Assembly: GCA_016795105.1 (NCBI GenBank) | Contig: JAEUIH010000027.1 | Location: forward strand, 1-64,000 | Source: Planctomyces sp. | Lineage (GTDB): Bacteria; Planctomycetota; Planctomycetia; Planctomycetales; Planctomycetaceae | Direction: 5' to 3' | Length of the DNA stretch: 64,000 nt | In this document: positions 1-64,000 of the stretch, in pieces | Numbering within the stretch: the first letter of the stretch is position 1 | Layout: every line of letters starts with the position of its first letter | Made by a program: the position numbers and the translations under genes | The notes under the pieces: model-generated | Told to the model about the DNA's origin: nothing | The model's database searches: none | The model's input: only the letters and a program-made list of their open reading frames with translations

Positions 1-75
1 TTCTGAGCCATCGCTGGGTCCCTTTCTAAAGCTCAGAATAAGAGATTATACTGTCCCTGGAACCTGCAGCACCCC

Positions 76-435
76 ATGTATTCGCGACTTCGAGAACGTA
101 TCAGAAGGCGAACGCTGGCTTTCTCGCTGTTGATCTTGTGCATCGTGACCTACTTCAGCGCATTCCTGTACTTGCGGCGGGGGGCGAATTCGTCTGGTTA
201 TCCACAGATGTATATCTTCAGCACGGAAGCGATCGAGAATGATCGGCTAGTGACCATTTTCACACCGATCATTTGGCTTTCCGGCGGACGAATGACTTCT
301 TCCGACCATGAAGTGTCGATGGCAGACGAACTTCCCCGCAATGGGCGTCCTGTGTATCTCCGCAGCAATCATCGTATGTGGTCAAGAATCGGCAGTCACT
401 TTGATACTCTGCAGTCAGAGATACCGATTCACTAG
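76..435 (+). CDS. Small membrane-anchored hypothetical protein
   Basis: A 119-residue ORF. A basic N-terminus (about residues 4-13, rich in arginine) is followed by one hydrophobic segment at about residues 14-34, which predicts a single membrane anchor with a C-terminal domain outside the cytoplasm. I recognise no family. It lies just before the first RHS tip, and its start is only about 75 bases from the window edge, so the gene upstream is not visible. It could be an immunity protein for an RHS toxin lying outside the window, but that is inference from position only. There is no strong ribosome-binding site. Confidence 0.45.
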   Translation: MYSRLRERIRRRTLAFSLLILCIVTYFSAFLYLRRGANSSGYPQMYIFSTEAIENDRLVTIFTPIIWLSGGRMTSSDHEVSMADELPRNGRPVYLRSNHRMWSRIGSHFDTLQSEIPIH

Positions 436-524
436 CGATCATTCACAGCAAATCGCACACGCGACGGTCGACCTCGTGACTGAGTTGCAACGAATCCTCC
501 AGGGCAAGGTCGTCCCGTCATTTC

Positions 525-1052
525 ATGCCTGTCAGTGCCGACAATCCACAGACGGGGACCGCCAACGACGGCGATCTGCCGGGCCTGAGTGGCACAGGCA
601 ACGAATACTCGCCGCAACGCAGCTACACCGGACGCGAGCCGGATGCCGTCACCGGCCTGCTGTACTACGATGCACGCTGGTATGACCCCGGTGTGGCACA
701 GTTCATCAGCGAAGACCCCATTGGCTTCGCGGCCGGGGACGCCAACCTGCGGAGATACGTTGGCAACTCCATGCCCAATGCGGTGGATCCGACGGGGTTG
801 GAGGAGAAGGAGATGGAGTTGGTGGTCTTTGGTCGACCGAACGTCGGCGGTCCACGAGTGCAGTATCAAGGGGAAATCATGTTCCCTCAGGTTGCTCGCC
901 GACTTGGAATCCCGGGCTCAGATGATTCGGACACGTATTCACGCTGGGACAGCAAAGAATTTGAAGCGGGTGTTTGGCTCGTGAAGCCGTATTACGCACG
1001 CGATACTAACGGCAAAGAGTACATTCGTTACTACAGTGCCATCACTCGCTAG
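525..1052 (+). CDS. Orphan RHS-repeat core tip with short C-terminal extension
   Basis: A 175-residue ORF. Residues 26-93 carry the RHS-associated core, with the typical LLYYDARWYDP, ISEDPIGF and DPTGL motifs. In the family this core ends a shell-forming RHS protein of over 1000 residues and marks the junction to a variable toxin domain. Here nearly all of the shell is missing, so this is a displaced tip rather than a full gene. Residues 94-175 are a non-core extension. The ORF ends at a TAG (1050-1052), but the same frame stays open for another 690 bases, into a nucleotidyltransferase-like domain, so the stop may be a disabling nonsense change. The bases from about 530 are close to those at 7429, in the third tip. 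It may be a silent donor cassette for recombination into a full RHS gene elsewhere. Confidence 0.75.
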   Translation: MPVSADNPQTGTANDGDLPGLSGTGNEYSPQRSYTGREPDAVTGLLYYDARWYDPGVAQFISEDPIGFAAGDANLRRYVGNSMPNAVDPTGLEEKEMELVVFGRPNVGGPRVQYQGEIMFPQVARRLGIPGSDDSDTYSRWDSKEFEAGVWLVKPYYARDTNGKEYIRYYSAITR

Positions 1053-1154
1053 ATCGATCACCCATCGCGACCACCTCGACTTCGTGAAGCGTGGATTGTC
1101 CCACCACATCGCCTGCTCGAATTCCTTAAAGAAGATCGATCGAAGTACGAACAG

Positions 1155-1742
1155 ATGGAGACGCTTGCTTTTGGGATCAGAGAGAATCTGACGCCGGGAC
1201 AAGTAGAGACATTCGCAACAGGTAGCATTCTGCCCCATGCAAAAGAGGAACTAAAACGCCAGTGGACGGACCCGATGCTTGTGTATCGCGGCTTAATCGC
1301 GTGTGTTCTTGCGTCACCTAGACCTCGTCTCGGAGATCTTCGTCCTGCAGAAATTCGTGTAATCCAGAGTCGCGTCAACGCCGCCGGACGCCCACTTGAA
1401 GTAGTGGGCTCTGCGGCGCGAGGAACTCGCCGAGGGGTCGGCACGAATCTTCACATCGGTAAGGAAAAGGGGGTAACACGAAGTGATATCGATTATGCGA
1501 TTCCTCCGTCAACCAGTGAGTTCTTTGATTCTGTAGGTCCTTTACCCGATCGCATTGAATTCGCGCCAACGATTCACTCGCCAATGGAAGGGCCATCAAT
1601 TCGATTCGCTCCACATTCGCGTCCCATTTTTATTCCGAAAATCGGGGACGAACCCCTGTATGGACCAGCACCCGTCATAGAATCGCTTGTGCCGCTCGCG
1701 GTTCCCCCCGCGATTCGTCCGAATACTGACCCAAGGGAGTAA
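1155..1742 (+). CDS. Putative nucleotidyltransferase-fold toxin domain of an RHS cassette
   Basis: A 195-residue ORF in the same reading frame as the RHS tip ending at 1052. No stop lies between 1053 and 1154, so the domain could once have been fused to that tip. Residues 85-90 read GSAARG and residues 110-114 read SDIDY. This pair matches the glycine-serine helix and the first metal-binding Asp-x-Asp of nucleotidyltransferase-fold enzymes, which transfer a nucleotidyl group to protein or RNA. Such domains are known among polymorphic toxin tips. The C-terminal 60 residues are rich in proline. The start at 1155 is simply the first ATG. The stretch before it (34 codons) also looks coding, so the true protein may begin earlier or be an inactive fragment. 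A metallophosphoesterase begins six bases downstream. Confidence 0.55.
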   Translation: METLAFGIRENLTPGQVETFATGSILPHAKEELKRQWTDPMLVYRGLIACVLASPRPRLGDLRPAEIRVIQSRVNAAGRPLEVVGSAARGTRRGVGTNLHIGKEKGVTRSDIDYAIPPSTSEFFDSVGPLPDRIEFAPTIHSPMEGPSIRFAPHSRPIFIPKIGDEPLYGPAPVIESLVPLAVPPAIRPNTDPRE

Positions 1743-1748
1743 TCCTGA

Positions 1749-2285
1749 ATGCGCAACTCAACGCTGCAAAAAATTGGTATCGTCTCTGACACTCACGGAG
1801 TGCTGCATTCGAAACTCATTGAGTCTCTTGAGGGAGTCGACTGGATTATTCACGCCGGGGATGTCGGCGACGTCTCAATTCTGGAGGCTCTCCGCGCTAT
1901 TGCGCCGGTATCCGCAGTACGTGGCAACCACGATCGTGGCATGGAATTCGCTGACCTTCCAGAGCATGATTTCATTTCGATTGGCGAAGACTCCTATGCA
2001 TACGTGCTTCACGATCTGAAGGAAATTCAGTTTGATCCGTGGGCTGGGAGGTGCGAACTCGTGGTGAGCGGACACACCCATATTCCGTCATGTTTCGTGG
2101 ATCGCGGTGTTATTTTTCTAAATCCCGGGAGTGCTGGAATTCGACGAGAAAGTGAACACATGTTGACATGTGCGATTCTCGTCAGAGTTGAACCAACATG
2201 GATGGTGCGATTTGTTGATCTGGAAAACAGTGAGAAAAGTGAATGCAATTCAATATCAGTGCAGCGAAGTAAAAAAGATACTTAG
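1749..2285 (+). CDS. YfcE/MJ0936-type metallophosphoesterase
   Basis: A 178-residue calcineurin-like phosphoesterase. All signature motifs are visible: SDTHG (residues 13-17, with D14 and H16), HAGD (35-38), GNHDR (59-63), H88, SGHTH (107-111) and NPGS (125-128). They supply the residues for a two-metal centre that hydrolyses phosphomonoesters or phosphodiesters. The length is usual for small YfcE-like enzymes (about 160-185 residues). It starts six bases after the nucleotidyltransferase-like ORF and probably shares its transcript. In an RHS toxin cassette this is the immunity-gene position. An enzyme that removes a nucleotidyl group added by the toxin would fit, but this is inference. It could equally be an unrelated housekeeping phosphoesterase. 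Confidence 0.85.
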   Translation: MRNSTLQKIGIVSDTHGVLHSKLIESLEGVDWIIHAGDVGDVSILEALRAIAPVSAVRGNHDRGMEFADLPEHDFISIGEDSYAYVLHDLKEIQFDPWAGRCELVVSGHTHIPSCFVDRGVIFLNPGSAGIRRESEHMLTCAILVRVEPTWMVRFVDLENSEKSECNSISVQRSKKDT

Positions 2286-2354
2286 TCCGGTCGCGGGAAC
2301 AAGTGTATTGATCAAGTCAGGAAGGATGCGTTCCGAATAACCGATGTCGCCACC

Positions 2355-3557
2355 ATGGCCAGCAGCGGGAACAGCACTGCCGCGCTGGTGAATCATCTCG
2401 AATACAACGCATTCGGGGCGATCACGTCACAGACCAATTCCGCGTACCAGCCCCTGCAGACCTACACCGGCCAGATTCTGGATTCTGCGACCGGGCTGCT
2501 GTACTACGACGCACGCTGGTATGACCCCGGTGTGGCACAGTTCGTGAGCGAAGACCCGATCGGCTTCGCAGCCGGGGACGCCAACCTGCGACGATACGTC
2601 GGCAACTCCATGCCCAATGCGGTGGATCCGACGGGGTTGGACTTCGTAGACGTCGACGACCAAATCGCGATTTGGGTAGAAGAGGATTCGCTTGGTCGCA
2701 ATGGACAGTCACATGACTTAGGGCATGTTGAGGGCGATACGATTACTCTCCGGCCTCAATATGGTGGCGGTCAAATCTCGCTGTCCAGGCTAAAGCAATT
2801 TGTTGATGCGGGCCTCAGACACCAATCACTATACATGCATGTCTCCACGCTGACGGGACTCAGTGACGACGACAAACAGTTCTCCATAAGGTTTGCAATC
2901 TCCGAGGTGTACTTCCAGACGAAAAACGCGACCTATCGAGCTGGAGACCAGTGTGACGAAGAAGGAAATATCACGGCCTCCGCAGGAGCGAACGGACCAC
3001 TTGCCGCAATACTCATCATGCACATGATTCGGCAGGTTGCCATTGATCTGGCCATTGAATTTGCAGGGGGCACAGCGATTACCGCGATCGCCAAGGGCGG
3101 TAAACTGTTCCTTCGGGCGGGAGGAGAGACGATAGAACTCACCGTCGAGCAGGTTGCGAAAAAACTTGGAAAGAATGCTGATGAAGTTGACCTTGCCGCA
3201 ATCGCTAGGCAACTTGATGGGAAGAAGTTGGATGATGTACTTGCTGCAAACAGGAAGTTGCCACGATTTGAAGGTCCAAAGCCGAACTACTCCGTTAATC
3301 CGGCCCATGTACCCGGGACCTTACGACATGGAAAAACACCGCTACCAGTCGATGCTGACGAAGTATTTCGTCACGCGGTCCCCGACGATCCGGTGAACCC
3401 AAGGAATTGGTACGGCCGAAATGCGAACGGCCAGATTTACCGATTCTCTGGAGGAAATGATGGCACTGCACACTTTAGCGGAATCGATGGCGTTGGAGAT
3501 GGGATACGAAATATTACGAAATATGCACGCCAACGATTGGAGGAAATGTTGCGATGA
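2355..3557 (+). CDS. Orphan RHS tip with C-terminal toxin-like domain
   Basis: A 400-residue ORF. Residues 1-95 are RHS core (YTGQ, LLYYDARWYDP, SEDPIGF, VDPTGL), almost identical in DNA to the tip at 525. Residues 96-305 form a variable linker with a hydrophobic, alanine- and glycine-rich stretch at about 212-254, a common feature of pretoxin regions that might serve membrane passage. Residues 308-400 are a compact basic end domain with NPAH (315-318), GKTPLP (326-331), NWYGR (351-355) and TAHF (371-374). It has the look of a small secreted nuclease or RNase toxin, but I cannot name the family. The stop overlaps the start of an Imm42-like gene by four bases, the usual toxin-immunity arrangement. 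The start is uncertain: the frame remains open upstream (for example V-R-K-D-A-F). Confidence 0.75.
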   Translation: MASSGNSTAALVNHLEYNAFGAITSQTNSAYQPLQTYTGQILDSATGLLYYDARWYDPGVAQFVSEDPIGFAAGDANLRRYVGNSMPNAVDPTGLDFVDVDDQIAIWVEEDSLGRNGQSHDLGHVEGDTITLRPQYGGGQISLSRLKQFVDAGLRHQSLYMHVSTLTGLSDDDKQFSIRFAISEVYFQTKNATYRAGDQCDEEGNITASAGANGPLAAILIMHMIRQVAIDLAIEFAGGTAITAIAKGGKLFLRAGGETIELTVEQVAKKLGKNADEVDLAAIARQLDGKKLDDVLAANRKLPRFEGPKPNYSVNPAHVPGTLRHGKTPLPVDADEVFRHAVPDDPVNPRNWYGRNANGQIYRFSGGNDGTAHFSGIDGVGDGIRNITKYARQRLEEMLR

Positions 3558-4075
3558 TCTTTGGAAAGACCGATAGTTTTGCAATCGAAGTCGGTGAACT
3601 CGAATCGTATCTCAATTTTTCCGGGATATACGTTCAGTTCCGGTTTTGGATCGGTAAAGTCCCAGTGGGAGATTGGAACGACCGGATATCGTTGCAGGCA
3701 AGTATTGAAAACGCTTGTACGATTCTTGAGACAGAAGCGATGCGACAGCTTTCTCCGTTCGCACAGAATCATGCTTCTGATGTGTTTCAGGCAGTGTATG
3801 ATGCCTTCTACTCGTACGATTACACGAAAGCCCCAGTTGTTATTCCGAACCTTCGGGATCAATTCCATCTGGACGAGATTGGCATGGGAGCTATTCAAGA
3901 CAAGTATGGACTAATTCTCGTTGCGACTTCAAACAGTTTGGAGAGAGTCATTGCCAAAGATTTGAGGCAAGAATTGCTTATTGCAGACGTGTCGGTGCCG
4001 GTGGGGTTTGTTGAGTCGGTACTGCGCGAGTTCATTGAGTGGGGAAGAACACTCTTGCGTGCAGCACGAGGTTGA
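3554..4075 (+). CDS. Imm42-like immunity protein
   Basis: A 173-residue cytoplasmic protein starting with MIFG and FAIEV, then FRFWIGKVPVGDW. This opening is what I recall of the Imm42 family: a short strand with FAIE, followed by a WI-G-x-x-x-GD motif. Such proteins bind and neutralise the toxin made by the gene directly upstream. The ATG overlaps the stop of the RHS tip at 3557 by four bases (ATGA), so the two are translationally coupled. No signal peptide or membrane segment is seen, which fits a cytosolic antidote. The family name rests on recall of the N-terminal motif only; the role as immunity protein is supported independently by position. Confidence 0.7.
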   Translation: MIFGKTDSFAIEVGELESYLNFSGIYVQFRFWIGKVPVGDWNDRISLQASIENACTILETEAMRQLSPFAQNHASDVFQAVYDAFYSYDYTKAPVVIPNLRDQFHLDEIGMGAIQDKYGLILVATSNSLERVIAKDLRQELLIADVSVPVGFVESVLREFIEWGRTLLRAARG

Positions 4076-4157
4076 AAGCTTGATTGTCCCGCAGGCGATT
4101 CTAAACGTTCTTCGGAGCGTGAGCCTGCTACCGTCTCGCATAAGAAAAAGAACGCGA

Positions 4158-4181
4158 CCAGAGCCAACATGCAGGCTCTGG
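4158..4181 (+). terminator. Hairpin downstream of the Imm42-like gene
   Basis: Perfect 8-base arms CCAGAGCC and GGCTCTGG are separated by an 8-base loop. The hairpin starts 82 bases after the immunity gene stop. It is not followed by a T-run, so it is not a classical intrinsic terminator and may only stabilise the message end. Confidence 0.35.
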
Positions 4182-4377
4182 CGGCAGCTTTGTCCGTCAA
4201 CGGAATCGCCTAGTAGTGATTCCGAATCTTGGGCCGACGATCCCCTTCCATACCCCGCGCCAGCACTTCAAACTCGCACCTGCCGTTGACTCCCGGGTCA
4301 AAAGTTCGCAGTCGTCTGCTGCCGTTTCGGGGCACCCAAACCGCGCTCTATCCCCCTCGCAACCCCCACTGCCTCCG

Positions 4378-4640
4378 GAGATTCTACGAACCAGTTTGCC
4401 CCCCGGAGTTACAACTCTCAACAACCATCGGGTTGATGACGCTCCCATCAGGCCTGCAGTTCTCAACCAGTCGCTCCCTCCGCAAATTCACCCCGCCGAC
4501 ACCACTCCAACCCCTGCTCCCGCACCTCAAACTCGCGCCTGCTGTTAACTGGCGGGTCAAAAGTTCGCGGACCCTCCCAAAACCGCCCCGCTGGTTAACA
4601 GTTTTGCTCTGGCGGCTGTTCACTGGCTCTTGAAAAGTTC
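4378..4640 (+). repeat. Dispersed direct repeat, copy 1
   Basis: About 265 bases that recur in diverged form at about 8796-9085. Shared stretches include TTCTACGAACCA, CGCCGACACCACTCCAA, TCCCGCACCTCAAACTCGC, TTAACAGTTTTGCTC and GGCTCTTGAAAAGTTCG. A third partial copy of the central part (ACTTCAAACTCGC and GGGTCAAAAGTTCGC) lies at about 4264-4305. The gene-free stretch 4076-4823 consists mainly of this material. No transposase is present. Confidence 0.7.
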
Positions 4641-4823
4641 GTAGTCGTCTGGTGTCGTTTGATGCACATCGAAAGAGACTCGAACCTGCCGAAAACATTG
4701 ATACGTAACGATTTGCGTCGATTTACTCTCCCGGGAAGAGACGCGGGTGGTTACGTAGAGAGTCCCTTTCGGGGAGCTTTTTGAGACATCTCAAACTCCC
4801 GAAAACAATCCATCAAAATGAAG

Positions 4824-4860
4824 AACGCCGGGAGTGCTTCTCCTCGGCGTTTTTTGTTTT
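4824..4860 (+). terminator. Probable intrinsic terminator
   Basis: The left arm AACGCCGGGAG and the right arm CTCCTCGGCGTT pair around a 5-base loop, with a single bulge or mismatch, and run into TTTTTTGTTTT. It ends transcription from the left, before the DUF433 remnant. It also rules out the GTG at 4834 as a plausible start for that remnant. Confidence 0.65.
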
Positions 4861-4887
4861 CCGCCCTTTGTTGCAAATCTCCTTGTT

Positions 4888-5124
4888 ATGGGAGGCAAGC
4901 CCTGCATTCGGGGGACGCGAGTGACAGTGGGAACGATTGTCGGGCTGATTGCGAGCGGGAGCAGTACAGAAGAGATTCTTCGTGACTATCCGTACATAGA
5001 AGCCGATAATATTCAGGCTTCACTGTCTTATGCGGCATGGCGATCTGAAGAAGTGGACGTCGGTTCCACGCAAAGACCCCTCTGGCCCTGTGCCAGAGGT
5101 GAATCGGTTTGGAAACTAGAATAG
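4888..5124 (+). pseudogene. Truncated DUF433 gene, 3' end replaced by a dispersed repeat
   Basis: From the ATG at 4888, about 60 residues match the DUF433 antitoxin-like family: GGKPCIRGTRVTV, a helix-turn-helix-like middle, then the I-QASLSYAA end. Family members begin about 13 residues earlier, with an I-x-x-D-P-x-I strand that is missing here. The preceding bases come from a terminator and do not restore it. The C-terminal tail, with RPLWPCARGE, is translated from the dispersed hairpin repeat beginning near 5064, so the original 3' end has been overwritten. The PIN-like toxin that normally follows DUF433 genes is absent. I read it as a decayed toxin-antitoxin module. Confidence 0.6.
5064..5118 (+). 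repeat. Hairpin-containing dispersed repeat, partial copy
   Basis: This copy contains arms CCTCTGGC (5079-5086) and GCCAGAGG (5092-5099) with loop CCTGT, then TGAATCGGTTTGGAAACT. It belongs to a family also found at about 6508, 11828, 20688 and 21752. Confidence 0.75.
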
Positions 5125-5186
5125 CGATCCAAAAGGCGATTGACACCGACGTCTATGCACAGGCGCTACCCTGATGCAGCCAGATG

Positions 5187-5232
5187 GATTCGATTGGCAT
5201 GTACGGAAATATGCCGTACAATTAATCGAATC
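5187..5232 (+). promoter_or_regulatory. Nested inverted repeat, probable operator of the DUF1778/GNAT module
   Basis: Two nested perfect inverted repeats: an outer pair GATTCGATT (5187-5195) and AATCGAATC (5224-5232), and an inner pair TGTACGG (5200-5206) and CCGTACA (5214-5220), with a 7-base centre. The repeat ends one base before the AAGGAG ribosome-binding site (5233-5238) of the antitoxin gene. DUF1778-type antitoxins autoregulate by binding palindromes in their own promoters, so an operator is the likely role. An RNA hairpin occluding translation is an alternative. Confidence 0.7.
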
Positions 5233-5244
5233 AAGGAGCAAGCG

Positions 5245-5535
5245 ATGGCAACTGCAAACAGCACCTCAAAGTCGGCTCGAATCGAAACTCGAGTTTCTCA
5301 AGAGCAGAAAGCTCTAATCGAGCGGGCTGCCGCCTTCAGTGGTCGGACCGTTTCCGAATTTGTGCTTGCTCATGTTGAAGTCGCTGCAAAGAAGGTGATC
5401 GACGAGCATGAGAAGCTGCACTTAGACCAGGCGCAAAGCAAAATACTGGTCGATGCTTTATTGTCTCCCAGGAAGCCAAACAAGATATTGAAGCTTGCTA
5501 TGGAGGACTATCGCAAGCAGGTCGAAAGCCGATGA
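5245..5535 (+). CDS. DUF1778 (TacA-like) antitoxin
   Basis: From the ATG at 5245, preceded by AAGGAG seven bases upstream, this encodes a 96-residue protein. It contains a ribbon-helix-helix-like N-terminus (RIETRVSQEQKALIERAA, then GRTVSEFV) typical of DUF1778. The C-terminal half is the toxin-wrapping segment, with LHLDQAQSK and an LLSPRKPN motif, although family members usually have a longer F-x-x-A-L-x-x-PP-x-PN. It represses its own operon and blocks the GNAT toxin. The toxin start overlaps its stop by four bases. A longer reading from 5140 exists but has no ribosome-binding site and would run through the operator. Confidence 0.88.
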   Translation: MATANSTSKSARIETRVSQEQKALIERAAAFSGRTVSEFVLAHVEVAAKKVIDEHEKLHLDQAQSKILVDALLSPRKPNKILKLAMEDYRKQVESR

Positions 5536-6029
5536 AGGGCCACGTTTGTGAGCCGCTCGGCAATCAACACGATCGAACGCAATTTGATTGTGGCGTGTCA
5601 GTTCTCAACGACTACCTGGCCAAGTATGCGAAACAAGATGTAAAACGAAAGGCGGCGGCAGTTTTTGTTGTGCTCAAGCGCGAGGAGCCGAAGCGAGTCA
5701 TCGGTTTTTATACTCTGTGCGCGACGTCGGTAGCCCTTTCTGATTTACCGGAAGAGGTCACAAGAAGGCTTCCGCGATATCCCGAAATTCCCGCAATCCT
5801 GGCAGGAAGATTGGCTCGAGACGTGGATTATCCAGGCGTCGGCTCGCTACTTTTGTCCGATGCAATCACACGTTGCGTCCGAGTGGCAATTGAGATCGCG
5901 GCAAGCCTGATCGTTGTGGATTCCAAAGGTGAAGCCGCAACGCATTTTTATGAGAAGTTCGGGTTTATCTCGCTACCGAAATTACCTGACCGGATGTTTC
6001 TTCCAATGCAGACGGCAGAGAAACTTTAA
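5532..6029 (+). CDS. GNAT-family acetyltransferase toxin (TacT/AtaT-like)
   Basis: A 165-residue GNAT protein coupled to the DUF1778 antitoxin by an ATGA overlap. Toxins of this group acetylate the aminoacyl end of charged tRNAs and stop translation. Visible features are the F-x-CGVSVLNDYL opening typical of the group (residues 18-28), GFYTLCATSVAL (58-69), the LARDVDYPGVG acetyl-CoA loop (94-104) and the C-terminal HFYEKFGF (137-144), which includes the conserved tyrosine. The acetyl-CoA loop is shorter than the common Q/R-G-x-G-x-G/A form, and PGVG replaces it. This may be a family variant rather than damage. The length (about 160-175) is normal, so the module looks intact. Confidence 0.88.
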   Translation: MKGHVCEPLGNQHDRTQFDCGVSVLNDYLAKYAKQDVKRKAAAVFVVLKREEPKRVIGFYTLCATSVALSDLPEEVTRRLPRYPEIPAILAGRLARDVDYPGVGSLLLSDAITRCVRVAIEIAASLIVVDSKGEAATHFYEKFGFISLPKLPDRMFLPMQTAEKL

Positions 6030-6237
6030 ACTCTACAGGTCCACGTTTGAACCGAATCGCGTCAGAAAACTGATCTATGAAAAGAGTATGGGTTGAATCC
6101 AGCCGCAGGGCACAGTTGGCGGCAGATCAAAGCCGCCCGTAAGAATATTCTGAGTTGGGAAAGTGCGGTGGAAATCAGGGAGTTAAGGTGATCGGTGACG
6201 CAGGACGATGAGCTGCCGATCAACGGTCGACGATACG

Positions 6238-6366
6238 AATCTGTCCAGATACGTCGACAACTCCGTGCCCAATGGGGTGGATCCGACGGGGTTGATTGAT
6301 CCAGCCATATCGCTGCCTTGGCAGCCCTGTGCCAACGCACGTTCGTCAGCACCAGAACCGCGTTGA
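6238..6366 (+). pseudogene. RHS core relic
   Basis: In one frame the stretch reads L-S-R-Y-V-D-N-S-V-P-N-G-V-D-P-T-G-L, followed by a short tail to a TGA at 6366. This is the end of the RHS core found intact at 2587-2640, with four substitutions. No RHS sequence precedes it and no toxin domain follows, so it is a decayed junction fragment. The bases from 6030 to 6237 show no gene. Confidence 0.65.
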
Positions 6367-6507
6367 TAACTACGGATCGGTGAATGGTGTCTCAAGAGCT
6401 CTTGTCAGCACGGCGACTGTGGGGTTCTGATACACGACCTGGACCTTGGTGCAATGCCGGTGCGACAAAGGCAAATTCGCCAGGTGTGGCACAACGACGC
6501 GATGCCA

Positions 6508-6625
6508 TCGAAAACTCATCGTGCCCTCGCCCCCACTTTCATCACCGTTGCACGAACAAACGCCGCTCGCCCTGCAGAGACCCCTTTGGCCCTGTGCCAG
6601 AGGTGAACCGGTTTGGAAACTAGAA
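6508..6625 (+). repeat. Hairpin-containing dispersed repeat, 5' part
   Basis: This copy matches 11838-11955 and 21760-21858. It has a hairpin of CCTTTGGC (6583-6590) and GCCAGAGG (6596-6603), in which the one changed base keeps a G-U pair, then CGGTTTGGAAACT. The copy stops before the second, longer hairpin of the family. The flanking stretch 6367-6507 has nothing recognisable. Confidence 0.7.
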
Positions 6626-6646
6626 TATGGTGAAGTGTACTGTGCT

Positions 6647-6955
6647 TCAAACAAGGCGATTCAGCCAGTGCAGCGGACGCCGGCGAGAATGCGCTAAGGC
6701 AACGACCACGATCTCATCGTCGCGACAGAGGTATACGACTGCGTAGGGAAACCGATGCAGCATTTGCCTCCGAATCTCATGAGGACCGGAGTAGTATTCC
6801 AGCCGTGGGGCACTCAGAGGATTCCGTTGAATCACGTCGAACGCAGAATTCAATTCAGAGATAAATTCATCGCCAAGTCCAGACTGTCGGTCTTCATACC
6901 AGATCGCAGCAGCGACAGCCTCGCCCTGCGCCGCTGGCAGTACTCGAAAATTCAC
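6647..6955 (-). CDS. ParE/RelE-family toxin
   Basis: A 102-residue protein of the ParE/RelE fold. It has an AAIWYEDRQSGLGDEF helix, typical of ParE toxins, a central IQRNPLSAPR, then the basic strand IRRQMLHRFPYAVVYL and the end strand EIVVVALAHSRRRP. ParE toxins poison DNA gyrase; RelE-type relatives cut mRNA on ribosomes. The sequence fits the ParE side better, but activity is not certain from sequence. Its start overlaps the stop of the antitoxin gene at 6952-6955 by four bases, giving the antitoxin-first order usual for these modules. It lies on the minus strand between RHS debris and the third RHS tip. Confidence 0.87.
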   Translation of the reverse strand: MNFRVLPAAQGEAVAAAIWYEDRQSGLGDEFISELNSAFDVIQRNPLSAPRLEYYSGPHEIRRQMLHRFPYAVVYLCRDDEIVVVALAHSRRRPLHWLNRLV

Positions 6956-7212
6956 GGTGTTGCCTGACGGTGACGGTGCTCGGCAACTGCCCGTTTCAGA
7001 TGTTCCAGTGATTTATCAAAATCGACTGTAGCTGTTTCCCCCTGATCATAGGCAGCGATTCGTCGGTTGATCTCGTTAGACCAGATTTCCCCAATCTCCG
7101 AAGACGAAAAATGCCCTGCGGAAATTTGCTGCTCCAGCATATCCGCCAGAAAGGCCTGATCCGCCGGTGGCAAGGCCAGCGCCTGTGCGAGAATGTCATC
7201 TCTTGTCGTCAT
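6952..7212 (-). CDS. Addiction-module antitoxin (TIGR02574-like)
   Basis: An 86-residue acidic protein. The N-terminal half has ALALPPADQAFLADML, close to the family pattern L-P-x-x-E/D-R-x-x-L-x-x-x-L. The second half has the I-G-E-I-W-S-N-E-I-N-R-R-I-x-x-Y-D-x-G motif, normally W-x-x-E-I-x-x-R-x-x-x-x-x-x-G-x-x-x. These small proteins neutralise ParE-type toxins encoded immediately downstream. No DNA-binding domain is obvious, so autoregulation may rely on the complex or be absent. It starts about 100 bases from the divergent third RHS tip. Confidence 0.85.
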   Translation of the reverse strand: MTTRDDILAQALALPPADQAFLADMLEQQISAGHFSSSEIGEIWSNEINRRIAAYDQGETATVDFDKSLEHLKRAVAEHRHRQATP

Positions 7213-7315
7213 GGGGATATCCTGCTCTGTTCTCGTTAACCGAGGATCAATTCAGGCAATTTTCGCATCGACATTTTGATCTGTCGAGTGGATTTTCAAA
7301 AAAGGCAATTGGTAC

Positions 7316-8458
7316 GTGTTCGACCACCAGAACACGGTCCGCGACGTGGCTATCTTCGATGGTACTCCGGGGGATCAGGCGGACGTCGTCAACCATCTGA
7401 CGTACAACTCAGCAGGCAGCGTGGTGAGTGCCGACAATCCACAGACCGGGACCGCCAACGAAGGCGATCTGCCGGGCCTAAGTGTCACAGGCAACGAATA
7501 CTCGCCGCAACGCAGCTACACCGGACGCGAGCCGGATGCCGTCACCAGGCTGATCTACTACCGCGCCCGCTGGTACGACCCTCGCCTCGGCAGATTCATC
7601 AGCGAAGACCCGATCGGCTTCGCAGCCGAGGACGCCAACCTGCGGAGATACGTCGGTAACTCCATGCCCAATTCGGTGGATCCGACGGGGTTGGATGAAT
7701 TCGGCTTTGAAGGCCAACACGACCTTGAGGAGTGGCTCAAAACGCACCCAGACCATCCATGGCGACCTTATGTGGAGCAAACACTCAAAAACATGCAACA
7801 TCCATGGCAATTGGAACCTTCCCCAAGTTTCACTGATCAATTCAAATGGGGGAATTTTAGAGATCTTTCATATCAGGGTTGGTTTGAGCGACGTTATCCT
7901 GGCTGGAATAAGGAAGCACAGGATCGGGCAAGAAAATACGTTCAATGGCAACTACTGAACTTTCAGCTTTCTGGAATCGAATCAGGTGAGTCGAACCAAA
8001 TCGCCTTAGTGATACCAGACCGCGACAAAGAAAATCACTGGTGGAAGACCTTGATGCCTGCACTTCAATCTCAAGGCGAAAACAACGGAGAAACACTATA
8101 TGGTGATTTGCCACAGTCAGCACGTGAAGCAAACTGCGATGGGCCAGGAGCATTCTGGTTCGAAGTAGTGAATACTCGAGCCCAGCGAGTGGGAAATGAA
8201 CTTCATTGGTCAGCGGACGTCATTATCCGAGATGCTTTGGGGGTTTCTCCGCAAGATCGAGATGAAGATGAGGGAGCTGTCGAACTGGCTTTATTCTTCG
8301 GCGCCCTTGAAGACAAAATCGTGACTCACGCAGCATTCTCCATTAAAGGAAAACAGAAGGTCATCCCTGGCCTTGATGACTTTCGAGGATTCGCACTCAT
8401 CGGCTATGAGAGTCACATCATGCGAATCCCTCGGCCAGACTTCATTAGAAAAGAATGA
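7316..8458 (+). CDS. Orphan RHS tip with unrecognised C-terminal domain
   Basis: A 380-residue ORF beginning at a GTG. Residues 1-30 retain an earlier RHS element (DHQNTVRDV and NHLTYN), and 64-126 are the core: YTGREPDAV, ARWYDPRLGRFISEDPIGF and VDPTGL. Residues 127-380 are a long unique domain rich in tryptophan and aromatic residues, with HDLEEWL, PSFTDQFKWG, WFERRYPGW, ENHWWKT and GPGAFWFEV. I do not recognise it. There is no hydrophobic segment, and acidic stretches lie near 310. By the logic of RHS cassettes it would be the toxic effector, but it might be any displaced C-terminal domain. The upstream frame is open for some codons without an ATG, so the start is uncertain. A small membrane protein follows after three bases. 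Confidence 0.7.
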   Translation: MFDHQNTVRDVAIFDGTPGDQADVVNHLTYNSAGSVVSADNPQTGTANEGDLPGLSVTGNEYSPQRSYTGREPDAVTRLIYYRARWYDPRLGRFISEDPIGFAAEDANLRRYVGNSMPNSVDPTGLDEFGFEGQHDLEEWLKTHPDHPWRPYVEQTLKNMQHPWQLEPSPSFTDQFKWGNFRDLSYQGWFERRYPGWNKEAQDRARKYVQWQLLNFQLSGIESGESNQIALVIPDRDKENHWWKTLMPALQSQGENNGETLYGDLPQSAREANCDGPGAFWFEVVNTRAQRVGNELHWSADVIIRDALGVSPQDRDEDEGAVELALFFGALEDKIVTHAAFSIKGKQKVIPGLDDFRGFALIGYESHIMRIPRPDFIRKE

Positions 8459-8461
8459 CCA

Positions 8462-8731
8462 ATGAAACGCCAATCCCGTTTTCTCTGTGTTCTTTTTGCG
8501 TTCACAATCCCAGTCCTCGTACGAAGTGTGGCATCTGTATTGATTGAAGATCAGGATGTTCTCTGGAAAAAGGGTTTCTGGATTGGGATCGCATCTTCAG
8601 TTCTCGGCTTATGTTTTCTGCTGGCTTCAAGTTGGAAGCCCAGGATGGAAACGGTCTTCATTGTCGTGCCATGGTTATTAATGCAGTTGGCTCTGATATT
8701 TTTTGATGTTCTTCCGAGCCGATTCAATTGA
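8462..8731 (+). CDS. Small three-segment membrane protein, candidate immunity protein
   Basis: An 89-residue protein with hydrophobic segments at about residues 7-26, 38-57 and 64-83. It starts three bases after the stop of the third RHS tip, so the two are surely co-transcribed. A membrane immunity protein usually guards against toxins acting at or across the inner membrane. If this reading is right, the unknown domain of the upstream gene would act on membranes or cell wall. No family was recognised. Confidence 0.6.
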   Translation: MKRQSRFLCVLFAFTIPVLVRSVASVLIEDQDVLWKKGFWIGIASSVLGLCFLLASSWKPRMETVFIVVPWLLMQLALIFFDVLPSRFN

Positions 8732-8795
8732 ATGTTCGCGTATACGTCAGGTTGTCGATCGATTGTCTGCCACTCTTCGCAGCCCTCTCTCTTAT

Positions 8796-9085
8796 CAACG
8801 ATTCTACGAACCACGTTGCCTCGATGGCCAACACTCTCAACAGCCATCAGATTGCTAACGCCCCCGGCGAGCATTCGTCACCCAGGGGTCTGCAGCCAGC
8901 AGCCCAGCCGTTTCGAACGCCGATCTTTCCCCGCCGACACCACTCCAATCCCTGCTCCCGCACCTCAAACTCGCGCCTGCTGTTAACTCGCGGGTCAAAA
9001 GTTCGCGGACCCTATAAAAACTGACCCACTGGTTAACAGTTTTGCTCTTGCGGCTGTTAACTGGCTCTTGAAAAGTTCGTAGACG
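8796..9085 (+). repeat. Dispersed direct repeat, copy 2
   Basis: Diverged copy of 4378-4640 with the same block order. From about 8935 to 9085 the match is nearly base for base, including TTAACAGTTTTGCTC and CTCTTGAAAAGTTCGTAG. The gene-free stretch 8732-9267 holds this repeat and then the promoter region of the ParDE module. Confidence 0.7.
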
Positions 9086-9188
9086 GGTTAACAGAATTGG
9101 GGCTTTGGAGAGTACTGCCGGTGGCTGAAAACTGAGAGTTTGAGAGTTGTTCTTTTCGGTGGGGCTAGTGCGGTAGCCGGTAAGTCCA

Positions 9189-9211
9189 GAATTGGCAATT
9201 TTTGCCAATTC
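9189..9211 (+). promoter_or_regulatory. Perfect palindrome upstream of parDE, probable operator
   Basis: GAATTGGCAA (9189-9198) and TTGCCAATTC (9202-9211) form a perfect 10-base inverted repeat around a 3-base centre, ending 56 bases before the ParD start. ParD and ParDE complexes repress their own promoter through such sites. The tight spacing also permits an RNA hairpin, but no T-run follows. Confidence 0.65.
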
Positions 9212-9267
9212 CGCTATGATGACTTCACACGGAATCCAGGCACTTTGGACTTTCAGCGAGGATTGAA

Positions 9268-9567
9268 ATGGCGACGAAAAACATCAGCCTGACGGAACAC
9301 TACGCTGACTTGGTAGATTCACTGGTCAACTCAGGCAAGTACAAGAACGCGAGCGAGGTGGTTCGTGAAGGGTTGCGCTTGCTCGAGCAAAGAACCGCTG
9401 AAGACGATCGTCGACTTGAGTTGCTGAAGCATTTGGCGGCAGAAGGATTTCAGCAACTCGATCAGGGCGAGGGAGTTCGGCTTGGAACTGAAAATCAAAT
9501 TGCGGCTCACATTTCTAAACTAGGTCGTCAAGCCGCTAAACGCTCGAAGAACGGAAAGTCTGGTTGA
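9268..9567 (+). CDS. ParD-family antitoxin
   Basis: A 99-residue protein with an N-terminal ribbon-helix-helix: NISLTEHYADLVDSLVNSG, then YKNASEVVREGLRLLEQR. This is the standard ParD (CC2985-like) pattern, in which the strand binds DNA and the paired helices dimerise. The C-terminal tail, about residues 50-99, would wrap the toxin; it is a little longer than usual (ParD proteins are about 80-95 residues). GAGG precedes the ATG. It is followed by the toxin gene after three bases and preceded by a perfect palindrome that probably mediates autoregulation. Confidence 0.88.
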   Translation: MATKNISLTEHYADLVDSLVNSGKYKNASEVVREGLRLLEQRTAEDDRRLELLKHLAAEGFQQLDQGEGVRLGTENQIAAHISKLGRQAAKRSKNGKSG

Positions 9568-9570
9568 TCC

Positions 9571-9963
9571 ATGCCGCGTGTAGTACTTGCCAATGCGGCG
9601 AGCGAAGACATCGTCAGCATCCTGGAATGGAGTCATGAGAACTTTGGCGAGCTCGCGAGATTGCGTTACGAAGCATTGTTGACTAAGGCGATCATCGATA
9701 TCGCAGAGTCGCCTGATCGCCCAGGATGTGTTGCTCGAGAAGAGCTGGCAGCTGGGGCTCGCACCTATCACCTCTGGCACAGTCGCAATCGTGTCGGGAA
9801 GACGCCTGGTGTCGTTCGCAATCCTCGACACTTCCTGTTATTCCGACCTGGAGCTCAGAGCGACATTGAAATCGGCCGCGTGCTGCATGACAGTATGGAC
9901 CTGGCTTCAAATCTCCCCTCAGGCGACATGGTACAATCCAGCGACGAAGAGTCGCATGAGTGA
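9571..9963 (+). CDS. ParE-family toxin
   Basis: A 130-residue ParE/RelE-fold toxin: an N-terminal strand, then the helix SEDIVSILEWSHENFGELARLRYEALL, the middle IAESPDRPGCVAREEL and the C-terminal strand of the fold (RNPRHFLLFRPGAQSDIEIGRVLHDSMDL). The closing I-E-I-G-R-V-L-H-D-S-M-D pattern is typical of this group. It is about 30 residues longer than most ParE proteins, through a central basic loop and a C-terminal tail rich in Ser, Asp and Glu. It starts three bases after parD on the same transcript. The presumed target is DNA gyrase. Confidence 0.86.
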   Translation: MPRVVLANAASEDIVSILEWSHENFGELARLRYEALLTKAIIDIAESPDRPGCVAREELAAGARTYHLWHSRNRVGKTPGVVRNPRHFLLFRPGAQSDIEIGRVLHDSMDLASNLPSGDMVQSSDEESHE

Positions 9964-10077
9964 GGGCATATTGGTCCCTTACTCTGGATCATTAATGGTG
10001 GCCGACCGGCTGCGCGACGGCAATCGGTGACTGCCGCTGTTGTTTGATTACTGCATCCAACAAGAGTCGCTGCCAAC

Positions 10078-10200
10078 GTGACGAAAACCGGCAAGCCCTT
10101 CGGACTATTCATCTCGCTTGACCCCAGTGATGCGCAGTTCGATGTTTGCATCGCGAATGGCGAGGACCAACACGGTACCAACAATAACCTTCCCAAGGGT
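10078..10200 (+). pseudogene. Possible relic of an IS110-type transposase N-terminus
   Basis: A short frame reading G-L-F-I-S-L-D-P-S-D-A-Q-F-D-V-C-I-A resembles the first strand of IS110-family DEDD transposases (G-x-D-x-S-x-x-x-x-D-V-x-x). It fades after about 40 codons and runs into the propeller gene on the other strand. The match is weak and rests on one motif. The rest of the gap 9964-10203 shows nothing. Confidence 0.2.
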
Positions 10201-10203
10201 TAC

Positions 10204-11322
10204 TCAAAATCTCTTGACGAATGTGCTGCCGGTGAATTGGTAAACACCGCCATGTGCCATCGCGAAAAGTAGATTCTGACTGTGATCCTCGTAAATATCC
10301 CAAATCATCTGAGAACTCAGTTCTTCATCGATCGCAAAATTGACCAGAGTCTTTCCGTCGTATCGCCATGCTCCGGTATCCCTGTCGCCAAACCAGATGT
10401 TTCCATGGCAGTCTTCGGCTAGAGCAAAAACCGATTGGAGCCCCGAATTCATGGAGAATCGCTTAGCCAAAGTGTTTGATTCGAAGGCGTCCATGGGCAT
10501 CAGCCTCCCGTGCTCCCTGGAGAAATTGACGATGGTCTCGCCTTCTTTCAGCAAGACGCCAATTCCATTATTGCCAATCCACAACCTGCCTTGGCTATCT
10601 TCAAGAATGCATCGCACATGAATTCGGTCATCACGATTCGAATATCCGAGCGTTTCGTCGTTGATGGCCGTTAGGTTTTCGCCGTTGTACCCGAAGACAC
10701 CTGCATAGGTGCTTATCCATAGAACATTGTTTTTTCCAGCGGAGAATCCGGTCACAGCGTAAGTATTGCCTGTGACCGAAGTCCCAGGATGTGGAAAAGG
10801 TAAGTAGCGGAATTGTTGCCCATCGTATCGAAAAACGCCCTCACGAGTCCCAGCACTGAACCACAAGTCGGTATCCGATTTCCGCCATTGCTCTTGCATG
10901 CTGCCCAAAAATGATGGAACTAACCTGGATGCAGACGGCACTGGCCGCGTTTCAGGGAAGGATACGAACGCGTTTCCTTCATGGCGGCTAACGCCGTGCT
11001 GAGTATCAACCCAAATGGCGCCCCTGGAGTCTTCCTGAACGGAACGAATGTGATCGTCGGCCAAGCCATCTTTGGTGGTGAAGTACTCAAACGCTTCTCC
11101 GTCGTATCGACATAGACCTTCACCGTGACTTCCAAACCAATAGTCTCCTCTACTGTCCTGGAAGATCGCGCATACCCCCACGGTGAATCTGAGTCGCTCG
11201 ACTTCCGAAGCCTTGTTTTCGTCTGCAACGCCAGGCGGCTCATCCGGCAAGGCGACTTGCTGCCCAACACAATTGACGAGTGCGGAGCAAATGAAGAATG
11301 TGACTAGCGATTCTATTTTCAT
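10204..11322 (-). CDS. Secreted two-component-regulator-type propeller protein
   Basis: A 372-residue protein. A short N-terminal hydrophobic segment (residues 4-20) looks like a signal peptide; the C at 18 is not in a good lipobox. The rest is built from repeats of the regulator propeller family: I-x-E/Q-D-S-R/Q-G-x-x-W-x-G, then G-V-x-R/x-Y-D-G (seen near residues 53-75, 95-115, 243-262 and 305-328). Such blades form a beta-propeller, best known as the periplasmic sensor half of hybrid two-component kinases. No kinase or response regulator follows here, so it is a stand-alone exported propeller of unknown ligand. Its first 83 bases overlap the end of an ankyrin-like ORF. Confidence 0.75.
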   Translation of the reverse strand: MKIESLVTFFICSALVNCVGQQVALPDEPPGVADENKASEVERLRFTVGVCAIFQDSRGDYWFGSHGEGLCRYDGEAFEYFTTKDGLADDHIRSVQEDSRGAIWVDTQHGVSRHEGNAFVSFPETRPVPSASRLVPSFLGSMQEQWRKSDTDLWFSAGTREGVFRYDGQQFRYLPFPHPGTSVTGNTYAVTGFSAGKNNVLWISTYAGVFGYNGENLTAINDETLGYSNRDDRIHVRCILEDSQGRLWIGNNGIGVLLKEGETIVNFSREHGRLMPMDAFESNTLAKRFSMNSGLQSVFALAEDCHGNIWFGDRDTGAWRYDGKTLVNFAIDEELSSQMIWDIYEDHSQNLLFAMAHGGVYQFTGSTFVKRF

Positions 11323-11749
11323 TCAGAATTTTCCTGTTGAATCCCTTTTGTACGGCCATAGTCAACAAAGAGTTTACGCTTGAGGCTCGTTCAAAAGCCC
11401 GAGTAATCCGCCCATCCCGGTGCCCCGCACTTCTGCGCAGAATGTTGTCGAACTCTATGATACCACACGGAACGAAACTTTCCGGTACCGTGACATTCTC
11501 CTGCAGGAGCCGTTCAAGACATGCGGCCTGTTCGCGTTTCTTCCAGCGGCAATGGACAAGGGTGCGCAACGGAGACTGTAAGTATTGACCTGCAGGTGAG
11601 AGTGATGCGCCGCGGGCCAAAAGAAAATCCACCATTTCTACGTTGCCGAAACAAAGTGCCCAAGTCAGTGGTCGAGCGTCCATCCAGCCGACCGCATCAA
11701 TTGGCCGGCCACGCTCGATCATCAGCCGAACACCGGACCAGTTTTGCAT
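11240..11749 (-). pseudogene. Ankyrin-repeat protein fragment
   Basis: A frame of 169 codons with one clear ankyrin repeat: D-A-R-P-L-T-W-A-L-C-F-G-N-V-E-M-V-D-F-L-L-A-R-G-A, plus a preceding partial one (V-R-L-M-I-E-R-G-R-P-I-D-A-V). The frame stays open upstream to about 11800, with no ATG, GTG or TTG, and a dispersed repeat begins near 11828, so the 5' end seems to be lost. The last 30 codons are the antisense-frame shadow of the propeller signal peptide, suggesting that the original stop was lost by a frameshift. Probably not a functional gene in this form. Confidence 0.5.
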
Positions 11750-11827
11750 TTGAGCGACTTGGGCAACCAGCGATCGGTCAAAATGATCCAGCTGTCGCAG
11801 CCATGATCAAAGCTTCTTTCACTGAGC

Positions 11828-12110
11828 GTGGCGAGACTCTCATGACCAATCTTTGTGCTGTTGCTCCCACTTTCACAACCGTTGCACAAACAGACGCCAC
11901 TCGCCCTGCAGACCCCTCTGGCCCTGTGCCGGAGGTGAATCGGTTTGGAAACTGGAACGAGAAAAACAAGTCGCTCTTTTTCCTCATCTGATCGGATCGC
12001 GCAGTGATCCGTTCGGATGAGGAGATGACAGTCTGGATCGTTGCCATCCGCTGCGAGTGGATTCCAACGGCAACGTGCCGTGCGACCGCGTTGGGGTCAA
12101 CCGCAGGCGA
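11828..12110 (+). repeat. Hairpin-containing dispersed repeat, full copy A
   Basis: About 280 bases matching 21752-22010. It contains hairpin 1, CCTCTGGC (11915-11922) and GCCGGAGG (11928-11935), where the change keeps a wobble pair. It also contains hairpin 2, 11983-11998 against 12006-12021, with 15 of 16 positions paired around a 7-base loop. It lies in the gene-free stretch 11750-12241. Confidence 0.75.
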
Positions 12111-12122
12111 CTCCCAGCGACA

Positions 12123-12178
12123 TTCCGTGGCTGCTGCAGGATCATCAGAACACGGTGGGCTCCTACTGCGGGAACAAC
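12123..12178 (+). pseudogene. RHS relic
   Basis: One frame reads P-W-L-L-Q-D-H-Q-N-T-V-G-S-Y. The D-H-Q-N-T-V part is identical to the start of the RHS tip at 7316 and typical of the RHS segment before the core. Nothing else of the gene remains. Confidence 0.45.
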
Positions 12179-12241
12179 CCTTTCGAACTCTCTGACTGTC
12201 TCGTTAAACAGCTCCCTGCATCTTCATTGGTTCTTCGAAGA

Positions 12242-15200
12242 TCACTTTCTGATCATCGCAGTGGCTTCTCGGCGGAGTATTTCGGGGATCAGCCAGTCAA
12301 CGCTGATCGTGTCGTGCGGGACGATCGCTTTGCCTCTGTGTTTTTCGGTGCCGAGCGTACTCAGCTCCGCTGGGATGATCGTTTCAGCCTGGGCAAGCGT
12401 CCGGAGAGCTTGCTCGTGTTGACCGAGTTTCTCTTCGGACATGGCTCGTGTGACGAGAGCCAGAGCGCCGACATGGCCGGACAATGGATTAATCATCTTC
12501 GTTTCCAGGATCGCCTCCCCAAACTTTCCTTCGCGGTACAGCACCAGCGTGTTGCACGCGCGGAACCACTCCCACGCAGGCTGATAGGATTCGTTCGCGA
12601 AGCCGTCTCGCATTATCTGAATCGGCAGGCGGTCAAGCCGAACTGCATCGGATGACAGCAGGCTCCCTTTGCACAAGGACTCGGCGACAGCGGCATCTGT
12701 GATCGGCTCGAACGGCTTCAATGCGCGATCGCAGAATTGACGATGCCCTTCGACATCGCCTGCCAGCATGAGTAGTGCGGCGGTGTAGGCGAACAGGCCT
12801 CGATCCTGCTGAGCATCTTTTTGGTCGGTCTCGGCAGCCTCCGCAGCTTTGGCCCAATTGCCCTGCATTGCGAATTGATCACGTCGTAGTGCCTGATCGA
12901 ATTCGGCGCTGTCGAAGAATGATGAGACTCGATGTGCGGAAATCGCATCCCCTCGAATGAGATGCCCGGCTTCGCTGCGGATTACTTCGGCGAGCAGCCA
13001 GTCGACGTGGACTGTTGTGGCCGCGACGGGGAGCGGGCCAGTGTACTCGGCAGTTCCAAGCGTGCGAAGTTCCGTTGGGATCAGCTTCTCAGCGTTCTCC
13101 AGGGACTCGAGAGCTTTCTCGTGCTGACCGAGCTTCTCCTCGGCCATCGATCGCACCACCAGTGACAGCGCGCCGGTGTAACCGGAAAATTTTGTTTGTT
13201 TCTGCGACTCGCTCAGAACCAGTTCCCACTGACCGGCGCGATACGCCGCCAACATACTCGTGGCGAGATAGAAAGAGCGACCAGTCTTCTGCTGCGGGTC
13301 ATCGACGGCATCGCGTAGTTGTTTGATCGGCAGGCGAGTAAGCTCAACGCCGCTATCACTCAGGAGGCACGTTTTCGTGAGCGACTCTGCCTCGTCGGTC
13401 GTAAGCGTCCCGGTAAAGGTCGTGAGGTTCGTCTGACACGTCTTCCGATAGCCCTCGACATCATCTGCAAGCAATTGCAGCGCGGCCCGCCGAGATATCT
13501 CCACGCGGTCACGCGGATTACTGGCTGTCAACTGGAGGCTGGCCTTCGCCGCTTCAGCCCACTCTCCGAGCACAGCCCATTGTTCTGACGTCGTGGAGTT
13601 CGATGTCGGATGTGGCACGAACGGAGTCGTGCGTGCTTCGCTCTGATGGATCAGCAGCGAGGCTTCGCGGCGGAGCAGTTCGTTGACAACGTTGTCACGA
13701 TACAGGGGCCATTCGGAAACCGGTAGTGAGCCTTTGTACCTGGAGGTGCCGAGATCGGCGAGCACATCGGGAGTCAGAGCTTCGGCCAGAGCCAGCGACT
13801 TCACGGCATCATCATGCCGACCGAGTTTCTCTTCCGCCATGGCGCGTGTCGCGAAGACTTGAGCGCCGGCGAAGCCCGTCAGGTTTGTGGTCTTGCCGAG
13901 CCATTCGAGCGACTCGTCAAAACGTCCGGCGCGATAGGCCGCAAGTCCCGCATTCATGACCGAGAACGATGCCTTCCTTTCGGTGAATTCCCGTATCGCA
14001 ATTGCGTTGAGTTTCGCCATCGGAATGGCACTGAGTTCGACGGCCTCAGGTCGCAGCAGGCAGACCTTGCAGAGCGAGGACACGACGACGGGATCATCGG
14101 AATCCCTGAATTGCACAAGCATCTTCGAGCAGAGGTCGCGATATGCCGCTTCGTCACCCGCCATTAAGTTGGTGGTCGCGACGTTCAGCCAGGCAATGCG
14201 GTCCGTCTGTTGACGCTTGAGGACCTCGTCAAAGTCTGCCGCACTCTCTTTCCAGCGACCGAGACGTGAGAGATACGTCGCGCGAGTCAGGTAGCCGGCA
14301 GTCTCGGTTGGATTAAGTTCGATTGCTTTCGTGAGCATTGCGAGTTCACGCTCAGCCACCTGCGCGGCTTGCATGGCTTCCCACGCAAGTCGCTCGGTGA
14401 CGTCTCGGGCTGCGGCTTGTTCACGCTTCCTGATGAAATCGCTCATAGACAACCCGGCCTCGTCGCGGAGTATCCGCTGATAGAAACCGGTCAGCGAATG
14501 TGGCCACTCTTCCAGCCCCATCTCGTCGACAGCAGCTCTGACTGTTTGCTGAGCAAGCTCGCGTTGTCCCAATTGCTGCAGAGCCGTTGCCGTCAGCAGC
14601 GCTCGAAGCAACGTATCGCCCTCGCGTTTCGCGCTGTCGTTATTTGAACGGTCGCGTTCTTCATCGCGATGCAGGACTTCGAGCGCAACCTGCGACTCTC
14701 CATTAATGAGACACGCGGCCGCGAAGAGTTCAACGGTTGGCAAGTCGCCGTTTCGCACGGCGGTTAGCAGCTCGTCAGCGAAGCCGCCTCGCGGTTCTTC
14801 GCTGACAGATAATTCGAAATGGCCAAGCCGCGCCTGCGGATATTTTGAGTTTCCTGATTCGAGTTCAACAATCAATTCATCGTCGTCTTTGAGTTCGCAC
14901 GGCTGGCTCGCGACAAGCATTAACCAGTGCGACTTGAGAATGTGAGGCCACCCGGTCCAATGAGAGCTGAGGTCACCATCCAGCACTGCCCACGGGCCAT
15001 CTTGCCGCATTGTTTCGGAGTCAAGCGGACGAACGTAGCTTGCGGATGCGTGCGACAGCGTTACCGGTATTTCAGTACCGTCATTGCGTCGGATGCGAAC
15101 CCGAACCTCCGCGAGGTTAAAGCCCCCGCCAAACAGTCCCGAACCGCCGTCGGGAAGGGACGCATGCGGAACTATATTCAGACGCAGCGCCGCAATCTGC

Positions 15201-18200
15201 TTAATTTTTGGCGAACTTCGAATCGTGTAAATCGTGGGCTCGGTCGCGTTCTCGCCTGACGTCGCCAGAACAAGGCCGTTCGGCAGGAGAGTGAATTTCA
15301 TGTCGATTGTTGAAGTGACGTCGGTCGGTTCGAGCGTCAGCCATTTTCCGCGTGGAGCGTCGATCGTCAGCAACAGCGAGAGGTCATTGAGCAGGATAGG
15401 CATCCTGTCTGTCATTCTTTCTTCACTTCCATCGACAGGGCGGAAGCCTGACTCACGCATCATCGCCAATAAGCGATCGCGGTGCTTAATCGCTTCATCA
15501 AGCCGGCCCTGCCTGCTCAGCTCAATCGCGACCGCCACTGATAACGGCAGCGATTTCGGACGCAGGACGTGCAATTGCTCCAGCAACCCGCGCCGAGTTG
15601 CCCGCGCAATGACGAGACTCTGAGCTGCCTCATCTGTCGCATCATCGAGTGCTGCTGCGAGCAGCTCGGCCATTTGCTCCGGGGTCTGCCGCGCGGCGAC
15701 GAGCTGCTCCCAGCGCGTGCTCCATTCGTGTGACTCCAGCGGTACGAGTTCGCCGTTCTGCAGCTTGTGGTTCGTCGCCAGTTCCGCACGCCGCAGAAGC
15801 GAAGAGAGATCCTCTTCGATGGGCGGCAGCAGTGTCGAGAGATCGAGTACGGAATACCGTGTATTAGAATTCACGACGACGCGGTTTTGAGCCAACCCAA
15901 CTGTCTCTGTCGACGCGCCATCCTGCCTTAACTCGGGCAGCAGCGGTACGGCGAGCTTGCTGGTCGCGACGTCCCATACATGCAGCGTCGCCATTTGGAC
16001 GCATGCCAGCAGATGACGACCATCCGGTGTAAAGACGATGTCGTTGACTTCATCCGGATGTTGCAGCGGCGTGCCGACCATCTCGCCCGTCCGCCAGTCG
16101 AAAGTCCGAATGCGGCCATCTTTGTGACCGGTGACCAGCTGCTTACCGTCGGGACTAAAGGTGATGGACCACAACCCAAACTCGTCGCCAGGATGCGACA
16201 TGCCAATACCGACCTTCTCGCCCGTCGCGAGGCTCCAAACCTGAGCCATGTTCTTGCCAGTGACGGCCGTCGCCAGGAAACGACTGTCGGGCGAAAACGC
16301 TATGCTTCGAGTGAATCCCCCTTGGATAAGAGGGCTGAAGTTCGGACAGCGCGGCTCACCGGTTTGAGCGTCGTAAATAGCGACGTTCTGATTTGGCAAC
16401 ACTACGACGAGTGTTGCTCCATCCGGAGAATACGCAACGCGTGCGTTCGGCGGCCCCGGAACATTTCCCGTGCCGGGATGAACGTGAGTTTGCTCTATTT
16501 GAGCTCTGGCCAGATCAACGACAACGACTTGCCCATCCTGACACAGGACCGCAACCAGCGGTCGCCCTGGTCGAGCGGCGACACTCAGCGGCGGCGCCGG
16601 AAGCACTAAAGCGGGCCACTTCGGCGTTCCCGTCGCGATGTCGAACAGAGAGAGTAGTCCGTTCGTGCCGTCGACCGTGACTGCTGCCACCGAGGCGTTG
16701 TCTGAACAAATGCACGAATCGAGCAACAAGCCGGTCAGCGTGATGGTCGGCCCCGCAGCGCTCCCATCCGCCATGCGTGCGACTTTCAGCTCGGCCTGCT
16801 TTGGCGAGAAACCAGCGTAGTACTCGTGATAGACCCCCTCTGTCACGAACTGTCCGTCGAAACTGGGACGCGGTCGCCATGAGTGATCGGCCCAGGCCAC
16901 ATGCCCGACGATCGGCGACGCCGGCTTCCGCTCCCAAATCACGATCTGCTCGCTAGCCGCGATTGCCAGCGCCTGGCTGTCGGAGGAAAACGCGCCGTTC
17001 GCCTGAGTATGCTGCTGCGGAATGATCGTCGGCGGTCCCACCTTTCCCTGGTCAGAGTCGCGCAACGGAAACACTCGCGCGATTCCATCATAGCCCAGCG
17101 TTGCCAGCGACTGACCATTCGGTGCGATCAGTGCCTGATGCAGGTGATTGGCATGCGACATGACGAAGCTCGTGATGCCGTCTGTGCTCAGCAATGCTCC
17201 ATCCGTTGGGCCACCGACCACGATCCAGCGACCATCGGAACTGGTTTCAAGCGACCGATCGAAGTAGCCCGAAAGTTTCCAGTCGACCGCCTGGAGCTTT
17301 CCCGTTGCGACCTCGTACATGGCAGGCTGATGCGTCGAACCACTGATCGTCACGAAGAGGCGATCGTTGTCGCAAAACACCGGAGTCGCTCTGTGAGCTG
17401 AGGCCCATGACTCAGGCAGATGCTCGACCGGAGCAAAAAGCGGTGCGGGCAGCGTCGCGTCGTCGATCGCATAGACCCGTACAAGACGGTCCTCGCTGGA
17501 ACTCAGAACGCGACTTCCCGAACGGCTGAACCGCACGCCACCAATCTTTGCCGGGTGAGGCCAGTCGGATTCCATCGCTGGCTCGTTGCTGACGTTCCAA
17601 ACCTGTAACTGAGTGCCTGCGACCGCCACACGCGCACTGTCAGGCGACCATTCGACCAGGCTCATTCCTTTCACAGTATTGAATCCTCGCAGTGCGGTGC
17701 CCGTTGTCGGATCGAGCAACTGTACTTCGTCATTGCTGAATAGCGCTGCGATTGTTTTTCCATCGGGCGACATCGCCGCGTCGATGACCGCCGGAAACTG
17801 TTCGCTCCACGGCAAAGCAACTTCATTCCGCCAATCCCAAACGCGAAGGCCGTTCTGTCCGACTGTCAGCAACAACGAGCCGCCCAGCTGAAACTCAACG
17901 CGTCTCGACTCTTTTCCCGGTTTAAGCAAGGCGACGGGCATCATCGCATCGCTGCTCCAGGTCTGAGCACGCCGCTGATTGGCGATCTGTCGCTGGCGAT
18001 CATGCGGAGTGAGCGCCGCTGCATTCGCAAACCACAGAACCGCTTTCGCGCCCTGCCCTTCGCGAGCCGCCTGCAGCCCGCGCTCGGTCTGCATGTCCGC
18101 CAGGAGATTGATCGAGCGAAGCTTTTCATCCTCAGCCCGCTGCATCGCCTCTTTCGCCCGGGCTTCTTCCTGTTCAGCGCGAGTTTGTTGCTTCTCGGCA

Positions 18201-19876
18201 AGAGCCTGCTGCTCCTCGGCGCGTCCGCGCTGCATCGCTTCCTTCTCGCGCGCCCTGATCGCTGTCTGCTCCGCACGCAGCGCGTCATTCTTGAGCTGGC
18301 TCTGCACCGCTGCCGTCCATGTCGCTGCGATGCCACCGATCGTCATCACGCACAATACGACCACGGCCAATCCCATCTGCAGCTTCCGAGCACGCCGTTC
18401 CGCGCTTGCCGCGAGTTCATGTTCCTTCGCTGTCTGCAAAGCCTCTTCCGCCCGAGCTGCCTCCGCTGCCCGATTCACTTCCGCCGCATGTAACCGCGAT
18501 TCCACAGAAGCCAGATGCATCGTGACTCGCTCGGCCAACACCCCCGCATCGCGGGGCCGATCTTTTGGCTCCAGCTCAAGACACTGCTTCGCAATGGCGA
18601 CCAGTTCCGCATCCACCTCACACGCATCAAGCCGCGCAAAGCAGTCGCTCAACTTTCCGCGTGTCGCCATGCGATAGACCTGAGTTCCGTCTGTTCCGAC
18701 ATACGGCGGCTGCCCGGTCAGAATCTCGCACAGGATCGCACCCAGTCCGAACACATCGGCTCGTTCATCGAGATTATCGATTTCTCCCAGCGCCTGTTCC
18801 GGCGGCATGTAAGCCGGAGTCCCCATCACGCTCCCGGCAAGCGTTTCTGAACCGTGACTGCCGATGCTCCCGACAATCGGAAGATCACTGCCGTCACCAG
18901 CGCCGGTTCGACTTCGCAGCGTTTGTATGATGCTTTGATCCTGATCCTTCGCGCGCCTTTCATCGACAACGCCACCCGTTGGCAGCACCTTCGCCAATCC
19001 CCAGTCCATGACCTGCACTTCGCCGAATGCCCCAACCATGATGTTCGCCGGCTTGAGATCTCGATGAATGACCCCGCGCGAATGCGCATACGCCATCGTC
19101 TGGCAGATCTGTTCGAAGATGCCAATGAATCGGCCACGGTCCTCTGCCAGATTCTGACGGTCAGCCAAAAAACGAGAAAACGTTTGTCCCTTCACTAGCT
19201 TCATACTGAAAAATGGACGTCGGTCACTGAACTGCCCCAGCTCATAAACCGGAGCGATCCCCGGATGCTGCAGCTGCCCGCCGATCTGTGCCTCTTCGAT
19301 AAAGCGATTCACAACATCCGGCTTATCTTTATGAGCATCCAGCAGCACTTTGATCGCGAGATCTCGCCCCAGATCGGTATCGCGTCCCTTCAGAATCGCC
19401 CCCATCCCGCCGCGAGCGATCTCTCCCTGCAACTGATACCGGCTGTCCGAATCATGATTTGGCATCTCCGCCGACTTCGGCCGCACGATTGGTTCGGCCA
19501 CTTTCGCCGGCGATTCCCGCAATGCGACGCGCGGCACCTTGTTCAACGTCTGGGCCAGCATCTTCAGGACGCTGTGACTCCCATCACCGACGACAATGGC
19601 CTGCTCGTCGGTAAATGCCGGAGCCAACCCTGCATGCAGCACTGCAGCCAGATTGCCGTCAGGGTCATCGGTGAGAATCGTGGCTTCCAGTTCCGCTGGT
19701 GACCTGTCAAGAAAGCTGCCGGCCTGCTCATGCGACTGCAGCAATCGCTCCAGTTGCTTCCGCAGTTCCAGATTCTCGCTACAGGATTTGTCGAGGAACT
19801 CGGCCCGTTCTTCAGCGGACTCGATCTCCACGGCTGCTTCAAACAGAGAATCCAGATTCGGTTTTTGGTCAGACAT
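12242..19876 (-). CDS. Giant transmembrane Ser/Thr protein kinase with WD40 and TPR-like regions
   Basis: A 2544-residue protein. The N-terminal 140 residues include the short helical motif common in planctomycete kinases. The kinase domain, about 147-455, has the glycine loop ARGGMGA (154-160), Lys176, HRDLKPAN (271-278) and DWG (291-293) in place of DFG, then GTPAYMPPEQ (352-361). These residues indicate an active Hanks-type kinase. A charged coiled coil (about 455-600) surrounds one membrane segment (501-523). From about 650 to 1290 there are WD40 blades (repeated S-P-D-G/D-S pattern with L-x-V-W-D), then about 1000 residues with TPR-like helices and several alanine-rich A-x-x-M-x-A-E-E-K-L-G repeats. 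The start is supported by GGAG about ten bases upstream. The ECF sigma gene lies 119 bases upstream on the same strand, a pairing seen for kinase-linked ECF groups. Confidence 0.92.
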   Translation of the reverse strand: MSDQKPNLDSLFEAAVEIESAEERAEFLDKSCSENLELRKQLERLLQSHEQAGSFLDRSPAELEATILTDDPDGNLAAVLHAGLAPAFTDEQAIVVGDGSHSVLKMLAQTLNKVPRVALRESPAKVAEPIVRPKSAEMPNHDSDSRYQLQGEIARGGMGAILKGRDTDLGRDLAIKVLLDAHKDKPDVVNRFIEEAQIGGQLQHPGIAPVYELGQFSDRRPFFSMKLVKGQTFSRFLADRQNLAEDRGRFIGIFEQICQTMAYAHSRGVIHRDLKPANIMVGAFGEVQVMDWGLAKVLPTGGVVDERRAKDQDQSIIQTLRSRTGAGDGSDLPIVGSIGSHGSETLAGSVMGTPAYMPPEQALGEIDNLDERADVFGLGAILCEILTGQPPYVGTDGTQVYRMATRGKLSDCFARLDACEVDAELVAIAKQCLELEPKDRPRDAGVLAERVTMHLASVESRLHAAEVNRAAEAARAEEALQTAKEHELAASAERRARKLQMGLAVVVLCVMTIGGIAATWTAAVQSQLKNDALRAEQTAIRAREKEAMQRGRAEEQQALAEKQQTRAEQEEARAKEAMQRAEDEKLRSINLLADMQTERGLQAAREGQGAKAVLWFANAAALTPHDRQRQIANQRRAQTWSSDAMMPVALLKPGKESRRVEFQLGGSLLLTVGQNGLRVWDWRNEVALPWSEQFPAVIDAAMSPDGKTIAALFSNDEVQLLDPTTGTALRGFNTVKGMSLVEWSPDSARVAVAGTQLQVWNVSNEPAMESDWPHPAKIGGVRFSRSGSRVLSSSEDRLVRVYAIDDATLPAPLFAPVEHLPESWASAHRATPVFCDNDRLFVTISGSTHQPAMYEVATGKLQAVDWKLSGYFDRSLETSSDGRWIVVGGPTDGALLSTDGITSFVMSHANHLHQALIAPNGQSLATLGYDGIARVFPLRDSDQGKVGPPTIIPQQHTQANGAFSSDSQALAIAASEQIVIWERKPASPIVGHVAWADHSWRPRPSFDGQFVTEGVYHEYYAGFSPKQAELKVARMADGSAAGPTITLTGLLLDSCICSDNASVAAVTVDGTNGLLSLFDIATGTPKWPALVLPAPPLSVAARPGRPLVAVLCQDGQVVVVDLARAQIEQTHVHPGTGNVPGPPNARVAYSPDGATLVVVLPNQNVAIYDAQTGEPRCPNFSPLIQGGFTRSIAFSPDSRFLATAVTGKNMAQVWSLATGEKVGIGMSHPGDEFGLWSITFSPDGKQLVTGHKDGRIRTFDWRTGEMVGTPLQHPDEVNDIVFTPDGRHLLACVQMATLHVWDVATSKLAVPLLPELRQDGASTETVGLAQNRVVVNSNTRYSVLDLSTLLPPIEEDLSSLLRRAELATNHKLQNGELVPLESHEWSTRWEQLVAARQTPEQMAELLAAALDDATDEAAQSLVIARATRRGLLEQLHVLRPKSLPLSVAVAIELSRQGRLDEAIKHRDRLLAMMRESGFRPVDGSEERMTDRMPILLNDLSLLLTIDAPRGKWLTLEPTDVTSTIDMKFTLLPNGLVLATSGENATEPTIYTIRSSPKIKQIAALRLNIVPHASLPDGGSGLFGGGFNLAEVRVRIRRNDGTEIPVTLSHASASYVRPLDSETMRQDGPWAVLDGDLSSHWTGWPHILKSHWLMLVASQPCELKDDDELIVELESGNSKYPQARLGHFELSVSEEPRGGFADELLTAVRNGDLPTVELFAAACLINGESQVALEVLHRDEERDRSNNDSAKREGDTLLRALLTATALQQLGQRELAQQTVRAAVDEMGLEEWPHSLTGFYQRILRDEAGLSMSDFIRKREQAAARDVTERLAWEAMQAAQVAERELAMLTKAIELNPTETAGYLTRATYLSRLGRWKESAADFDEVLKRQQTDRIAWLNVATTNLMAGDEAAYRDLCSKMLVQFRDSDDPVVVSSLCKVCLLRPEAVELSAIPMAKLNAIAIREFTERKASFSVMNAGLAAYRAGRFDESLEWLGKTTNLTGFAGAQVFATRAMAEEKLGRHDDAVKSLALAEALTPDVLADLGTSRYKGSLPVSEWPLYRDNVVNELLRREASLLIHQSEARTTPFVPHPTSNSTTSEQWAVLGEWAEAAKASLQLTASNPRDRVEISRRAALQLLADDVEGYRKTCQTNLTTFTGTLTTDEAESLTKTCLLSDSGVELTRLPIKQLRDAVDDPQQKTGRSFYLATSMLAAYRAGQWELVLSESQKQTKFSGYTGALSLVVRSMAEEKLGQHEKALESLENAEKLIPTELRTLGTAEYTGPLPVAATTVHVDWLLAEVIRSEAGHLIRGDAISAHRVSSFFDSAEFDQALRRDQFAMQGNWAKAAEAAETDQKDAQQDRGLFAYTAALLMLAGDVEGHRQFCDRALKPFEPITDAAVAESLCKGSLLSSDAVRLDRLPIQIMRDGFANESYQPAWEWFRACNTLVLYREGKFGEAILETKMINPLSGHVGALALVTRAMSEEKLGQHEQALRTLAQAETIIPAELSTLGTEKHRGKAIVPHDTISVDWLIPEILRREATAMIRK

Positions 19877-19995
19877 ACGACGCTCCGGCCGCTATTACGG
19901 AGAAACTTGAAGCATTCCAAAGATCAGTGCGAAAACCACACATTAACCCCATCAGTATTCTTCGAACTTTCTTTTGTCGTCGGTGGGTTCACCAT

Positions 19996-20559
19996 TCAAA
20001 TGCTGCCTTTCAGTTCGGAATGCAGCCAGGCACGGGCGAATTTCCAGTACCGCTCGGCCGTTGCCGTCGAGATGCCCATCGCCGCCGATGCCTCGGGAAT
20101 CGTCAACCCGGCGAAATACTTCAGTTTCACCAGCCTGGCCTTGTCGGGCCACTTTTGCTCGAACCGCGTCAGCGCCTCGTCGAGAGCCAGCAGATCCTCG
20201 ACCGGGTTCTCGATGGCAGCGGCGGCGTCATCCAGTTCGACACGTCGCAAATCGCCGCCATGTTTCTGACTCTGTTTGCGGCGAGCCTTTTCCACCAGGA
20301 TTCGCCGCATCGCTTCCGCCGCCGCGCCAAAAAAGTGACCTCGACCATTCCACTGCTGTGGCTGATCCACATCCACCAGCCGGACATAGGCTTCATGGAC
20401 CAGCATCGTTGGCTGCAGCGTCTGCCCCGGCTTCTCCTTCGAGAGCTTCGCTGCGGCCAGTCTGCGCAGTTCCTCATAAACCAGCGGCAGCAGTTTATCC
20501 GCCGCGCTGGGATCGCCGCGTTCGATGGCTGACAGGATTCTCGTAACGTCTCTCATCAA
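19996..20559 (-). CDS. ECF-type RNA polymerase sigma factor (TIGR02999-like)
   Basis: A 187-residue sigma factor. Region 2 spans about 20-95, with LVYEELRRLAAAKL, Q-P-T-M-L-V-H-E-A-Y-V-R-L and F-F-G-A-A-A-E-A-M-R-R-I-L-V-E. Region 4 spans about 125-180, with V-K-L-K-Y-F-A-G-L-T-I-P-E-A-S-A-A-M-G-I-S-x-A-T-A-E-R. The H-E-A-Y and F-x-x-A-A-x-x-M-R-R-I-L motifs are characteristic of the ECF group (TIGR02999, sometimes called ECF sigma SigZ-like in planctomycetes) linked to Ser/Thr kinases. No anti-sigma gene is present, and the downstream kinase is the likely partner, perhaps by phosphorylation. The start is one of two adjacent Met codons. Confidence 0.93.
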   Translation of the reverse strand: MMRDVTRILSAIERGDPSAADKLLPLVYEELRRLAAAKLSKEKPGQTLQPTMLVHEAYVRLVDVDQPQQWNGRGHFFGAAAEAMRRILVEKARRKQSQKHGGDLRRVELDDAAAAIENPVEDLLALDEALTRFEQKWPDKARLVKLKYFAGLTIPEASAAMGISTATAERYWKFARAWLHSELKGSI

Positions 20560-20687
20560 CGCATCCTATCCGTGATTCCTGGGACATGCGGCCGAACAGA
20601 CTTGATTTCTGCAACCAAATTCAAGCCACGGCAGATCTGCAACTCGCGTTAAAGAATGTCGCTATACCAAGAGTGCCTGAATTGCAT

Positions 20688-20723
20688 GGCCAGAGGTGAA
20701 TCGGTTTAGAAACTAAAATAACA
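20688..20723 (+). repeat. Hairpin-containing dispersed repeat, fragment
   Basis: Only the right arm GCCAGAGG and the following TGAATCGGTTTAGAAACTAAAAT remain. The rest of the gap between the sigma gene and the next gene (20560-20833) shows no gene. Confidence 0.6.
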
Positions 20724-20833
20724 TGACACTCCAAACAGAAAGCCGTAGTCACGCTCGATATTGCTTGAATGCTGGCTTCGACCCTTTTTAGCTTCTTCTG
20801 CATTTTCATCAACACCTTCGGGAAGTTTGGTCA

Positions 20834-21658
20834 ATGGATCAGGCTCAATCCAAACAGGCAGCGCTCCGGGGATATCAATTCTACAACCGTCTTTTTTGGT
20901 TGGGAGTACTTGGGATTTTCCTGTTTCCTGTGGCGGCAATGGTGGTTGCGATGGTTGCCTTTCAAATCACGAAGAACAGCAACATATCGGCTCCCATCGC
21001 TTTGAGTGGACCGTTTTGGTCTGTCGCCGGCCTGGCAATTGCGTTGTTGGTGCGAGGAGCCCGGAAGCGAGCCTGGCGCAGTGTCGATCTGGCCCACGTC
21101 GCTGAAGCGTTGCACCTCGAATTTGCAATGAAGGCATCCAACTCTGTGATGGAACTGCTTAAGTCCATTAGCTTCATGCAGAATCCGACATCTGCCAAAG
21201 GAAGGAACGTGCTGGCTTCGACAGACAAAAACGTGCCCCACTTTGCACTCGACTATTTTTATGCCTACGACTATGGAGCTGTGTCCTTCGAGGCAGATGA
21301 GTCACTGGTTGTGTTTCCTGATCTCGTTCCGCACCTGCCTGATCTGTTTGTCTTTCCGATGGGTCTCGGCGATCGATTGCTCAGCCAGTTTTTCGGGGCC
21401 TTTCAACAAATCAAAGTGCCTGCTTCTCCCGAATTTCCCAGACACTTTCATTTAGGAAGTATTGATCCAGCCGCCGCAGAACGCATGATCACTGTTCCAC
21501 TGCTTCAAGTGTTTCATCAGAACCCGAATCTGTCGCTCGTCATAGAAAATGGAACACTGATCGTCTTCTATCAGCTTCAACAAGTATCGCCCAAAGCGTA
21601 TGCTCAATTCCTGTCCGCAGCACACCGATTGGCTCAGGCGGTTTGTAGCGTTCGTTGA
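20834..21658 (+). CDS. Two-TM membrane protein of unknown function
   Basis: A 274-residue protein. Two hydrophobic segments (about 20-44 and 58-74) lie near the N-terminus and are followed by a basic R-G-A-R-K-R-A-W-R. A soluble domain of about 195 residues then follows, containing F-A-L-D-Y-F-Y-A-Y-D-Y and a run of V-F-P-D-L-V-P-H-L-P-D-L-F-V-F-P. The topology (N-terminal hairpin and large cytoplasmic C-terminal domain) recalls DUF3137-like proteins, but I cannot confirm it. It is flanked on both sides by dispersed repeat copies and convergent to the DUF1552 gene. Confidence 0.65.
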   Translation: MDQAQSKQAALRGYQFYNRLFWLGVLGIFLFPVAAMVVAMVAFQITKNSNISAPIALSGPFWSVAGLAIALLVRGARKRAWRSVDLAHVAEALHLEFAMKASNSVMELLKSISFMQNPTSAKGRNVLASTDKNVPHFALDYFYAYDYGAVSFEADESLVVFPDLVPHLPDLFVFPMGLGDRLLSQFFGAFQQIKVPASPEFPRHFHLGSIDPAAAERMITVPLLQVFHQNPNLSLVIENGTLIVFYQLQQVSPKAYAQFLSAAHRLAQAVCSVR

Positions 21659-21751
21659 GTCAAGGTTTCGATGGGATTGCGTGGATCGCCTGAGTCAGGT
21701 GGAAGCGGGAACGGAGCGGCATATTCGAAGTGAAAGTGACAGTGCTCGCGG

Positions 21752-22010
21752 AGGTGCGACTCTAATGACCAATCTTTGTGCCCTCGCATCTACTCTCACA
21801 ACGGTTCCACGCAGAGACCCCTCTGGCCCTGTGCCAGAGGTGAATCGGTTTGGAAACTGGAACGAGAACAACGAATCGCACTTTTCCCTCATCCGACCGG
21901 ATCTCGCAGCGATCCGCTCAGATGAGGAGATGACGGTCTGGATCGTTGCTTCGTGAGGCGGGGGAATTCCAGCGGCGGTGTGTTGTGCGACCCTGTTGGG
22001 GTGAAACGCG
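21752..22010 (+). repeat. Hairpin-containing dispersed repeat, full copy D
   Basis: Matches 11828-12110. Hairpin 1 is perfect, with arms 21820-21827 and 21833-21840. Hairpin 2 spans 21888-21903 against 21911-21926, with 14 of 16 positions paired. Most of the gap 21659-22043 is this repeat. Confidence 0.75.
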
Positions 22011-22043
22011 GGGTGAGTGATCCGGGTGAAGTGTTGCGGGGGG

Positions 22044-23384
22044 CTATGTTTTTGTGAAGATTGAATTGGCGAGGGTGGCGGTGCTGTCGGCGAACGTGTT
22101 TTGTTCGATTCCCATGGTGTGCAGGATGCTCAGGAAAAGATTGGCCATCCGGTTTTCACCCTGTCGCCAGTACTGGCCATGACGCAGGCCCATGTTGTTT
22201 CCGCCGGCGACGAGCGTTGGGAGGTTCTTAGGCCAGTGCGTGGTGCTTGCTCCACTGCCAAATAACACGATCGTGTTGTCGAAAACCGTGCCCTCCACAT
22301 CACGATACTCTTCCATACGGCTGAAGAAATGCGCCAGTTGTTCACTCAGGAACCGGTCGTACTTTGCAAACTCCAGTTGCCCGTCTTTATCTCCCGCATG
22401 TGAGAGGTTGTGATGGGTTCGGGTCAGACCAAGCTTGAGAGGGAATGTATCGCTGATGCCCATTCCGTCTTCGCGATTGAGCATGAATGTCACTGAACGA
22501 GTGATATCGGCATCGAATGCGAGTGCAATCAGATCGAACATGTTGCGGTAATAATCGGCCGGTTCACCTTCCGGAGAAGCCTCCAGATTCAGATGGCTGT
22601 AGTCCTGCTCCTTCAGCGGTATGTCAATCCACTTTTCAGACGCAATCAAACGCGACTCGAGTTCACTCAGCGATGCCAGGTATTGTTCCATCTTGTCACG
22701 GTCGGAACTGCCGAGTTGTCTGTTCAGAGTGTTTGCGCTTTCAAGTACGGCATCGACCAGCTTGATGCGTGACTTCAAACGATCTCTTTGCGATTCGAGG
22801 GATGTGCGATCGGCTCGAAAGAGTCGGTCAAAGACGCGTCGAGGATGATTTTCAGCGGGGACTGGCCGGCCCTGCAGATCATAGGAGATTGTTCCGGTTC
22901 GAGAGAGGAAACCAACTCCAGCGTCGATCGACAGCACCAGCGATGGCTGACGACAGTACTGCCTCGTGTGCAGCGCGATGACCTGATCGACTCCGACCGA
23001 GTTAAAGGCTCCTGGCTTAGGACTGTGCAATGGTGCGCCGGTAAGCCACATATCAGAACAAACGTGCGGATCCGCTTTCGTTCCGTTTTCGTGGTACAAT
23101 CCGCCGAGGAAACTGACATGATCCCGGAATGGGGCTAATGGTTCAGTCGACTTGCCGAATCGAAATTGACCATCCTCTTCTCCTGTCGGAAACCAGCTCC
23201 AGTCACTGATCCCATGTTCGTCTTTGGGGAGCGACATCCCATTGGCTGTATAAAGAGCGCAAAACCGTTTTGGGGGATTCGATGTTACGATTTCCCCCAT
23301 GGCCTCGAGTGCAGGAAGCGCGAGTGCAGCCCCCGCGACCCCACGCAGAACTGCTCGTCGATCGAGTCTCTTTGCGATTGGCAT
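22044..23384 (-). CDS. DUF1552 protein with Tat signal
   Basis: A 446-residue protein from the ATG at 23384, which has AAGGA at the right distance and leads directly into [24 protein letters not shown], a twin-arginine signal. A longer reading from 23432 would hide this signal and overlap the upstream gene. The mature part matches the DUF1552 family: [24 protein letters not shown], the C-S-D-M-W-L-T-G-A segment, S-L-S-E-L-E-S, and a late [25 protein letters not shown]. Family members are related to the DUF1501/alkaline phosphatase fold and are nearly always next to DUF1592 genes in planctomycetes. The substrate is unknown. It follows the DUF1592 gene after 29 bases in the same transcript. Confidence 0.93.
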
Positions 23385-23413
23385 TGTGTCAGTCCTTACT
23401 CGTCTGGAGGTTA

Positions 23414-26400
23414 TTACTTCTTCAGGAACCACTCGCTGTGAATCACAAATCGGATCATGTCGCGCATCCGGTATCCATCACTTTTCAGTTTGGTTGCTCG
23501 TTCCCTGAGCTGGCGAGTTTCATTGTAAGTCAAACTGCGCCCAATCGCGTATACAGAAAGATGTTTCACGGCACTGAATGCGACTTGTTCCATTCGATCG
23601 TTGAGTAAATAGGTTCGCAGGGCGTTGAAATCTGCAACCTGAGTCCCATCAGGCAGGTCCGCAGAACTGTCGCTCGCGGTAGTTGTCGTAATCCCCCCAG
23701 CGTCGAATTGCTCAAACGGGAGTCCCCATGGGTCGATTCCCGTATGACATTTGATGCAGCCTTTGATACTCCGATGTCTTTCGAGGCGTTGTCGCAGGGT
23801 CAACTGTGTTAAGTCTTCCAGCTTCGGAACGTTTGGGGGCGGATCATCCGGTGGTTCCGCGATCATTTTTCGAGCAAACCACGCCCCTCGCTTCACTGGA
23901 TTCGGCTCACGTCCATCCGACAGCCCCGCCAGAATCCCGGCCTGGGTCAGAACGCCGCCGCGATTGGGATCGCGATGTGCAACCGGAATGAACTCGAAAC
24001 CGCTCTCAGTCCGATCTGACCAGCCGTAATAACTGGCGACCACTTCGTTGGCCAGCGAAAAATCTGATGCGATTAGATTGGAAGCCGACAGGTTGTTGCG
24101 GATCAGATATTCGAGGAAGCGAGCTGGCTCTTTTCGTAGTTCCTGCTTCACCTCTTTGGTCAGGCGTGGAAAGCGTTTGGCATCGATCTCAACGGCATCG
24201 AGTTTCTCAAGACTTAACCATTGAGATGCGTAGGGTTCCACAAACCGTCTGAACTTTGGATCGTCGACCATGCGATCGATTTGCTGATCGAGCTGCTCCG
24301 TCAGTTTGTCCGCGGCCGCCAATTCCAGAAGCTCCTCATCAGGCGGGGAGTTCCAGAGAAAATAGGACAACTTCGATGCCAGCTCCCATTGATCGAGTGG
24401 CTCCGCTTCAGGAGTCGCACTCTTTTCGATCAGAAACAGAAACTGCGGTGAGCTTAGAACGACCGTGAGAGTGTTGATCACGCTTTCACGGAACTGATTC
24501 GATGTTGGCTCTGTGCCTGGATTCTCAGTCGGTTGGTCGTTTGCCGGTTGTTCCTGAGTCAGCAGACTTTTTGTCTGTAGGTCAAAGTCTGCCTGCCATA
24601 TTTTCATCAAGTACTGAATCTCGTCCTCGGTCGCAGGACGCCGGTAAGCTCGTGAAGCGAACGACGTGATGATTTCGCGCGCGTAGCGAGGCAAGTCCTG
24701 CGAGTGTTCGGATGGGATGAAGAGATTGCGATGGGGAGCCGGGGGCCATGAATCGTAAAATGGGCCCTCGAACTCGACGCTCCGGATCAGCAAACGCGGC
24801 ATGTCGCGATCATCCGTATATTCGCTTCGAACCCCGATTTCGCGAATGCCTGCCAGGTAATTTACGTTGTCCTTTTCGACATCGGGGTTCGGGAAATTCT
24901 GGATCGCCCCCTCGAAGACGAACTCCCGAAGTTCTGTATCGGCAACCAACTGCGGTTCGCCAACGGGAGCCAGAGTACTGCCGCAGTCACGCCGCAGACC
25001 AACATGCACACCAAGCTTCGGTGAGCGGGATTCGAAAGCGAGAAAACGCCGACCGAGGGTACTCGCATCATCGATTCTCCTTAGGTCAATCCGGTCGATC
25101 GAACTGGTAGGGCCCGTGAGTTTGGCCGATATCTCTGTCTTGCCTGGGGCCAATCGAATGACCGCAAAGGGACCAGGGATCATGTTCCCGGAGAGTCGCA
25201 TTTCGTTTGCGTTGGATTGTGTTACCGTAATGCGTGCATGAAGACTGCCCTCCGGGAATGGAGCGGTTGCGAACTTGCGTCCCGGTTCAATAATGGCTTC
25301 GATTTCAGAATCCGTTAAGGCGCGTCGGAACAGACGCACATCATCGATCTCTCCCAGAAACTTATTTCCGCCCTGGATGCGTCCGATGTGCAGGTCTTTG
25401 GTAGCGTTATCAAGATTGGCACCCTGAATCGTTCCTGTTGCCACATGATAGCCGTTCACATAGAGCTTCGTCTGGTTCTCCCCGCGTTTGACCACGGCGG
25501 CGACATGCTGCCACTGATGTGTTCGAAGAATCCCGGGCGCGGACTGCACGACACCATTGAGTTGCCGATTTTCGTTCATGGTTTCGATCCGCAGAATGCC
25601 TCGATTGTCCGGCATATCAAAGTACCAGCCATGCTGGTAGTTATACTCACCAAGACAGACGATCCCTCCCTGTCGCAGTTCGTGCGGGTTGATCCATGCA
25701 GTAACACTGAAATCCCCCTCACCAACATTCATCCGTTCATCACGCGGGATGACGGCAGCTCCGTCGTTCCCGTCGACCGACAGGCTTTTTCCGAACGGGG
25801 AATCAATCAGCTTCGTTCCCGGCGTGAGTGTTCCGTTAAAGACTTTGTCAGGGCCAATTCCGTTGGCAGATTCGTCGAAGTTCCAGATGCCGATTAACTG
25901 TTCGTTGAGTTTGCTTGCATCAGGAGCGACAGTCGGTTTTGAAACTCCGGGGGGGTAGATTTCCAGTTGATAGATTCCACCGTCGGTAATATCGGCCGAC
26001 ACCGGGGTGTGGAAGTCTGACCGGATGGAATGCTGGGCGGGCGGCTCGAGTTGCGAAGAATTCTCTGTCGGTGTTGGTTGAGTTTCGGCGAGGATACGTC
26101 GATCCAGCAGAAGTCCATCGACCTCTTTCGCTGCTCGAACCCTGATACGAAACCTCCCGTAGTCAGGGAGTTCTCTGAGGGAGATCTTGAAGTTAGCATG
26201 GGGGCCGTAGGTATTTGATTCGCCAAAGATCTCCGGGCTCGGAATCGCCGGGCGCAAGAGCAATCCTCGGGGAACAGTTTCGAACGCCAGCCCTTTTGGG
26301 TACCCCTCGCTGCCTCGCATGCAGGCGAAGACCGCGTGATAGATGCTGTTAAAGTCTCTCCATCCACGAACAGTGTCGTTTCCCTGATACCCTTCGATGA

Positions 26401-27277
26401 ATCGAAATTGTCGCTGCATCGCGAAGGGGACAAACTGGAACGGCTTTTGAAGTGGCGGTTCGGTCACCACAAAATCTGCGTTCGATAACAGAAGATTGTT
26501 GGCTCCCAGCACCAGATTGTCGGGGCACGGTTCCGTATTGATGTTCTCGCCGAGCTCCATCCGAAAGTGTTCAATCGTGGGTGGCTGGTTTTCGTCTGTC
26601 ACTGCGAGGCGTAATGCCTTTTCCGCGATTTGAAAGTAGGCATCGAGCTGTAGCGGCGACAAGGCCAGTGTTGCAGTGTTATTGGTGAAGCCATCTTTTG
26701 AGACGCCGTCGGGTGGGAGGATGTCGGTGAGGTTTTCTTCGATCATCAGGAGTTCACGAAGCGTGTTCTGGTACTGAAGAACTGTCAGTCTGCGAGCCGA
26801 TCCGTTGCGGGCGACATCTCTGGAGCGTGCAGCATCCAACGCGTGTGTCAGCCAGTCATCAAACCGCTTTCGTTCTTCAGCCGATGGTTGAAGGGCGTCT
26901 TCCGGAGGCATCTCATGTTCCCGGACTTGTCGCTGAATTGCTTCCCAGAGTGTCAGCTTGTTGTCGGGCAGCATTCCGTCCAGATCATCCACGCGAATCC
27001 CTGACTCACGTTCGTTTTCATTGTGGCAGTCGTTGCAGTAGGTCTTGAGGAATGGACCGGCATCTTTGGCAAATGTGTCTGCTGACGTCGTGGTGGTCTG
27101 AGTTGGCTGGCTCTCAGCGAGAAGCTCCCCTTTGGCAGGATCGGAACTGTCCTGGGCAGCGCAAAACGGAGGAACCATGATGATGGCGAACAGCACCACT
27201 GGAATGATTCGAAGATAAGCAATCACGCTCGCGTTCGAAGCTGAGGTCTGTCTTGAGCTAGCCATTGGCATCAACAT
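23414..27277 (-). CDS. DUF1592-family haem-binding-like exported protein with LamG domain
   Basis: A 1287-residue exported protein with a signal anchor at about 20-41. A CNDCH haem motif at 81-85 opens the planctomycete cytochrome-like (PSD1-type) domain. DUF1587 follows at about 155-225, with [13 protein letters not shown] LamG-like jelly roll lies at about 460-665 ([11 protein letters not shown], then GDFSVTAWI). The DUF1595/1592/1588/1585 set follows, including [31 protein letters not shown] and [16 protein letters not shown]. Such proteins are expanded in planctomycetes and may act in periplasmic electron transfer coupled to an oxidation by their DUF1552 or DUF1501 partner; the reaction is not known. 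The inserted LamG domain suggests carbohydrate binding. The start could also be the Met four residues later. Confidence 0.93.
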
Positions 27278-27412
27278 TCATTCGCCGGGGAGGAGGGTGC
27301 GAGGAGGGGGGGCAGGAGGCACAGTGGGTTAATGTCATGTCTTTTGGAGATTTTATCAAACCACTGAGCAGAATCGATGGTGATTTTGCCTGTGCGGGCG
27401 AGGCAATTGGTC

Positions 27413-27663
27413 TAACCACGAAAGGCGCGAACCACACGAAAGAATCGCAGGGGATCAGAAGTTCGATCCAGGCAGAAGAATGGAAGCAGGAAAATGGTAG
27501 AGTCCCGCATTCTTCTGCCATATCCCGAACTCTCGACCCCCTGCGGTACGTTCGTGCTCGTGCTCAGTGGTAACGGTGCTCGTGCTCAGTGGTAACGGTG
27601 CTCGTGCTCGTAATCGATTGCCCACGCATTCCTCTGCGATTCGTTCGTGTATTTCGTGGTTAC
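27413..27663 (+). repeat. Composite repeat element with inverted ends
   Basis: The left end TAACCACGAAAGGCGCGAAC and the right end (reverse complement TAACCACGAAATACACGAAC) are near-identical inverted repeats, and both are followed inward by GAATCGCAG. Inside lie a perfect 12-base inverted repeat, GGCAGAAGAATG (27471-27482) with CATTCTTCTGCC (27508-27519), and about 2.6 copies of a 22-base tandem unit GGTAACGGTGCTCGTGCTCA at 27550-27610. No ORF fits. This accounts for most of the gap 27278-27694. Confidence 0.7.
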
Positions 27664-27694
27664 CAATCACGATTGCCGCGAGCAGGGCCTGTGG

Positions 27695-29524
27695 TCAGTT
27701 GCCTGAGGCGACAATTCTTGCTGACTGCGTGGAGTTGGTCGTGTTGAGTTCAGTTGTCGCGGGGATGTCAGGGACGACTTGAGGGCTGATTTCATTCAGG
27801 TACTGTGAGTGGTGTTCGGACAGGATTCGCCAGACTTCACAGACCGTTTCAGGTCGACCGTGGATTTCAGTGTGGGTTGTGGGTACGTAGAGTTCACTGT
27901 CGACTCCCGGATGCCGTGCGCTGGTGATTCCCACGACGCCGTCGCCTCGACCGTCTCCAATCGAGAGGCGGCCATCTCCGATGATTGAGTGCATCCTGAC
28001 ATTGTTGTTGACAGGCAGGCAGTAGAGTGTTCGCAGCAAAGTGCTGTCGGACTTCAGAAGATCAATACTGGTCGGTATTCGGTATCTCACTTCTCGGGAA
28101 AAGACGCCCGGATTATTTGCGACGAGTTGTCGATGTGAAGCTCTCACACGAGGATCCGGTTGAACAAGAGTACTTCCAATTTGTCCGACAACTCGTGTTG
28201 CCAGCGTTGAGCCACGATGAGGGACAGCAATGAAGATGGCGCGTCGGACGGAGGGTTGAGGGGCAAAGTAGAAGTTCTCGTACAGTTTGTTGCGGGACGC
28301 ATGGTCTGCGTTAATGTTAGAGAGAGGGCGATTGGCAATCGCCTGCCACATGTAATCGTTGCTGTATGAGATTTGGGCTTTCGCGATGAGTCCACCCATG
28401 CTGTGTCCGATCAGGACAATATGATCGAGGGCGGGGTCATTTGAGTTTTGTTTCAGTTCAGCGAGAGCAACATTGAGGTCTCCTCTCAGCTTCGCGGCAG
28501 AGTTGAAGAATGGTTGTCCCGTAGCATAATGAAATCCCCAAATCTGATATCGATCCGAGAACCCGGGTATGCTGCGCAACTCACTTGCCATGTTGACCCA
28601 GGTCCGCGGGCTGGACAGCAAGCCGTGAATCAGGACGACCGGGATCTTGCCTGGCTGCCATGGGTCAAGGAAGAACAACCCGGTTTCTCCGTCATCCATT
28701 TCCGGGTGAATAAACCACTCGAACGGATCCACTTCGCTGGTTCCACAGATTTCATTGAATGCAAACGGGGCCGAGAAGTCTGCGGCGAGCGGTTGTGAGT
28801 CTGCGGCGACGGAGAGTTCCGTTACGTCCAGCGGATTATAGAATTCGAGGACGGGTTGCGATGTTGTGTATTCCGTGTCATTCACTGCGACGGCTTCGGT
28901 CTTCAGGATGGCCGTCACCGAAAAAGTACTGTCAGGCAACAGAAATTGTTCGCCGGGATGTGCATGAGATGGAGACTTCCGCCTTGCTACGATGGGCAAA
29001 CCCCAGCCGGGTCGTTTAACTTGTCGTGTCAGTGAGTCTGCATGATAGGCTTGAACGGGGTAAATCACCTGAAGATCAGAGGGTTTCCAGGGAAGACCGA
29101 TCAGGCGGATTGGAACCGTTCGAGTGCCTCCTTCCCGATGAATGACAACGCCCGCTCCAGGAACGTACTGTCTGTGTCTCTGAGCACAAACGAGGAAGCG
29201 GCCCAGGGTTCGGTGGTAGATATCCAGAATCTGAGGATCGTATTTTCTGTCAACGGTGCCGGATTCCAGAGTCGGCCAAAGCTGTTCCAGAGCATTCAGG
29301 TAGTGGGCAGTTGCGTCAGGTGAACCAGTTCGATCGCAGTAAGCCGCAAAGTTGAGTTCGTTGGCGGACGATTCCGGCATCGAAGGTGGATAGGCGCAAA
29401 TCGTCTGGCCGACTTGTCGATAAGGGAGGTCGGGCTGACACCAGAACTGCTTTTCGCCAACGAGGCTGCAGCCGGAGAAGAGGATGAGCATCCAGAATGA
29501 CAACAATGCTCTTTGCACATCCAT
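27695..29524 (-). CDS. Lipoprotein alpha/beta hydrolase (lipase-like)
   Basis: From the Met at 29524 the protein has 609 residues. It begins with MDVQRALLSFWMLILFSGCSL, a lipoprotein signal with Cys19. The hydrolase core lies in the C-terminal half: PVVLIHGLLSSPRTW (oxyanion loop), then VLIGHSMGGLIAK (nucleophile elbow with Ser), AVPHRGS, and a late HTEIHG that may hold the catalytic His. This order fits triacylglycerol or ester lipases and PGAP1-like hydrolases. The N-terminal 250 residues are an unknown domain. A longer reading from 29602 would put 26 residues before the signal and is unlikely. Probably surface or periplasmic. Confidence 0.85.
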   Translation of the reverse strand: MDVQRALLSFWMLILFSGCSLVGEKQFWCQPDLPYRQVGQTICAYPPSMPESSANELNFAAYCDRTGSPDATAHYLNALEQLWPTLESGTVDRKYDPQILDIYHRTLGRFLVCAQRHRQYVPGAGVVIHREGGTRTVPIRLIGLPWKPSDLQVIYPVQAYHADSLTRQVKRPGWGLPIVARRKSPSHAHPGEQFLLPDSTFSVTAILKTEAVAVNDTEYTTSQPVLEFYNPLDVTELSVAADSQPLAADFSAPFAFNEICGTSEVDPFEWFIHPEMDDGETGLFFLDPWQPGKIPVVLIHGLLSSPRTWVNMASELRSIPGFSDRYQIWGFHYATGQPFFNSAAKLRGDLNVALAELKQNSNDPALDHIVLIGHSMGGLIAKAQISYSNDYMWQAIANRPLSNINADHASRNKLYENFYFAPQPSVRRAIFIAVPHRGSTLATRVVGQIGSTLVQPDPRVRASHRQLVANNPGVFSREVRYRIPTSIDLLKSDSTLLRTLYCLPVNNNVRMHSIIGDGRLSIGDGRGDGVVGITSARHPGVDSELYVPTTHTEIHGRPETVCEVWRILSEHHSQYLNEISPQVVPDIPATTELNTTNSTQSARIVASGN

Positions 29525-29929
29525 GCCGCTGTTTTCTGAGGACCGATTGATCAGCATCCATCTGTGCTGCTGATTTACGTCCGGCCTCGCCTCCCTTTGC
29601 ATCCCGCAAAGAACGAAGAACCGGGTTCTCTAGTTCATCGGAAATCAGTTGATAAGGATCGTCTGGTTCCCGGTTTACCTCACCGCTGCATCCGATAGTC
29701 CGAAGCCCCGCACATTAAAAGCCACAAACCAGGTTTTGATCGGAGCACTGATAAAGGTAACGCAAGTCCTTCAATTCTCCACATCCCCTGCCTTGCGCCG
29801 GTCTCCCGGTCAGTGGAGGCTAGTTGATTGAGGCTTTTTTGGTCAATAACGAAAAATAGAGGAAGCTGGCGCGTGCCCGTGCGAGAGGCAGGTGCGTCGC
29901 TGAACAGACAAGCAAGCCTCGGGAGTAAC

Positions 29930-30467
29930 AGGGTCTGACCCCGTGCATTTGGAAGGAGGCCAACGCAACAACCAGTTCGCGTATGTTCACGCGAGCACTT
30001 ATATTCATTTGTATCATATCTAACCACTTGAGAGACTTGATCGATACTGAACAGATGAACAAGTTCAGAGAGTGTCGGGGTCTGGCCCCAGATTACCGCG
30101 CGCTGATGCAGTGAAGTCCGACCTCTAGCTCAGCCCTGTTCTCACGCACACTAGTGTTCGTTTGTGGCGTTGCGTGATTATGTGAGGCGGTTGATCGTGA
30201 CTGAACAGATGACAAGTGCCGGGAGCATCGGGGTCTGGCCCCCTGCTCTGAACAGATGAACAATTTCAGAGAGTGTCGGGGTCTGGCCCCAGATTACCGC
30301 GCGCTGATGAAGTGAGGTCCGACCTCTAGCTCAGACCTGTTCTCACGCACACTAGTGTTCGTTTGTGGCGTTGCGTGATCTTGTGAGGCGGTTGATCGCG
30401 ACTGAACAGATGACAAGTGCCGGGAGCATCGGGGTCTGGCCCCATGCACTTTGGGGGTCTGGCCCCC
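29930..30467 (+). repeat. Palindromic GGGGTCTGGCCCC repeat block with tandem duplication
   Basis: Six copies of the near-palindrome lie at 29930, 30077, 30230, 30278, 30431 and 30454; the first has a G-to-A change. Bases 30047-30247 are followed by a second copy of about 200 bases at 30248-30446, with only a few differences. The block makes up most of the gene-free stretch 29603-30844. Such palindromes resemble REP elements, which are moved by Y1 (RAYT) transposases in other bacteria. None is visible here. Confidence 0.8.
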
Positions 30468-30797
30468 TGCTCCCAGAGTTGGTTTGTGTCGGGAGTGGCA
30501 GTGCGAGGGCAAGCCGGAGAACCTTTCACGGATTGCTATCGCGTCGTTGATTGAAACAAAAGAGGTCTATTCCTGACTCTACGCTTTTGCGCGTGGTCCT
30601 GGTCACGGCAGGACCGGCGGACGGACTTCCTGGCATATGCAATTTCTTGTCGGCCATCGTTTTGAATCAGGTCGCTGCTGAAGTTCAAAGATGTCAGCAT
30701 CTTTTTTGCAGGTTCGCTTCAGCGTCTACGCATAAACGTCTAAGGCAGGTGGCAGGAGTGGTTTCGTCGCCGGCCACAGTCAACGCACTTCAACGGA

Positions 30798-30823
30798 GGC
30801 GGGCGGGAGCCTGCCCTTTTTTT
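30798..30823 (+). terminator. Intrinsic terminator-like hairpin just before a start
   Basis: GGCGGGC (30798-30804) pairs with GCCTGCC (30809-30815), with one G-T pair and loop GGGA, and then CTTTTTTT follows. It ends 21 bases before the GTG of the next gene and ten bases before its AAGGAG. It could terminate a short upstream transcript or attenuate the gene. Confidence 0.55.
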
Positions 30824-30844
30824 GCTTCAAACTAAGGAGATCCC

Positions 30845-31627
30845 GTGGGGACAGTTCATTTAATTCGCGGCGACCATGTTGGAAATGTCAGCAATGCGAT
30901 GGCTGTGCTTACCTGGATCGTCCGCAACGTTCCAAACTTCGTGAGGGAAGTACCTGAGGAATGGGTTCACGAAGTCGTTGAAAGCCTTGAAAAGCAAGGC
31001 GTTTCTGAGCCTGTTATCTCGCGGGCAATCAAATTAGCGAAAACTCACGGCTATGACTTTGGCGATGGCCGGATCGAGACTTGGTTTGGCAGAATGCGGT
31101 GGATTTACCTTCCAAAGCCACTTCCGGCGAACGGCTTGGAACCGGATTCATTAGGCGAGGCCGAGCCGATGACAATAGAACGTGCGAAGAAACTGGCGGC
31201 CATTATTGAGAGCCAATATGACAGGGCGGTACGAGACGAAAACTATGAAGCTCAGGCACGCATGATAAAGGAGTTCTGGGCACTTGTCAGGAGTCTGGCA
31301 TTCGCGGCAGCGGCAGCAATAGCGAGGGGCAAGGAAAAGAAGCCTGCGGAGGAGTCACGGACCGAAAGAAGACTCAGGGTCGGCGAACAGCTTCGGCTTC
31401 CTGCAGCAGGCCAGACCGGTGGTGGTCATGGTACGGGTGGCGGTCAGATCGAAGACTACACCAGAACGGCTGAGCAACTCAGACCCTCAGCGCCTCAAGT
31501 GACGGGAGATGCGGTTAATTTGGCGAGAACGGGCGTCCGAAACCCGACGGCGCAGGATGTGCGGACAAGAGCAGTCCCTTTAAGATCGCCTCAGCGAGGC
31601 GGAGCATCTCGGGGAGGACGTAAGTAG
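30845..31627 (+). CDS. Hypothetical protein with basic, low-complexity tail
   Basis: A 260-residue protein starting at GTG with a strong AAGGAG six bases upstream. Residues 1-90 look folded, with W-I-V-R-N-V-P-N-F-V and a helix E-W-V-H-E-V-V-E-S-L; 105-150 are a long helix. An alanine run, A-F-A-A-A-A-A-I-A-R-G, lies at about 152-162. The last 95 residues are rich in Gly, Arg, Thr and Pro and probably disordered. The overall basic tail suggests contact with nucleic acid, but no family is recognised. It stands alone between a repeat block and a Tat-exported enzyme, and could be part of a mobile cassette. Confidence 0.55.
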   Translation: MGTVHLIRGDHVGNVSNAMAVLTWIVRNVPNFVREVPEEWVHEVVESLEKQGVSEPVISRAIKLAKTHGYDFGDGRIETWFGRMRWIYLPKPLPANGLEPDSLGEAEPMTIERAKKLAAIIESQYDRAVRDENYEAQARMIKEFWALVRSLAFAAAAAIARGKEKKPAEESRTERRLRVGEQLRLPAAGQTGGGHGTGGGQIEDYTRTAEQLRPSAPQVTGDAVNLARTGVRNPTAQDVRTRAVPLRSPQRGGASRGGRK

Positions 31628-31796
31628 TTGGCCATTTCTCGCAGACCAGAATAGCAGGTAGGGCCTGCTGTGCGGACCAGAGTTGTGGGTCTGGTCCCGT
31701 GTGCCCCCGGACCCGCGTTCGGTTGTATCGGCCTGTGCCGGTGTGAGAAACTTCAGTGCGACCGAACTGATGAGCCGTTTTGGAGGGAGAGTCGAT

Positions 31797-33308
31797 ATGG
31801 CTGCGTTGAATCTCGGTGCGATGAATCGCCGTGAGGTCCTTCAGCTGGGTGCCGCCTGCGGGATTGGTGTCAGTCTGGGGGACGTGTTTCTCCCCAATCA
31901 ATCCATCACAGCGGCTTCTGCTTCTGAAGCGGCTGTTCATGAGAAACCACCGATTCAGACACGAATGTTCTGGACGTGGGATCACAGTACGGAATGGGCT
32001 TTGAACCGACTTGGGGCTCATACTCATGGGTCGTGCAACGAGTACGGACGTACGACGCAGTCATTTATCGATGACTACACGGCTTTGTTTCGCTGGTGTG
32101 GACGCAACAATGTCGACGCTGTTGTGGTCTGGGGTTTGCTGCGTGATGGTCATGGCGGTCTGGAATCCGCGAAGCGATTGTGTGATGTGGCGGCGAAAGA
32201 GAATGTCCGTCTACTGTGTGGTGTAGGGCTGAATGCGTATGGCGGTGTCTACTACGAAGGAGACTCACCGTACAACCTCGAACGGCATCTTCAGGCGCAT
32301 CCCGAGCTCTATGCAGTCGATGCCGAAGGAAATTCCACCAACTTCAGCATCGATGCGATCGGCACCCGAGTTCGGCTTGCCAATACCAGCACACCCGGTC
32401 CTCGCGGTTTTTATCATGCCTGCCCTTCGCGGATGGAGAACCAGGAGTTTGCGGTGGAGTCTCTGAAGTGGTTGTTCCGGAATCTGGAACTCGGCGGCGT
32501 GCAAATCGAAACAGGTGACACGGGCGTCTGTCAATGTCCACTGTGTCGAGATCGTCGGAAGCATCCTGCGGATACCTTCTCCTGGGAAGACATGGCGTTG
32601 ATGTATCCTCTGGCAGCGGAAGCAGTTCGCTCTGTTGCCCCGGACGCATGGATTGTGTGCGAGACTTATTCTCATCCTGAGCCATACACAGGTCCGAAGG
32701 TCGCACCCGGCTTTGGAGATGGCAAGGCGGCCTGGGCTGATGAATCGCTGACGAAGTTTCCTCGAGGTGCTTTCGTCCAGTGGGTTGCGGATCGATATTT
32801 GAGACAGGCGGATCCTGATCGCGTCTGGACTGACAAGGGACAAGTCTCTTGTGATGGGCTGCGGCATGTGATGCGCGCTCATGTTGGGACGGACTGGGGT
32901 TGGGGCGCGTTTCGCGGAGAGGTCGCTTTGGAGTGGATCTCTAAGCTGGTGCAGCAAAGCGTATCATCTGGTTTTGAGGGCATTTCGTTGTTTGGCGAAG
33001 TGTCACCCTTTCATACAGGGGCCGAACTGAATTATCTGGCGTTGTCGGATTTGGGGAGTGCTAATAACCCGACTTCGGATCAGGCCGTCTTTGAAGAGCG
33101 AATTGCTGGTCCACTTCTGGGAGGTCACTCCCACGCCATTGATTTCGTTCGTTTTGCGGGTTTGCTGGATGCTCGGTTTCCGAACAGGCGAACGGAAATC
33201 CCGGCGGCGATCAGCAGTATCTATAGTCGTCTTCCCTTGTTGTCTCCGGAGGTAGGGCGGCGATGGTGCTGGCTGGCAAATCAGCTGGCGTCGTTTGTTT
33301 ATGGGTGA
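31797..33308 (+). CDS. Tat-exported protein, glycoside-hydrolase-like
   Basis: I take the start at 31797, because GGAGGGAG lies about ten bases upstream and the protein then opens MAALNLGAMNRREVLQLGAA, with a twin-arginine-type signal. The product has 503 residues. It contains FWTWDHSTEW, VDAVVVWGLLRDGHGG, LLCGVGLNAYGGVYY, Q-I-E-T-G-D-T-G-V-C-Q-C-P-L-C, and W-I-V-C-E-T-Y-S-H-P. Strand-loop spacing with acidic residues at strand ends (Q-I-E, C-E-T) suggests a TIM-barrel like those of glycoside hydrolases such as the alpha-glucuronidase-like or DUF4838 proteins. No catalytic pair can be fixed by eye. The CxCxxC (518-525 numbering from the longer frame is not used) may bind metal. Confidence 0.6.
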   Translation: MAALNLGAMNRREVLQLGAACGIGVSLGDVFLPNQSITAASASEAAVHEKPPIQTRMFWTWDHSTEWALNRLGAHTHGSCNEYGRTTQSFIDDYTALFRWCGRNNVDAVVVWGLLRDGHGGLESAKRLCDVAAKENVRLLCGVGLNAYGGVYYEGDSPYNLERHLQAHPELYAVDAEGNSTNFSIDAIGTRVRLANTSTPGPRGFYHACPSRMENQEFAVESLKWLFRNLELGGVQIETGDTGVCQCPLCRDRRKHPADTFSWEDMALMYPLAAEAVRSVAPDAWIVCETYSHPEPYTGPKVAPGFGDGKAAWADESLTKFPRGAFVQWVADRYLRQADPDRVWTDKGQVSCDGLRHVMRAHVGTDWGWGAFRGEVALEWISKLVQQSVSSGFEGISLFGEVSPFHTGAELNYLALSDLGSANNPTSDQAVFEERIAGPLLGGHSHAIDFVRFAGLLDARFPNRRTEIPAAISSIYSRLPLLSPEVGRRWCWLANQLASFVYG

Positions 33309-33400
33309 TGGGTGATGGGTGATGGGTGATGGGTGATGGGTGATGGGTGATGGGTGATGGGTGATGGGTGGCGGGTGGCGGGTGGCGGGTGATGGGTGGC
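33304..33400 (+). repeat. Heptamer tandem repeat array
   Basis: About 13-14 units of the 7-base GGGTGAT, with some GGGTGGC variants at the end. The array starts inside the stop region of the preceding gene. It is a candidate for slippage-mediated length change. Confidence 0.9.
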
Positions 33401-33402
33401 GG

Positions 33403-33435
33403 GACGGGCAGGAATGCCCATCCTACATTTGGGGG
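33403..33435 (+). repeat. GGGCA-hairpin repeat, single copy
   Basis: GACGGGCAGGAATGCCCATC followed by CTACATTTGGGGG. The hairpin is GGGCA-GGAA-TGCCC. Further copies occur at 43533 and at 55564, 55598 and 55632. Confidence 0.8.
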
Positions 33436-33518
33436 CTCTGGTAAGTGTTGGGGTTTTCTATCAGAATGGGGTGTACGTGTGACTCAGGTGCCCTGACCCC
33501 TTGCGTGAGTGTTGATCA

Positions 33519-36500
33519 ATGGCAGTGTCTGTTGAGCAGTTTGTGAAACAGCTTGAAGACAATGGGATTCTTGCTGATGGAGTCCTCAGTGACTTTTTGC
33601 CGCCGCGGATGACACCGAAGAATGCTGAGGAGCTTGCTCGTGAATTGGTCAAACAGAAGAAACTAACACGGTTTCAGGCAGAAGAGTCTTATCGCGGCAG
33701 AGCGAAGTCATTGGTGCTTGGCAACTATGTGTTGATGGAGAAGATCGGGGCTGGCGGAATGGGCCAGGTCTTTAAGGCTCGGCACAGGCGCATGAATCGT
33801 CTGGTTGCAGTGAAGCTGTTACCTCCGGCAATGACGAAGAACAAGGCCGCGATTGCTCGGTTCGAGCGCGAAGTCCGAGCGGCTGCCAGACTGCGTCACC
33901 CGAATATTGTCGCTGCGGATGACGCGGATCAGGCCAATGGTCTCCATTTCCTGGTGATGGAGTTGGTTGAGGGAGGCGATTTGTCGGCGCTGGTAAAAAA
34001 GAATGGCCCATTCAGCGTAGATAGGTCTTTAAACTACATTCTGCAGGCGGCACGAGGACTCGAAGCGGCTCATGCGGAGGGGATCATTCATCGAGACATC
34101 AAGCCGGCAAATCTGTTGCTCGACAAAAAAGAGACAGTCAAGATTCTGGACATGGGTCTGGCGCGCTTCGAAGGTGGAGACGAAGATTCGGATGAGTCGG
34201 AGCTGACTTCAACCGGGGCTGTGATGGGGACTGTAGATTACATGGCACCGGAGCAGGCGGTGGATACGAAATCGGCAGATGCTCGGGCCGACATCTACAG
34301 CCTGGGCTGTACTCTGTTTTATTTGTTGAGCGGTAATGTCACGTATGACGGCGACTCGCTGATGGCGAAGCTCCTGAATCATCGCGAGCAGCCAATCCCG
34401 TCACTGCGAGCACTTCGGCCGGACGTCAATGAGCATCTGGATGCTGTGTTCTGCAAGATGGTGGCCAAGACGGTTGAGGATCGCTATCAAACAATGACCG
34501 AGGTGATCCGCGGCCTGGAAGCCTGTCGGAGCGGGACGTTTGCTCAGGGCGGTTCGTCAACTCAGGTCGGGTCATCTGCATCGACGTCAGACTTTTCGAT
34601 GTCGACGATTGATGAACAGACGGATCCGCTGGCCTTTCTGAGCAATCTGAGTGGTCAGACATTGCCTGTGACCAGAGTGTCTCATCCAGCGACTCGCCAG
34701 TCAAAACAAAAAGCGGCGCCGACGTCGACGAACGCAGCTTCAGAGGCAACGATTCTGACGAGTAACCAGACTCAGGACACCGATCCGCAGACGATAACCT
34801 CAACCCCTGATCGAGTGGCTGCGAAGACGCGTGCGAGGTCAAAAGCGGGGGAATCTCCTCCGTGGTGGCGAGACGTCCGCGTGCAGGCTGGAGGTGGAGC
34901 GATCTTCGTATTGTTGCTGCTGGCCGTGATCTTCCTGTTGAAGACTCCCAACGGAACACTGCGAGTGGAGATACTTGATCCCGAAGTCGAGATGCGTGTG
35001 AAGGGGACGGAGCTGACGTTTCAGGGTACCAATCTGCAACCGATTTCGCTGCAGGCTGGTGAGAAGAAGCTGCTTGTGACACGTGGTGATCTGACGTTTG
35101 AGACAGAAGCGTTCACACTCCGCAAAGGAACCGAAACGCGAGTCAGGGTAGAACTGCTGGGCGACAAACTGATTGTGAATGGCGATGGCAGAGTTATTGC
35201 CGAACAGTCGATCAGTTCCGGGGGTGTGCCAGGCACTTCTGAAGGTATGACGACTTCAAACACAGGCACCGAGTCAGTAAACGGGGCATCACCGGGCGCT
35301 GTATCCTTCGAAGCGGTCAACGTACCGCCTGGGACTTCGACGAGCAAGCTGTTCATGCACGACTCCGCATTTCCGCAATGGTTAAAGGATGTGCAGGGAA
35401 TGGTGGTTGAGCAACAAATCAGGGCGGTGAGCAGGAAGCTGAGGGAATTGAATCCGGGATTTGATGGGAAACTCGGGCTGGAACTGATTCCTTCACAGGG
35501 GATCGGTGGGACGCCCAGGATTGAGAACGGTGAGGTTACTCAATTGGCGATGTACAGCGACAGAGTAACAGATCTGTCACCGATTCGTGCTCTCGCAGGC
35601 CTGCGGTTCCTCCAATGTGACGGGTCTGATTTCAACGGGATACTCAGGGATGTTTCTCCGTTGCAGGGGATGCGACTCGCGGAGCTTCGACTCAACGGAA
35701 ATCCTCAACTGTCTGATATATCACCGTTACATGGTCTGTTGTTGAACTCTCTGGATATTCAAAAAACTGCAATCACGGATTTAACGCCACTGAGAGAGAT
35801 GCCGTTGAATCATCTCAATCTGCATGGATGTGATGAGGTTGTTGATTTGTCGCCACTGAAAGATCTGCCGCTGACGTTTTTGGCGACGACCAGCCAGTCC
35901 ATTGCAGACCTGTCACCGCTTCAGGGGATGCGGCTGAGAACATTTTCCTGCTGGAGTCCTCTGGTGACGGATTTCTCACCGCTACAGGGCATGCCACTGT
36001 CGTTTTTGGAACTCCATCGAACTCGGATCGACGACTTGTCAATTCTCAGAGGGATGCCTCTCACCCACCTCGACTTGTTTGAATGCATCAACATCACAGA
36101 CTTTTCACCTCTCAAAGAGCTTCCGCTGGAAGAGATTCGATTCGAATTCAAGCCCGAACGGGACACAGAGATTCTCCGCTCGATCAAGACGCTGAGGCGG
36201 ATCAATTCCGAACTCGCAACGGAGTTCCTCGCGGCTACTGAATCGCAACCGACGCCTGTCACAAGGCCTGTTGGCGCCACCCCGTCGTTGGCAATTGCTC
36301 CGTTCGATGGCGCTCAGGCGAAGGCTTATCAGGAGGCATGGGCCACGCATCTTGGAGTGCCGGTCGAGTTCACCAATTCGTTTGGGATGACGTTCAGGCT
36401 GATCCCGCCTGGCGAGTTTATGATGGGCACTGACAAGGCCGAGATTGAAGCCAATTCTCAAAGCGTTCAGCCCGCGGCACACCGCGCAACATACCTGAAC

Positions 36501-37193
36501 TCCGCAAACGATTCGACACCGCGGCATTTGGTTCGAATCAGTCGACCGTTCTATATGCAGACACTGGATGTGACCAATGCCGTGTACCTGAAAGTCGTTG
36601 GAGAACGACCAGTCCCGAACCCATCGTTTCCGAGTGACTCATATTTCCTGAACCCCGACTTCCCTCTGTCGAATAACATCACGCTTTCGATTGCAGCAGA
36701 GTTTTGTGATGTCCTGAGCCGGAAGGAAGGCAAGACGCCGGCTTACCAGATCGTGGATGGGAAGCGAAAACGCAATCTCAGATCAAATGGTTATCGACTT
36801 CCGACAGAAGCAGAATGGGAATACGCCTGTCGAGCCGGAACAACCACCTGGTGTTTCTTCGGAAATGCCACTGACGGGAGCAAACTAAGCGATTATCAAA
36901 CCGAGTATTCCGGTCGATTTGCAAAGCCGAATCCGTTTGGACTATTCGATCTCTACGGAGGAAGTTCAGAATGGTGTTATGATTTGAGAGCCGCTTATGG
37001 TTCAGATGCTGTGGTTGACCCGTTCACGGAACCGGGAGATATGGATGGAGTGTCCCGCGGTGGCAGCCACTTCGCTGGAGGTGGCAGTGACTTTTCAGTT
37101 TGCAATAGCGTGATTCGGACTCCGATCCGTCCGTATCCCGTGGACCATTACTACGGTCTCGGTCGCGTGATCCTGCCGATTGAGTCGCAGTAA
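33519..37193 (+). CDS. Ser/Thr kinase fused to leucine-rich repeats and an FGE-like domain
   Basis: A 1224-residue protein. The kinase lies at about 70-335, with GAGGMGQV (78-85), Lys99, HRDIKPAN (191-198), DMG (211-213) in place of DFG, and GTVDYMAPEQ (237-246). A Ser/Thr-rich linker leads to one membrane segment (457-474). A beta-rich stretch follows, then about eight leucine-rich-like repeats (about 670-900) of the form D-L-S-P-L-x-G-M-x-L-x-x-L. The C-terminal part (about 930-1224) is an FGE/SUMF1-type fold: F-R-L-I-P-P-G-E-F-M-M-G-T, Y-R-L-P-T-E-A-E-W-E-Y-A-C-R-A-G-T-T and R-G-G-S-H-F. The proline-, serine- and aromatic-rich end fits the family. In FGE enzymes this fold makes formylglycine in sulfatases, but in kinases it often serves as a binding module. 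The gene is monocistronic. Confidence 0.93.
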   Translation: MAVSVEQFVKQLEDNGILADGVLSDFLPPRMTPKNAEELARELVKQKKLTRFQAEESYRGRAKSLVLGNYVLMEKIGAGGMGQVFKARHRRMNRLVAVKLLPPAMTKNKAAIARFEREVRAAARLRHPNIVAADDADQANGLHFLVMELVEGGDLSALVKKNGPFSVDRSLNYILQAARGLEAAHAEGIIHRDIKPANLLLDKKETVKILDMGLARFEGGDEDSDESELTSTGAVMGTVDYMAPEQAVDTKSADARADIYSLGCTLFYLLSGNVTYDGDSLMAKLLNHREQPIPSLRALRPDVNEHLDAVFCKMVAKTVEDRYQTMTEVIRGLEACRSGTFAQGGSSTQVGSSASTSDFSMSTIDEQTDPLAFLSNLSGQTLPVTRVSHPATRQSKQKAAPTSTNAASEATILTSNQTQDTDPQTITSTPDRVAAKTRARSKAGESPPWWRDVRVQAGGGAIFVLLLLAVIFLLKTPNGTLRVEILDPEVEMRVKGTELTFQGTNLQPISLQAGEKKLLVTRGDLTFETEAFTLRKGTETRVRVELLGDKLIVNGDGRVIAEQSISSGGVPGTSEGMTTSNTGTESVNGASPGAVSFEAVNVPPGTSTSKLFMHDSAFPQWLKDVQGMVVEQQIRAVSRKLRELNPGFDGKLGLELIPSQGIGGTPRIENGEVTQLAMYSDRVTDLSPIRALAGLRFLQCDGSDFNGILRDVSPLQGMRLAELRLNGNPQLSDISPLHGLLLNSLDIQKTAITDLTPLREMPLNHLNLHGCDEVVDLSPLKDLPLTFLATTSQSIADLSPLQGMRLRTFSCWSPLVTDFSPLQGMPLSFLELHRTRIDDLSILRGMPLTHLDLFECINITDFSPLKELPLEEIRFEFKPERDTEILRSIKTLRRINSELATEFLAATESQPTPVTRPVGATPSLAIAPFDGAQAKAYQEAWATHLGVPVEFTNSFGMTFRLIPPGEFMMGTDKAEIEANSQSVQPAAHRATYLNSANDSTPRHLVRISRPFYMQTLDVTNAVYLKVVGERPVPNPSFPSDSYFLNPDFPLSNNITLSIAAEFCDVLSRKEGKTPAYQIVDGKRKRNLRSNGYRLPTEAEWEYACRAGTTTWCFFGNATDGSKLSDYQTEYSGRFAKPNPFGLFDLYGGSSEWCYDLRAAYGSDAVVDPFTEPGDMDGVSRGGSHFAGGGSDFSVCNSVIRTPIRPYPVDHYYGLGRVILPIESQ

Positions 37194-37322
37194 GTAGTCA
37201 TCACGTCTGGTGTTGCGGACGGGGTGCAGACGTGGGTGCGGAGCGGCGGAGGGCAGAAGTGCATGTCGGACGCTGCAAGTGATGTTGGCATTCTGATTTC
37301 GTGTTTTTTAGAAATACAGGGA

Positions 37323-37350
37323 TTGACGTCGAATCTCGCCGCGGTATTCT
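37323..37350 (+). promoter_or_regulatory. Predicted sigma-70-type promoter of blaI-blaR1
   Basis: TTGACG (37323-37328) and TATTCT (37345-37350) are spaced by 16 bases and lie 40 bases before the BlaI start. A BlaI operator dyad was not obvious by eye. Confidence 0.5.
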
Positions 37351-37390
37351 TTAGATAAATAGAAATTAAAGTGTATCAGGGAGCGACGTG

Positions 37391-37792
37391 ATGGCGCGGC
37401 CGAATTCGGAATATCCGACGGAGCTGGAGCTCCGAATTCTGAAGATTCTCTGGGAATCAGAACCTAAGACCGTGAGGCAGGTTCGTGATGATTTGGCGGC
37501 GGAGGGTCGCGACCTGGCGCATACCACCGTGATTACCATGCTTAGCACGATGGTCGAAAAGGGGCAGATTGAAAAGCTGGAGCCACTTGAGGGCAAAGCG
37601 TTTCGGTTTTCGCCCCTGATTCAGAGAGATGACGTTTCGAAGGGAATGCTTGGAGATCTGATCGAGCGGGTGTTTGATGGTTCCGCCGAAGCTGTGATGA
37701 TGAGCCTGTTTGATGTCACGAAGCTGGATGAAGACGAGTTGGCAGGGTTGCGCAGGCTGTTGAATAAGAAATTGCGGGAGGCCAGATCATGA
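37391..37792 (+). CDS. blaI: BlaI/MecI/CopY-type transcriptional repressor
   Basis: A 133-residue protein (134 if the preceding GTG is used). It has the winged helix of the BlaI family: PTELELRILKILWE, TVRQVRDDL, LAHTTVITMLSTMVEKG, then a wing ending in F-R-F-S-P-L. The C-terminal part from about 80 on is a dimerisation helix bundle (MLGDLIERVFDGS). BlaI proteins hold their operon off as dimers until a BlaR1-type protease cuts them. The gene overlaps the following M56 peptidase by four bases (ATGA), which confirms the functional pair. GAG in GGGAGCG is a weak ribosome-binding site. Confidence 0.93.
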   Translation: MARPNSEYPTELELRILKILWESEPKTVRQVRDDLAAEGRDLAHTTVITMLSTMVEKGQIEKLEPLEGKAFRFSPLIQRDDVSKGMLGDLIERVFDGSAEAVMMSLFDVTKLDEDELAGLRRLLNKKLREARS

Positions 37793-40700
37793 GTCACTGT
37801 GCAATTGACTGGTCTGAGCTGTCTCTTCAGGTGTTGGTGACATTGGGTCATTTTCTATGGCAGGGTTGCGTCGCAGCGATTCTGTTGTTCGCCACAGAGC
37901 GATTTCTTCTGTTCGCCGCAGAGCGATGTCGTCGGTCGACGTCTTCGACTACAAGGTTCAGAGATCCGAACGCAGGGTATCTGTTGGCCTGTATTGCATT
38001 TTTTTCGCTCCCTTGTTGTGTCCTGGTAACCTTTGCGCAGGTTCATGATTTGCGCGGACCGATCCTGATGGAGACTGCAAAGGCAACAGAGAGTCGGACC
38101 GCAGCTGAATCTTCAATCCGGGAGTCGATCACTGAACCACCCGGCGTTTCGGACGTTCGGCGGGCGACTCGAACGAGCTCTGCTGAGGACGGTGTACGAC
38201 GATCTGATCTGACGCCGAATTTCAGGAGAGAAACCGAGACAAGCGTACCATTTGCAGAGACACCCACTCGGCCTCGCACTGCGACATGGAACAATATCGT
38301 GCAAGCTTCAGCGCCATATCTCTGCATCTGCTACGCGATTGGTGTCGTCTTGATGCTTGCTCGAGTTGGACTGTCGATCATCGGAAGTTCGCGACTGCGC
38401 AGGCTGTTTCAACCGATTACCGACTCCGGACTCCTGAACATCATCGCCTTAGAATCGGCTCGACTTGGGATCGGGCGAATTCCATTTGCTGCTCTGAGTC
38501 AGCGAGTGTCTGTGCCCGTCGTTGTTGGAATCATAAGACCAGTGATCCTGTTGCCACCGGCGTTAATGTCCGGCCTGAATCAAGGCCAGCTGGCAGCGAT
38601 TTTGAGCCATGAACTGGCTCACATTCGACGATACGATCCGATCATTAATTTCCTGCAGCGCATAGTGGAGGCGTTTCTGTTTTTCCATCCGATCACATGG
38701 TGGATCAGTCATCGGGTCAGGCTTGATCGCGAGCATTGTTGTGATGACATAGCGGCCGCCAGCGTTGGGCGACTTCCCTATGCGGCAGCATTGCTGCAGA
38801 TGGCAGAGTTGTGTGTCAGGCATGATGCGCGACGTGTTGCGGCTCTGGCAGGCCTTTCGGCAGGCGGAGACAGTGTCAGCGACTTCGGTGATCGAATTCG
38901 GCGACTGATTGGTGCAGACGAGTTGAGTCGCGTTGGAGTCACATGGCGAGGCTTCGCTGCTGGAGTCGTTTTGCTGTCACTCCTGCTCGCGTCGTTCGTG
39001 GCGATGGGACAGGCACCAGAGCTTGCGATGAGACAGGTATCAGAGCTTGCGGCGAGACAGGTACCGGAGTCGGTCGACGAGAAAGCAAGTGAGCTTGCAC
39101 GCGATGAAATCTTTTCGCCAGAGCCGTTGTGGCAAAGGAAACTGGCGGCTGAAGAAGTTGCGTCCGAAATGATCCGCACTTCGCCACTCATGATTGCGAT
39201 GGATCGTGTATTGAGCATCAGTCAGGACTTTGATCTTCGGACAGGTCAACAGATTGAGACGCCGTTGACTCGGTTGCCACGGATGGACGAATTCGAGGCA
39301 ATCCTTGAGCCCATTCTTCGCCGCAAATCCTCAGATCGAAAGTTCATTGTCGAGGTTCTGACAAGAATGCCCGGCAAGACATTCTCTATGCCGTCGTATG
39401 ATGTGAGAATTCTTCGGGCTTCCGATTATCAGCAGATTGGTTCGACAATTACACTCGACGGAATATTCGATGTGCATGCCTGTGATGCAGACGTGGAGAG
39501 CGGCGGCTCCTTTCTGCTGCTGGGAGATCGGGAGAGTGTCCGGATCTATCGCATTGAGACGGGACAGATTGAATCGACTCTGCCAGTCAGGGTCAGGCGT
39601 GTCGACTCAGTGGCGTTCTGTCCGGATTTAGAGTGGGTCGTCGTCTCAGACCAGAACGATTTGCATTTCTGGCGTTGGCGCGATCAGGCGCCGGTGAAAA
39701 CAATTCATGCCGGACGAACGATCAGCAGCCTTTTATTCACTCCGGACGGGCAGTATCTCGCTGAAGGTCCGGACACGCAGGCCGACATACAGATTCGCGA
39801 TATGCGGACTCTCAGGATTATCGCTTCGCTGCGGGATGAAGTTGACTCACCACTGATGGTCAGCTCTATGGATATTACTCCGGACGGTCGTTTTCTGGTC
39901 GCTCACAATGAAGTGTCGGTAGACCAGGAAAGGCTGACGATTCCGCATCGGATTCATGTTTGGGATTTGCGGACTCGAATGCCAGTCTTTCAGATCGCTA
40001 CAGGCGAATGGGTAAGGAATGTAGCGTTCAGTGATGACGGTCAGTTGATCGTGGGTGAGTTCAGTGGAGCCGCTCATGGGGCGATGATTGCAGCCTGGAA
40101 ACTACCAGATGAGGTGAATCATTATCAGGCTGACGTATCGACTGATGTCGGAGATCGCCTTGGCGATGGTGTTCAGTGGTCGCGATGGGGCGACCTTGAT
40201 GGTTTGTTGTCCGGCGCAAGACTGATTCTGCCGAAAGACGTGAGTAAAGCCGAGCTGCAATCGGGTCAACTGCTTCAGGTAGAGTATCGACTTGCGAATG
40301 TTTCGAATGAAACGAAGACACTGAAGTGCTTTCTGAATGAGGGCCCCGTGGCAAGTTCGCTCGACGGAAATCATCGAATAACAGTTGACCACCTCAATTG
40401 GCATCGCGAACCAGTTACGCTGGTGATTGAACCGGGAGGTGTTTTTGTTGATACAGAACATATTGTTTCGGTCGATACAACGGGTCTCGAACCTGGGGAA
40501 TATCAGGCAGCATTCGGATCTGCGTTTCACTACCCTGATTCGATCCTGGCGAATGTGACCCATGAAATTCCTCATCGTGGAAGCATTCCATTCACGATCA
40601 CCAGAAAATCAAACGTCAAAACGCATGAATTGCCCCGGAGCGATATCCATTGGGGGCAGGCCGCAGGAGGACTGCAGATCGGCGCCAGGTTCTTTGGTGA

Positions 40701-42327
40701 CTCAACTGAGTTTGTCGACGGTGCAATCGTTGAAGCGGATTTGTTCGTTGCCAATGTTACGAATCAACCGCTGAAAATTTCGGTGGTTCTCCCCCATCCG
40801 GGTGATGGGTGGCTGTTCAATGTTGAAGACGCCAATGGGTCCACCGTGATGCTCGAGAGACGGACGCCAATCGACTTTTTCAGCCCTCAAAGATATTTGC
40901 ATCTACAGCTTGCACCGGGAGAAGCAGCTCCAATGACGGGAGATCATCTGAGAGTCTCTCTGACACAGGCACAAAACGAGGAAGCATTCGAAACATCGTT
41001 GCCGAGAGTCATCTTCCAGATTGTGCATCCAGACAGCAGCCCCGCTGCCTCAACACTCCCAACAGGACAACCGTTGGCAGATGAAGGAGGCAGCCGAATA
41101 CAGGGCCGGCTCTTATCCGCTGGAGGACTCTATTCGGCAGTATTCGACGTCACGTTGCTGCAGCCGGGCGTTCCGGGATTGCGGCTGGCGCTGGATACCG
41201 GAAATGTGCCGTTCAGTGTCGTGCCTGCGTCTCTTGAAACGGGCACACTCGAGGGAAGGATTTCCGCAGATGGAATTGTGTCAACACTCCCACAACTCCG
41301 GGAAGAAACACCGGAAAGTCCACGACTGAACATGCGTGCTACTGATGATGAGCGAAAGAAGTATGAGGCATCAACTCCGATCAGCAACGAAGATCGTGTC
41401 GCAGCAGAACATCAGAATGCACAGAAAGAACTTGAGAATGCCGCGGAGAAGATCCGGGCGATGGCTCAACTGCCACCAGTGCAGCCTGAAGAGGAACTCG
41501 AATCAGCAATCAGGACGCTGGAAGAGTCGCCCGATACGGTCAATGCGAATCGACTGGCAGTACAGCTTGCCAATCATCGGATCGACGAAACGACAGAGCA
41601 ATTTGAACCGGCTCGGCTTATCGGTCTCCGCATACTCTGCAATCGCGAACAGTCGAGCACATTGGCATATCTGCGGTCTCTGAAGGACTCGAAATCGGAG
41701 CAGGAATCGTTCCGAATCGATCAACTGATGAAAGCGGTTGAGGGAGGTCGCCTGCGTGCACCAATCCGAAGTCCAGTGTCACCACCACAGGTTCCGAAAG
41801 ATCGCGTACACGTTGCAACACTCTTCGACCGGAAAATTTATCTCGATGAGCTGGCTGAACCACGAGCCGCGCAACTCCTTCACATTGTTTCAAAAAAGCT
41901 GACCGACAATTACAGAGCTCGCGAAATGCTGACGCTCAAAGAAGAGTGGCTCGAATCGCTGAACAGGGAGGTCTGGAAAAACGTCCAGAGTGGACCACGG
42001 AGTGAGTACGAAAAGGAACTGACGGATGAAGAACGATTCGTCATGTCGTATGCATGGCAATATGCCTCGATGCAGGACTGGCTGCTGACTAAATCACTCT
42101 ACGAAAAGTACGGTGGTCGAGTTGGTATGGGGAGTCTCGGGATGTGGTTGGCCCCTGACGGCAGAAATGAGTTGATCCGCGAAGCGATCGAAGCCGGTAA
42201 CGTCAGGTTTCATGATCCGGCGATTGAGCAGTTGTTCTGGAAGGAAGCGAATAAGGAGAACTTCGCCGATACCTACCCAAAAGGTGATCGACTGCATCAA
42301 CTTCTGAGTCAGCCGTTGCTCAGATAG
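37789..42327 (+). CDS. BlaR1-like M56 membrane metallopeptidase with long C-terminal extension
   Basis: A 1512-residue protein. Membrane segments lie at about 14-34, 62-82, 175-197 and 393-411. The peptidase core is at 260-330, with HELAH (274-278) and the third ligand in DREHCCDD (about 313-320), which makes an active zinc site likely. In BlaR1 a penicillin-binding sensor follows the peptidase; here none is visible. Instead there is a WD40-like region (about 540-770, with F-T-P-D-G-x-Y-L and I-H-V-W-D-L), then two beta-rich domains, and a helical C-terminal third. The signal sensed is therefore unlikely to be a simple beta-lactam. The short repeat of Q-x-P-E-L-A at about 412-435 follows the last membrane segment. 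It acts as antirepressor for the overlapping BlaI. Confidence 0.92.
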   Translation: MSHCAIDWSELSLQVLVTLGHFLWQGCVAAILLFATERFLLFAAERCRRSTSSTTRFRDPNAGYLLACIAFFSLPCCVLVTFAQVHDLRGPILMETAKATESRTAAESSIRESITEPPGVSDVRRATRTSSAEDGVRRSDLTPNFRRETETSVPFAETPTRPRTATWNNIVQASAPYLCICYAIGVVLMLARVGLSIIGSSRLRRLFQPITDSGLLNIIALESARLGIGRIPFAALSQRVSVPVVVGIIRPVILLPPALMSGLNQGQLAAILSHELAHIRRYDPIINFLQRIVEAFLFFHPITWWISHRVRLDREHCCDDIAAASVGRLPYAAALLQMAELCVRHDARRVAALAGLSAGGDSVSDFGDRIRRLIGADELSRVGVTWRGFAAGVVLLSLLLASFVAMGQAPELAMRQVSELAARQVPESVDEKASELARDEIFSPEPLWQRKLAAEEVASEMIRTSPLMIAMDRVLSISQDFDLRTGQQIETPLTRLPRMDEFEAILEPILRRKSSDRKFIVEVLTRMPGKTFSMPSYDVRILRASDYQQIGSTITLDGIFDVHACDADVESGGSFLLLGDRESVRIYRIETGQIESTLPVRVRRVDSVAFCPDLEWVVVSDQNDLHFWRWRDQAPVKTIHAGRTISSLLFTPDGQYLAEGPDTQADIQIRDMRTLRIIASLRDEVDSPLMVSSMDITPDGRFLVAHNEVSVDQERLTIPHRIHVWDLRTRMPVFQIATGEWVRNVAFSDDGQLIVGEFSGAAHGAMIAAWKLPDEVNHYQADVSTDVGDRLGDGVQWSRWGDLDGLLSGARLILPKDVSKAELQSGQLLQVEYRLANVSNETKTLKCFLNEGPVASSLDGNHRITVDHLNWHREPVTLVIEPGGVFVDTEHIVSVDTTGLEPGEYQAAFGSAFHYPDSILANVTHEIPHRGSIPFTITRKSNVKTHELPRSDIHWGQAAGGLQIGARFFGDSTEFVDGAIVEADLFVANVTNQPLKISVVLPHPGDGWLFNVEDANGSTVMLERRTPIDFFSPQRYLHLQLAPGEAAPMTGDHLRVSLTQAQNEEAFETSLPRVIFQIVHPDSSPAASTLPTGQPLADEGGSRIQGRLLSAGGLYSAVFDVTLLQPGVPGLRLALDTGNVPFSVVPASLETGTLEGRISADGIVSTLPQLREETPESPRLNMRATDDERKKYEASTPISNEDRVAAEHQNAQKELENAAEKIRAMAQLPPVQPEEELESAIRTLEESPDTVNANRLAVQLANHRIDETTEQFEPARLIGLRILCNREQSSTLAYLRSLKDSKSEQESFRIDQLMKAVEGGRLRAPIRSPVSPPQVPKDRVHVATLFDRKIYLDELAEPRAAQLLHIVSKKLTDNYRAREMLTLKEEWLESLNREVWKNVQSGPRSEYEKELTDEERFVMSYAWQYASMQDWLLTKSLYEKYGGRVGMGSLGMWLAPDGRNELIREAIEAGNVRFHDPAIEQLFWKEANKENFADTYPKGDRLHQLLSQPLLR

Positions 42328-42353
42328 TAGCCATCACGTTCCGCGCGCGGCGG

Positions 42354-43433
42354 TTATTTGCAGGAGTGGAGGGCCATGAGGCAGTAGGCGGTGACGAGGT
42401 TTGCGTCTCCTTCGTACCAGCGGTCAGCAGGATTGGCCCAGCTGCCGTTGGATTGTTGAAGTTCGGCGAGGCGCTGGATGAGTTCGGACTTCCAGTCGTG
42501 TTTCTTTCCGTCGCCGTCTTCGAAGTCGGTCACTTCCATAATGGACATGGTTTTTGCAAACATCTGCAGATAGTAGTACAGTCCCTGTTGTCCCATTCCC
42601 GGGTTCTCGCGCAGGGTATAGTTGCTGCGAATCCATTTTGTCGCTGCGATGACTCGATCGTCGTCCTTCTTTAGGCCCGCATAGATGATGCTCTTCAGGC
42701 CGGCATACGTGATGCTTCCGTACGACTTATGACCGCCGTTTTCAGTGGTTCCAGCTTTTGATTCGCCACCTTTCGCAGGCGTGTAGATGAATCCGCCATC
42801 GTTGACTTTCCCGGCATACGGCAGGTTATTGTGTGACGATTCCAGATTCTGAGCCCTTGAGACGAAGACGAGTGCTTTTTGAATTGCCGGATCGTCTTCC
42901 GGTACACCTGCTTTTCGAAGTGCTTCAATCATAAACTGAGTATTCGACATGTCGGGACGCTGTTTGCTGTCGTATCCAGCTCCCCCATAGGCTCCGTCTG
43001 TCGATTCAATTCCTTCTCCTTCGTCCCACTGAAGTCCTCTCAGGAACGATTCCGCCTTCTTGATGGCGGCCGTGTATCTTCCTTCCGTATTGGCTTCCGT
43101 CAGTGCCAGCATTGCAATGCAGGTTTCGTAGTTCTGATGTCGACTGGCTTGAGCGTGAATGCCTCCGCTTTCCTGTTGATGTTCGATGAGGAACTTCAGG
43201 CCCTTTGCAACAACAGGGTCATCGGCCGGTCTGCCACTCTGAAGCAGTCCGGTAATAACCAGCCCGGAGATTCCGACAGAGTCCGAGCTTGTCCATGATC
43301 CGTCGGCGGCTTGAGTGACTTCGAGAAACTGAATTGCCTTTTGCTGCATCGCGGGGAGATCCTGTGCAGATGTCAGCGATGCGATCAGGGTGGATGCGAG
43401 TATTGCGGTGAGGAGGTGGATGTGGCGGTTCAT
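42354..43433 (-). CDS. Exported prenyltransferase/squalene-cyclase-fold repeat protein
   Basis: I take the start at 43433, giving 359 residues beginning MNRHIHLLTAILASTLIASLTSAQ, a good Sec signal peptide. The first 12 codons of the longer frame lie before it. The mature protein consists of alpha-alpha repeats with the pattern A-x-x-W-x-D-G-S-W and Q-N-x-x-G-S-W (for example T-Q-A-A-D-G-S-W near the N-terminus and L-Q-Q-S-N-G-S-W near the C-terminus), which is the prenyltransferase and squalene oxidase repeat fold. Such exported proteins in planctomycetes are of unknown role; the enzyme DxDD motif is not evident. It is convergent with the BlaR1 gene, 27 bases away. Confidence 0.85.
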   Translation of the reverse strand: MNRHIHLLTAILASTLIASLTSAQDLPAMQQKAIQFLEVTQAADGSWTSSDSVGISGLVITGLLQSGRPADDPVVAKGLKFLIEHQQESGGIHAQASRHQNYETCIAMLALTEANTEGRYTAAIKKAESFLRGLQWDEGEGIESTDGAYGGAGYDSKQRPDMSNTQFMIEALRKAGVPEDDPAIQKALVFVSRAQNLESSHNNLPYAGKVNDGGFIYTPAKGGESKAGTTENGGHKSYGSITYAGLKSIIYAGLKKDDDRVIAATKWIRSNYTLRENPGMGQQGLYYYLQMFAKTMSIMEVTDFEDGDGKKHDWKSELIQRLAELQQSNGSWANPADRWYEGDANLVTAYCLMALHSCK

Positions 43434-43532
43434 GGGAGAAGGGCTTCCTGTCGCTGGAGGTTGTTGCACGGGGGTACGCGAATGGGGGGGGCGCGAATGG
43501 GTGAGTGCGGGGTGGGGTGAGTGCGGGGTGGG

Positions 43533-43556
43533 GACGGGCAGGAATGCCCATCCTAC
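43533..43556 (+). repeat. GGGCA-hairpin repeat, single copy
   Basis: GACGGGCAGGAATGCCCATC followed by CTAC, immediately 3' of the DUF1559 gene on the minus strand. Its mirror-image position suggests a role near transcript ends. Confidence 0.75.
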
Positions 43557-43562
43557 TCTTTT

Positions 43563-44588
43563 TTAGAATTCGGTGAGGACTTCGCCGTTGCTGCGGGTGC
43601 CCAGGCTTCGCCAGACTCGGAGGTCGATATTCTCGCTGATGGCACGGGCGGAGCCGTCGACCAGTGCGGCCTGAACGATGCCTGTGTGGTAGCTGCGAGA
43701 CGTGATTGCGGCGTAGGTGGGGAGGCCGTTGATTCCGTTTTTACCTTCCTGCCATGAGTTGTAGTCGCAGTCATATGTGATACCGGCATTGACGCAGGGG
43801 ACGTCTGAGTTCGGAGTCAGAGTCGTCGTGAACCCTTCGTGGTGGACTCGACCATCCGGCCATTCCGTATGACCAGTGTCCTTAAATTCAGTGGCAGATG
43901 TGATGATTAATGCCACATCTGCGGCAGACGTGGGAACTGCTGTCGTCGGGGGACCGCCATTGCGGCGATAGGGAGTCCATGCTTTGACTTCGGAGACCAG
44001 CAGAGTGGAGCTGGTGCCATCTGTGAAGGAGTGAAAGCTTAGTTTTGAATTGGGGAACGTTGAACCATCACCACCAGAGCCAGTGACGGGATTCCAAACG
44101 AACCATGTTCCATAGTTGAATGCATACGATGTTGGAAACAGGATGGCTCGACCACCACCTGCATCGCGAGATCGATCTCCGTTTGGATCGCTGGGGCAGG
44201 AGTATGTCGGGATTTTCAGTCCGCTGATTGCCTGCTGATAGTCCCATGCAATGCTGAGATCAACGTTTGAATAGAGGTTCCCCTGTTCGAGGTAAGGGAG
44301 AATTCGACCGTGGATTCCCCAGGATCCGTTATTTCCTGTGACGGTGATGGTGGGATTGATACAGGCGCTGGGAGGAAGAAACAGATAGGAATCCGCATAG
44401 TTGTGAACTGCGAGAGCGATTTGTTTCAGGTGGTTGCGACACTGAGTCCTTCGAGCAGCCTCGCGGGCCTGCTGGACGGCCGGCAGCAGAAGTGCGATCA
44501 GGACAGCGATGATGGCGATCACAACCAGCAGTTCGATGAGAGTGAATCCACGATGGCGGGATGTGCGGCATTTGGTGTCAATCAGCAT
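43563..44588 (-). CDS. DUF1559 pseudopilin-like protein
   Basis: A 341-residue protein with a type IV pilin-like leader: [23 protein letters not shown], residues about 14-36. The Gly before Phe marks the prepilin peptidase site, and Glu sits at +5. The DUF1559 body follows: [10 protein letters not shown][14 protein letters not shown], Y-x-x-P-P, W-x-x-x-x-L-P-Y-L-E-Q-x-N-L, and the end S-Y-H[12 protein letters not shown], with the H-x(9)-D-G motif. The family is hugely expanded in planctomycetes and may form pseudopilus or surface fibres. No secretion operon is adjacent. The short Cys-rich N-tail ([13 protein letters not shown]) is normal. Confidence 0.95.
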
Positions 44589-44828
44589 TGAAGGATCACT
44601 TTCAATGAATTCCGGTTCAAACAGGTAGGGTGCTGATGCTTAGAGTGAAGCTCTGTCTGGAGGCTTCCAACTGTGACTCTGCACAATGCAAACCTGATGC
44701 CGGATCGCGGTCTACAGCCGTAATTCACTGTGGATTGTGCAGGATCCTGAGTTTTCCGTATTCAAAGTACACTCTATTTCCCCCGAATCGTATTCCGTTG
44801 TCTTGAAAGAGTCTGAGCATGGCGAAAT

Positions 44829-44848
44829 TTCCGCCATCGGTGGCGGAA
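44829..44848 (+). repeat. Inverted repeat in the gap before the DUF1559 gene
   Basis: TTCCGCC and GGCGGAA flank ATCGGT, and ATTTCCGC recurs directly after. The gap 44589-44897 holds nothing else recognisable. It may be a regulatory site of the DUF1559 promoter, or the 3' hairpin of the next minus-strand gene. Confidence 0.4.
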
Positions 44849-44897
44849 TTTCCGCATTCACGTCCCATGACTAAGTGAAGTCGCAGAGCAGAGGATG

Positions 44898-46184
44898 TCA
44901 CTCAAACATAACACCCATCGGTACTGCAGTGCTGTTGCCGATGGAATGCGGGGTGCTGTTTTGGTCGAGGCGGCAGTTGCTGAATCGCAGTCCGTTGATC
45001 CAGTCTTTAATTCGAGCGCCGACTTCGAAGTCTTTGAAGGTAACGTCCTGAAGTCGAACATCTGAAACGGCGGTGACGAACAGTCCGAGGGATTGTGGAG
45101 TGCGATCTCCATGAAAACGGCAATTGTTAATCACAACTCCATTGAGTCCAGGGACTGCTGTATTGAGTTGTGGTTGGTAGGCGTGAGTCTGGCTGGATCG
45201 ATAAACGTTGTCGGCGAGTCCATTGAGGACCATTCCACAGCGGAACGCTCGATCGATGACAACGTTCTCGATCCGATATCCTGTGTGCGCGTGTGGTCGT
45301 CGATCTATTGGAGCAAATTCAAATCCACAGTCGCCTCCAAAGATCGCGATGGCCGAAGCGGCTGACGAGACTTTGACGTTGCGGATCGTGATGTTGTAAC
45401 AGGCTGAGCAGCGAATTCCGGCGTCGTTGGCATCGACGTTGCGGGTGAGGTTTCCGATGGTAATGTCTTCGATCAGAATATCGTGAGGATGAGTCGAATA
45501 GATTTCCTGCTTCTCCCAGAGTTCTCGCATATGAGGGATGGTCTCATCAGCGGTTGTCATCTTCCCGACGCTGCCCCAGTCCATACCAATGCCCAGCAGT
45601 GCTGCAGAGGAATCCGGAATATGAACTCTGCGGATGATCCCATGACATCCCTCAGACATGATTTGAATGCATGAAGCGGGGAATGGCTGATCAATCGTAA
45701 TGTCCTCAATCGTCCAGTCCGCGATTCTGGAAAAGTAACTGGGCTTCTGCGGTGTTCCTCCGTCGTCATAGGGAGCTCCAATGCTGATGCCGGAGTGCCA
45801 GATTCCCTGCGACCCCTTGTTCTCGCTGCGTACGATTCGGATGGTGCCGTTTCGAATCGCGGACTTATTCGACAGTCGAACGCCATGTCCATTGGAACGC
45901 AAATCCAGCAGGAGCGTACTGCTATTAAGATCCAGTTGGACGCCTTCGGGGATCAGAAGTGCATGTCGAGAGATCTCGCCATGAACCAGGGACTCCTGAA
46001 CGGAACAGATCAATTCAGCCTTCTCCTGAATGCGAACTTCACCTCCGTGTTGTGCCTGCTGATTCAGGATCATCTGCAGCGACGTTCCATCAATGGCTTC
46101 GAAGTTTTGCGAGAGGCACTTCGCACAAAGAAGATTCGTTAGCAGGAGAATCGCTGGAATGAACAACAGCCGGGGAGTAATCAC
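44898..46184 (-). CDS. Exported right-handed beta-helix protein
   Basis: A 428-residue protein with a Sec signal peptide of about 26 residues (MITPRLLFIPAILLLTNLLCAKC, then S-Q). The mature part has repeated short strands, such as I-R-N-G-T-I-R-I, W-T-I-E-D-I-T-I, I-R-R-V-H-I, I-L-I-E-D-I-T-I, I-T-I-R-N-V-K-V and V-V-I-N-N-C-R-F, each spaced by 20-30 residues. This is the parallel beta-helix pattern of pectate lyase, pectinesterase or polysaccharide-binding proteins. No catalytic Asp set could be fixed. The substrate is likely an acidic polysaccharide, but this is inference. It is divergent from the secreted protein at 46308. Confidence 0.8.
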   Translation of the reverse strand: MITPRLLFIPAILLLTNLLCAKCLSQNFEAIDGTSLQMILNQQAQHGGEVRIQEKAELICSVQESLVHGEISRHALLIPEGVQLDLNSSTLLLDLRSNGHGVRLSNKSAIRNGTIRIVRSENKGSQGIWHSGISIGAPYDDGGTPQKPSYFSRIADWTIEDITIDQPFPASCIQIMSEGCHGIIRRVHIPDSSAALLGIGMDWGSVGKMTTADETIPHMRELWEKQEIYSTHPHDILIEDITIGNLTRNVDANDAGIRCSACYNITIRNVKVSSAASAIAIFGGDCGFEFAPIDRRPHAHTGYRIENVVIDRAFRCGMVLNGLADNVYRSSQTHAYQPQLNTAVPGLNGVVINNCRFHGDRTPQSLGLFVTAVSDVRLQDVTFKDFEVGARIKDWINGLRFSNCRLDQNSTPHSIGNSTAVPMGVMFE

Positions 46185-46307
46185 TGGAGCTAACCTTGTA
46201 AATCGGCAAACCTGTCTCGAATCCGCTGAGCGACATTACAAACAAAGGAGCCACTTATTAGACTCGTGAGGCGACGACTAGTCAAATTCTTCTGACGATA
46301 CGAACCT

Positions 46308-47993
46308 ATGACGGGAAATCGGTGTATGCAACGCTGCGTGTTTCGCTCCATCGTTGGGGCTGTTGTGCTGTTGATTCACGGATTTGCGATGGGACAGGGG
46401 CCTCGAGTTCAGGAGATTCCGCTTCCTCCGGAAGCGACGGATATCAGCTATTCAAAGGACCGCGGCGATATCAGGATGAAGTTTCCGGAGGACATGAAAG
46501 CTGCCGGAGAATTTTATCGCACCGAGTTGACTCGACAGAAATGGACCCGATCGAAGAAGGACAATCTGCAGAAGAACTTCTGGGTGCAGACGTTTTCAAA
46601 CGGGGATCGGACTCTGGAAGTTCGTGCCGATAATCGTGGAACGGGCTGCGAAATCCGTCTGACGCCGACGGGATACCTGTGGGACGAAGATCTTGCTCCG
46701 CGACCTGAGACAATTCCAATCCCGGAGGATGCCAGTGACGTTGAGTATGATGACTTCTTCGAGAGGATCGAATTTAAGCACGAAGATACTCCTGAGGAGT
46801 TGATTGAGTTCTATGCATCGAAGCTGATTCCCCCGACATGGAACAAGTCGACCGAGGATCGGGCTGATGAAGGTTCCGGATACCTGGTTCGCGAGAGCGG
46901 TAAAGCATCGGTATCCATCCGTATTGAAGTTGAAGACGAAGAGAGTGTTGTCACCATCAGTACAGAGGGTATGTCGTGGGATGAAATTGAAAAGAAGCAG
47001 GCCGAGAAGGAAGAAAAGGAAGAGTCAGAAAAAGGCGATGATCCTGCCATGGCCGAAGCTCCGAAACGCGCGGAGAAACCAAAGCGAGGCATCGAGAAGC
47101 TCGAAAAACTGGCGTCGTCTGCAAGTGTGACTGTTGATGGGAAGACAACACAACTTACTGAAGTGATCGCCTATGAGTTAATCTCTTATGGAGAATGGCG
47201 AACTCACATCGTAGCCACAGCCAGGCCTCTCAAGCAGGACTCCCTGTTGAAACTGCTGAAGTCGAATGTTCCCGAAGAAAAGTGGGAGGACCAGTTTCGG
47301 TTGCCAATGCCCAACGTCCGGCTGGTTCTGGATGCGGACGACAGTCTGCGTTCCATTCAGCTGCAGGCGGACGGGATTCCCGGTTCTTCAACGGAGATCA
47401 CCGGTGAAGCAATCGTTGAGGGCGGGAGAGCTCGAGGCAAGGCCGTGTTGGCTGGAGACAAGTTTTTCGATCACACCTATTCGGCAGAGATTACATTCGA
47501 CACGAAGTTGATCAATCCATCGGAGGCGGCTCCAAAGTTGCTGGCGGATGCACCAAAGCTTGATCACCGAGGCTCGATCAAGCTGGACGGAAAGCTGAAC
47601 CGGCTTCCACATGTGATCGCGTACGAAGAGAGCAGCTCAGACCGAAAGGTGATCCATGTCGTGCTCACGGCAAAGCCCGTCGATCCTGCAAAAGTGCGGG
47701 CATCGCTGAATAAGTCGGGTGAGCTGGAAACTAGTGTGATTGGCTTTCAGCCGCAGGTTGATCTTGTTGTTGACCAGAGTGATGAATTGAGTTCAATGTC
47801 CATCTGGTGCGACGGGAACTCAATCAACTGGAGCGGCAACGACAAAGTCACGTCGTTGATTCAGAGTGAGGGAGATCGGATCCGGGGAACGGCACAGACA
47901 GTGTCGGCAGAAGATGTGTTCGGCAAGCCATGCGAGTTTGAAGTTAGCTTTGATACAGTGATTATCCGAGCGGATTCAAAGAAGGCCGATTGA
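46308..47993 (+). CDS. Exported protein with duplicated beta-rich domains, function unknown
   Basis: A 561-residue protein. The signal peptide at about 7-30 ends V-V-L-L-I-H-G-F-A-M-G-Q. Two copies of a roughly 90-residue domain follow (about 33-130 and 131-228), each opening I-P-x-P-x-x-A-x-D-x-x-Y-x-x and followed by a F-Y-x-x-x-L-x-x-x-x-W motif. A Lys/Glu-rich low-complexity linker (about 230-265) leads to two copies of another domain (about 275-400 and 420-560), each with V-I-A-Y-E and H-x-V-x-T-A-x-P. No family was recognised. It precedes the third kinase gene by 38 bases and is likely in the same transcript. Confidence 0.7.
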   Translation: MTGNRCMQRCVFRSIVGAVVLLIHGFAMGQGPRVQEIPLPPEATDISYSKDRGDIRMKFPEDMKAAGEFYRTELTRQKWTRSKKDNLQKNFWVQTFSNGDRTLEVRADNRGTGCEIRLTPTGYLWDEDLAPRPETIPIPEDASDVEYDDFFERIEFKHEDTPEELIEFYASKLIPPTWNKSTEDRADEGSGYLVRESGKASVSIRIEVEDEESVVTISTEGMSWDEIEKKQAEKEEKEESEKGDDPAMAEAPKRAEKPKRGIEKLEKLASSASVTVDGKTTQLTEVIAYELISYGEWRTHIVATARPLKQDSLLKLLKSNVPEEKWEDQFRLPMPNVRLVLDADDSLRSIQLQADGIPGSSTEITGEAIVEGGRARGKAVLAGDKFFDHTYSAEITFDTKLINPSEAAPKLLADAPKLDHRGSIKLDGKLNRLPHVIAYEESSSDRKVIHVVLTAKPVDPAKVRASLNKSGELETSVIGFQPQVDLVVDQSDELSSMSIWCDGNSINWSGNDKVTSLIQSEGDRIRGTAQTVSAEDVFGKPCEFEVSFDTVIIRADSKKAD

Positions 47994-48031
47994 GACTGAA
48001 GTGATTTCGGGTGACATTGACGAGAGACTGG

Positions 48032-50617
48032 ATGAGCCCTGAAGAACCTGACAAATTGAGTGAATCGTTTGCAGTTGCACCGACAGCACATGCGGGTCGA
48101 GGGAGTGACCAGTCTTCCACTTTGTCAGCTGGTAACCTGGATGAGACGGACGACGGATTTGTACTGAGTTCAGTGCCGCCCGACCTTCCTGAGGGGAAAT
48201 ATACACTCCGAGAGAAACTGGGCGAGGGTGGGTTTGGATCTGTTTGGAGTGCGATTCAGCTTCAGCCGATACGTCGCGATGTCGCTGTCAAGGTGTTGAA
48301 AGCCGGAATGGATTCCGGAGAAATTGTGGCACGTTTTGCTCAGGAGAAGCAGGCACTGGCCGTCATGGATCATCCGGGCATAGCCAGGGTCTATGATGCC
48401 GGAATGACGGCCAGTCATCGCCCATATTTTGTCATGGAGCTGGTTCAGGGGGAAACTCTGAACCGCTTCTGTGATGCGGAGAAGCTGAGCATTTCTGCAA
48501 GGCTGGGACTTTTTGTGCAGGTTTGTGAGGCCATTCATCATGCACATCGAAAAGGAATCATTCATCGCGACCTGAAACCATCGAACATTCTGGTGTGCCA
48601 ATCTGAGTCGGGTAGTCAGATCAAAGTGATTGACTTTGGAATTGCTAAGGCCACGACACCGGTATCCGATGTTTCGATGCAGACTCAGGTCGGGCAGTTC
48701 ATGGGAACGCCTGCCTATATGAGTCCGGAGCAGGCGGATGGGATGGTGGACGACATCGATGTCCGGACAGATATCTATAGTCTGGGCGTCATTCTTTACG
48801 AGTTGCTGACGGGTGTTCGTCCGTTTGATTATCAGCCAGGGCAGCGAGTCAGTGTTGATGAAGTTCGCCGACGAATTCGCGAAGAGACCCCTGCACGTCC
48901 CTCAACCCGCGTCCGCCATCTGCGTCCCGAAGAAATGGTTGAACAGGCAGTTCGTCGAGCCACAGATGCTCGAAATGTGCAGGCGATTCTGCGAGGTGAT
49001 CTGGACTGGATCACGATGAAGACACTGGAGAAGGATCGTTCACGCAGGTATGACTCTGCGAACGATCTGGCAATGGATATCCAGCGACACCTGAACCGTG
49101 AGCCTGTTCTGGCATGTCCACCCAGTCGGTGGTACGTGATCTCGAGATTTGTCGCTCGACATCGACTTGCGGTGGGGATGGCGGCAGCGATGATCGTAAC
49201 ACTGCTGTCGGCGACTGTCGTTTCGACAGTACTGTATTTTGAAGAGCAGCGAGCTCGAACGGAAGCCGACCGCGAAACAACTCGCTCGCGACAGGTCGTT
49301 AAGATTCTAAGCGATATGATCAGTGCCGCCGGTCCGTCTGTATCACAGGGACGCGATCCTCAGTTGATGAAAGACCTCCTTGCCGCAACCACTGAGCGAA
49401 TCGATACAGAACTGCAGAATCAGCCTGAGATTGAATTGGACATGCGTCGGCTTCTCGCGAGAGCCTATCAGGACATCGGCGAGTTTCCGTTGTCGCTGAA
49501 GCTCTATCAGCGAGTGGTAGAGCTCGAAGAGCGTTTGCATGCCGGAGACAAAACAAAACTGGCCAATGCCTATGCTGATCTGTCGGAGGCCATGGAAGCT
49601 GTAGATCGACTTGAGGACGCCGAATCGGCGCTTAGGAGGTCGATCGAGATTCGTGAGTCGATGGACCCTGTGCCAATTCAGGAAATCGCGAGGGATCGTG
49701 AGCTGCTTGCATGGCTGTTGTCGCGACGAGGAGACTTCACGGCTTCTGAGGTGGAAGTGCGAAAAGCGCTTAACGAATACCCGGATGGGGCTGAGGGCGC
49801 TTTGAAGTTTCGGTTTCAGGCATTGATGACACTGGGTCTGACACTTCTGAAGACTGCTCAGTTTACGGAGAGCGAAGCCGTACATCGTGAATCGCTTGCG
49901 ATCGTTCGGTCGATGTACGACAGGCCACATCCTGAAACTGTCACAGCGATCAATAACCTCTGTCATATCCTCGTTGAAGTGGGAAAGTTTGACGAGGTGC
50001 AGACTCTGGCTGAAGAAGGGCTGAAAATTGAAGAAGCACTTTCCGGTCAGCCGATTGGGACATGCACCGATGCGCTCAATAAGGCACTTTCATCGTGCCA
50101 CGCACATCGTGGAGAATATGAAAAGGCCATGCAGTGTTTGAAGCTGTCGATTCAGGCGGCAACTGAGGTCTACGGCCCGGACCATCGTTTCACAAACGAT
50201 AAGCGATCTCTGCTGGCACAGGTTCAGCTGCAGGCCGGGCTGATTGACGACGCAGCAAAGACGTTGCAGGAGGCCGATGAATTGGGAGGAGATGGAGAAT
50301 CGGCGGATAACTCGCTGGCCATCGCCGCTGGAAAGCTGGCATTTGCGCGTGGAGAACTTGAACGGGCGGAACAGATTGCTGTTGCGGAGTACGAAAGAAC
50401 AAAGGCCGAATCCAAAACGCCTTCGATTGGTCAGATTGAGGCGATCCTGTTACGTGCGGACATTTGCCTGAGACGCCAGGAGCCTGAACGGGCGCACGAG
50501 CTGCTGAACGAAGCGACTCAGATCCTGAAGCCCGGTCAGAACACGGGCTCTGTTTTGCTGGAACAGGTAAATCAGCGACTGCGGCAGAGCACGAGCGAAA
50601 GCCCAACGGTGAAATGA
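48032..50617 (+). CDS. Membrane Ser/Thr protein kinase with TPR repeats
   Basis: From the ATG at 48032 the protein has 861 residues. A GTG at 48011 is possible, but GAGAG lies closer to the ATG. In the longer numbering the kinase spans about 64-335, with GEGGFGSVW, Lys94, HRDLKPSN (185-192), DFG (208-210) and GTPAYMSPEQ. The domain is complete and canonical. One membrane segment lies at about 392-413, then a short charged stretch, and the C-terminal 430 residues contain TPR-like helices (A-R-A-Y-Q-D-I-G-E-F-P-L-S-L-K-L-Y, and later repeats with A-L-E/R-x-x-x-L). These regions usually bind partner proteins. It lies 38 bases downstream of the secreted protein gene. Confidence 0.92.
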   Translation: MSPEEPDKLSESFAVAPTAHAGRGSDQSSTLSAGNLDETDDGFVLSSVPPDLPEGKYTLREKLGEGGFGSVWSAIQLQPIRRDVAVKVLKAGMDSGEIVARFAQEKQALAVMDHPGIARVYDAGMTASHRPYFVMELVQGETLNRFCDAEKLSISARLGLFVQVCEAIHHAHRKGIIHRDLKPSNILVCQSESGSQIKVIDFGIAKATTPVSDVSMQTQVGQFMGTPAYMSPEQADGMVDDIDVRTDIYSLGVILYELLTGVRPFDYQPGQRVSVDEVRRRIREETPARPSTRVRHLRPEEMVEQAVRRATDARNVQAILRGDLDWITMKTLEKDRSRRYDSANDLAMDIQRHLNREPVLACPPSRWYVISRFVARHRLAVGMAAAMIVTLLSATVVSTVLYFEEQRARTEADRETTRSRQVVKILSDMISAAGPSVSQGRDPQLMKDLLAATTERIDTELQNQPEIELDMRRLLARAYQDIGEFPLSLKLYQRVVELEERLHAGDKTKLANAYADLSEAMEAVDRLEDAESALRRSIEIRESMDPVPIQEIARDRELLAWLLSRRGDFTASEVEVRKALNEYPDGAEGALKFRFQALMTLGLTLLKTAQFTESEAVHRESLAIVRSMYDRPHPETVTAINNLCHILVEVGKFDEVQTLAEEGLKIEEALSGQPIGTCTDALNKALSSCHAHRGEYEKAMQCLKLSIQAATEVYGPDHRFTNDKRSLLAQVQLQAGLIDDAAKTLQEADELGGDGESADNSLAIAAGKLAFARGELERAEQIAVAEYERTKAESKTPSIGQIEAILLRADICLRRQEPERAHELLNEATQILKPGQNTGSVLLEQVNQRLRQSTSESPTVK

Positions 50618-50949
50618 GAGAATGACATCAGAACGAGGGTGTACGTCAGGAGGATGCAGACTCCCTTGATGGTGCTGTCATCTTCAAATGAAATGCTAAA
50701 GGCCAGCAAGCCGATGATCAGGCCAACCGCCAGAAGACAGCTCCCCCGCATGAACATTGTTCGTGACGATACGTGTTTCTCAAAGAGGGAACGAGCTCGA
50801 AGCGACCAGCTGATGGTGCCAAGTACACATCCAATCGCATAGCCTTCGAGCCTCATCCCCTTGGCGTATCCGGTCACCTGAAAGTTTCTACCGACAAGGA
50901 AACCGATGATCATCAGGGCGGAAAGAAGTAGTAGGTATCGAAGGTACAC
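50572..50949 (-). CDS. Small polytopic membrane protein
   Basis: A 125-residue protein with hydrophobic segments at about 3-21, 36-50, 66-85 and 96-118. The basic residues near 52-66 suggest inside loops. No family was recognised. It is convergent with the kinase gene and overlaps its 3' end by 46 bases, which makes it less certain. Confidence 0.5.
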   Translation of the reverse strand: MYLRYLLLLSALMIIGFLVGRNFQVTGYAKGMRLEGYAIGCVLGTISWSLRARSLFEKHVSSRTMFMRGSCLLAVGLIIGLLAFSISFEDDSTIKGVCILLTYTLVLMSFSHFTVGLSLVLCRSR

Positions 50950-50986
50950 ACTGCTGCTCCAACATCATCAGGCATCGTTAGTATGC

Positions 50987-51142
50987 TGTAGTGTCGCGGA
51001 CGGCACATGGAATGTGCGAAAAGTAGCAGGCAGACTCCGTCTGCCGTCCGCAACCGCACTGGTTTCGAACTGTGGATGAGAGCCTGTTGACGGTGACAAG
51101 GAGGGGCGTAGCGGACGGCACTCGGAGAGTGCCTGCTACTAT
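50987..51142 (+). repeat. GTAGC/GGACGGCAC inverted-repeat cluster
   Basis: GCACAT-GGA-ATGTGC (51003-51017) and GGCAGAC-TCC-GTCTGCC (51029-51045) are adjacent hairpins. A third hairpin, 51108-51139, has nested arms GTAGC/GCTAC and GGCACTC/GAGTGCC around GGA. All contain GCGGACGGCA-like flanks. They occupy the gap before the DoxX promoter, which otherwise shows no gene. Confidence 0.7.
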
Positions 51143-51145
51143 CTC

Positions 51146-51178
51146 TTGACCCGTAAATAGATTATATGTAATCTATTT
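51146..51178 (+). promoter_or_regulatory. Promoter with overlapping palindromic operator
   Basis: TTGACC (51146-51151) and TAATCT (51169-51174) are spaced by 17 bases. AAATAGATTA (51155-51164) and TAATCTATTT (51169-51178) form a perfect 10-base inverted repeat around TATG, spanning the spacer and the -10 element. A dimeric repressor bound there would block the promoter of the DoxX and WrbA genes. No regulator gene is adjacent. Confidence 0.75.
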
Positions 51179-51222
51179 GGACATTGCGGTGAGTTCGTGA
51201 TTTCTTTAGGGAGATTTCAGGC

Positions 51223-51633
51223 ATGTCAGTTCTGTCGCCTGGTATGGTTTCAGTGGGCCTGTTCGTATTGCGAGCGGGGATTGGGTGTATGATGCTGGTC
51301 CATGGGATTCCGAAGCTTGTGGGATTCCGTGAGATGTCAGCCGGGTTTCCGGATCCGATCGGAGTGGGAAGTCAGATCAGTTTGATTCTGGCGGTGGGAG
51401 CAGAGGTAGGGTGTTCGGCGATGTTGATCGCTGGTGCGTGGACTCGTCTTGCCGCCATCCCGCTGGCGATCACAATGGGCGTCGCATTGTTCATGATACA
51501 TTCGGCGGATCCGTGGCAGTCGAAGGAGTTGGCTGCGATTTATTTGCTTGTGTACGTCTCGCTGATCTTTACTGGTGGCGGGGACATTTGTCTTGACAGA
51601 GTCCTGCGTCGCCGGTCGCAGTCTGGAACCTAG
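51223..51633 (+). CDS. DoxX-family membrane protein
   Basis: A 136-residue protein with four membrane segments at about 7-25, 50-68, 75-92 and 100-120. Its N-terminus, L-F-V-L-R-A-G-I-G-C-M-M-L-V-H-G-I-P-K-L, has the R-x-x-x-G-x-x-x-x-x-H-G-x-x-K pattern of DoxX proteins. A later G-A-E-V-G-C-S-A-M-L-I-A-G-A fits the second segment. DoxX proteins are linked to oxidative and thiol stress or quinone pools. AGGGAG precedes the ATG. It is followed 45 bases later by the WrbA-like gene, so the two form a small stress-type operon behind the palindromic promoter. Confidence 0.9.
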   Translation: MSVLSPGMVSVGLFVLRAGIGCMMLVHGIPKLVGFREMSAGFPDPIGVGSQISLILAVGAEVGCSAMLIAGAWTRLAAIPLAITMGVALFMIHSADPWQSKELAAIYLLVYVSLIFTGGGDICLDRVLRRRSQSGT

Positions 51634-51678
51634 TTTCTATACATCAGTTCTCATATTCAGATCGAGCAGGAGTGATCG

Positions 51679-52299
51679 ATGAAGATTCAGGTAGTTTTTT
51701 ACAGCATGTACGGCCACATCTTCACAATGGCGGAAGCAATTGCGGCGGGAGCACTTGAAGTACCGGGGGCAGAAGTTTCAATTTCTCAGGTGCCGGAGCT
51801 GGTTCCTGATGCGGCACTGGAGCGAACCGGGGCCACGGCGGCTCGGCAGAGATTTGCTCATATCCCAATCGCGGAACCTCGACAGCTGGCGGAAGCGGAT
51901 GCGATCATCTTTGGAACGCCGACGCGATTTGGCAACATGGCGGCTCAGATGAGGAACTTCCTGGATCAGACAGGGGGACTCTGGGCGAAGGGGGCTCTGA
52001 TTGGCAAGGTAGGCAGTGTTTTCATCAGCACGGGGACTCAGCATGGTGGTCAGGAAACGACGATTACCAGCTTCCACACGACCCTGTTGCATCACGGCAT
52101 GATCATCGTTGGTGTTCCGTATTCATGTCAGGGGCTGGTGAACATGAATGAGATCACTGGTGGCACGCCCTACGGAGCCTCAACGCTTGCCGGGGCGGAT
52201 GGATCACGCAGTCCGAGTGCCAATGAACTGGAGATTGCCCGATTTCAGGGTCGACATGTGGCAGAGATTACTCGCAAACTGACATCGGCACCTTCATAA
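51679..52299 (+). CDS. wrbA: NAD(P)H:quinone oxidoreductase, WrbA type
   Basis: A 206-residue flavodoxin-fold protein with all WrbA hallmarks: V-F-Y-S-M-Y-G-H at the FMN phosphate loop, [36 protein letters not shown] and the C-terminal [12 protein letters not shown]-x-P-S. The length (about 198-206) is right. It reduces quinones by two electrons with NAD(P)H, protecting against redox cycling. AGGAG lies seven bases before the ATG. It is transcribed with the DoxX gene. Confidence 0.96.
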
Positions 52300-52371
52300 G
52301 GCATAGGTTTGCTCAAACATCCAGGTGGAGACGAGCACGCAGAGAGTCTCTGCGTGCTCAATGAACCTCAA

Positions 52372-53670
52372 CTACTTTTGACGGATTGCCCAAAGGTGCT
52401 GGAAAGTTCGAAGGTAGATTGTGCCGTTCGAGATTACTGGAGACGCTGACTGGTCTTCTCCAAGATCATTGTCGGCCAGAACCTTGAATTCTCGTCCTGC
52501 CTGAATCACTGCCACATGTCCATCGCGAGACGTCAGGTAGAGTTTCCCGTCAGCGTAGACGGGAGATGCGCGATGGCGCTGCCGACGTGTTGCCTGGGAA
52601 TAGACTTCGGTTCCCGTTTGTGCTTCCAGCACGGTCAGGTTGCCATTTTCCATACAAAGATAGACAAGGTCATCAACAATCACGGGCGTCGGAACATCGG
52701 GTGTTCGCTTCCAGGTCCAGACATGTTGATCTGCAGCGCTTGTGATATCACCACTTCCATTGGGGCGAATCGCGATGACGGGATGTTGTTTCGCCGATGG
52801 GACAATAATCAGCCCGGGTACGCTCACCGGTGATGCAACAAATCGCAGCGTCGGATCATAGGGAAGTGACTTGTCGTCTCGGCTATTCAATCCGCCACAT
52901 CGCCAGACTTCATGACCGTCCTTCAGATCGTGAGCGACAATAAAATCTGCTCCATGAGAGAGCAGCAGCTTTTGTTTGTCGTCCTGATAGAGCATCGGAG
53001 ACGCGTAGGAATGTTCGTTCTCTGCTTCTGCATCGCTTGGTCGGTCAACCTTCCAGATCTGCTTACCCGTCGCGGCTTCGAGAGCAACCACGCAGGCTTC
53101 GCGGGTTTCCGGGTTTCCTTCGCCATGGATCAGCTGAAGATACAGGACACCATTGTCGAGCACCGGAGTGGAACTCATACCAAATTGAATGCTGAACTTG
53201 CCGTAACGTTCCTGCACATCGGCTTTCCAGACCTCGCGGCCATCGACGGTGTAGCAGGCGAGAGTTCCTTCACCCATGAATGCCCAGACATGCTTTCCGT
53301 CTGTCACCGGCGAGGGTGATGCCGAGTTTCCTTCGTCACCGCGAGCAACCTGATTTCCGGCTGCAACAACCTGCTGCCACAGTTGTTTTCCTTCAGTGCT
53401 GGCAGCGATCAGCAGTAGTTCACCGGCGTCATTGACGGATGTCAGGAAAATTCGGTCACCCCAGACGACTGGTGTTGCACCGGCTGGGCCAGGAAGGGCC
53501 AGTTTCCATGCAACATTCTTGTCAGGGCTCCACTCCGTTGGAAGATTCTTCTCAGTACTAATCCCGTTCCCCGAAGGACCTCGCCAGTTCGGCCAGTTAT
53601 CGGCTGTCGCCGTTTCGGCAAGGGCAAACGAGAGTGCTGCGAAGAGGAATGCTCGATATCGAATCACCAT
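52372..53670 (-). CDS. BamB-like PQQ-type beta-propeller protein
   Basis: A 432-residue protein from the ATG at 53670, chosen because it gives M-V-I-R-Y-R-A-F-L-F-A-A-L-S-F-A-L-A-E-T-A-T-A, a clean signal peptide; the longer frame to 53745 has no such start. The mature part has W-P-N-W-R-G-P-S-G-N-G and repeated PQQ blades (V-W-K-A-D-V, Q-I-W-K-V, E-V-W-R-C-G, and the closing Y-L-R-T). In E. coli BamB this propeller helps outer-membrane protein assembly; planctomycete versions are numerous and their roles unknown. No Bam genes are adjacent. Confidence 0.88.
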   Translation of the reverse strand: MVIRYRAFLFAALSFALAETATADNWPNWRGPSGNGISTEKNLPTEWSPDKNVAWKLALPGPAGATPVVWGDRIFLTSVNDAGELLLIAASTEGKQLWQQVVAAGNQVARGDEGNSASPSPVTDGKHVWAFMGEGTLACYTVDGREVWKADVQERYGKFSIQFGMSSTPVLDNGVLYLQLIHGEGNPETREACVVALEAATGKQIWKVDRPSDAEAENEHSYASPMLYQDDKQKLLLSHGADFIVAHDLKDGHEVWRCGGLNSRDDKSLPYDPTLRFVASPVSVPGLIIVPSAKQHPVIAIRPNGSGDITSAADQHVWTWKRTPDVPTPVIVDDLVYLCMENGNLTVLEAQTGTEVYSQATRRQRHRASPVYADGKLYLTSRDGHVAVIQAGREFKVLADNDLGEDQSASPVISNGTIYLRTFQHLWAIRQK

Positions 53671-53982
53671 GGAGGGAGTTCCTGTATAAGGTGGGATGCT
53701 GTGAAATGAATACTGCAGTTTGTCGACGTTTTCCATGGGCGTCAATCGATTATGCCTGCATCGACAATAGTAGCCATCTCGTTCGGCGAGATGAAGCGAG
53801 CCCTGGCATTTCCTGCGTCCGCTGGATGCAACTCACCCACGCGACGCCTGCCAGGATCGGAACCAGGATTCGTCATCACGGCGGAGCGTGATGAGTACTT
53901 TGGGATGCCGTTCAGATGAGTTACTGCGACAGTTTCATTACACTGCGGCAGCGGTGATTCCGGTGAACTGAGGAGGATTGTC

Positions 53983-55479
53983 ATGGCAGTATTCGGTCGC
54001 GGTGTCAGAATTATCCAGTCATGTCTCGTCTTTGTCCTGCCGCTCTTTGCAGTATGCCAGTACTGCGTAACGTCGGTGGGTTATGCGAAAGAACGTTTGA
54101 ACGTGCTGTTTCTGTTTGCGGATGACATGCGAGCTGACACGATTGCGGCTCATGGGAATCCAAACATCGAGACACCAAATCTGGATCGACTGGCTCAGAA
54201 GGGATTCACTTTTCGACGCAACTACGTGTTTGGTGGCAACAGCGGGGCAGTTTGTGTTCCAAGTCGGGCGATGCTGATGTCCGGCCGTCGCTGGTTTGAT
54301 ATCGACACATCATCGCTGAAAGGGACTCTGCTGCTTCCCGAACTGTTGGGGAGCAATGGCTACGAAACGTTTGCCACTGGCAAGTGGCACAACGGTGAGG
54401 CGTCGTGGCTACGTGCATTTCAGCGGGGACGAACCATTATGTTTGGTGGGATGTCCGATCACACAAAAGTCCCTGTCAAAGATCGCCTTTCGGATGGGTC
54501 ACTGTCTTTGTTGCGAGTGAGTGATCAGTTTTCAAGTGAGATGTTTGCGGATTCCGCGATTGAGTTCCTGAAGACTCGGGATCGAGATCGTCCGTTCTTT
54601 GCTTACGTGGCATTCACCGCGCCTCATGACCCGCGACAGCCTCCACAGGAGTATCGTGACCGGTATTACCGCAAGTTGCCCCCACTACCGTCAAATTTTC
54701 TTCCACAGCTTCCGTTCGACAATGGAATGATGAACGGGGGACGTGATGAAAACCTCGCTGCCTGGCCCAGAACCGAGGCCATCATTCGTGATCAACTGGC
54801 AGAGTACTATGGCTTGATCACTCATATGGATGATCAGATCGGCAGGATTCTCGAGGCACTTGAACAGTCGGGCGACGCTGAAAATACTCTCATTGTATTC
54901 ACTGCGGATAACGGGCTTGCGATGGGAAGTCATGGGCTGCTCGGAAAGCAGAGCGTCTACGAGCACAGTATGAAGACGCCGCTGATGATTGTCGGGCCGA
55001 ATGTTCCGGCAGGTGAATCGTCATCAGCGTTCACTTATCTTTTCGATCTGTTTCCAACCATCTGTGATGTGTTGAAGATTTCACCACCACAGAATCTGGC
55101 TGGCAGCAGTCTTCGATCGATCTGGTCAGGGGAGAAGAAGGAGATTCGAGACAGCCTGTTTTTGCCATACATTGATATTCAGCGCGCCGTACGTGATGAT
55201 CGCTGGAAGCTGATTGCTTATCCAAAGATTGAATATCTTCAGTTGTTCGACTTACAGTCTGATCCTGACGAACGGCACAATCTCGCAGGGCAGCCGGAAC
55301 ATGCGGATGAACTGAAACGACTGCAACAGTTGATGGTGAGATGGCAGACTGAAACCGGTGATCAGCTGAAGGTGCCAGCCGAAAGCCGTGAGCCGCAAGC
55401 GATTGATCTGACGGGCAAGCCGAGAGATCCTGATCAGTGGCAGCCAGAGTGGATTGTTGAGAAGTACTTTCGGCAGTAA
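53983..55479 (+). CDS. Exported sulfatase
   Basis: A 498-residue sulfatase. An N-terminal hydrophobic segment at about 8-34 acts as signal. Active-site features are the metal-binding F-A-D-D-M-R (45-50), C-V-P-S-R (91-95), where Cys91 is converted to formylglycine, G-K-W-H, H-D-P-R-Q-P and T-A-D-N-G (about 308-312), followed by the G-K-Q-S motif (about 323-326). All the catalytic positions expected of a type I sulfatase are present. Planctomycetes use these to strip sulfate from algal or host glycans. GAGGAGG precedes the ATG. The FGE needed for activation is probably encoded elsewhere; the FGE-like domain at 33519 belongs to a kinase. Confidence 0.95.
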   Translation: MAVFGRGVRIIQSCLVFVLPLFAVCQYCVTSVGYAKERLNVLFLFADDMRADTIAAHGNPNIETPNLDRLAQKGFTFRRNYVFGGNSGAVCVPSRAMLMSGRRWFDIDTSSLKGTLLLPELLGSNGYETFATGKWHNGEASWLRAFQRGRTIMFGGMSDHTKVPVKDRLSDGSLSLLRVSDQFSSEMFADSAIEFLKTRDRDRPFFAYVAFTAPHDPRQPPQEYRDRYYRKLPPLPSNFLPQLPFDNGMMNGGRDENLAAWPRTEAIIRDQLAEYYGLITHMDDQIGRILEALEQSGDAENTLIVFTADNGLAMGSHGLLGKQSVYEHSMKTPLMIVGPNVPAGESSSAFTYLFDLFPTICDVLKISPPQNLAGSSLRSIWSGEKKEIRDSLFLPYIDIQRAVRDDRWKLIAYPKIEYLQLFDLQSDPDERHNLAGQPEHADELKRLQQLMVRWQTETGDQLKVPAESREPQAIDLTGKPRDPDQWQPEWIVEKYFRQ

Positions 55480-55563
55480 GTACTCTGATTGTACACATCA
55501 CGCTTCGTCGTGATGTCGAGTCCCTGGCAGAGGTTCTCGCAGCGCGTGGCCAGGAGCGTCGTT

Positions 55564-55655
55564 GACGGGCAGGAATGCCCATCCTACATTTGGGGGTGAC
55601 GGGCAGGAATGCCCATCCTACATTTGGTGGTGACGGGCAGGAATGCCCATCCTAC
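55564..55655 (+). repeat. GGGCA-hairpin repeat, triple array
   Basis: Three units begin at 55564, 55598 and 55632, with a period of 34 bases. Each contains GACGGGCAGGAATGCCCATC and CTACATTTGG. The third ends one base before the stop of the outer-membrane barrel gene on the other strand. Single copies lie at 33403 and 43533. Confidence 0.85.
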
Positions 55656-56933
55656 TTAGTGGGTCCAGACGATGCGGAGCATGAAGGCGTCTTTGAGTTG
55701 AGTGTCGGGGTAGGAGGATCTCAGCTCCAGTTCGCGATCGAAGACGTACCCAAACTCCCAGATGGATGAACTGCCGGAGCCATCATCGGTTTCGAAGCCG
55801 AGCACCAGACGATAGTCTCGATAGGTCATGACATTTCCAGCGCCATCGGGCATTTCGATATCCCATGTACCTCCATCAAGATAGCCCGCCAGGTAGACTC
55901 GACTGGATTCACTGAGAAGGTAGTCGATTCGAGGACGTGGAAAGACGAGGTCGAGTCGAAGCTCGGAGATTGAAAAGTCATGAAAGGACATGCCGATGAC
56001 GGGCAGGATGGCGATGTCATCCCGATCGAGATAATCAACGCCAAAGATAACGTCCCGGCTATGATCCAGATGCAGCATGCCAACGGCGTGGCTTGGAAAT
56101 CGGACACCATCGCGGGCGCTGCCTTCAAAGTCGCTGAACACACCAACGCTCGTTGCAAGATCAAAGCTGAGTTCATCGGAGATCTCGCCTCGATGCTGAT
56201 AGCCCAGAACGAAATCAAAGAGTCGCGGAGGGATCGGAACTGAGATTGGTCCGCCCAGCATGTGGAAGTTGAACGCCGTGGTGATTCCACCGATCGAGCC
56301 TCGCTTCAGATACGGTGATCCCTGCCAGCTCAGCCAGCCGAACTCCTGCCCACTGCCTGGCAGCCAGGTCCAGCCGGAAACAGTTGAGCGATAGTTGCGA
56401 TACGGATCGCTGTGCCAGTCTTCGAGGACAAAGTTCTGTGTCCCGTCTTCTGACTCACGAAGTTTGCTTCGGTTGCCATCGTCTGACAAGTCGATGGAGC
56501 CGTTGACAGCCTCATTGTGATTCTGCAGGTCAGGCGGAGTGACTCCATTGAAAAGTTGCTGGGGATCACTGGTGGCAAATGGCAGTGGTTCCGGAACGAC
56601 GAGATCAGGTGGTTCCTGCAGAGTCTCTGTAACGTCCGACTCACCAATCTGAATCTGGTTGATCTGATTCTGATGGTTCGGTGTCAGGTTGTCTGAAGAG
56701 CCAAAGAGTGTAGCGCGTCCCGTGACGGTTTCAGGAGAACCGATCTCAGGCAAGACTGGAAGTGAATCGTCGGATTCATCCTGAGGAAATGTGAACGCAC
56801 TTGCCTGAGCTGCCGTATGAATCAACACTGCCTGAATGAGCAGTGATTGAATGAGTGTTGCTCGCAACACAGTTTGACCTCCAGACAAGCGACTCTCAAC
56901 AGGAAGCAGAACTTCCAGCGGGGAGCGAATCAT
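55656..56933 (-). CDS. Probable outer-membrane beta-barrel protein
   Basis: From the Met at 56933 (425 residues; a longer reading to 56975 is possible) the protein has a hydrophobic signal of about 30-45 residues with I-Q-S-L-L-I-Q-A-V-L-I-H-T-A-A-Q-A. A roughly 130-residue linker follows. From about 200 on, alternating strands occur, such as F-N-F-H-M-L, V-L-G-Y-Q-H, L-S-F-D-L-A-T, G-M-L-H-L-D-H, L-R-L-D-L-V-F, V-Y-L-A-G-Y and I-W-E-F-G-Y, with G and aromatic residues at strand ends and a terminal aromatic-rich strand L-R-I-V-W-T-H. This fits planctomycete DUF6268-like barrel proteins; the exact family is not certain. Confidence 0.6.
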   Translation of the reverse strand: MIRSPLEVLLPVESRLSGGQTVLRATLIQSLLIQAVLIHTAAQASAFTFPQDESDDSLPVLPEIGSPETVTGRATLFGSSDNLTPNHQNQINQIQIGESDVTETLQEPPDLVVPEPLPFATSDPQQLFNGVTPPDLQNHNEAVNGSIDLSDDGNRSKLRESEDGTQNFVLEDWHSDPYRNYRSTVSGWTWLPGSGQEFGWLSWQGSPYLKRGSIGGITTAFNFHMLGGPISVPIPPRLFDFVLGYQHRGEISDELSFDLATSVGVFSDFEGSARDGVRFPSHAVGMLHLDHSRDVIFGVDYLDRDDIAILPVIGMSFHDFSISELRLDLVFPRPRIDYLLSESSRVYLAGYLDGGTWDIEMPDGAGNVMTYRDYRLVLGFETDDGSGSSSIWEFGYVFDRELELRSSYPDTQLKDAFMLRIVWTH

Positions 56934-57347
56934 GTCATTAGAACGACTTTGCAACAAGATCATCTGCTTCAACATGCATCCTGTTTACCCGGCAAAAAAT
57001 GCCGGTGTGGGAGGATTCAGTCTTCCTCCTTCGGAACATGGTCCGCAACTGTTCGCAGAAGAGGAGAAATTCCTGGCATCAGATGCGGAATTCGTTGAGC
57101 AGCATATTCGGCAGCGATTGCCGGGTTTTGACTTCAGAATTTAACGAATGCAGGAATTTTGACGGAATGTTGCGGAACGGCAACACTGTTGTAAGGGACC
57201 GACAACCGTCCTGAAAATGCGACATCCGGGTGAAGTCGCTCCATCCTGCCATCGGAACCTGACCTAAGTTTCGAATGATTCCATGGTGGATCACCAGGTG
57301 ATAATTGCGCCTGGGTACTGATGAGCAGGTTTCTGGTGGAGTCCGCC
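56934..57347 (+). other. Gene-free stretch before the polysaccharide operon
   Basis: No convincing gene. A 70-codon frame at 56932-57144 has no homology pattern or ribosome-binding site. The promoter of the amidotransferase operon should lie here, but no clear -35/-10 pair stands out. Confidence 0.4.
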
Positions 57348-59315
57348 ATGTGCGGCATAGCCGGCGTTCTGTATTCGGATGCCAGACGGTCCGTAACTGA
57401 AGATCTGTTGACTCGGATGGGGGATGCGATTGCGCATCGAGGTCCGGATGGGGTAGGTACGTACCGCGGTCAGTCAGTCGGACTTGTCCACAGAAGGCTG
57501 GCAATTATTGACCTTGCGGGTGGGCAGCAGCCGCTTGGAAATGAAGATGACAGCCTGCAGATTGTTTTCAATGGAGAGATCTACAACTATCGCGAGTTGC
57601 GGAAATCGCTTGAAGCAAGAGGTCATCTGTTCAGGACGAATTCCGATACAGAGGTCCTGGTACATCTCTTTGAAGACCTGGGTCCGGCGATGTGTCGTGA
57701 GCTCCGAGGGATGTTTGCGTTTGCGATCTGGAACACGAAGACTCAAGAGTTGTTTCTGGCACGTGATCATCTTGGGCAGAAGCCGCTGTACATCTATCGC
57801 GACCATGAGAAACTGCTGTTTGGTTCTGAGCTGAAGGCGATTCTTGCGCATGGCAGCCTTGATCGTGCGATTCGCGTTTCGGCGGTTGAGGACTTTTTGA
57901 CGTTTGGATTTGTGCCGGGATCGACCAGTATTTTTCAGTCGATTGAAAAGCTGCCTGCCGGACACAGTGTGCTGTTATCTCCAGGACGACTTGATGCAAG
58001 TCCTCAGCAGTACTGGCGCCTTGAATTCAAAGACATTGTTCAGCGAAGCAACCTGGAATGGAAAGAGTGCATAGACGAAGCCCTGAAAGAAAGTGTTAAG
58101 GCGCATCTTGTTGCAGACGTTCCGGTGGGAGCGTTTCTCAGCGGCGGGCTCGACAGCAGTGCCATTGTTGCCACAGCATCCCGACTTCGAGCAACTCCGC
58201 TTCAGACATTTTCGATTGGGTTTCAGGAGAAGGAATTCAGTGAACTTCCGTATGCCGAGGCAGTCGCTCGGCACTTTTGCTGCCTGCACACCGAAGAGAT
58301 TGTTACACCGGACGCCGTTCGCGATCTGGAAGACCTTGTCTTTTTGTACGATGAGCCGTTCGCTGATGCATCGGCCATCCCAACCATGGCCGTGGCCAGA
58401 ATGGCTGCTCAGCATGTGAAGGTGGCTCTTTCCGGGGATGGGGGCGATGAGCTTTTTGGAGGCTATGCCAGGTATTCGCATGACCTGAAAGAGGCTTCAC
58501 TTCGAACCTTACTTCCGGGTTGGTTTCGCCAGCAGGTCCTTCGCAGACTCGGAGCAGTGTGGCCAAAGGCTGACTGGCTTCCACGAGCGCTGAGGCTCAA
58601 GACGACACTGCAGAATCTGGCAGCTTCGCCGGCCGCCGCTTATGCCAACACTGTCTCAGCCTGTCGGTCACTGACTCGGAGAGAGCTGCTGAACAAAGAC
58701 CTTCAAAAGCAACTCTGTGATCACGCACCGGAGCGAATCATTGAAGCCGCGTTTTCCGCTGGTGCGCGTGATCCGCTCAGTGGAATGCTTGCGGCGGACA
58801 CTTCGGTTCTGCTGCCCGATGACTTTCTGACGAAAGTGGATCGCGCGAGCATGGGATTTGGGCTGGAAGTTCGTCCTCCGCTGATTGACTGGAAAATGAT
58901 GGAACTTGCGGCATCAATGCCGTCGGACCTGAAGGTGAACAACGGCTCCGGAAAATGGATACTAAAGCAGGTCTTTGAATCAAGACTGCCGGATCAGCTT
59001 GTGCATCGACGAAAGCAGGGATTTGAGCTCCCCATTGATATCTGGCTGCGAGGGCCATTACGAAATCAGGTGCATGAGATTGTGCTGAAGCCGGATGGAC
59101 CACTTGCTCAGTTCATATCGATCTCAATGGCCGAACGACTCTATGGGGAACACTGTGCGGGTCGAGGTCGACATGGTCAGGTTCTGTGGTCGTTGCTGAT
59201 TCTGGGGCGATGGCTGGATTCGTGGGGCAATTCATGCCTGAAATCCGGACCGCAAAGAAGTTCAGCTTCCAGGCGATCCCCGATGGGAGTGTCTCATTCC
59301 GGAGGCCATCGATGA
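57348..59315 (+). CDS. asnB: Glutamine-dependent asparagine synthase-like amidotransferase
   Basis: I take the start at 57348, which places the nucleophile Cys at position 2 (MCGIAG); a longer reading from 57321 would hide it. The 655-residue protein has an N-terminal class II glutaminase domain (R-G-P-D-G, R-L-A-I-I-D, F-N-G-E-I-Y-N-Y, A-R-D-H-L-G-Q-K-P-L) and a C-terminal synthetase with the pyrophosphate loop F-L-S-G-G-L-D-S-S, then A-L-S-G-D-G-G-D-E-L-F-G-G-Y and the R-P-P-L-I-D-W segment. Together these use glutamine ammonia to amidate a carboxylate through an adenylate. In exosortase and exopolysaccharide clusters such paralogues amidate sugar acids. It begins an operon with three overlapping genes. 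Confidence 0.93.
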   Translation: MCGIAGVLYSDARRSVTEDLLTRMGDAIAHRGPDGVGTYRGQSVGLVHRRLAIIDLAGGQQPLGNEDDSLQIVFNGEIYNYRELRKSLEARGHLFRTNSDTEVLVHLFEDLGPAMCRELRGMFAFAIWNTKTQELFLARDHLGQKPLYIYRDHEKLLFGSELKAILAHGSLDRAIRVSAVEDFLTFGFVPGSTSIFQSIEKLPAGHSVLLSPGRLDASPQQYWRLEFKDIVQRSNLEWKECIDEALKESVKAHLVADVPVGAFLSGGLDSSAIVATASRLRATPLQTFSIGFQEKEFSELPYAEAVARHFCCLHTEEIVTPDAVRDLEDLVFLYDEPFADASAIPTMAVARMAAQHVKVALSGDGGDELFGGYARYSHDLKEASLRTLLPGWFRQQVLRRLGAVWPKADWLPRALRLKTTLQNLAASPAAAYANTVSACRSLTRRELLNKDLQKQLCDHAPERIIEAAFSAGARDPLSGMLAADTSVLLPDDFLTKVDRASMGFGLEVRPPLIDWKMMELAASMPSDLKVNNGSGKWILKQVFESRLPDQLVHRRKQGFELPIDIWLRGPLRNQVHEIVLKPDGPLAQFISISMAERLYGEHCAGRGRHGQVLWSLLILGRWLDSWGNSCLKSGPQRSSASRRSPMGVSHSGGHR

Positions 59316-62044
59316 AGCCTTTGTTTGCGAAAGATCAGCGATCTAATTCTGCGGCGGGAGTATCGGTTGATGGTCAATTGCTGCTGAATTCGATTCAGGA
59401 TTTGCGGTCAGCGCCTGTAAGTGGCGGGATGTGTTTTCCGAAAGGGGCGTTTACTGCGTCGACTGATGCCTCCGCTCGAAACCGGTTTGTGTTGAAGTGC
59501 CCTTTCGACACTGTTCGCTATGTCGCTGAAACGGTGGTTCTGGACCGCTGGAGCGATGGAAGCGTCCGCTGGGCACTCGTAAATGCAGTCCCGGCAGTCT
59601 CCCTGCATCAACCTGTCGGTCAGTCCTCGCTACTTGATGCTTTAGAGCCATCAGAAGCGGAATCATATTTGAATTCAGGTGCAGTGAAGAAGGAGTCGGT
59701 TGACGGCACCTGCTACTACCAAATGCCGGTTACGGTCTGTCCAGCGCCCGAGTTTCAACTCTCGTCGAGACGACGGACCAGCGTCAGGTTCCTCGAGAAT
59801 CGAATTGAATTGAGATCCGCAGACCTTGATGCCGATCAGCCCTGTGAACAAGTCATTGAAATTGAGCCGCAGCTGTTTGATGACTTCGGCAATATGATGT
59901 CAATTCGACCTGGGGCGATTGCAGAAGAATCTGCAGGCGAACTTCGGCAGGTCTTTCTGATTCCGATACAGGTTGTTTCGGCGCCATGGATTTCTCTGCA
60001 GTTGAGATTGATCTGGTGGCCTTTGCTGGGATATCTCGAAGTAGAAACGCGACTGCGGAATACACGGCGAGCACGTCATGCAGGCGGGCTGTGGGACCTC
60101 GGTGACCCCGGTTCATGGAGGTTCTCGGGGCTTGAGCTGTGGATTCGGAGTGACGATTCGACTTCTGCATCCACCATGCACTGGACGTCTGAAATCGATC
60201 TGCCATGGCGATGTGCGGCATCCCGTGACGTCGTATCTATCGTTCAATCCGGCAGCGGTGGGCCGTGGTGGTCCAGTCGGAATCACGCTGAAACCCCATC
60301 TGAACGCGGATACACGGTCCATGCCCCGGAAGGAGTCCTGCGAGGGTATCGGGCGGAGCCAACTTTGATCGGAAGCTGCGGTAACGAACATACTGCCGTG
60401 ATGATTCCTGAATTCTGGCAGCAGTTTCCGGCGCAGATTGCCTGGAACGATGGGCAATTCGTGTGCGGTGTGTTCCCGCGGTCAACTGGATGCATTTTTG
60501 AGCTTCAGGGTGGCGAACAGAAAACGACACGCGTACGAGTCCGTTCGTTTCGTTCGGAACCACACGATTTCAGTGATTCGATTCGATGGATGCATCGTCC
60601 TGGGCAATTGATACCGACCACTTCTGCAATCGCGAACACAGAAACGATTCCGTGGTTTCCAGGTGAGTTGTCATCGATTCCGGCAGGAGCTCGACTCAGC
60701 AGCTATTTTAGTGAAGCGATGTCCGGCGAGTATTCTCTGACACGACGGCGAGAGAAGATTGATGAGTATGGATGGCGCAACTATGGAGATGTTCCGGCTG
60801 ATCATGAACAGACTCATTACGCGGGATCGAACACGGTCATCTCACACTATAACAACCAGTTCGACATGATCTTTGGCGGCATTCAGCAGCTGCTGAATGC
60901 CGGGGATCCGATGTGGCTGAATTTGTTCGATCCTCTGGCCCGTCATGTGATGGACATAGACCTCTATCACACGAACGAAGACCGAGCAGTCTTCAATGGT
61001 GGTTTGTTTTGGCATACCGACCACTATGTTGACGCTGCGACGTCGACCCACCGCACGTATTCAGTTGCAAATCAAAAACCGGGGCAGCCTTACGGAGGTG
61101 GCCCTGGCAACGAACATAACTACACCACCGGTTTGCTCTACTACTATTTGCTCACAGGTCATCCGGAAGCTCGTGAATCAGTCGTAATGCTTGCCGACTG
61201 GGTCATCGCAATGGATGACGGACGAAACACAATTCTCGGGGTTCTGGACGGCGGACCGACGGGATTTGCATCAGCAACCGTATCACCCGATTTTCATGGG
61301 CCCGGAAGGGGCGCCGGTAATTCGATCAACGCCCTGATGGATGGATGGCTGTTGACGCGAGACCCACAATACTGCACGAAAGCCGAAGAACTAATCCGCA
61401 GGTGTGTACATCCTGAGCAGGATCTTGAGGCGCTTCATCTTGCAGATGCTGAAGGGCACTGGTCATACACTGTCTTTCTGACATCTCTGTCGCGTTACCT
61501 GCTGTTGAAACTGGAAGCAGGTCAGACGGATTCAATGTACAGTTACGCGCGGGCGGTGATGAGCCACTATGGCCGCTGGATGGTTGTGCATGAATGCCGT
61601 ACTCTGAGTCAGCCGGAGAAGCTTCAGTATCCAACAGAAGCGTGGGCGGCCCAGGACTTCAGAAAGGCCAACGTGCTGAGACTGGCTGCTGTCTGTGAAG
61701 ACGATCCGGCACAGGCAGAAGCAATGCGGCTGCGTGCGTGTCAGCTGAACGACGAAGCATGGGCCGATCTGCTTTCATTTGGAGAAGCCCATCTTTCGGC
61801 AAGGTGCCTCTCCATTCTGATGACTGAAGGACTTCGTGATGCTTTTCATCGCGTTGCTGATTCGCGACCACTGCCTGCAGGTACGCATCCGCTGCCCGAG
61901 GTTCAGTGGGCGATGTTTGTTCCACAAAAGGCACGTGTTCGAGAGCTTCTGAAGAGGCCTGTGCATCTTGCCGCTAGTTTGTTGAAGGTTCTGTCGCCAC
62001 ATCGATGTTTAGCAGCCTTGGACGCCTTACGGCGCCAGTTTTGA
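59312..62044 (+). CDS. Large protein resembling PcRGLX/YetA-type polysaccharide lyases
   Basis: I take the start at 59312 (910 residues), where GGAGG lies eight bases upstream and the ATG overlaps the amidotransferase stop by four bases. The longer frame to 59186 would overlap it by 130 bases. The N-terminal domain has G-G-M-C-F-P-K-G and L-D-R-W-S-D-G-S-V-R-W-A-L-V, as in the RIFT-like first domain of PcRGLX proteins. The C-terminal part is helical, with Y-G-W-R-N-Y-G-D-V-P-A-D-H, N-N-Q-F-D-M and N-E-H-N-Y-T-T-G-L-L-Y-Y-Y-L-L-T-G-H, a toroid pattern. These proteins act on rhamnogalacturonan-like polymers. No signal peptide is seen, which is odd for a lyase. In this operon it may trim or edit the glycan during export. 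Confidence 0.7.
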   Translation: MKPLFAKDQRSNSAAGVSVDGQLLLNSIQDLRSAPVSGGMCFPKGAFTASTDASARNRFVLKCPFDTVRYVAETVVLDRWSDGSVRWALVNAVPAVSLHQPVGQSSLLDALEPSEAESYLNSGAVKKESVDGTCYYQMPVTVCPAPEFQLSSRRRTSVRFLENRIELRSADLDADQPCEQVIEIEPQLFDDFGNMMSIRPGAIAEESAGELRQVFLIPIQVVSAPWISLQLRLIWWPLLGYLEVETRLRNTRRARHAGGLWDLGDPGSWRFSGLELWIRSDDSTSASTMHWTSEIDLPWRCAASRDVVSIVQSGSGGPWWSSRNHAETPSERGYTVHAPEGVLRGYRAEPTLIGSCGNEHTAVMIPEFWQQFPAQIAWNDGQFVCGVFPRSTGCIFELQGGEQKTTRVRVRSFRSEPHDFSDSIRWMHRPGQLIPTTSAIANTETIPWFPGELSSIPAGARLSSYFSEAMSGEYSLTRRREKIDEYGWRNYGDVPADHEQTHYAGSNTVISHYNNQFDMIFGGIQQLLNAGDPMWLNLFDPLARHVMDIDLYHTNEDRAVFNGGLFWHTDHYVDAATSTHRTYSVANQKPGQPYGGGPGNEHNYTTGLLYYYLLTGHPEARESVVMLADWVIAMDDGRNTILGVLDGGPTGFASATVSPDFHGPGRGAGNSINALMDGWLLTRDPQYCTKAEELIRRCVHPEQDLEALHLADAEGHWSYTVFLTSLSRYLLLKLEAGQTDSMYSYARAVMSHYGRWMVVHECRTLSQPEKLQYPTEAWAAQDFRKANVLRLAAVCEDDPAQAEAMRLRACQLNDEAWADLLSFGEAHLSARCLSILMTEGLRDAFHRVADSRPLPAGTHPLPEVQWAMFVPQKARVRELLKRPVHLAASLLKVLSPHRCLAALDALRRQF

Positions 62045-62054
62045 CGGGGGTTCT

Positions 62055-63242
62055 ATGATACAATCTGTTGCTCAGCAGCCAGTCGGAGTTCGTCCGGTGC
62101 TTGCTACAGGTCGCGACAACAGACCTGTGATTTGTCACGTGATCCATTCTCTGGGAGTTGGGGGAGCCGAGGTTCTGCTGGATCAGATGGTTCGCAGAAT
62201 GAGTGATGAATTTCGATTCGTCGTCGCCGTGCTTGATGAAGTCGGTGAAATCGGGGAACGTCTGCGAAGAGACGGAGTCACTGTTCACCATCTCCATCGG
62301 GAACCGGGCATAGATCGCAATTGTGCTCAGAGACTGAAAGCGTTTGCTGATCAGCAGCAGGTCTCCATACTGCATGCTCATCAGTATACGCCGTTCTTTC
62401 AGGCGATGCTGAGTCGCGGGCTTGTCGGACGACGACCAGTAGTGTTTACGGAACACGGCCGACATGTTCCTGATCTGCCTTCTCGCAAGCGAATGATTGT
62501 TAATCGGCTTCTACTCAGGAAACGCGATCGGCTGATTGGGGTGGGCGAGGCAGTCGCAGATGCTCTGATCAAAAACGAAGGCTTGCCGGCTCAGCGTGTT
62601 GAAGTCATTTACAACGGCGTTGATCTGAATCGTTATCAGCATACAGATGCTTCCGCAAGGGAACTGATACGAGCGGAGTTCGGATTCAATTCCACTGACT
62701 TTGTTGCTGTTCAGGTGGCGCGGCTGCATGATCTGAAGGATCACGAAACAGCCATTCGAGCCATGAAAGTGGTCTGTGAAGAAGTTCCACATGCCCGATT
62801 ACTGATCGTTGGGGACGGAGACTGTCGTAGCCGGATTGAACAGCTGATTGAGGAGAACCAGCTTGAATTCAATGTCGTGATGGCAGGGGCAAGAAACGAT
62901 GTGCCCGATCTTCTTGCGGCTTCAGATCTGTTTTTGATGACCAGCATCAGTGAAGGGATTCCTCTGACACTGATTGAAGCAATGGCTGCCGGTCTGCCGG
63001 TCGTATCAACGGCTGTTGGTGGTATTCCGGAAATGATTGAGTCCGGTGTGAGCGGATATCTGCATGAGGCACGTGATGTCGGCGGTATCGCTGCATCTGT
63101 GATCTCACTAACTCGTGATCTTGAGCAGCGTCATCGGATCTCCGTCAACGGTCGAAAGACTGCACTGGAGAAGTTCTCTCTGGAGACGATGCTGTTGCAA
63201 TACCGGCAGGTCTATCGAGATGTCGCAGGAGTTGCCATATGA
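62055..63242 (+). CDS. GT4-family glycosyltransferase
   Basis: A 395-residue GT-B enzyme. The acceptor half opens V-I-C-H-V-I-H-S-L-G-V-G-G-A-E-V-L-L-D, followed by I-L-H-A-H-Q-Y and F-T-E-H-G-R-H. The linker has V-I-Y-N-G-V-D, and the donor half has L-L-I-V-G-D-G-D-C-R and E-G-I-P-L-T-L-I-E-A-M-A-A-G-L-P-V-V, the E-x7-E motif that holds the nucleotide sugar. It resembles the Stp2-type transferases of exosortase-linked polysaccharide systems. The start lies ten bases after the lyase-like gene, with GGGG as a weak ribosome-binding site. Confidence 0.95.
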   Translation: MIQSVAQQPVGVRPVLATGRDNRPVICHVIHSLGVGGAEVLLDQMVRRMSDEFRFVVAVLDEVGEIGERLRRDGVTVHHLHREPGIDRNCAQRLKAFADQQQVSILHAHQYTPFFQAMLSRGLVGRRPVVFTEHGRHVPDLPSRKRMIVNRLLLRKRDRLIGVGEAVADALIKNEGLPAQRVEVIYNGVDLNRYQHTDASARELIRAEFGFNSTDFVAVQVARLHDLKDHETAIRAMKVVCEEVPHARLLIVGDGDCRSRIEQLIEENQLEFNVVMAGARNDVPDLLAASDLFLMTSISEGIPLTLIEAMAAGLPVVSTAVGGIPEMIESGVSGYLHEARDVGGIAASVISLTRDLEQRHRISVNGRKTALEKFSLETMLLQYRQVYRDVAGVAI

Positions 63243-64000
63243 GTTGGCAACAATCGGTGGAATCGAACGGGGCGCTGCTGATCTTCTCCGATGACTGGGG
63301 AAGACATCCGTCGTCCTGCCAGCATTTGACACGACACCTGCTTCAGCGGTATCCGGTGACATGGGTCAATACAATTGGGACTCGAGCACCCCGACTGAAT
63401 TTGGCAACTGCGCAAAGAGCACTTGAAAAGCTGCGTGACTGGACGCGGCGCAATGATGTGAAGACTGGCGGTGATGAGCAGTCCGGTCAGTCGAGTCGTG
63501 ATGGTGTTCCGGATGCACGGCCTGAGGTGGTCAGTCCTCGCATGTGGCCATGGTTTTCGCAGAAGTCAGATCGGAAGTTGAATCGCTGGCTGCTACGACG
63601 GCAGCTTCAGCCATTGATTGAACGCATGCCTCGTCCGGTGACAGCTTTGACAACTCTGCCGATTACTGCAGACCTGGCCGGAGTCCTGCCGGTAGATCGA
63701 TGGGTCTATTATTGCGTGGATGATTTTTCCCAGTGGCCGGGGCTCGATGGAGATACTCTGCGGCGAATGGACCGCGAGATGATTCGCAAAGCAGACTCAA
63801 TCGTAGCGGTGAGCGAGACGCTTCAGTCGATGATTGCTACCGAAGGTCGAGTCTCCACACTACTGACCCACGGTGTTGACGTGGATTTCTGGAAACGTCC
63901 TCAGACTGACACCCGCATAACATGCAGGGTCGATGAACTGCTCCCCAAGGATGTACCGCTCATTGTGTTTTGGGGGGTTGCAGACCGGCGAATGAACACG
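63239..64000 (+). CDS. Second GT4-like glycosyltransferase, partial
   Basis: An open frame of 254 codons from the ATG at 63239 runs off the window edge. The ATG overlaps the preceding stop by four bases (ATGA). It opens with S-D-D-W-G-R-H-P-S-S-C-Q-H-L. It also has T-T-L-P-I-T-A-D-L-A, Y-Y-C-V-D-D-F-S-Q-W-P-G-L-D, then M-D-R-E-M-I-R-K-A-D-S-I-V-A-V-S-E-T-L-Q and H-G-V-D-V-D-F-W-K. This is the acceptor half of a GT-B glycosyltransferase of the type with a Y-Y-x-V-D-D-F motif seen in exopolysaccharide clusters. The donor half lies outside the window. Confidence 0.88.
   Translation, partial: MSWQQSVESNGALLIFSDDWGRHPSSCQHLTRHLLQRYPVTWVNTIGTRAPRLNLATAQRALEKLRDWTRRNDVKTGGDEQSGQSSRDGVPDARPEVVSPRMWPWFSQKSDRKLNRWLLRRQLQPLIERMPRPVTALTTLPITADLAGVLPVDRWVYYCVDDFSQWPGLDGDTLRRMDREMIRKADSIVAVSETLQSMIATEGRVSTLLTHGVDVDFWKRPQTDTRITCRVDELLPKDVPLIVFWGVADRRMNT

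Follow-up and report, generated by a model that had tools for sequence, protein, structure and literature searches.

Detached RHS toxin tips with mosaic cores form a probable orphan cassette array in a planctomycete-like genome

Within the window (the whole stretch of 64,000 nucleotides analyzed here, from a planctomycete-like genome), the first ~12 kb hold an array of detached RHS tips, and the question is whether these tips still supply exchangeable toxin ends or are only what is left of former RHS genes. The locus belongs to an already known kind, the orphan rhs-CT/rhsI arrays, and is partly degenerate. We consider it very probable that orphan RHS toxin/immunity cassettes make up an array here, now partly decayed, in which the core serves as a homology handle for the joining of tips. 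In each cassette, the 3' portion of an RHS gene would be retained: a short core up to the DPTGL motif, followed by a unique toxin domain and, usually, by an immunity gene. The tips, relics and genes described below lie on the plus strand unless stated otherwise.

Three RHS tips share a 204-nt core, ending at positions 800, 2639 and 7693; the copies match each other with BLAST E-values of about 1e-44 to 1e-99, far beyond chance, and the Rhs_assc_core model (TIGR03696) matches every tip with 61–70 bits. Pairwise core identity over the 204 nt is 75–87% and increases toward the junction: it reaches 93–95% in the 60 nt preceding DPTGL and falls to the background level of 27–40% in the 60 nt directly past it. 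Thus, the core repeats reported in the first-pass annotation are real, but its phrase "nearly the same core" fits only the part next to the junction, whereas its unrelated continuations are borne out in full: homology stops exactly at DPTGL and the C-termini diverge beyond it, as in orphan rhs-CT/rhsI arrays. The delivery shell, missing from the tips of such arrays, is missing here as well, the in-frame sequence upstream of the core being limited to 9–70 codons, with more RHS sequence retained in tip 3 than in tip 1. By their sequence, the tips also seem to lack translation starts of their own, their ribosome-binding sites being absent or weak, and promoter-like sites in the array region show no excess over shuffled sequence.

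Position 1 of the window is the first base of contig C199 of the draft assembly, and the contig breaks within an IS3-family element whose end occupies bases 1–76 (terminal sequence ...TGTCCCTGGAACCTGCAGCACCCC). Identical (100%) copies of 74–77 bp occur at five other sites of the genome, mostly contig ends, and IS3-type OrfA/OrfB adjoin the copies on contigs C44 and C381. Since the contig starts inside a multi-copy IS, the presence of a shell upstream of tip 1 cannot be judged, and the join of C199 to C63 via the common 76 bp was rejected for the same reason. An orphan immunity-like gene at 76–435, its start cut by the IS and its toxin missing, encodes a product with one transmembrane segment predicted from hydropathy; this product is 47% identical (98 aa) to that of a gene immediately following an RHS core relic of contig C358. 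A full RHS gene could in principle lie upstream, the shell-less look of the array being due to the contig break, the more so as many RHS contigs of the assembly end in or near cores. We regard such an artefact as very improbable, as tips 2 and 3 lie in the interior of the contig and are directly preceded by unrelated genes, which makes their missing shell real; only the region before tip 1 is affected, and the earlier statement that the shell is absent stands for the other two tips.

Tip 1 (525–1052; core 597–800; TIGR03696, 9.3e-17) is preceded by a segment (436–596) which it shares, along with the core, with contig C8 (93% over 365 bp). On translation, tip 1 is broken: its toxin frame carries a single in-frame TAG at 1050–1052 and is thereafter open to 1739. 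As the frame reopens after this lone stop, the ORF at 1155–1742, initially taken for an unrelated downstream gene, is probably not a partner gene but a part of the tip 1 toxin end. The probable rest of this end (1053–1742, same frame as tip 1, 229 open codons) contains, by eye only, a nucleotidyltransferase-like motif GSAARG...SDIDYA (GSxxxG...SDID). It has no match in searches of families, PDB, plasmids or the phylum, and a polymerase-beta-type nucleotidyltransferase found no support from family models, as no Pfam family matched up to E 10. Further downstream lies a YfcE-type metallophosphoesterase gene with a good ribosome-binding site (1749–2285; PF12850, 4.9e-31; TIGR00040, 1.5e-22). This protein was downgraded as a candidate enzymatic immunity protein because its closest relatives (51% and 45%), compared within the same genus and family, have ordinary gene contexts, adjoining thioredoxin, glycosyltransferase or sugar-isomerase genes. 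Hence, profile searches and the neighbor contexts of relatives yield no convincing immunity gene behind tip 1.

Among the three tips, only tip 2 (2355–3557; core 2436–2639; TIGR03696, 1.6e-19) is followed by a recognizable immunity gene. This gene, Imm42 (3554–4075; PF15593, 6.9e-7, above the Pfam cut-off), is intact, overlaps the stop of tip 2 with its start and has a strong ribosome-binding site. The toxin end of tip 2 (305 residues, 2640–3554) matches no family model. A catalog of polymorphic toxins (Zhang et al., 2012, PMC3482391) lists Imm42 alongside Ntox18, for which a two-histidine RNase activity is predicted, and the presence of Imm42, one of the expected Ntox18 partners besides Imm29, makes the tip 2 end a candidate Ntox18; His and Ser residues near its C-terminus, found by eye only, can be compared with the His, Ser, His expected for this family. 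Searched against the genome contigs, tip 2 retrieved only distant cores (40–47%), in two MAGs.

Tip 3 (7316–8458; core 7490–7693; TIGR03696, 4.7e-17) has a toxin end of 254 residues (7694–8455) and is followed by a gene for a small protein (8462–8731), a candidate immunity protein by its position and its three hydrophobic segments (hydropathy), with no family match. Tips 1 and 3 are thus without a recognized immunity protein. Like tip 2, tip 3 is a long intact frame with coding-like codon use. A search of 72,556 plasmids and of 392 genomes from the phylum yielded no homologs of the three toxin ends. No known toxin fold was detected, and single-sequence structure models gave no help: AlphaFold2 without alignments reached pLDDT 35 for the tip 1 remainder and 41 for the tip 2 end, and these models were not used for fold searches. 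The three ends are candidate new toxin families.

Loss of tips is seen in the same region. Two relics had been proposed, at 6238 and near 12123, and both are real: the first (6224–6366) repeats the final 71 nt of the core with 80% identity (6224–6294) and then has a short degenerate continuation, and the second (12082–12156), from the part that immediately precedes the core, matches with 87% identity an RHS segment of contig C358 translating as WLLQ-HQNTV. Truncated cores occur elsewhere in the genome as well (C358, C34, C330, and C111). Interleaving of the tips with toxin–antitoxin (TA) modules was also upheld, Pfam confirming three of them. A TacA-like antitoxin (5245–5535; PF08681, 1.5e-24; ATG at 5245 with a ribosome-binding site, within a mechanical ORF of 5140–5535) is paired with a GNAT acetyltransferase, a TacT-like toxin (5532–6029; PF00583, 4.8e-4, barely over the cut-off); a ParE-type toxin (6647–6955, minus strand; PF05016, 6.5e-5), with an Unstab_antitox antitoxin (6952–7212, minus strand; PF09720, 3.1e-8); and a ParD-type antitoxin (9268–9567; PF03693, 9.1e-12) neighbors another ParE-type toxin (9571–9963; PF05016, 3.3e-6). 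A DUF433 protein is encoded at 4834–5124 (PF04255, 1.2e-21). Stop codons, deletions and the insertion of mobile and TA elements, all observed here, are the routes by which tips are lost.

Recombination within the core, a further feature of orphan rhs-CT/rhsI arrays, is demonstrated by the alignments: the cores of tip 1, tip 3 and the related C8 tip are mosaics of two types with three different breakpoints, and the cores thus record recombination with one another. The change from type A to type B falls at core nucleotides 53–57 in tip 1, 86–92 in the C8 tip, and 110–113 in tip 3, the last measured against the type A of a sister species (P = 2e-4 each, the floor of 5000 permutations). The C8 tip matches tip 1 in its upstream part and core, and the relic at 6238 (91%) in its continuation, and so reads as a different end on a related core. 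Recombination between the copies has thus reshuffled the conserved core.

Joining of a tip to a full RHS gene via the core, as in the described enterobacterial loci, is the step that we infer. Of the earlier proposal of swapping, the recombination in the core is supported by the mosaic cores, but the search of the genome for its other component was negative, as no full-length RHS gene with the core of the window, such as accompanies orphan arrays, was found in this draft assembly. The nearest long RHS frame, C369, has a core 70–81% identical, is cut by the contig edge, and shares with the tip cores an exact identity of at most 20 nt. Exact identity of 20 nt is too little for efficient homologous recombination. 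Full-length RHS proteins of C110 and C33 were rejected as main genes, as their C-termini are ~900 residues made up of shared repeat domains and not toxin tips. A second core family of the same genome comprises four tandem tips on C70 and, on C63, the textbook arrangement of a long RHS frame plus an orphan tip (90% over 312 bp). The search for other tips on the same core in relatives was positive: the sister species G001 has three loci of the window's core subfamily with three other ends, one of them an AHH nuclease (PF14412, 3.7e-15), and in one locus 415 codons of RHS sequence precede the core. The swap into a main gene remains plausible because the same core subfamily occurs in this species on a longer frame with other tips.

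Orphan tip arrays and their recombination have been documented mainly in enterobacteria. Similarly to the orphan rhs-CT/rhsI and cdiA-CT/cdiI arrays described there (Poole et al., 2011, PMC3150448), the window contains several modules, each a main-gene fragment ending at a fixed motif (DPxGL), with unrelated ends past the motif, a recognized immunity gene following tip 2 and a candidate one following tip 3, apparently no start signals on the tips, and modules interrupted by stop codons and an IS element; it differs in its planctomycete-like host, the lack of an adjacent main RHS gene in the assembled sequence, the two mutually recombined core types, and the TA modules in between. In Salmonella, core homology is likewise the substrate for tip transfer to the main gene, but there a stretch of 522 bp with 95% identity connects orphan and main gene (Koskiniemi et al., 2014, PMC3967940), while no such partner was found here, and the nearest long RHS frame matches exactly over 20 nt at most. 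Exchange of C-terminal toxin domains from stand-alone cassettes has been described for polymorphic toxins, with planctomycetes among the listed hosts, although Imm42 was noted in proteobacteria and firmicutes and not in planctomycetes (PMC3482391). With at least three separate crossovers kept in the cores and about 30 RHS core domains in the genome, the tip-shuffling model becomes open to sequence study in a very different phylum.

The main alternative is that the locus is dead debris, in which duplication and deletion have merely accumulated 3' ends of RHS genes that no longer supply tips or immunity. The TAG in tip 1, the two relics, the truncated cores, the IS at the window start and the lack of a matching main gene agree with it; nevertheless, we find it unlikely, as tips 2 and 3 are intact and coding-like, Imm42 retains its strong start signal, and the 60 core nucleotides closest to the junction have stayed alike though the upstream parts diverge. 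Salmonella rhs-CT have been reported to act as intracellular TA modules expressed from internal starts (PMC7043789), and the shell-less tips with their immunity genes may resemble them in acting inside the cell. The position of the tips among three ordinary TA modules and the overlap of tip 2 with Imm42 would suit stand-alone modules of this kind; the lack of clear ribosome-binding sites on the tips and of promoter-like sites above shuffles makes this quite improbable.

The array also contains repeats. A 157-bp repeat is present behind the tip 2 immunity gene (4491–4647) and, with 93% identity, behind the tip 3 cassette (8929–9085). Block exchange between the core as left arm and this repeat as right arm might make the locus a self-recombining tip archive, without a resident full-length RHS gene of its own core type, used as a stock of immunity or as stand-alone TA modules; we give this version little credence compared with the cassette array described above. 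Integron-like cassettes bounded by a 54-nt hairpin repeat found no support, since this repeat occurs throughout the genome and does not accompany each cassette singly, and Rfam gave no match. Repeat comparison places copies of this genome-wide family at 5070–5123, 6574–6627 and 11906–11959, the last with a second hairpin.

The window covers bases 1–64000 of contig C199. Its first 12.2 kb hold an array of orphan RHS tips that end at a sharp junction and have mosaic cores, each with its own breakpoint; the array also shows signs of decay, interleaved toxin–antitoxin (TA) modules, and one recognised immunity gene, and beyond it lie long, ordinary genes. According to the repeat search of the window, a 197-nt block occurs in three copies (at 606, 2445, and 7499), all matching Rhs_assc_core (TIGR03696, 61–70 bits), and a 71-nt fourth copy starts at 6224. 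Tip-to-tip identity is 93–95% over the last 60 nt before DPTGL and 27–40% over the next 60 nt, a collapse that, judged from the sequence, is the signature of RHS tips. Thus, of the first-pass claim that three tips share nearly the same core up to DPTGL and are unrelated after it, the junction stands, but "nearly the same" does not, as pairwise identity over the full 204-nt core is only 75–87%. Only 9–70 in-frame codons precede the core in the tips. Both suspected relics are real: that at 6238 is the 71-nt copy, and that near 12123 is an RHS segment (12082–12156) 87% identical to contig C358.

The cores show two parental types, type A, seen in the 5' part of tip 3 and in three loci of the sister species G001, and type B, seen in tip 2 and on contigs C34 and C330 (the latter assigned by a 91% BLAST match over 290 nt and left out of the mosaic-test figures). 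Tip 1 is of type A at the first 26 informative sites and then of type B almost throughout, with the breakpoint at core nucleotides 53–57 (window about 650–654); the tip on contig C8 switches type at nucleotides 86–92, and tip 3 passes from the sister type A to B at nucleotides 110–113 (window about 7600). In the maximum chi-square test with 5000 permutations, each of the three yields P = 2e-4, the floor of the test. As the breakpoints differ, they indicate three separate exchanges, bearing out the proposed recombination in the core. The C8 tip also has its upstream part and core in common with tip 1 (93%), but beyond the core it matches the 6238 relic (91%).

The core would serve to swap tips with a full RHS gene. 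The anticipated full-length gene with the same core was sought among 30 Rhs_assc_core matches on about twenty contigs and not found, although the draft state of the genome (8.9 Mb, 391 contigs) leaves room for it. The nearest long gene of this core subfamily, on C369 (L041 2–5616), has 1471 codons and is cut inside the core by the contig end, for which the other contigs offer no high-identity match; its core is 70–81% identical to the tips, with exact identity to any tip of at most 20 nt. An apparent frameshift near the 5' part of this gene separates its RHS portion from an Ig/cadherin-like N-terminal portion. Only two very long RHS frames lie wholly inside contigs (C110 and C33), and both were rejected, since repeat domains rather than toxin tips follow the core. 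A second core family of this genome does have the textbook layout: on C63, an orphan tip (90% over 312 bp) lies behind a long RHS frame that is still open where the contig ends, and C70 (L042) carries four tandem tips in 7.5 kb. The C70 tip ends are cysteine-rich, and a metallopeptidase-like HELEH motif occurs in one of them.

Extended DNA matches to the window core (72–74%) were found in one same-genus genome, G001, with 59 genomes searched. It has 16 Rhs_assc_core matches in total and three different ends after the window-type core, one being an AHH nuclease (PF14412, 3.7e-15), and one locus keeps 415 upstream codons of RHS sequence. Close paralogs of a WG-repeat-like protein lie downstream of different RHS tips there (L097 6558–7550, L098 12530–13516). 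In its working, the window array resembles enterobacterial orphan rhs-CT/rhsI arrays, most of whose features it shares; the search for a resident main gene with a matching core found none. It adds a good example from another phylum to this known kind.

Tips 2 and 3 are putative toxins. Homolog searches with their toxin ends (305 and 254 residues, respectively) found none. Directly behind tip 2, an Imm42 gene (PF15593, 6.9e-7) with a strong ribosome-binding site starts in overlap with the tip stop; as PMC3482391 lists Imm42 alongside Ntox18, which is predicted to be a two-histidine RNase, our best guess for the tip 2 end is an RNase. The candidate immunity protein 3' of tip 3 has 89 residues and contains three hydrophobic segments. 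Behind the Imm42 gene and this candidate lies a 157-bp repeat (4491–4647 and 8929–9085, 93% identical), nearly absent from the rest of the genome; together with the core, it would give each cassette homology on both flanks.

Tip 1 is interrupted by TAG at 1050–1052, after which the same frame is open for 229 codons to 1739. The 102 nt from TAG to the next ATG score 0.246 bits per codon in this frame, like coding sequence (means 0.176 in frame, -0.107 out of frame), but high scores occur in two reverse frames as well. Most likely, a stop codon has broken the toxin end of tip 1. Despite a visible nucleotidyltransferase-like motif, this end matched no family model, and the YfcE-type phosphoesterase 3' of it is probably an ordinary gene. 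By eye, a similar motif (GSRKTG...STSDVDIAV) is seen, without Pfam support, in the C31 tip end (L054 977–2842), which does not align with the tip 1 remainder.

Bases 1–76 have identical copies at five further genome sites, mostly contig ends, and those on C44 and C381 adjoin IS3-type OrfA and OrfB frames; therefore, C199 begins within an IS3-family element, where the assembled sequence upstream of tip 1 ends. The short gene at 76–435, 47% identical to a C358 gene directly 3' of an RHS core relic, we read as an orphan immunity gene that has lost its toxin.

Clear ribosome-binding sites precede the Imm42, TacA-like antitoxin, and phosphoesterase genes and not the tips. The same contrast is described in PMC3150448, where start signals are usually missing from orphan tips but not from orphan immunity genes; the immunity genes would be the part that is expressed. 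The frequency of promoter-like sites did not exceed that of shuffled sequence. The interleaving of tips with TA modules also holds; translations of C358 (L050 7742–9949) show RHS core relics likewise interleaved with a TacA/GNAT-like pair. G+C is slightly lower in the first 12.2 kb (0.526 vs 0.545), and the window genes, which include giant kinase/WD-repeat proteins and planctomycete-type cytochrome and sulfatase-like genes, point to the Planctomycetota as the probable phylum. A repeat of about 54 nt with a CCTCTGGCCCTGTGCCAGAGG hairpin (5070–5123, 6574–6627, 11906–11959, 21811–21862), often followed by a second strong hairpin (CGGATCGCGCAGCGATCCG), has no match in Rfam and 35 matches genome-wide, frequently on RHS contigs, and resembles a REP-type element or a small mobile element.

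What the first reader, a model, noticed from the sequence alone, without database searches (positions are those of the whole stretch)
1155..2285. Possible nucleotidyltransferase toxin with a phosphodiesterase antidote
The GSAARG plus SDIDY motifs point to a nucleotidyltransferase, and the metallophosphoesterase six bases downstream has a complete metal site. If the toxin attaches a nucleotide to RNA or protein, the neighbour could remove it, which would be an enzymatic immunity rather than a binding inhibitor. I know of no described pair of exactly this type, but I could not search.
Basis: inference. Interest (0 to 1): 0.6.

Follow-up and report, generated by a model that had tools for sequence, protein, structure and literature searches.

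The report
Orphan RHS toxin beside a phosphoesterase
A planctomycete carries a displaced bacterial-weapon cassette whose toxin belongs to a small, apparently unnamed toxin family; in every relative found the toxin is followed by its own different immunity gene, so the phosphoesterase next to it here is at best a one-off replacement antidote and not a conserved one.

Summary
Both ORFs are real and lie as described. The first (1155-1742; frame open from 1053) is a divergent member of a rare polymorphic-toxin domain family, found in 5 other genomes' worth of loci (6 loci). It shares V-V-G-S...R...T...K...T/N-R-S-D-I-D; a profile built without it finds it at 2.7e-9. Relatives sit at the C-terminus of an RHS protein, of PT-HINT pretoxins and of other large proteins. 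Pfam and NCBIfam have no model. The nucleotidyltransferase (NTase) label rests on the motif and a moderate AlphaFold model; HMM and Foldseek tests were not significant, and no third catalytic acid is conserved.

The second ORF is a YfcE-type metallophosphoesterase (Metallophos_2, 4.9e-31) with all metal ligands, in the immunity slot of the cassette. The pair is not conserved: 6/6 relative toxins are followed within about 50 bp by a different, unnamed ~165-aa immunity-like family, none by a phosphoesterase. About 34 phosphoesterase homologues had no RHS tip or toxin nearby. The closest, in the same genus (about 51% identical), is an ordinary chromosomal gene. The window toxin is also cut from its RHS tip by an in-frame TAG.

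Verdict: a displaced RHS toxin module of a new family. Phosphoesterase immunity is possible but unsupported beyond position (about 0.25).

The parts
525..1052 (+). Orphan RHS tip (Rhs_assc_core) plus about 85-residue tail, ending in TAG 1050-1052
   Evidence: TIGR03696 9.3e-17; copies of the RHS tip DNA at 2462-2641, 6247-6294 (fragment) and 7453-7698 of the window and on contigs C8, C330, C34
1053..1154 (+). In-frame open stretch between the RHS-tip stop and the first ATG of the toxin ORF; codon use is coding-like, so RHS tip and toxin look like one frame interrupted by a stop
   Evidence: stop-to-stop 1053-1742, same frame as 525-1052; codon score (weak, 34 codons)
1155..1742 (+). Divergent member of an unnamed NTase-like polymorphic-toxin family
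   Evidence: relatives L005, L006, L007, L008, L028, L031; profile without the window E=2.7e-9; no Pfam or NCBIfam match
1332..1640 (+). Recognisable toxin domain: ...EVVGSAARGTRRGVGTNLHIGKEKGVTRSDIDYAI...EGPSIRFAP; strong similarity covers the first half only
1735..1739 (+). GGGAG, Shine-Dalgarno-like, 9 nt before the phosphoesterase ATG
   Evidence: sequence
1749..2285 (+). YfcE/COG0622-type metallophosphoesterase with all metal ligands, in the immunity-gene slot of the cassette
   Evidence: nearest relative is a chromosomal gene of the same genus, G003, about 51% identical
2355..3557 (+). Next cassette: orphan RHS tip with another C-terminal toxin region
   Evidence: TIGR03696 1.6e-19
3554..4075 (+). 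Immunity protein 42 (Imm42), partner of the next cassette
   Evidence: PF15593 6.9e-7, above the curated cut-off

Best explanation
The locus is a displaced ('orphan') RHS toxin-immunity cassette in an array of such cassettes. Its toxin domain is a divergent member of a small, apparently unnamed polymorphic-toxin family with an NTase-like active-site motif. In relatives the domain is delivered as the C-terminus of RHS, PT-HINT or other large proteins and is neutralised by a dedicated ~165-aa immunity-like protein of an equally unnamed family (inferred from strict adjacency). The likely mode of killing, inferred only, is transfer of a nucleotidyl group to a cytoplasmic target by a two-aspartate (SDID) metal site. 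In the window copy the link to the RHS tip is broken by a stop codon, the C-terminal half of the domain has drifted, and the usual immunity gene is gone. The slot is filled by a YfcE-type phosphoesterase that clusters with a same-genus chromosomal gene. The phosphoesterase is most likely a recruited or incidental gene, not the family's conserved antidote.
For: Toxin family and delivery: L008 has RHS core plus domain, L028 and L031 have HINT plus domain. Family match. One immunity-like family follows all 6 relatives (L005, L006, L007, L008, L028, L031; 5 genomes) directly, from a 14-bp overlap to a gap of about 42 bp, and those proteins are 32-47% identical to the L031 one. No phosphoesterase follows any of them. 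The own genome carries one diverged member of that immunity family on contig C337 (E=1.2e-4) in a polyimmunity cluster with Imm21 and SUKH genes; the window itself has none. Phosphoesterase: 34 homologous loci, none with an RHS tip, the toxin domain or the immunity family within the roughly 1.5-kb flanks held; the nearest gene sits beside a glycosyltransferase with an S4-like ribosomal protein gene nearby and groups with the window copy at 100/97 with similar branch lengths, 0.81 and 0.73. Array context.
Against: The phosphoesterase is the only complete ORF between this toxin and the next RHS tip, has intact metal ligands and a good ribosome-binding site overlapping the toxin's end, and is the only copy in the genome. 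That is what a functioning partner would look like. With six relatives the family sample is small, and immunity genes are known to be swapped. The NTase identity has no statistically significant fold or profile match.
Confidence: 0.65

Rival explanations
1. Enzymatic immunity: the toxin attaches a nucleotide to RNA or protein (or makes a small nucleotide), and the YfcE-type phosphodiesterase removes or hydrolyses it. The usual immunity gene was replaced by this enzyme in the window lineage.
For: Position in the immunity slot, 6 bp spacing, GGGAG overlapping the toxin end, complete metal site, only copy in the genome.
Against: 0 of 6 relative toxins have it; 0 of 34 phosphoesterase homologues lie beside such a toxin. 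Its branch is hardly longer than that of the chromosomal gene. The toxin ORF is cut off from its delivery protein and part of its domain has drifted.
Confidence: 0.25
2. Decayed module: neither gene works as a toxin-antidote pair now. The toxin is a remnant after the stop codon and the phosphoesterase is a passenger brought in by recombination.
For: In-frame TAG between RHS tip and toxin, no good start signal at 1155, drifted C-terminal half, lost immunity gene; cassette array rich in fragments and toxin-antitoxin genes.
Against: The toxin frame stays open for 229 codons, the key motif is intact and the phosphoesterase is intact. Displaced cassettes can be reactivated by recombination with a full RHS gene (general knowledge).
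Confidence: 0.35
3. The domain is not an NTase but another phosphotransfer or nucleotide-binding toxin with a DxD site, for example of the class II nucleotide cyclase type, and the phosphoesterase would act on a diffusible nucleotide.
For: No conserved third acid; Foldseek lists class II cyclases (edema factor, ExoY) over 23-24 columns at 0.7-1.0 A rmsd beside NTases, all below significance.
Against: E-values 8-10 and probability 0.05-0.08 are noise level; the GS...SDID order and the element order of the model fit an NTase better.
Confidence: 0.1

Closest known systems
RHS / PT-HINT polymorphic toxin systems (Zhang et al. 2012, PMC3482391)
   Same: Variable C-terminal toxin domain behind an RHS core or PT-HINT, immunity gene directly downstream, displaced orphan cassettes, polyimmunity loci.
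   Different: In the passages of that survey found by term search, the nucleotidyltransferase-fold toxins are RelA/SpoT-like; neither this domain nor its immunity family has a Pfam or NCBIfam model.
MenT nucleotidyltransferase toxins of MenAT systems (PMC10435456, PMC11541572, PMC11375011)
   Same: Proposed chemistry: NTase toxin acting on a cytoplasmic target.
   Different: MenAT are intracellular toxin-antitoxin pairs regulated by MenA antitoxins (abstracts); no NTase family model was hit by the window toxin, and its target is unknown.
DarT/DarG and Tre1/Tri1 ADP-ribosylation pairs (PMC9967889 for DarTG; Tre1/Tri1 from general knowledge)
   Different: Different chemistry and folds; those pairs recur across genomes, this one was found once.
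YfcE/MJ0936/VPS29-type metallophosphoesterases
   Same: The second ORF is a sequence member.
   Different: Only the genomic position, behind an RHS toxin, is unusual.

Membership tests
RHS polymorphic toxin cassette | RHS-associated core tip directly upstream | tested here: met
   TIGR03696 9.3e-17 in 525-1052
RHS polymorphic toxin cassette | Toxin domain continuous with the RHS tip in one ORF | tested here: not met
   Same frame, but TAG at 1050-1052 separates them; therefore described as a displaced, interrupted module
RHS polymorphic toxin cassette | Immunity gene of a recognised family immediately downstream | tested here: not met
   The downstream gene is a YfcE-type phosphoesterase; the partner family of the relatives is absent from the window
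Pol-beta-type nucleotidyltransferase | hG[GS] ... [DE]h[DE]h motif | tested here: met
   G38 S39 and S62 D63 I64 D65 invariant in 7 members, with a longer, variable loop between them
Pol-beta-type nucleotidyltransferase | Third catalytic carboxylate on a later strand | tested here: not met
   No conserved acid after the DxD; the last strand carries an invariant R
Pol-beta-type nucleotidyltransferase | Fold | tested here: inconclusive
   Model of a relative pLDDT 73.8, pTM 0.70, compatible element order; TUTase and HI0073 among the top Foldseek hits but E>2; hhalign to GlnD negative; model of the window ORF itself useless, pLDDT 35.6
YfcE-type metallophosphoesterase | Profile match and metal ligands | tested here: met
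   PF12850 4.9e-31, TIGR00040 1.5e-22 above cut-off; the expected D, H, D, N, H, H, H ligands are present
Enzymatic immunity pair (toxin plus reversing enzyme) | Conserved co-occurrence of the two genes | tested here: not met
   0/6 relative toxins and 0/34 phosphoesterase homologues
Enzymatic immunity pair (toxin plus reversing enzyme) | Catalytic reversal of the toxin's modification | not testable with these tools
   Needs biochemistry

The most novel reading that the evidence does not exclude
In this lineage an RHS toxin of the new family has exchanged its usual immunity protein for a chromosomally derived YfcE-type phosphodiesterase that reverses the toxin's nucleotidyl modification (or destroys its nucleotide product): an enzymatic antidote recruited from a housekeeping gene.
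Probability: 0.2. Interest if true: 0.65.

Novelty: new member of a known kind. Interest (0 to 1): 0.33.

Why it matters
It adds an apparently unnamed toxin family with a matching unnamed immunity family to the polymorphic-toxin catalogue; neither has a Pfam or NCBIfam model. It also shows how adjacency at a single displaced cassette can suggest a pair that comparative data do not support. If the phosphoesterase does rescue, it would be a natural example of a housekeeping enzyme recruited as an antidote.

Tried and rejected
Conserved toxin-phosphoesterase pair: rejected on 6/6 relatives with another partner and 34 phosphoesterase loci without toxin. Accelerated evolution of the phosphoesterase as a sign of immunity function: not seen, branch 0.81 against 0.73 for the chromosomal gene. 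A second phosphoesterase in the own genome: none. Fold of the window toxin: model too poor, pLDDT 35.6, not used. Fold of a relative: usable model, but no significant PDB or viral match. NTase homology by profile: PDB profile search and hhalign to E. coli GlnD negative. Relatives of the toxin on phages, plasmids and viral contigs: none; two weak matches of the immunity family on Streptomyces plasmids, with transposase genes as neighbours. G091 and G005 toxin hits judged spurious (the G091 match lies in a frame among overlapping long GC-rich ORFs, the G005 match in an LmbE-like gene). The RHS tail 795-1049 has no plasmid match; its nature is unknown. Literature searches for a metallophosphoesterase immunity protein behind RHS, or with deAMPylation, returned no paper.

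Full report
1. What is there. ORF 1155-1742 carries GSAARG and SDIDY; ORF 1749-2285 starts six bases further on. The second is a YfcE/COG0622 metallophosphoesterase (PF12850 4.9e-31; TIGR00040 1.5e-22; solved relatives MJ0936, YfcE, VPS29) and keeps every expected metal ligand. A GGGAG lies 9 nt before its ATG, inside the end of the first ORF. Upstream, an RHS tip (525-1052; TIGR03696 9.3e-17) ends in TAG; the same frame then stays open from 1053 to 1742, with coding-like codon use also in 1053-1154 (weak). Downstream, another RHS tip with toxin region (2355-3557) and Imm42 (3554-4075) follow, and further RHS-tip copies lie at about 6250 and 7450 and on other contigs. The contig starts at window base 1. 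This is an array of displaced RHS cassettes.

2. The toxin family. No Pfam or NCBIfam model matches. Searches of whole genomes found a relative in the same bacterial family (G014, confirmed in reverse at 1.1e-5), then three more in GTDB contigs besides that one (L006 Planctomycetota, L007 Myxococcota, L008 Pirellula) and two in G942. A profile made without the window finds the window ORF at 2.7e-9 while the best of 2000 shuffles is 0.45. The shared core is VVGSxA...R...T...K...(T/N)RSDID; the strong match covers this half only, and the second half (AHP helix, GR...PPYIRF) is drifted in the window copy. The family is rare: 1 of 392 genomes sampled across the phylum, the window genome itself; three real carriers (window genome, G014, G942) among 170 in the family, a fourth hit (G005) being judged spurious; and 1 of 379 in the phylum of L007.

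3. Why it is a toxin. L008 is fused to an RHS core. L028 carries a PT-HINT pretoxin domain (PF07591 2.7e-7), and L031 has the same sequence pattern before its toxin domain (not scanned separately). L006 and L007 are fused to other large proteins. All six relatives are followed directly by one conserved ~165-aa family (from a 14-bp overlap to a gap of about 42 bp) that has no Pfam or NCBIfam model. This is the standard layout of a toxin with its immunity protein (established knowledge; Zhang et al. 2012, PMC3482391); the immunity function itself is inferred.

4. Is it a nucleotidyltransferase? The invariant positions include exactly the G-S and S-D-I-D expected of one. The model of L007's domain (pLDDT 73.8, pTM 0.70) shows helix 17-29, strand 34-38 ending at GS, a low-confidence loop 41-60, strand 64-68 with DxD, helix 75-83 and strand 112-114. 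Foldseek puts a TUTase first and HI0073 fourth, but with E above 2; the viral library gives nothing significant; hhalign to GlnD gives nothing. No third acid is conserved. I rate NTase-like chemistry at about 0.6. The model of the window ORF was too poor to use.

5. The phosphoesterase. It is the only copy in its genome. Homologues occur in 7 of 149 relatives and 29 of 392 planctomycetes sampled (counts include the window genome; thresholds 1e-8 and 1e-10). In 34 loci scanned, mostly with about 1.5 kb on each side, no RHS tip, toxin domain or immunity family was found. The nearest homologue, same genus, lies between a glycosyltransferase and an S4-like ribosomal protein gene and forms a clade with the window copy at 100/97 with like branch lengths. 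Plasmid homologues that I opened lie beside Ku/NUDIX/ligase, dnaX or ImuA genes.

6. Where is the usual immunity gene? Absent from the window. The genome has one diverged member on contig C337 (E 1.2e-4) within a polyimmunity cluster with Imm21 and SUKH genes. Whether it protects against this toxin is unknown.

7. Conclusion. At this one locus the phosphoesterase occupies the immunity slot, so recruitment as an enzymatic antidote cannot be excluded (0.2-0.25), but a displaced and partly decayed module with an incidental or recruited gene is the better reading. Shown: gene content, homology, adjacency counts. Inferred: toxin chemistry, immunity function, history of the locus.

Noticed in passing
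window 5140-6029 and 4834-5124: TacA/TacT-like pair (DUF1778-like plus GNAT acetyltransferase-like) and a DUF433-like ORF lie between RHS cassettes; further RelE/ParE-like pairs at 6647-7212 and 9268-9963 (judged by eye from translations).
   Followed up: no
window 2355-4075: Second orphan RHS cassette with an unnamed toxin region and an Imm42 immunity gene.
   Followed up: partly
window 525-1052: The ~85-residue tail after the RHS tip (795-1049) has no recognised domain and no plasmid match; its relation to the toxin frame after the stop is unexplained.
   Followed up: partly
window 76-435: Small membrane-protein-like ORF with a look-alike near an RHS-tip fragment on contig C358 (L042:1533-2027); possibly an immunity gene.
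   Followed up: no
L043:13437-14494: Another PT-HINT toxin with a TGSFRTG...SDFDIDLWI motif and its own downstream gene: a second NTase-like toxin family in G942 without a Pfam name for the toxin part.
   Followed up: partly
L044:2426-11545 (contig C337 of the window genome): Polyimmunity cluster with Imm21, two SUKH genes and a diverged member of the new immunity family.
   Followed up: partly
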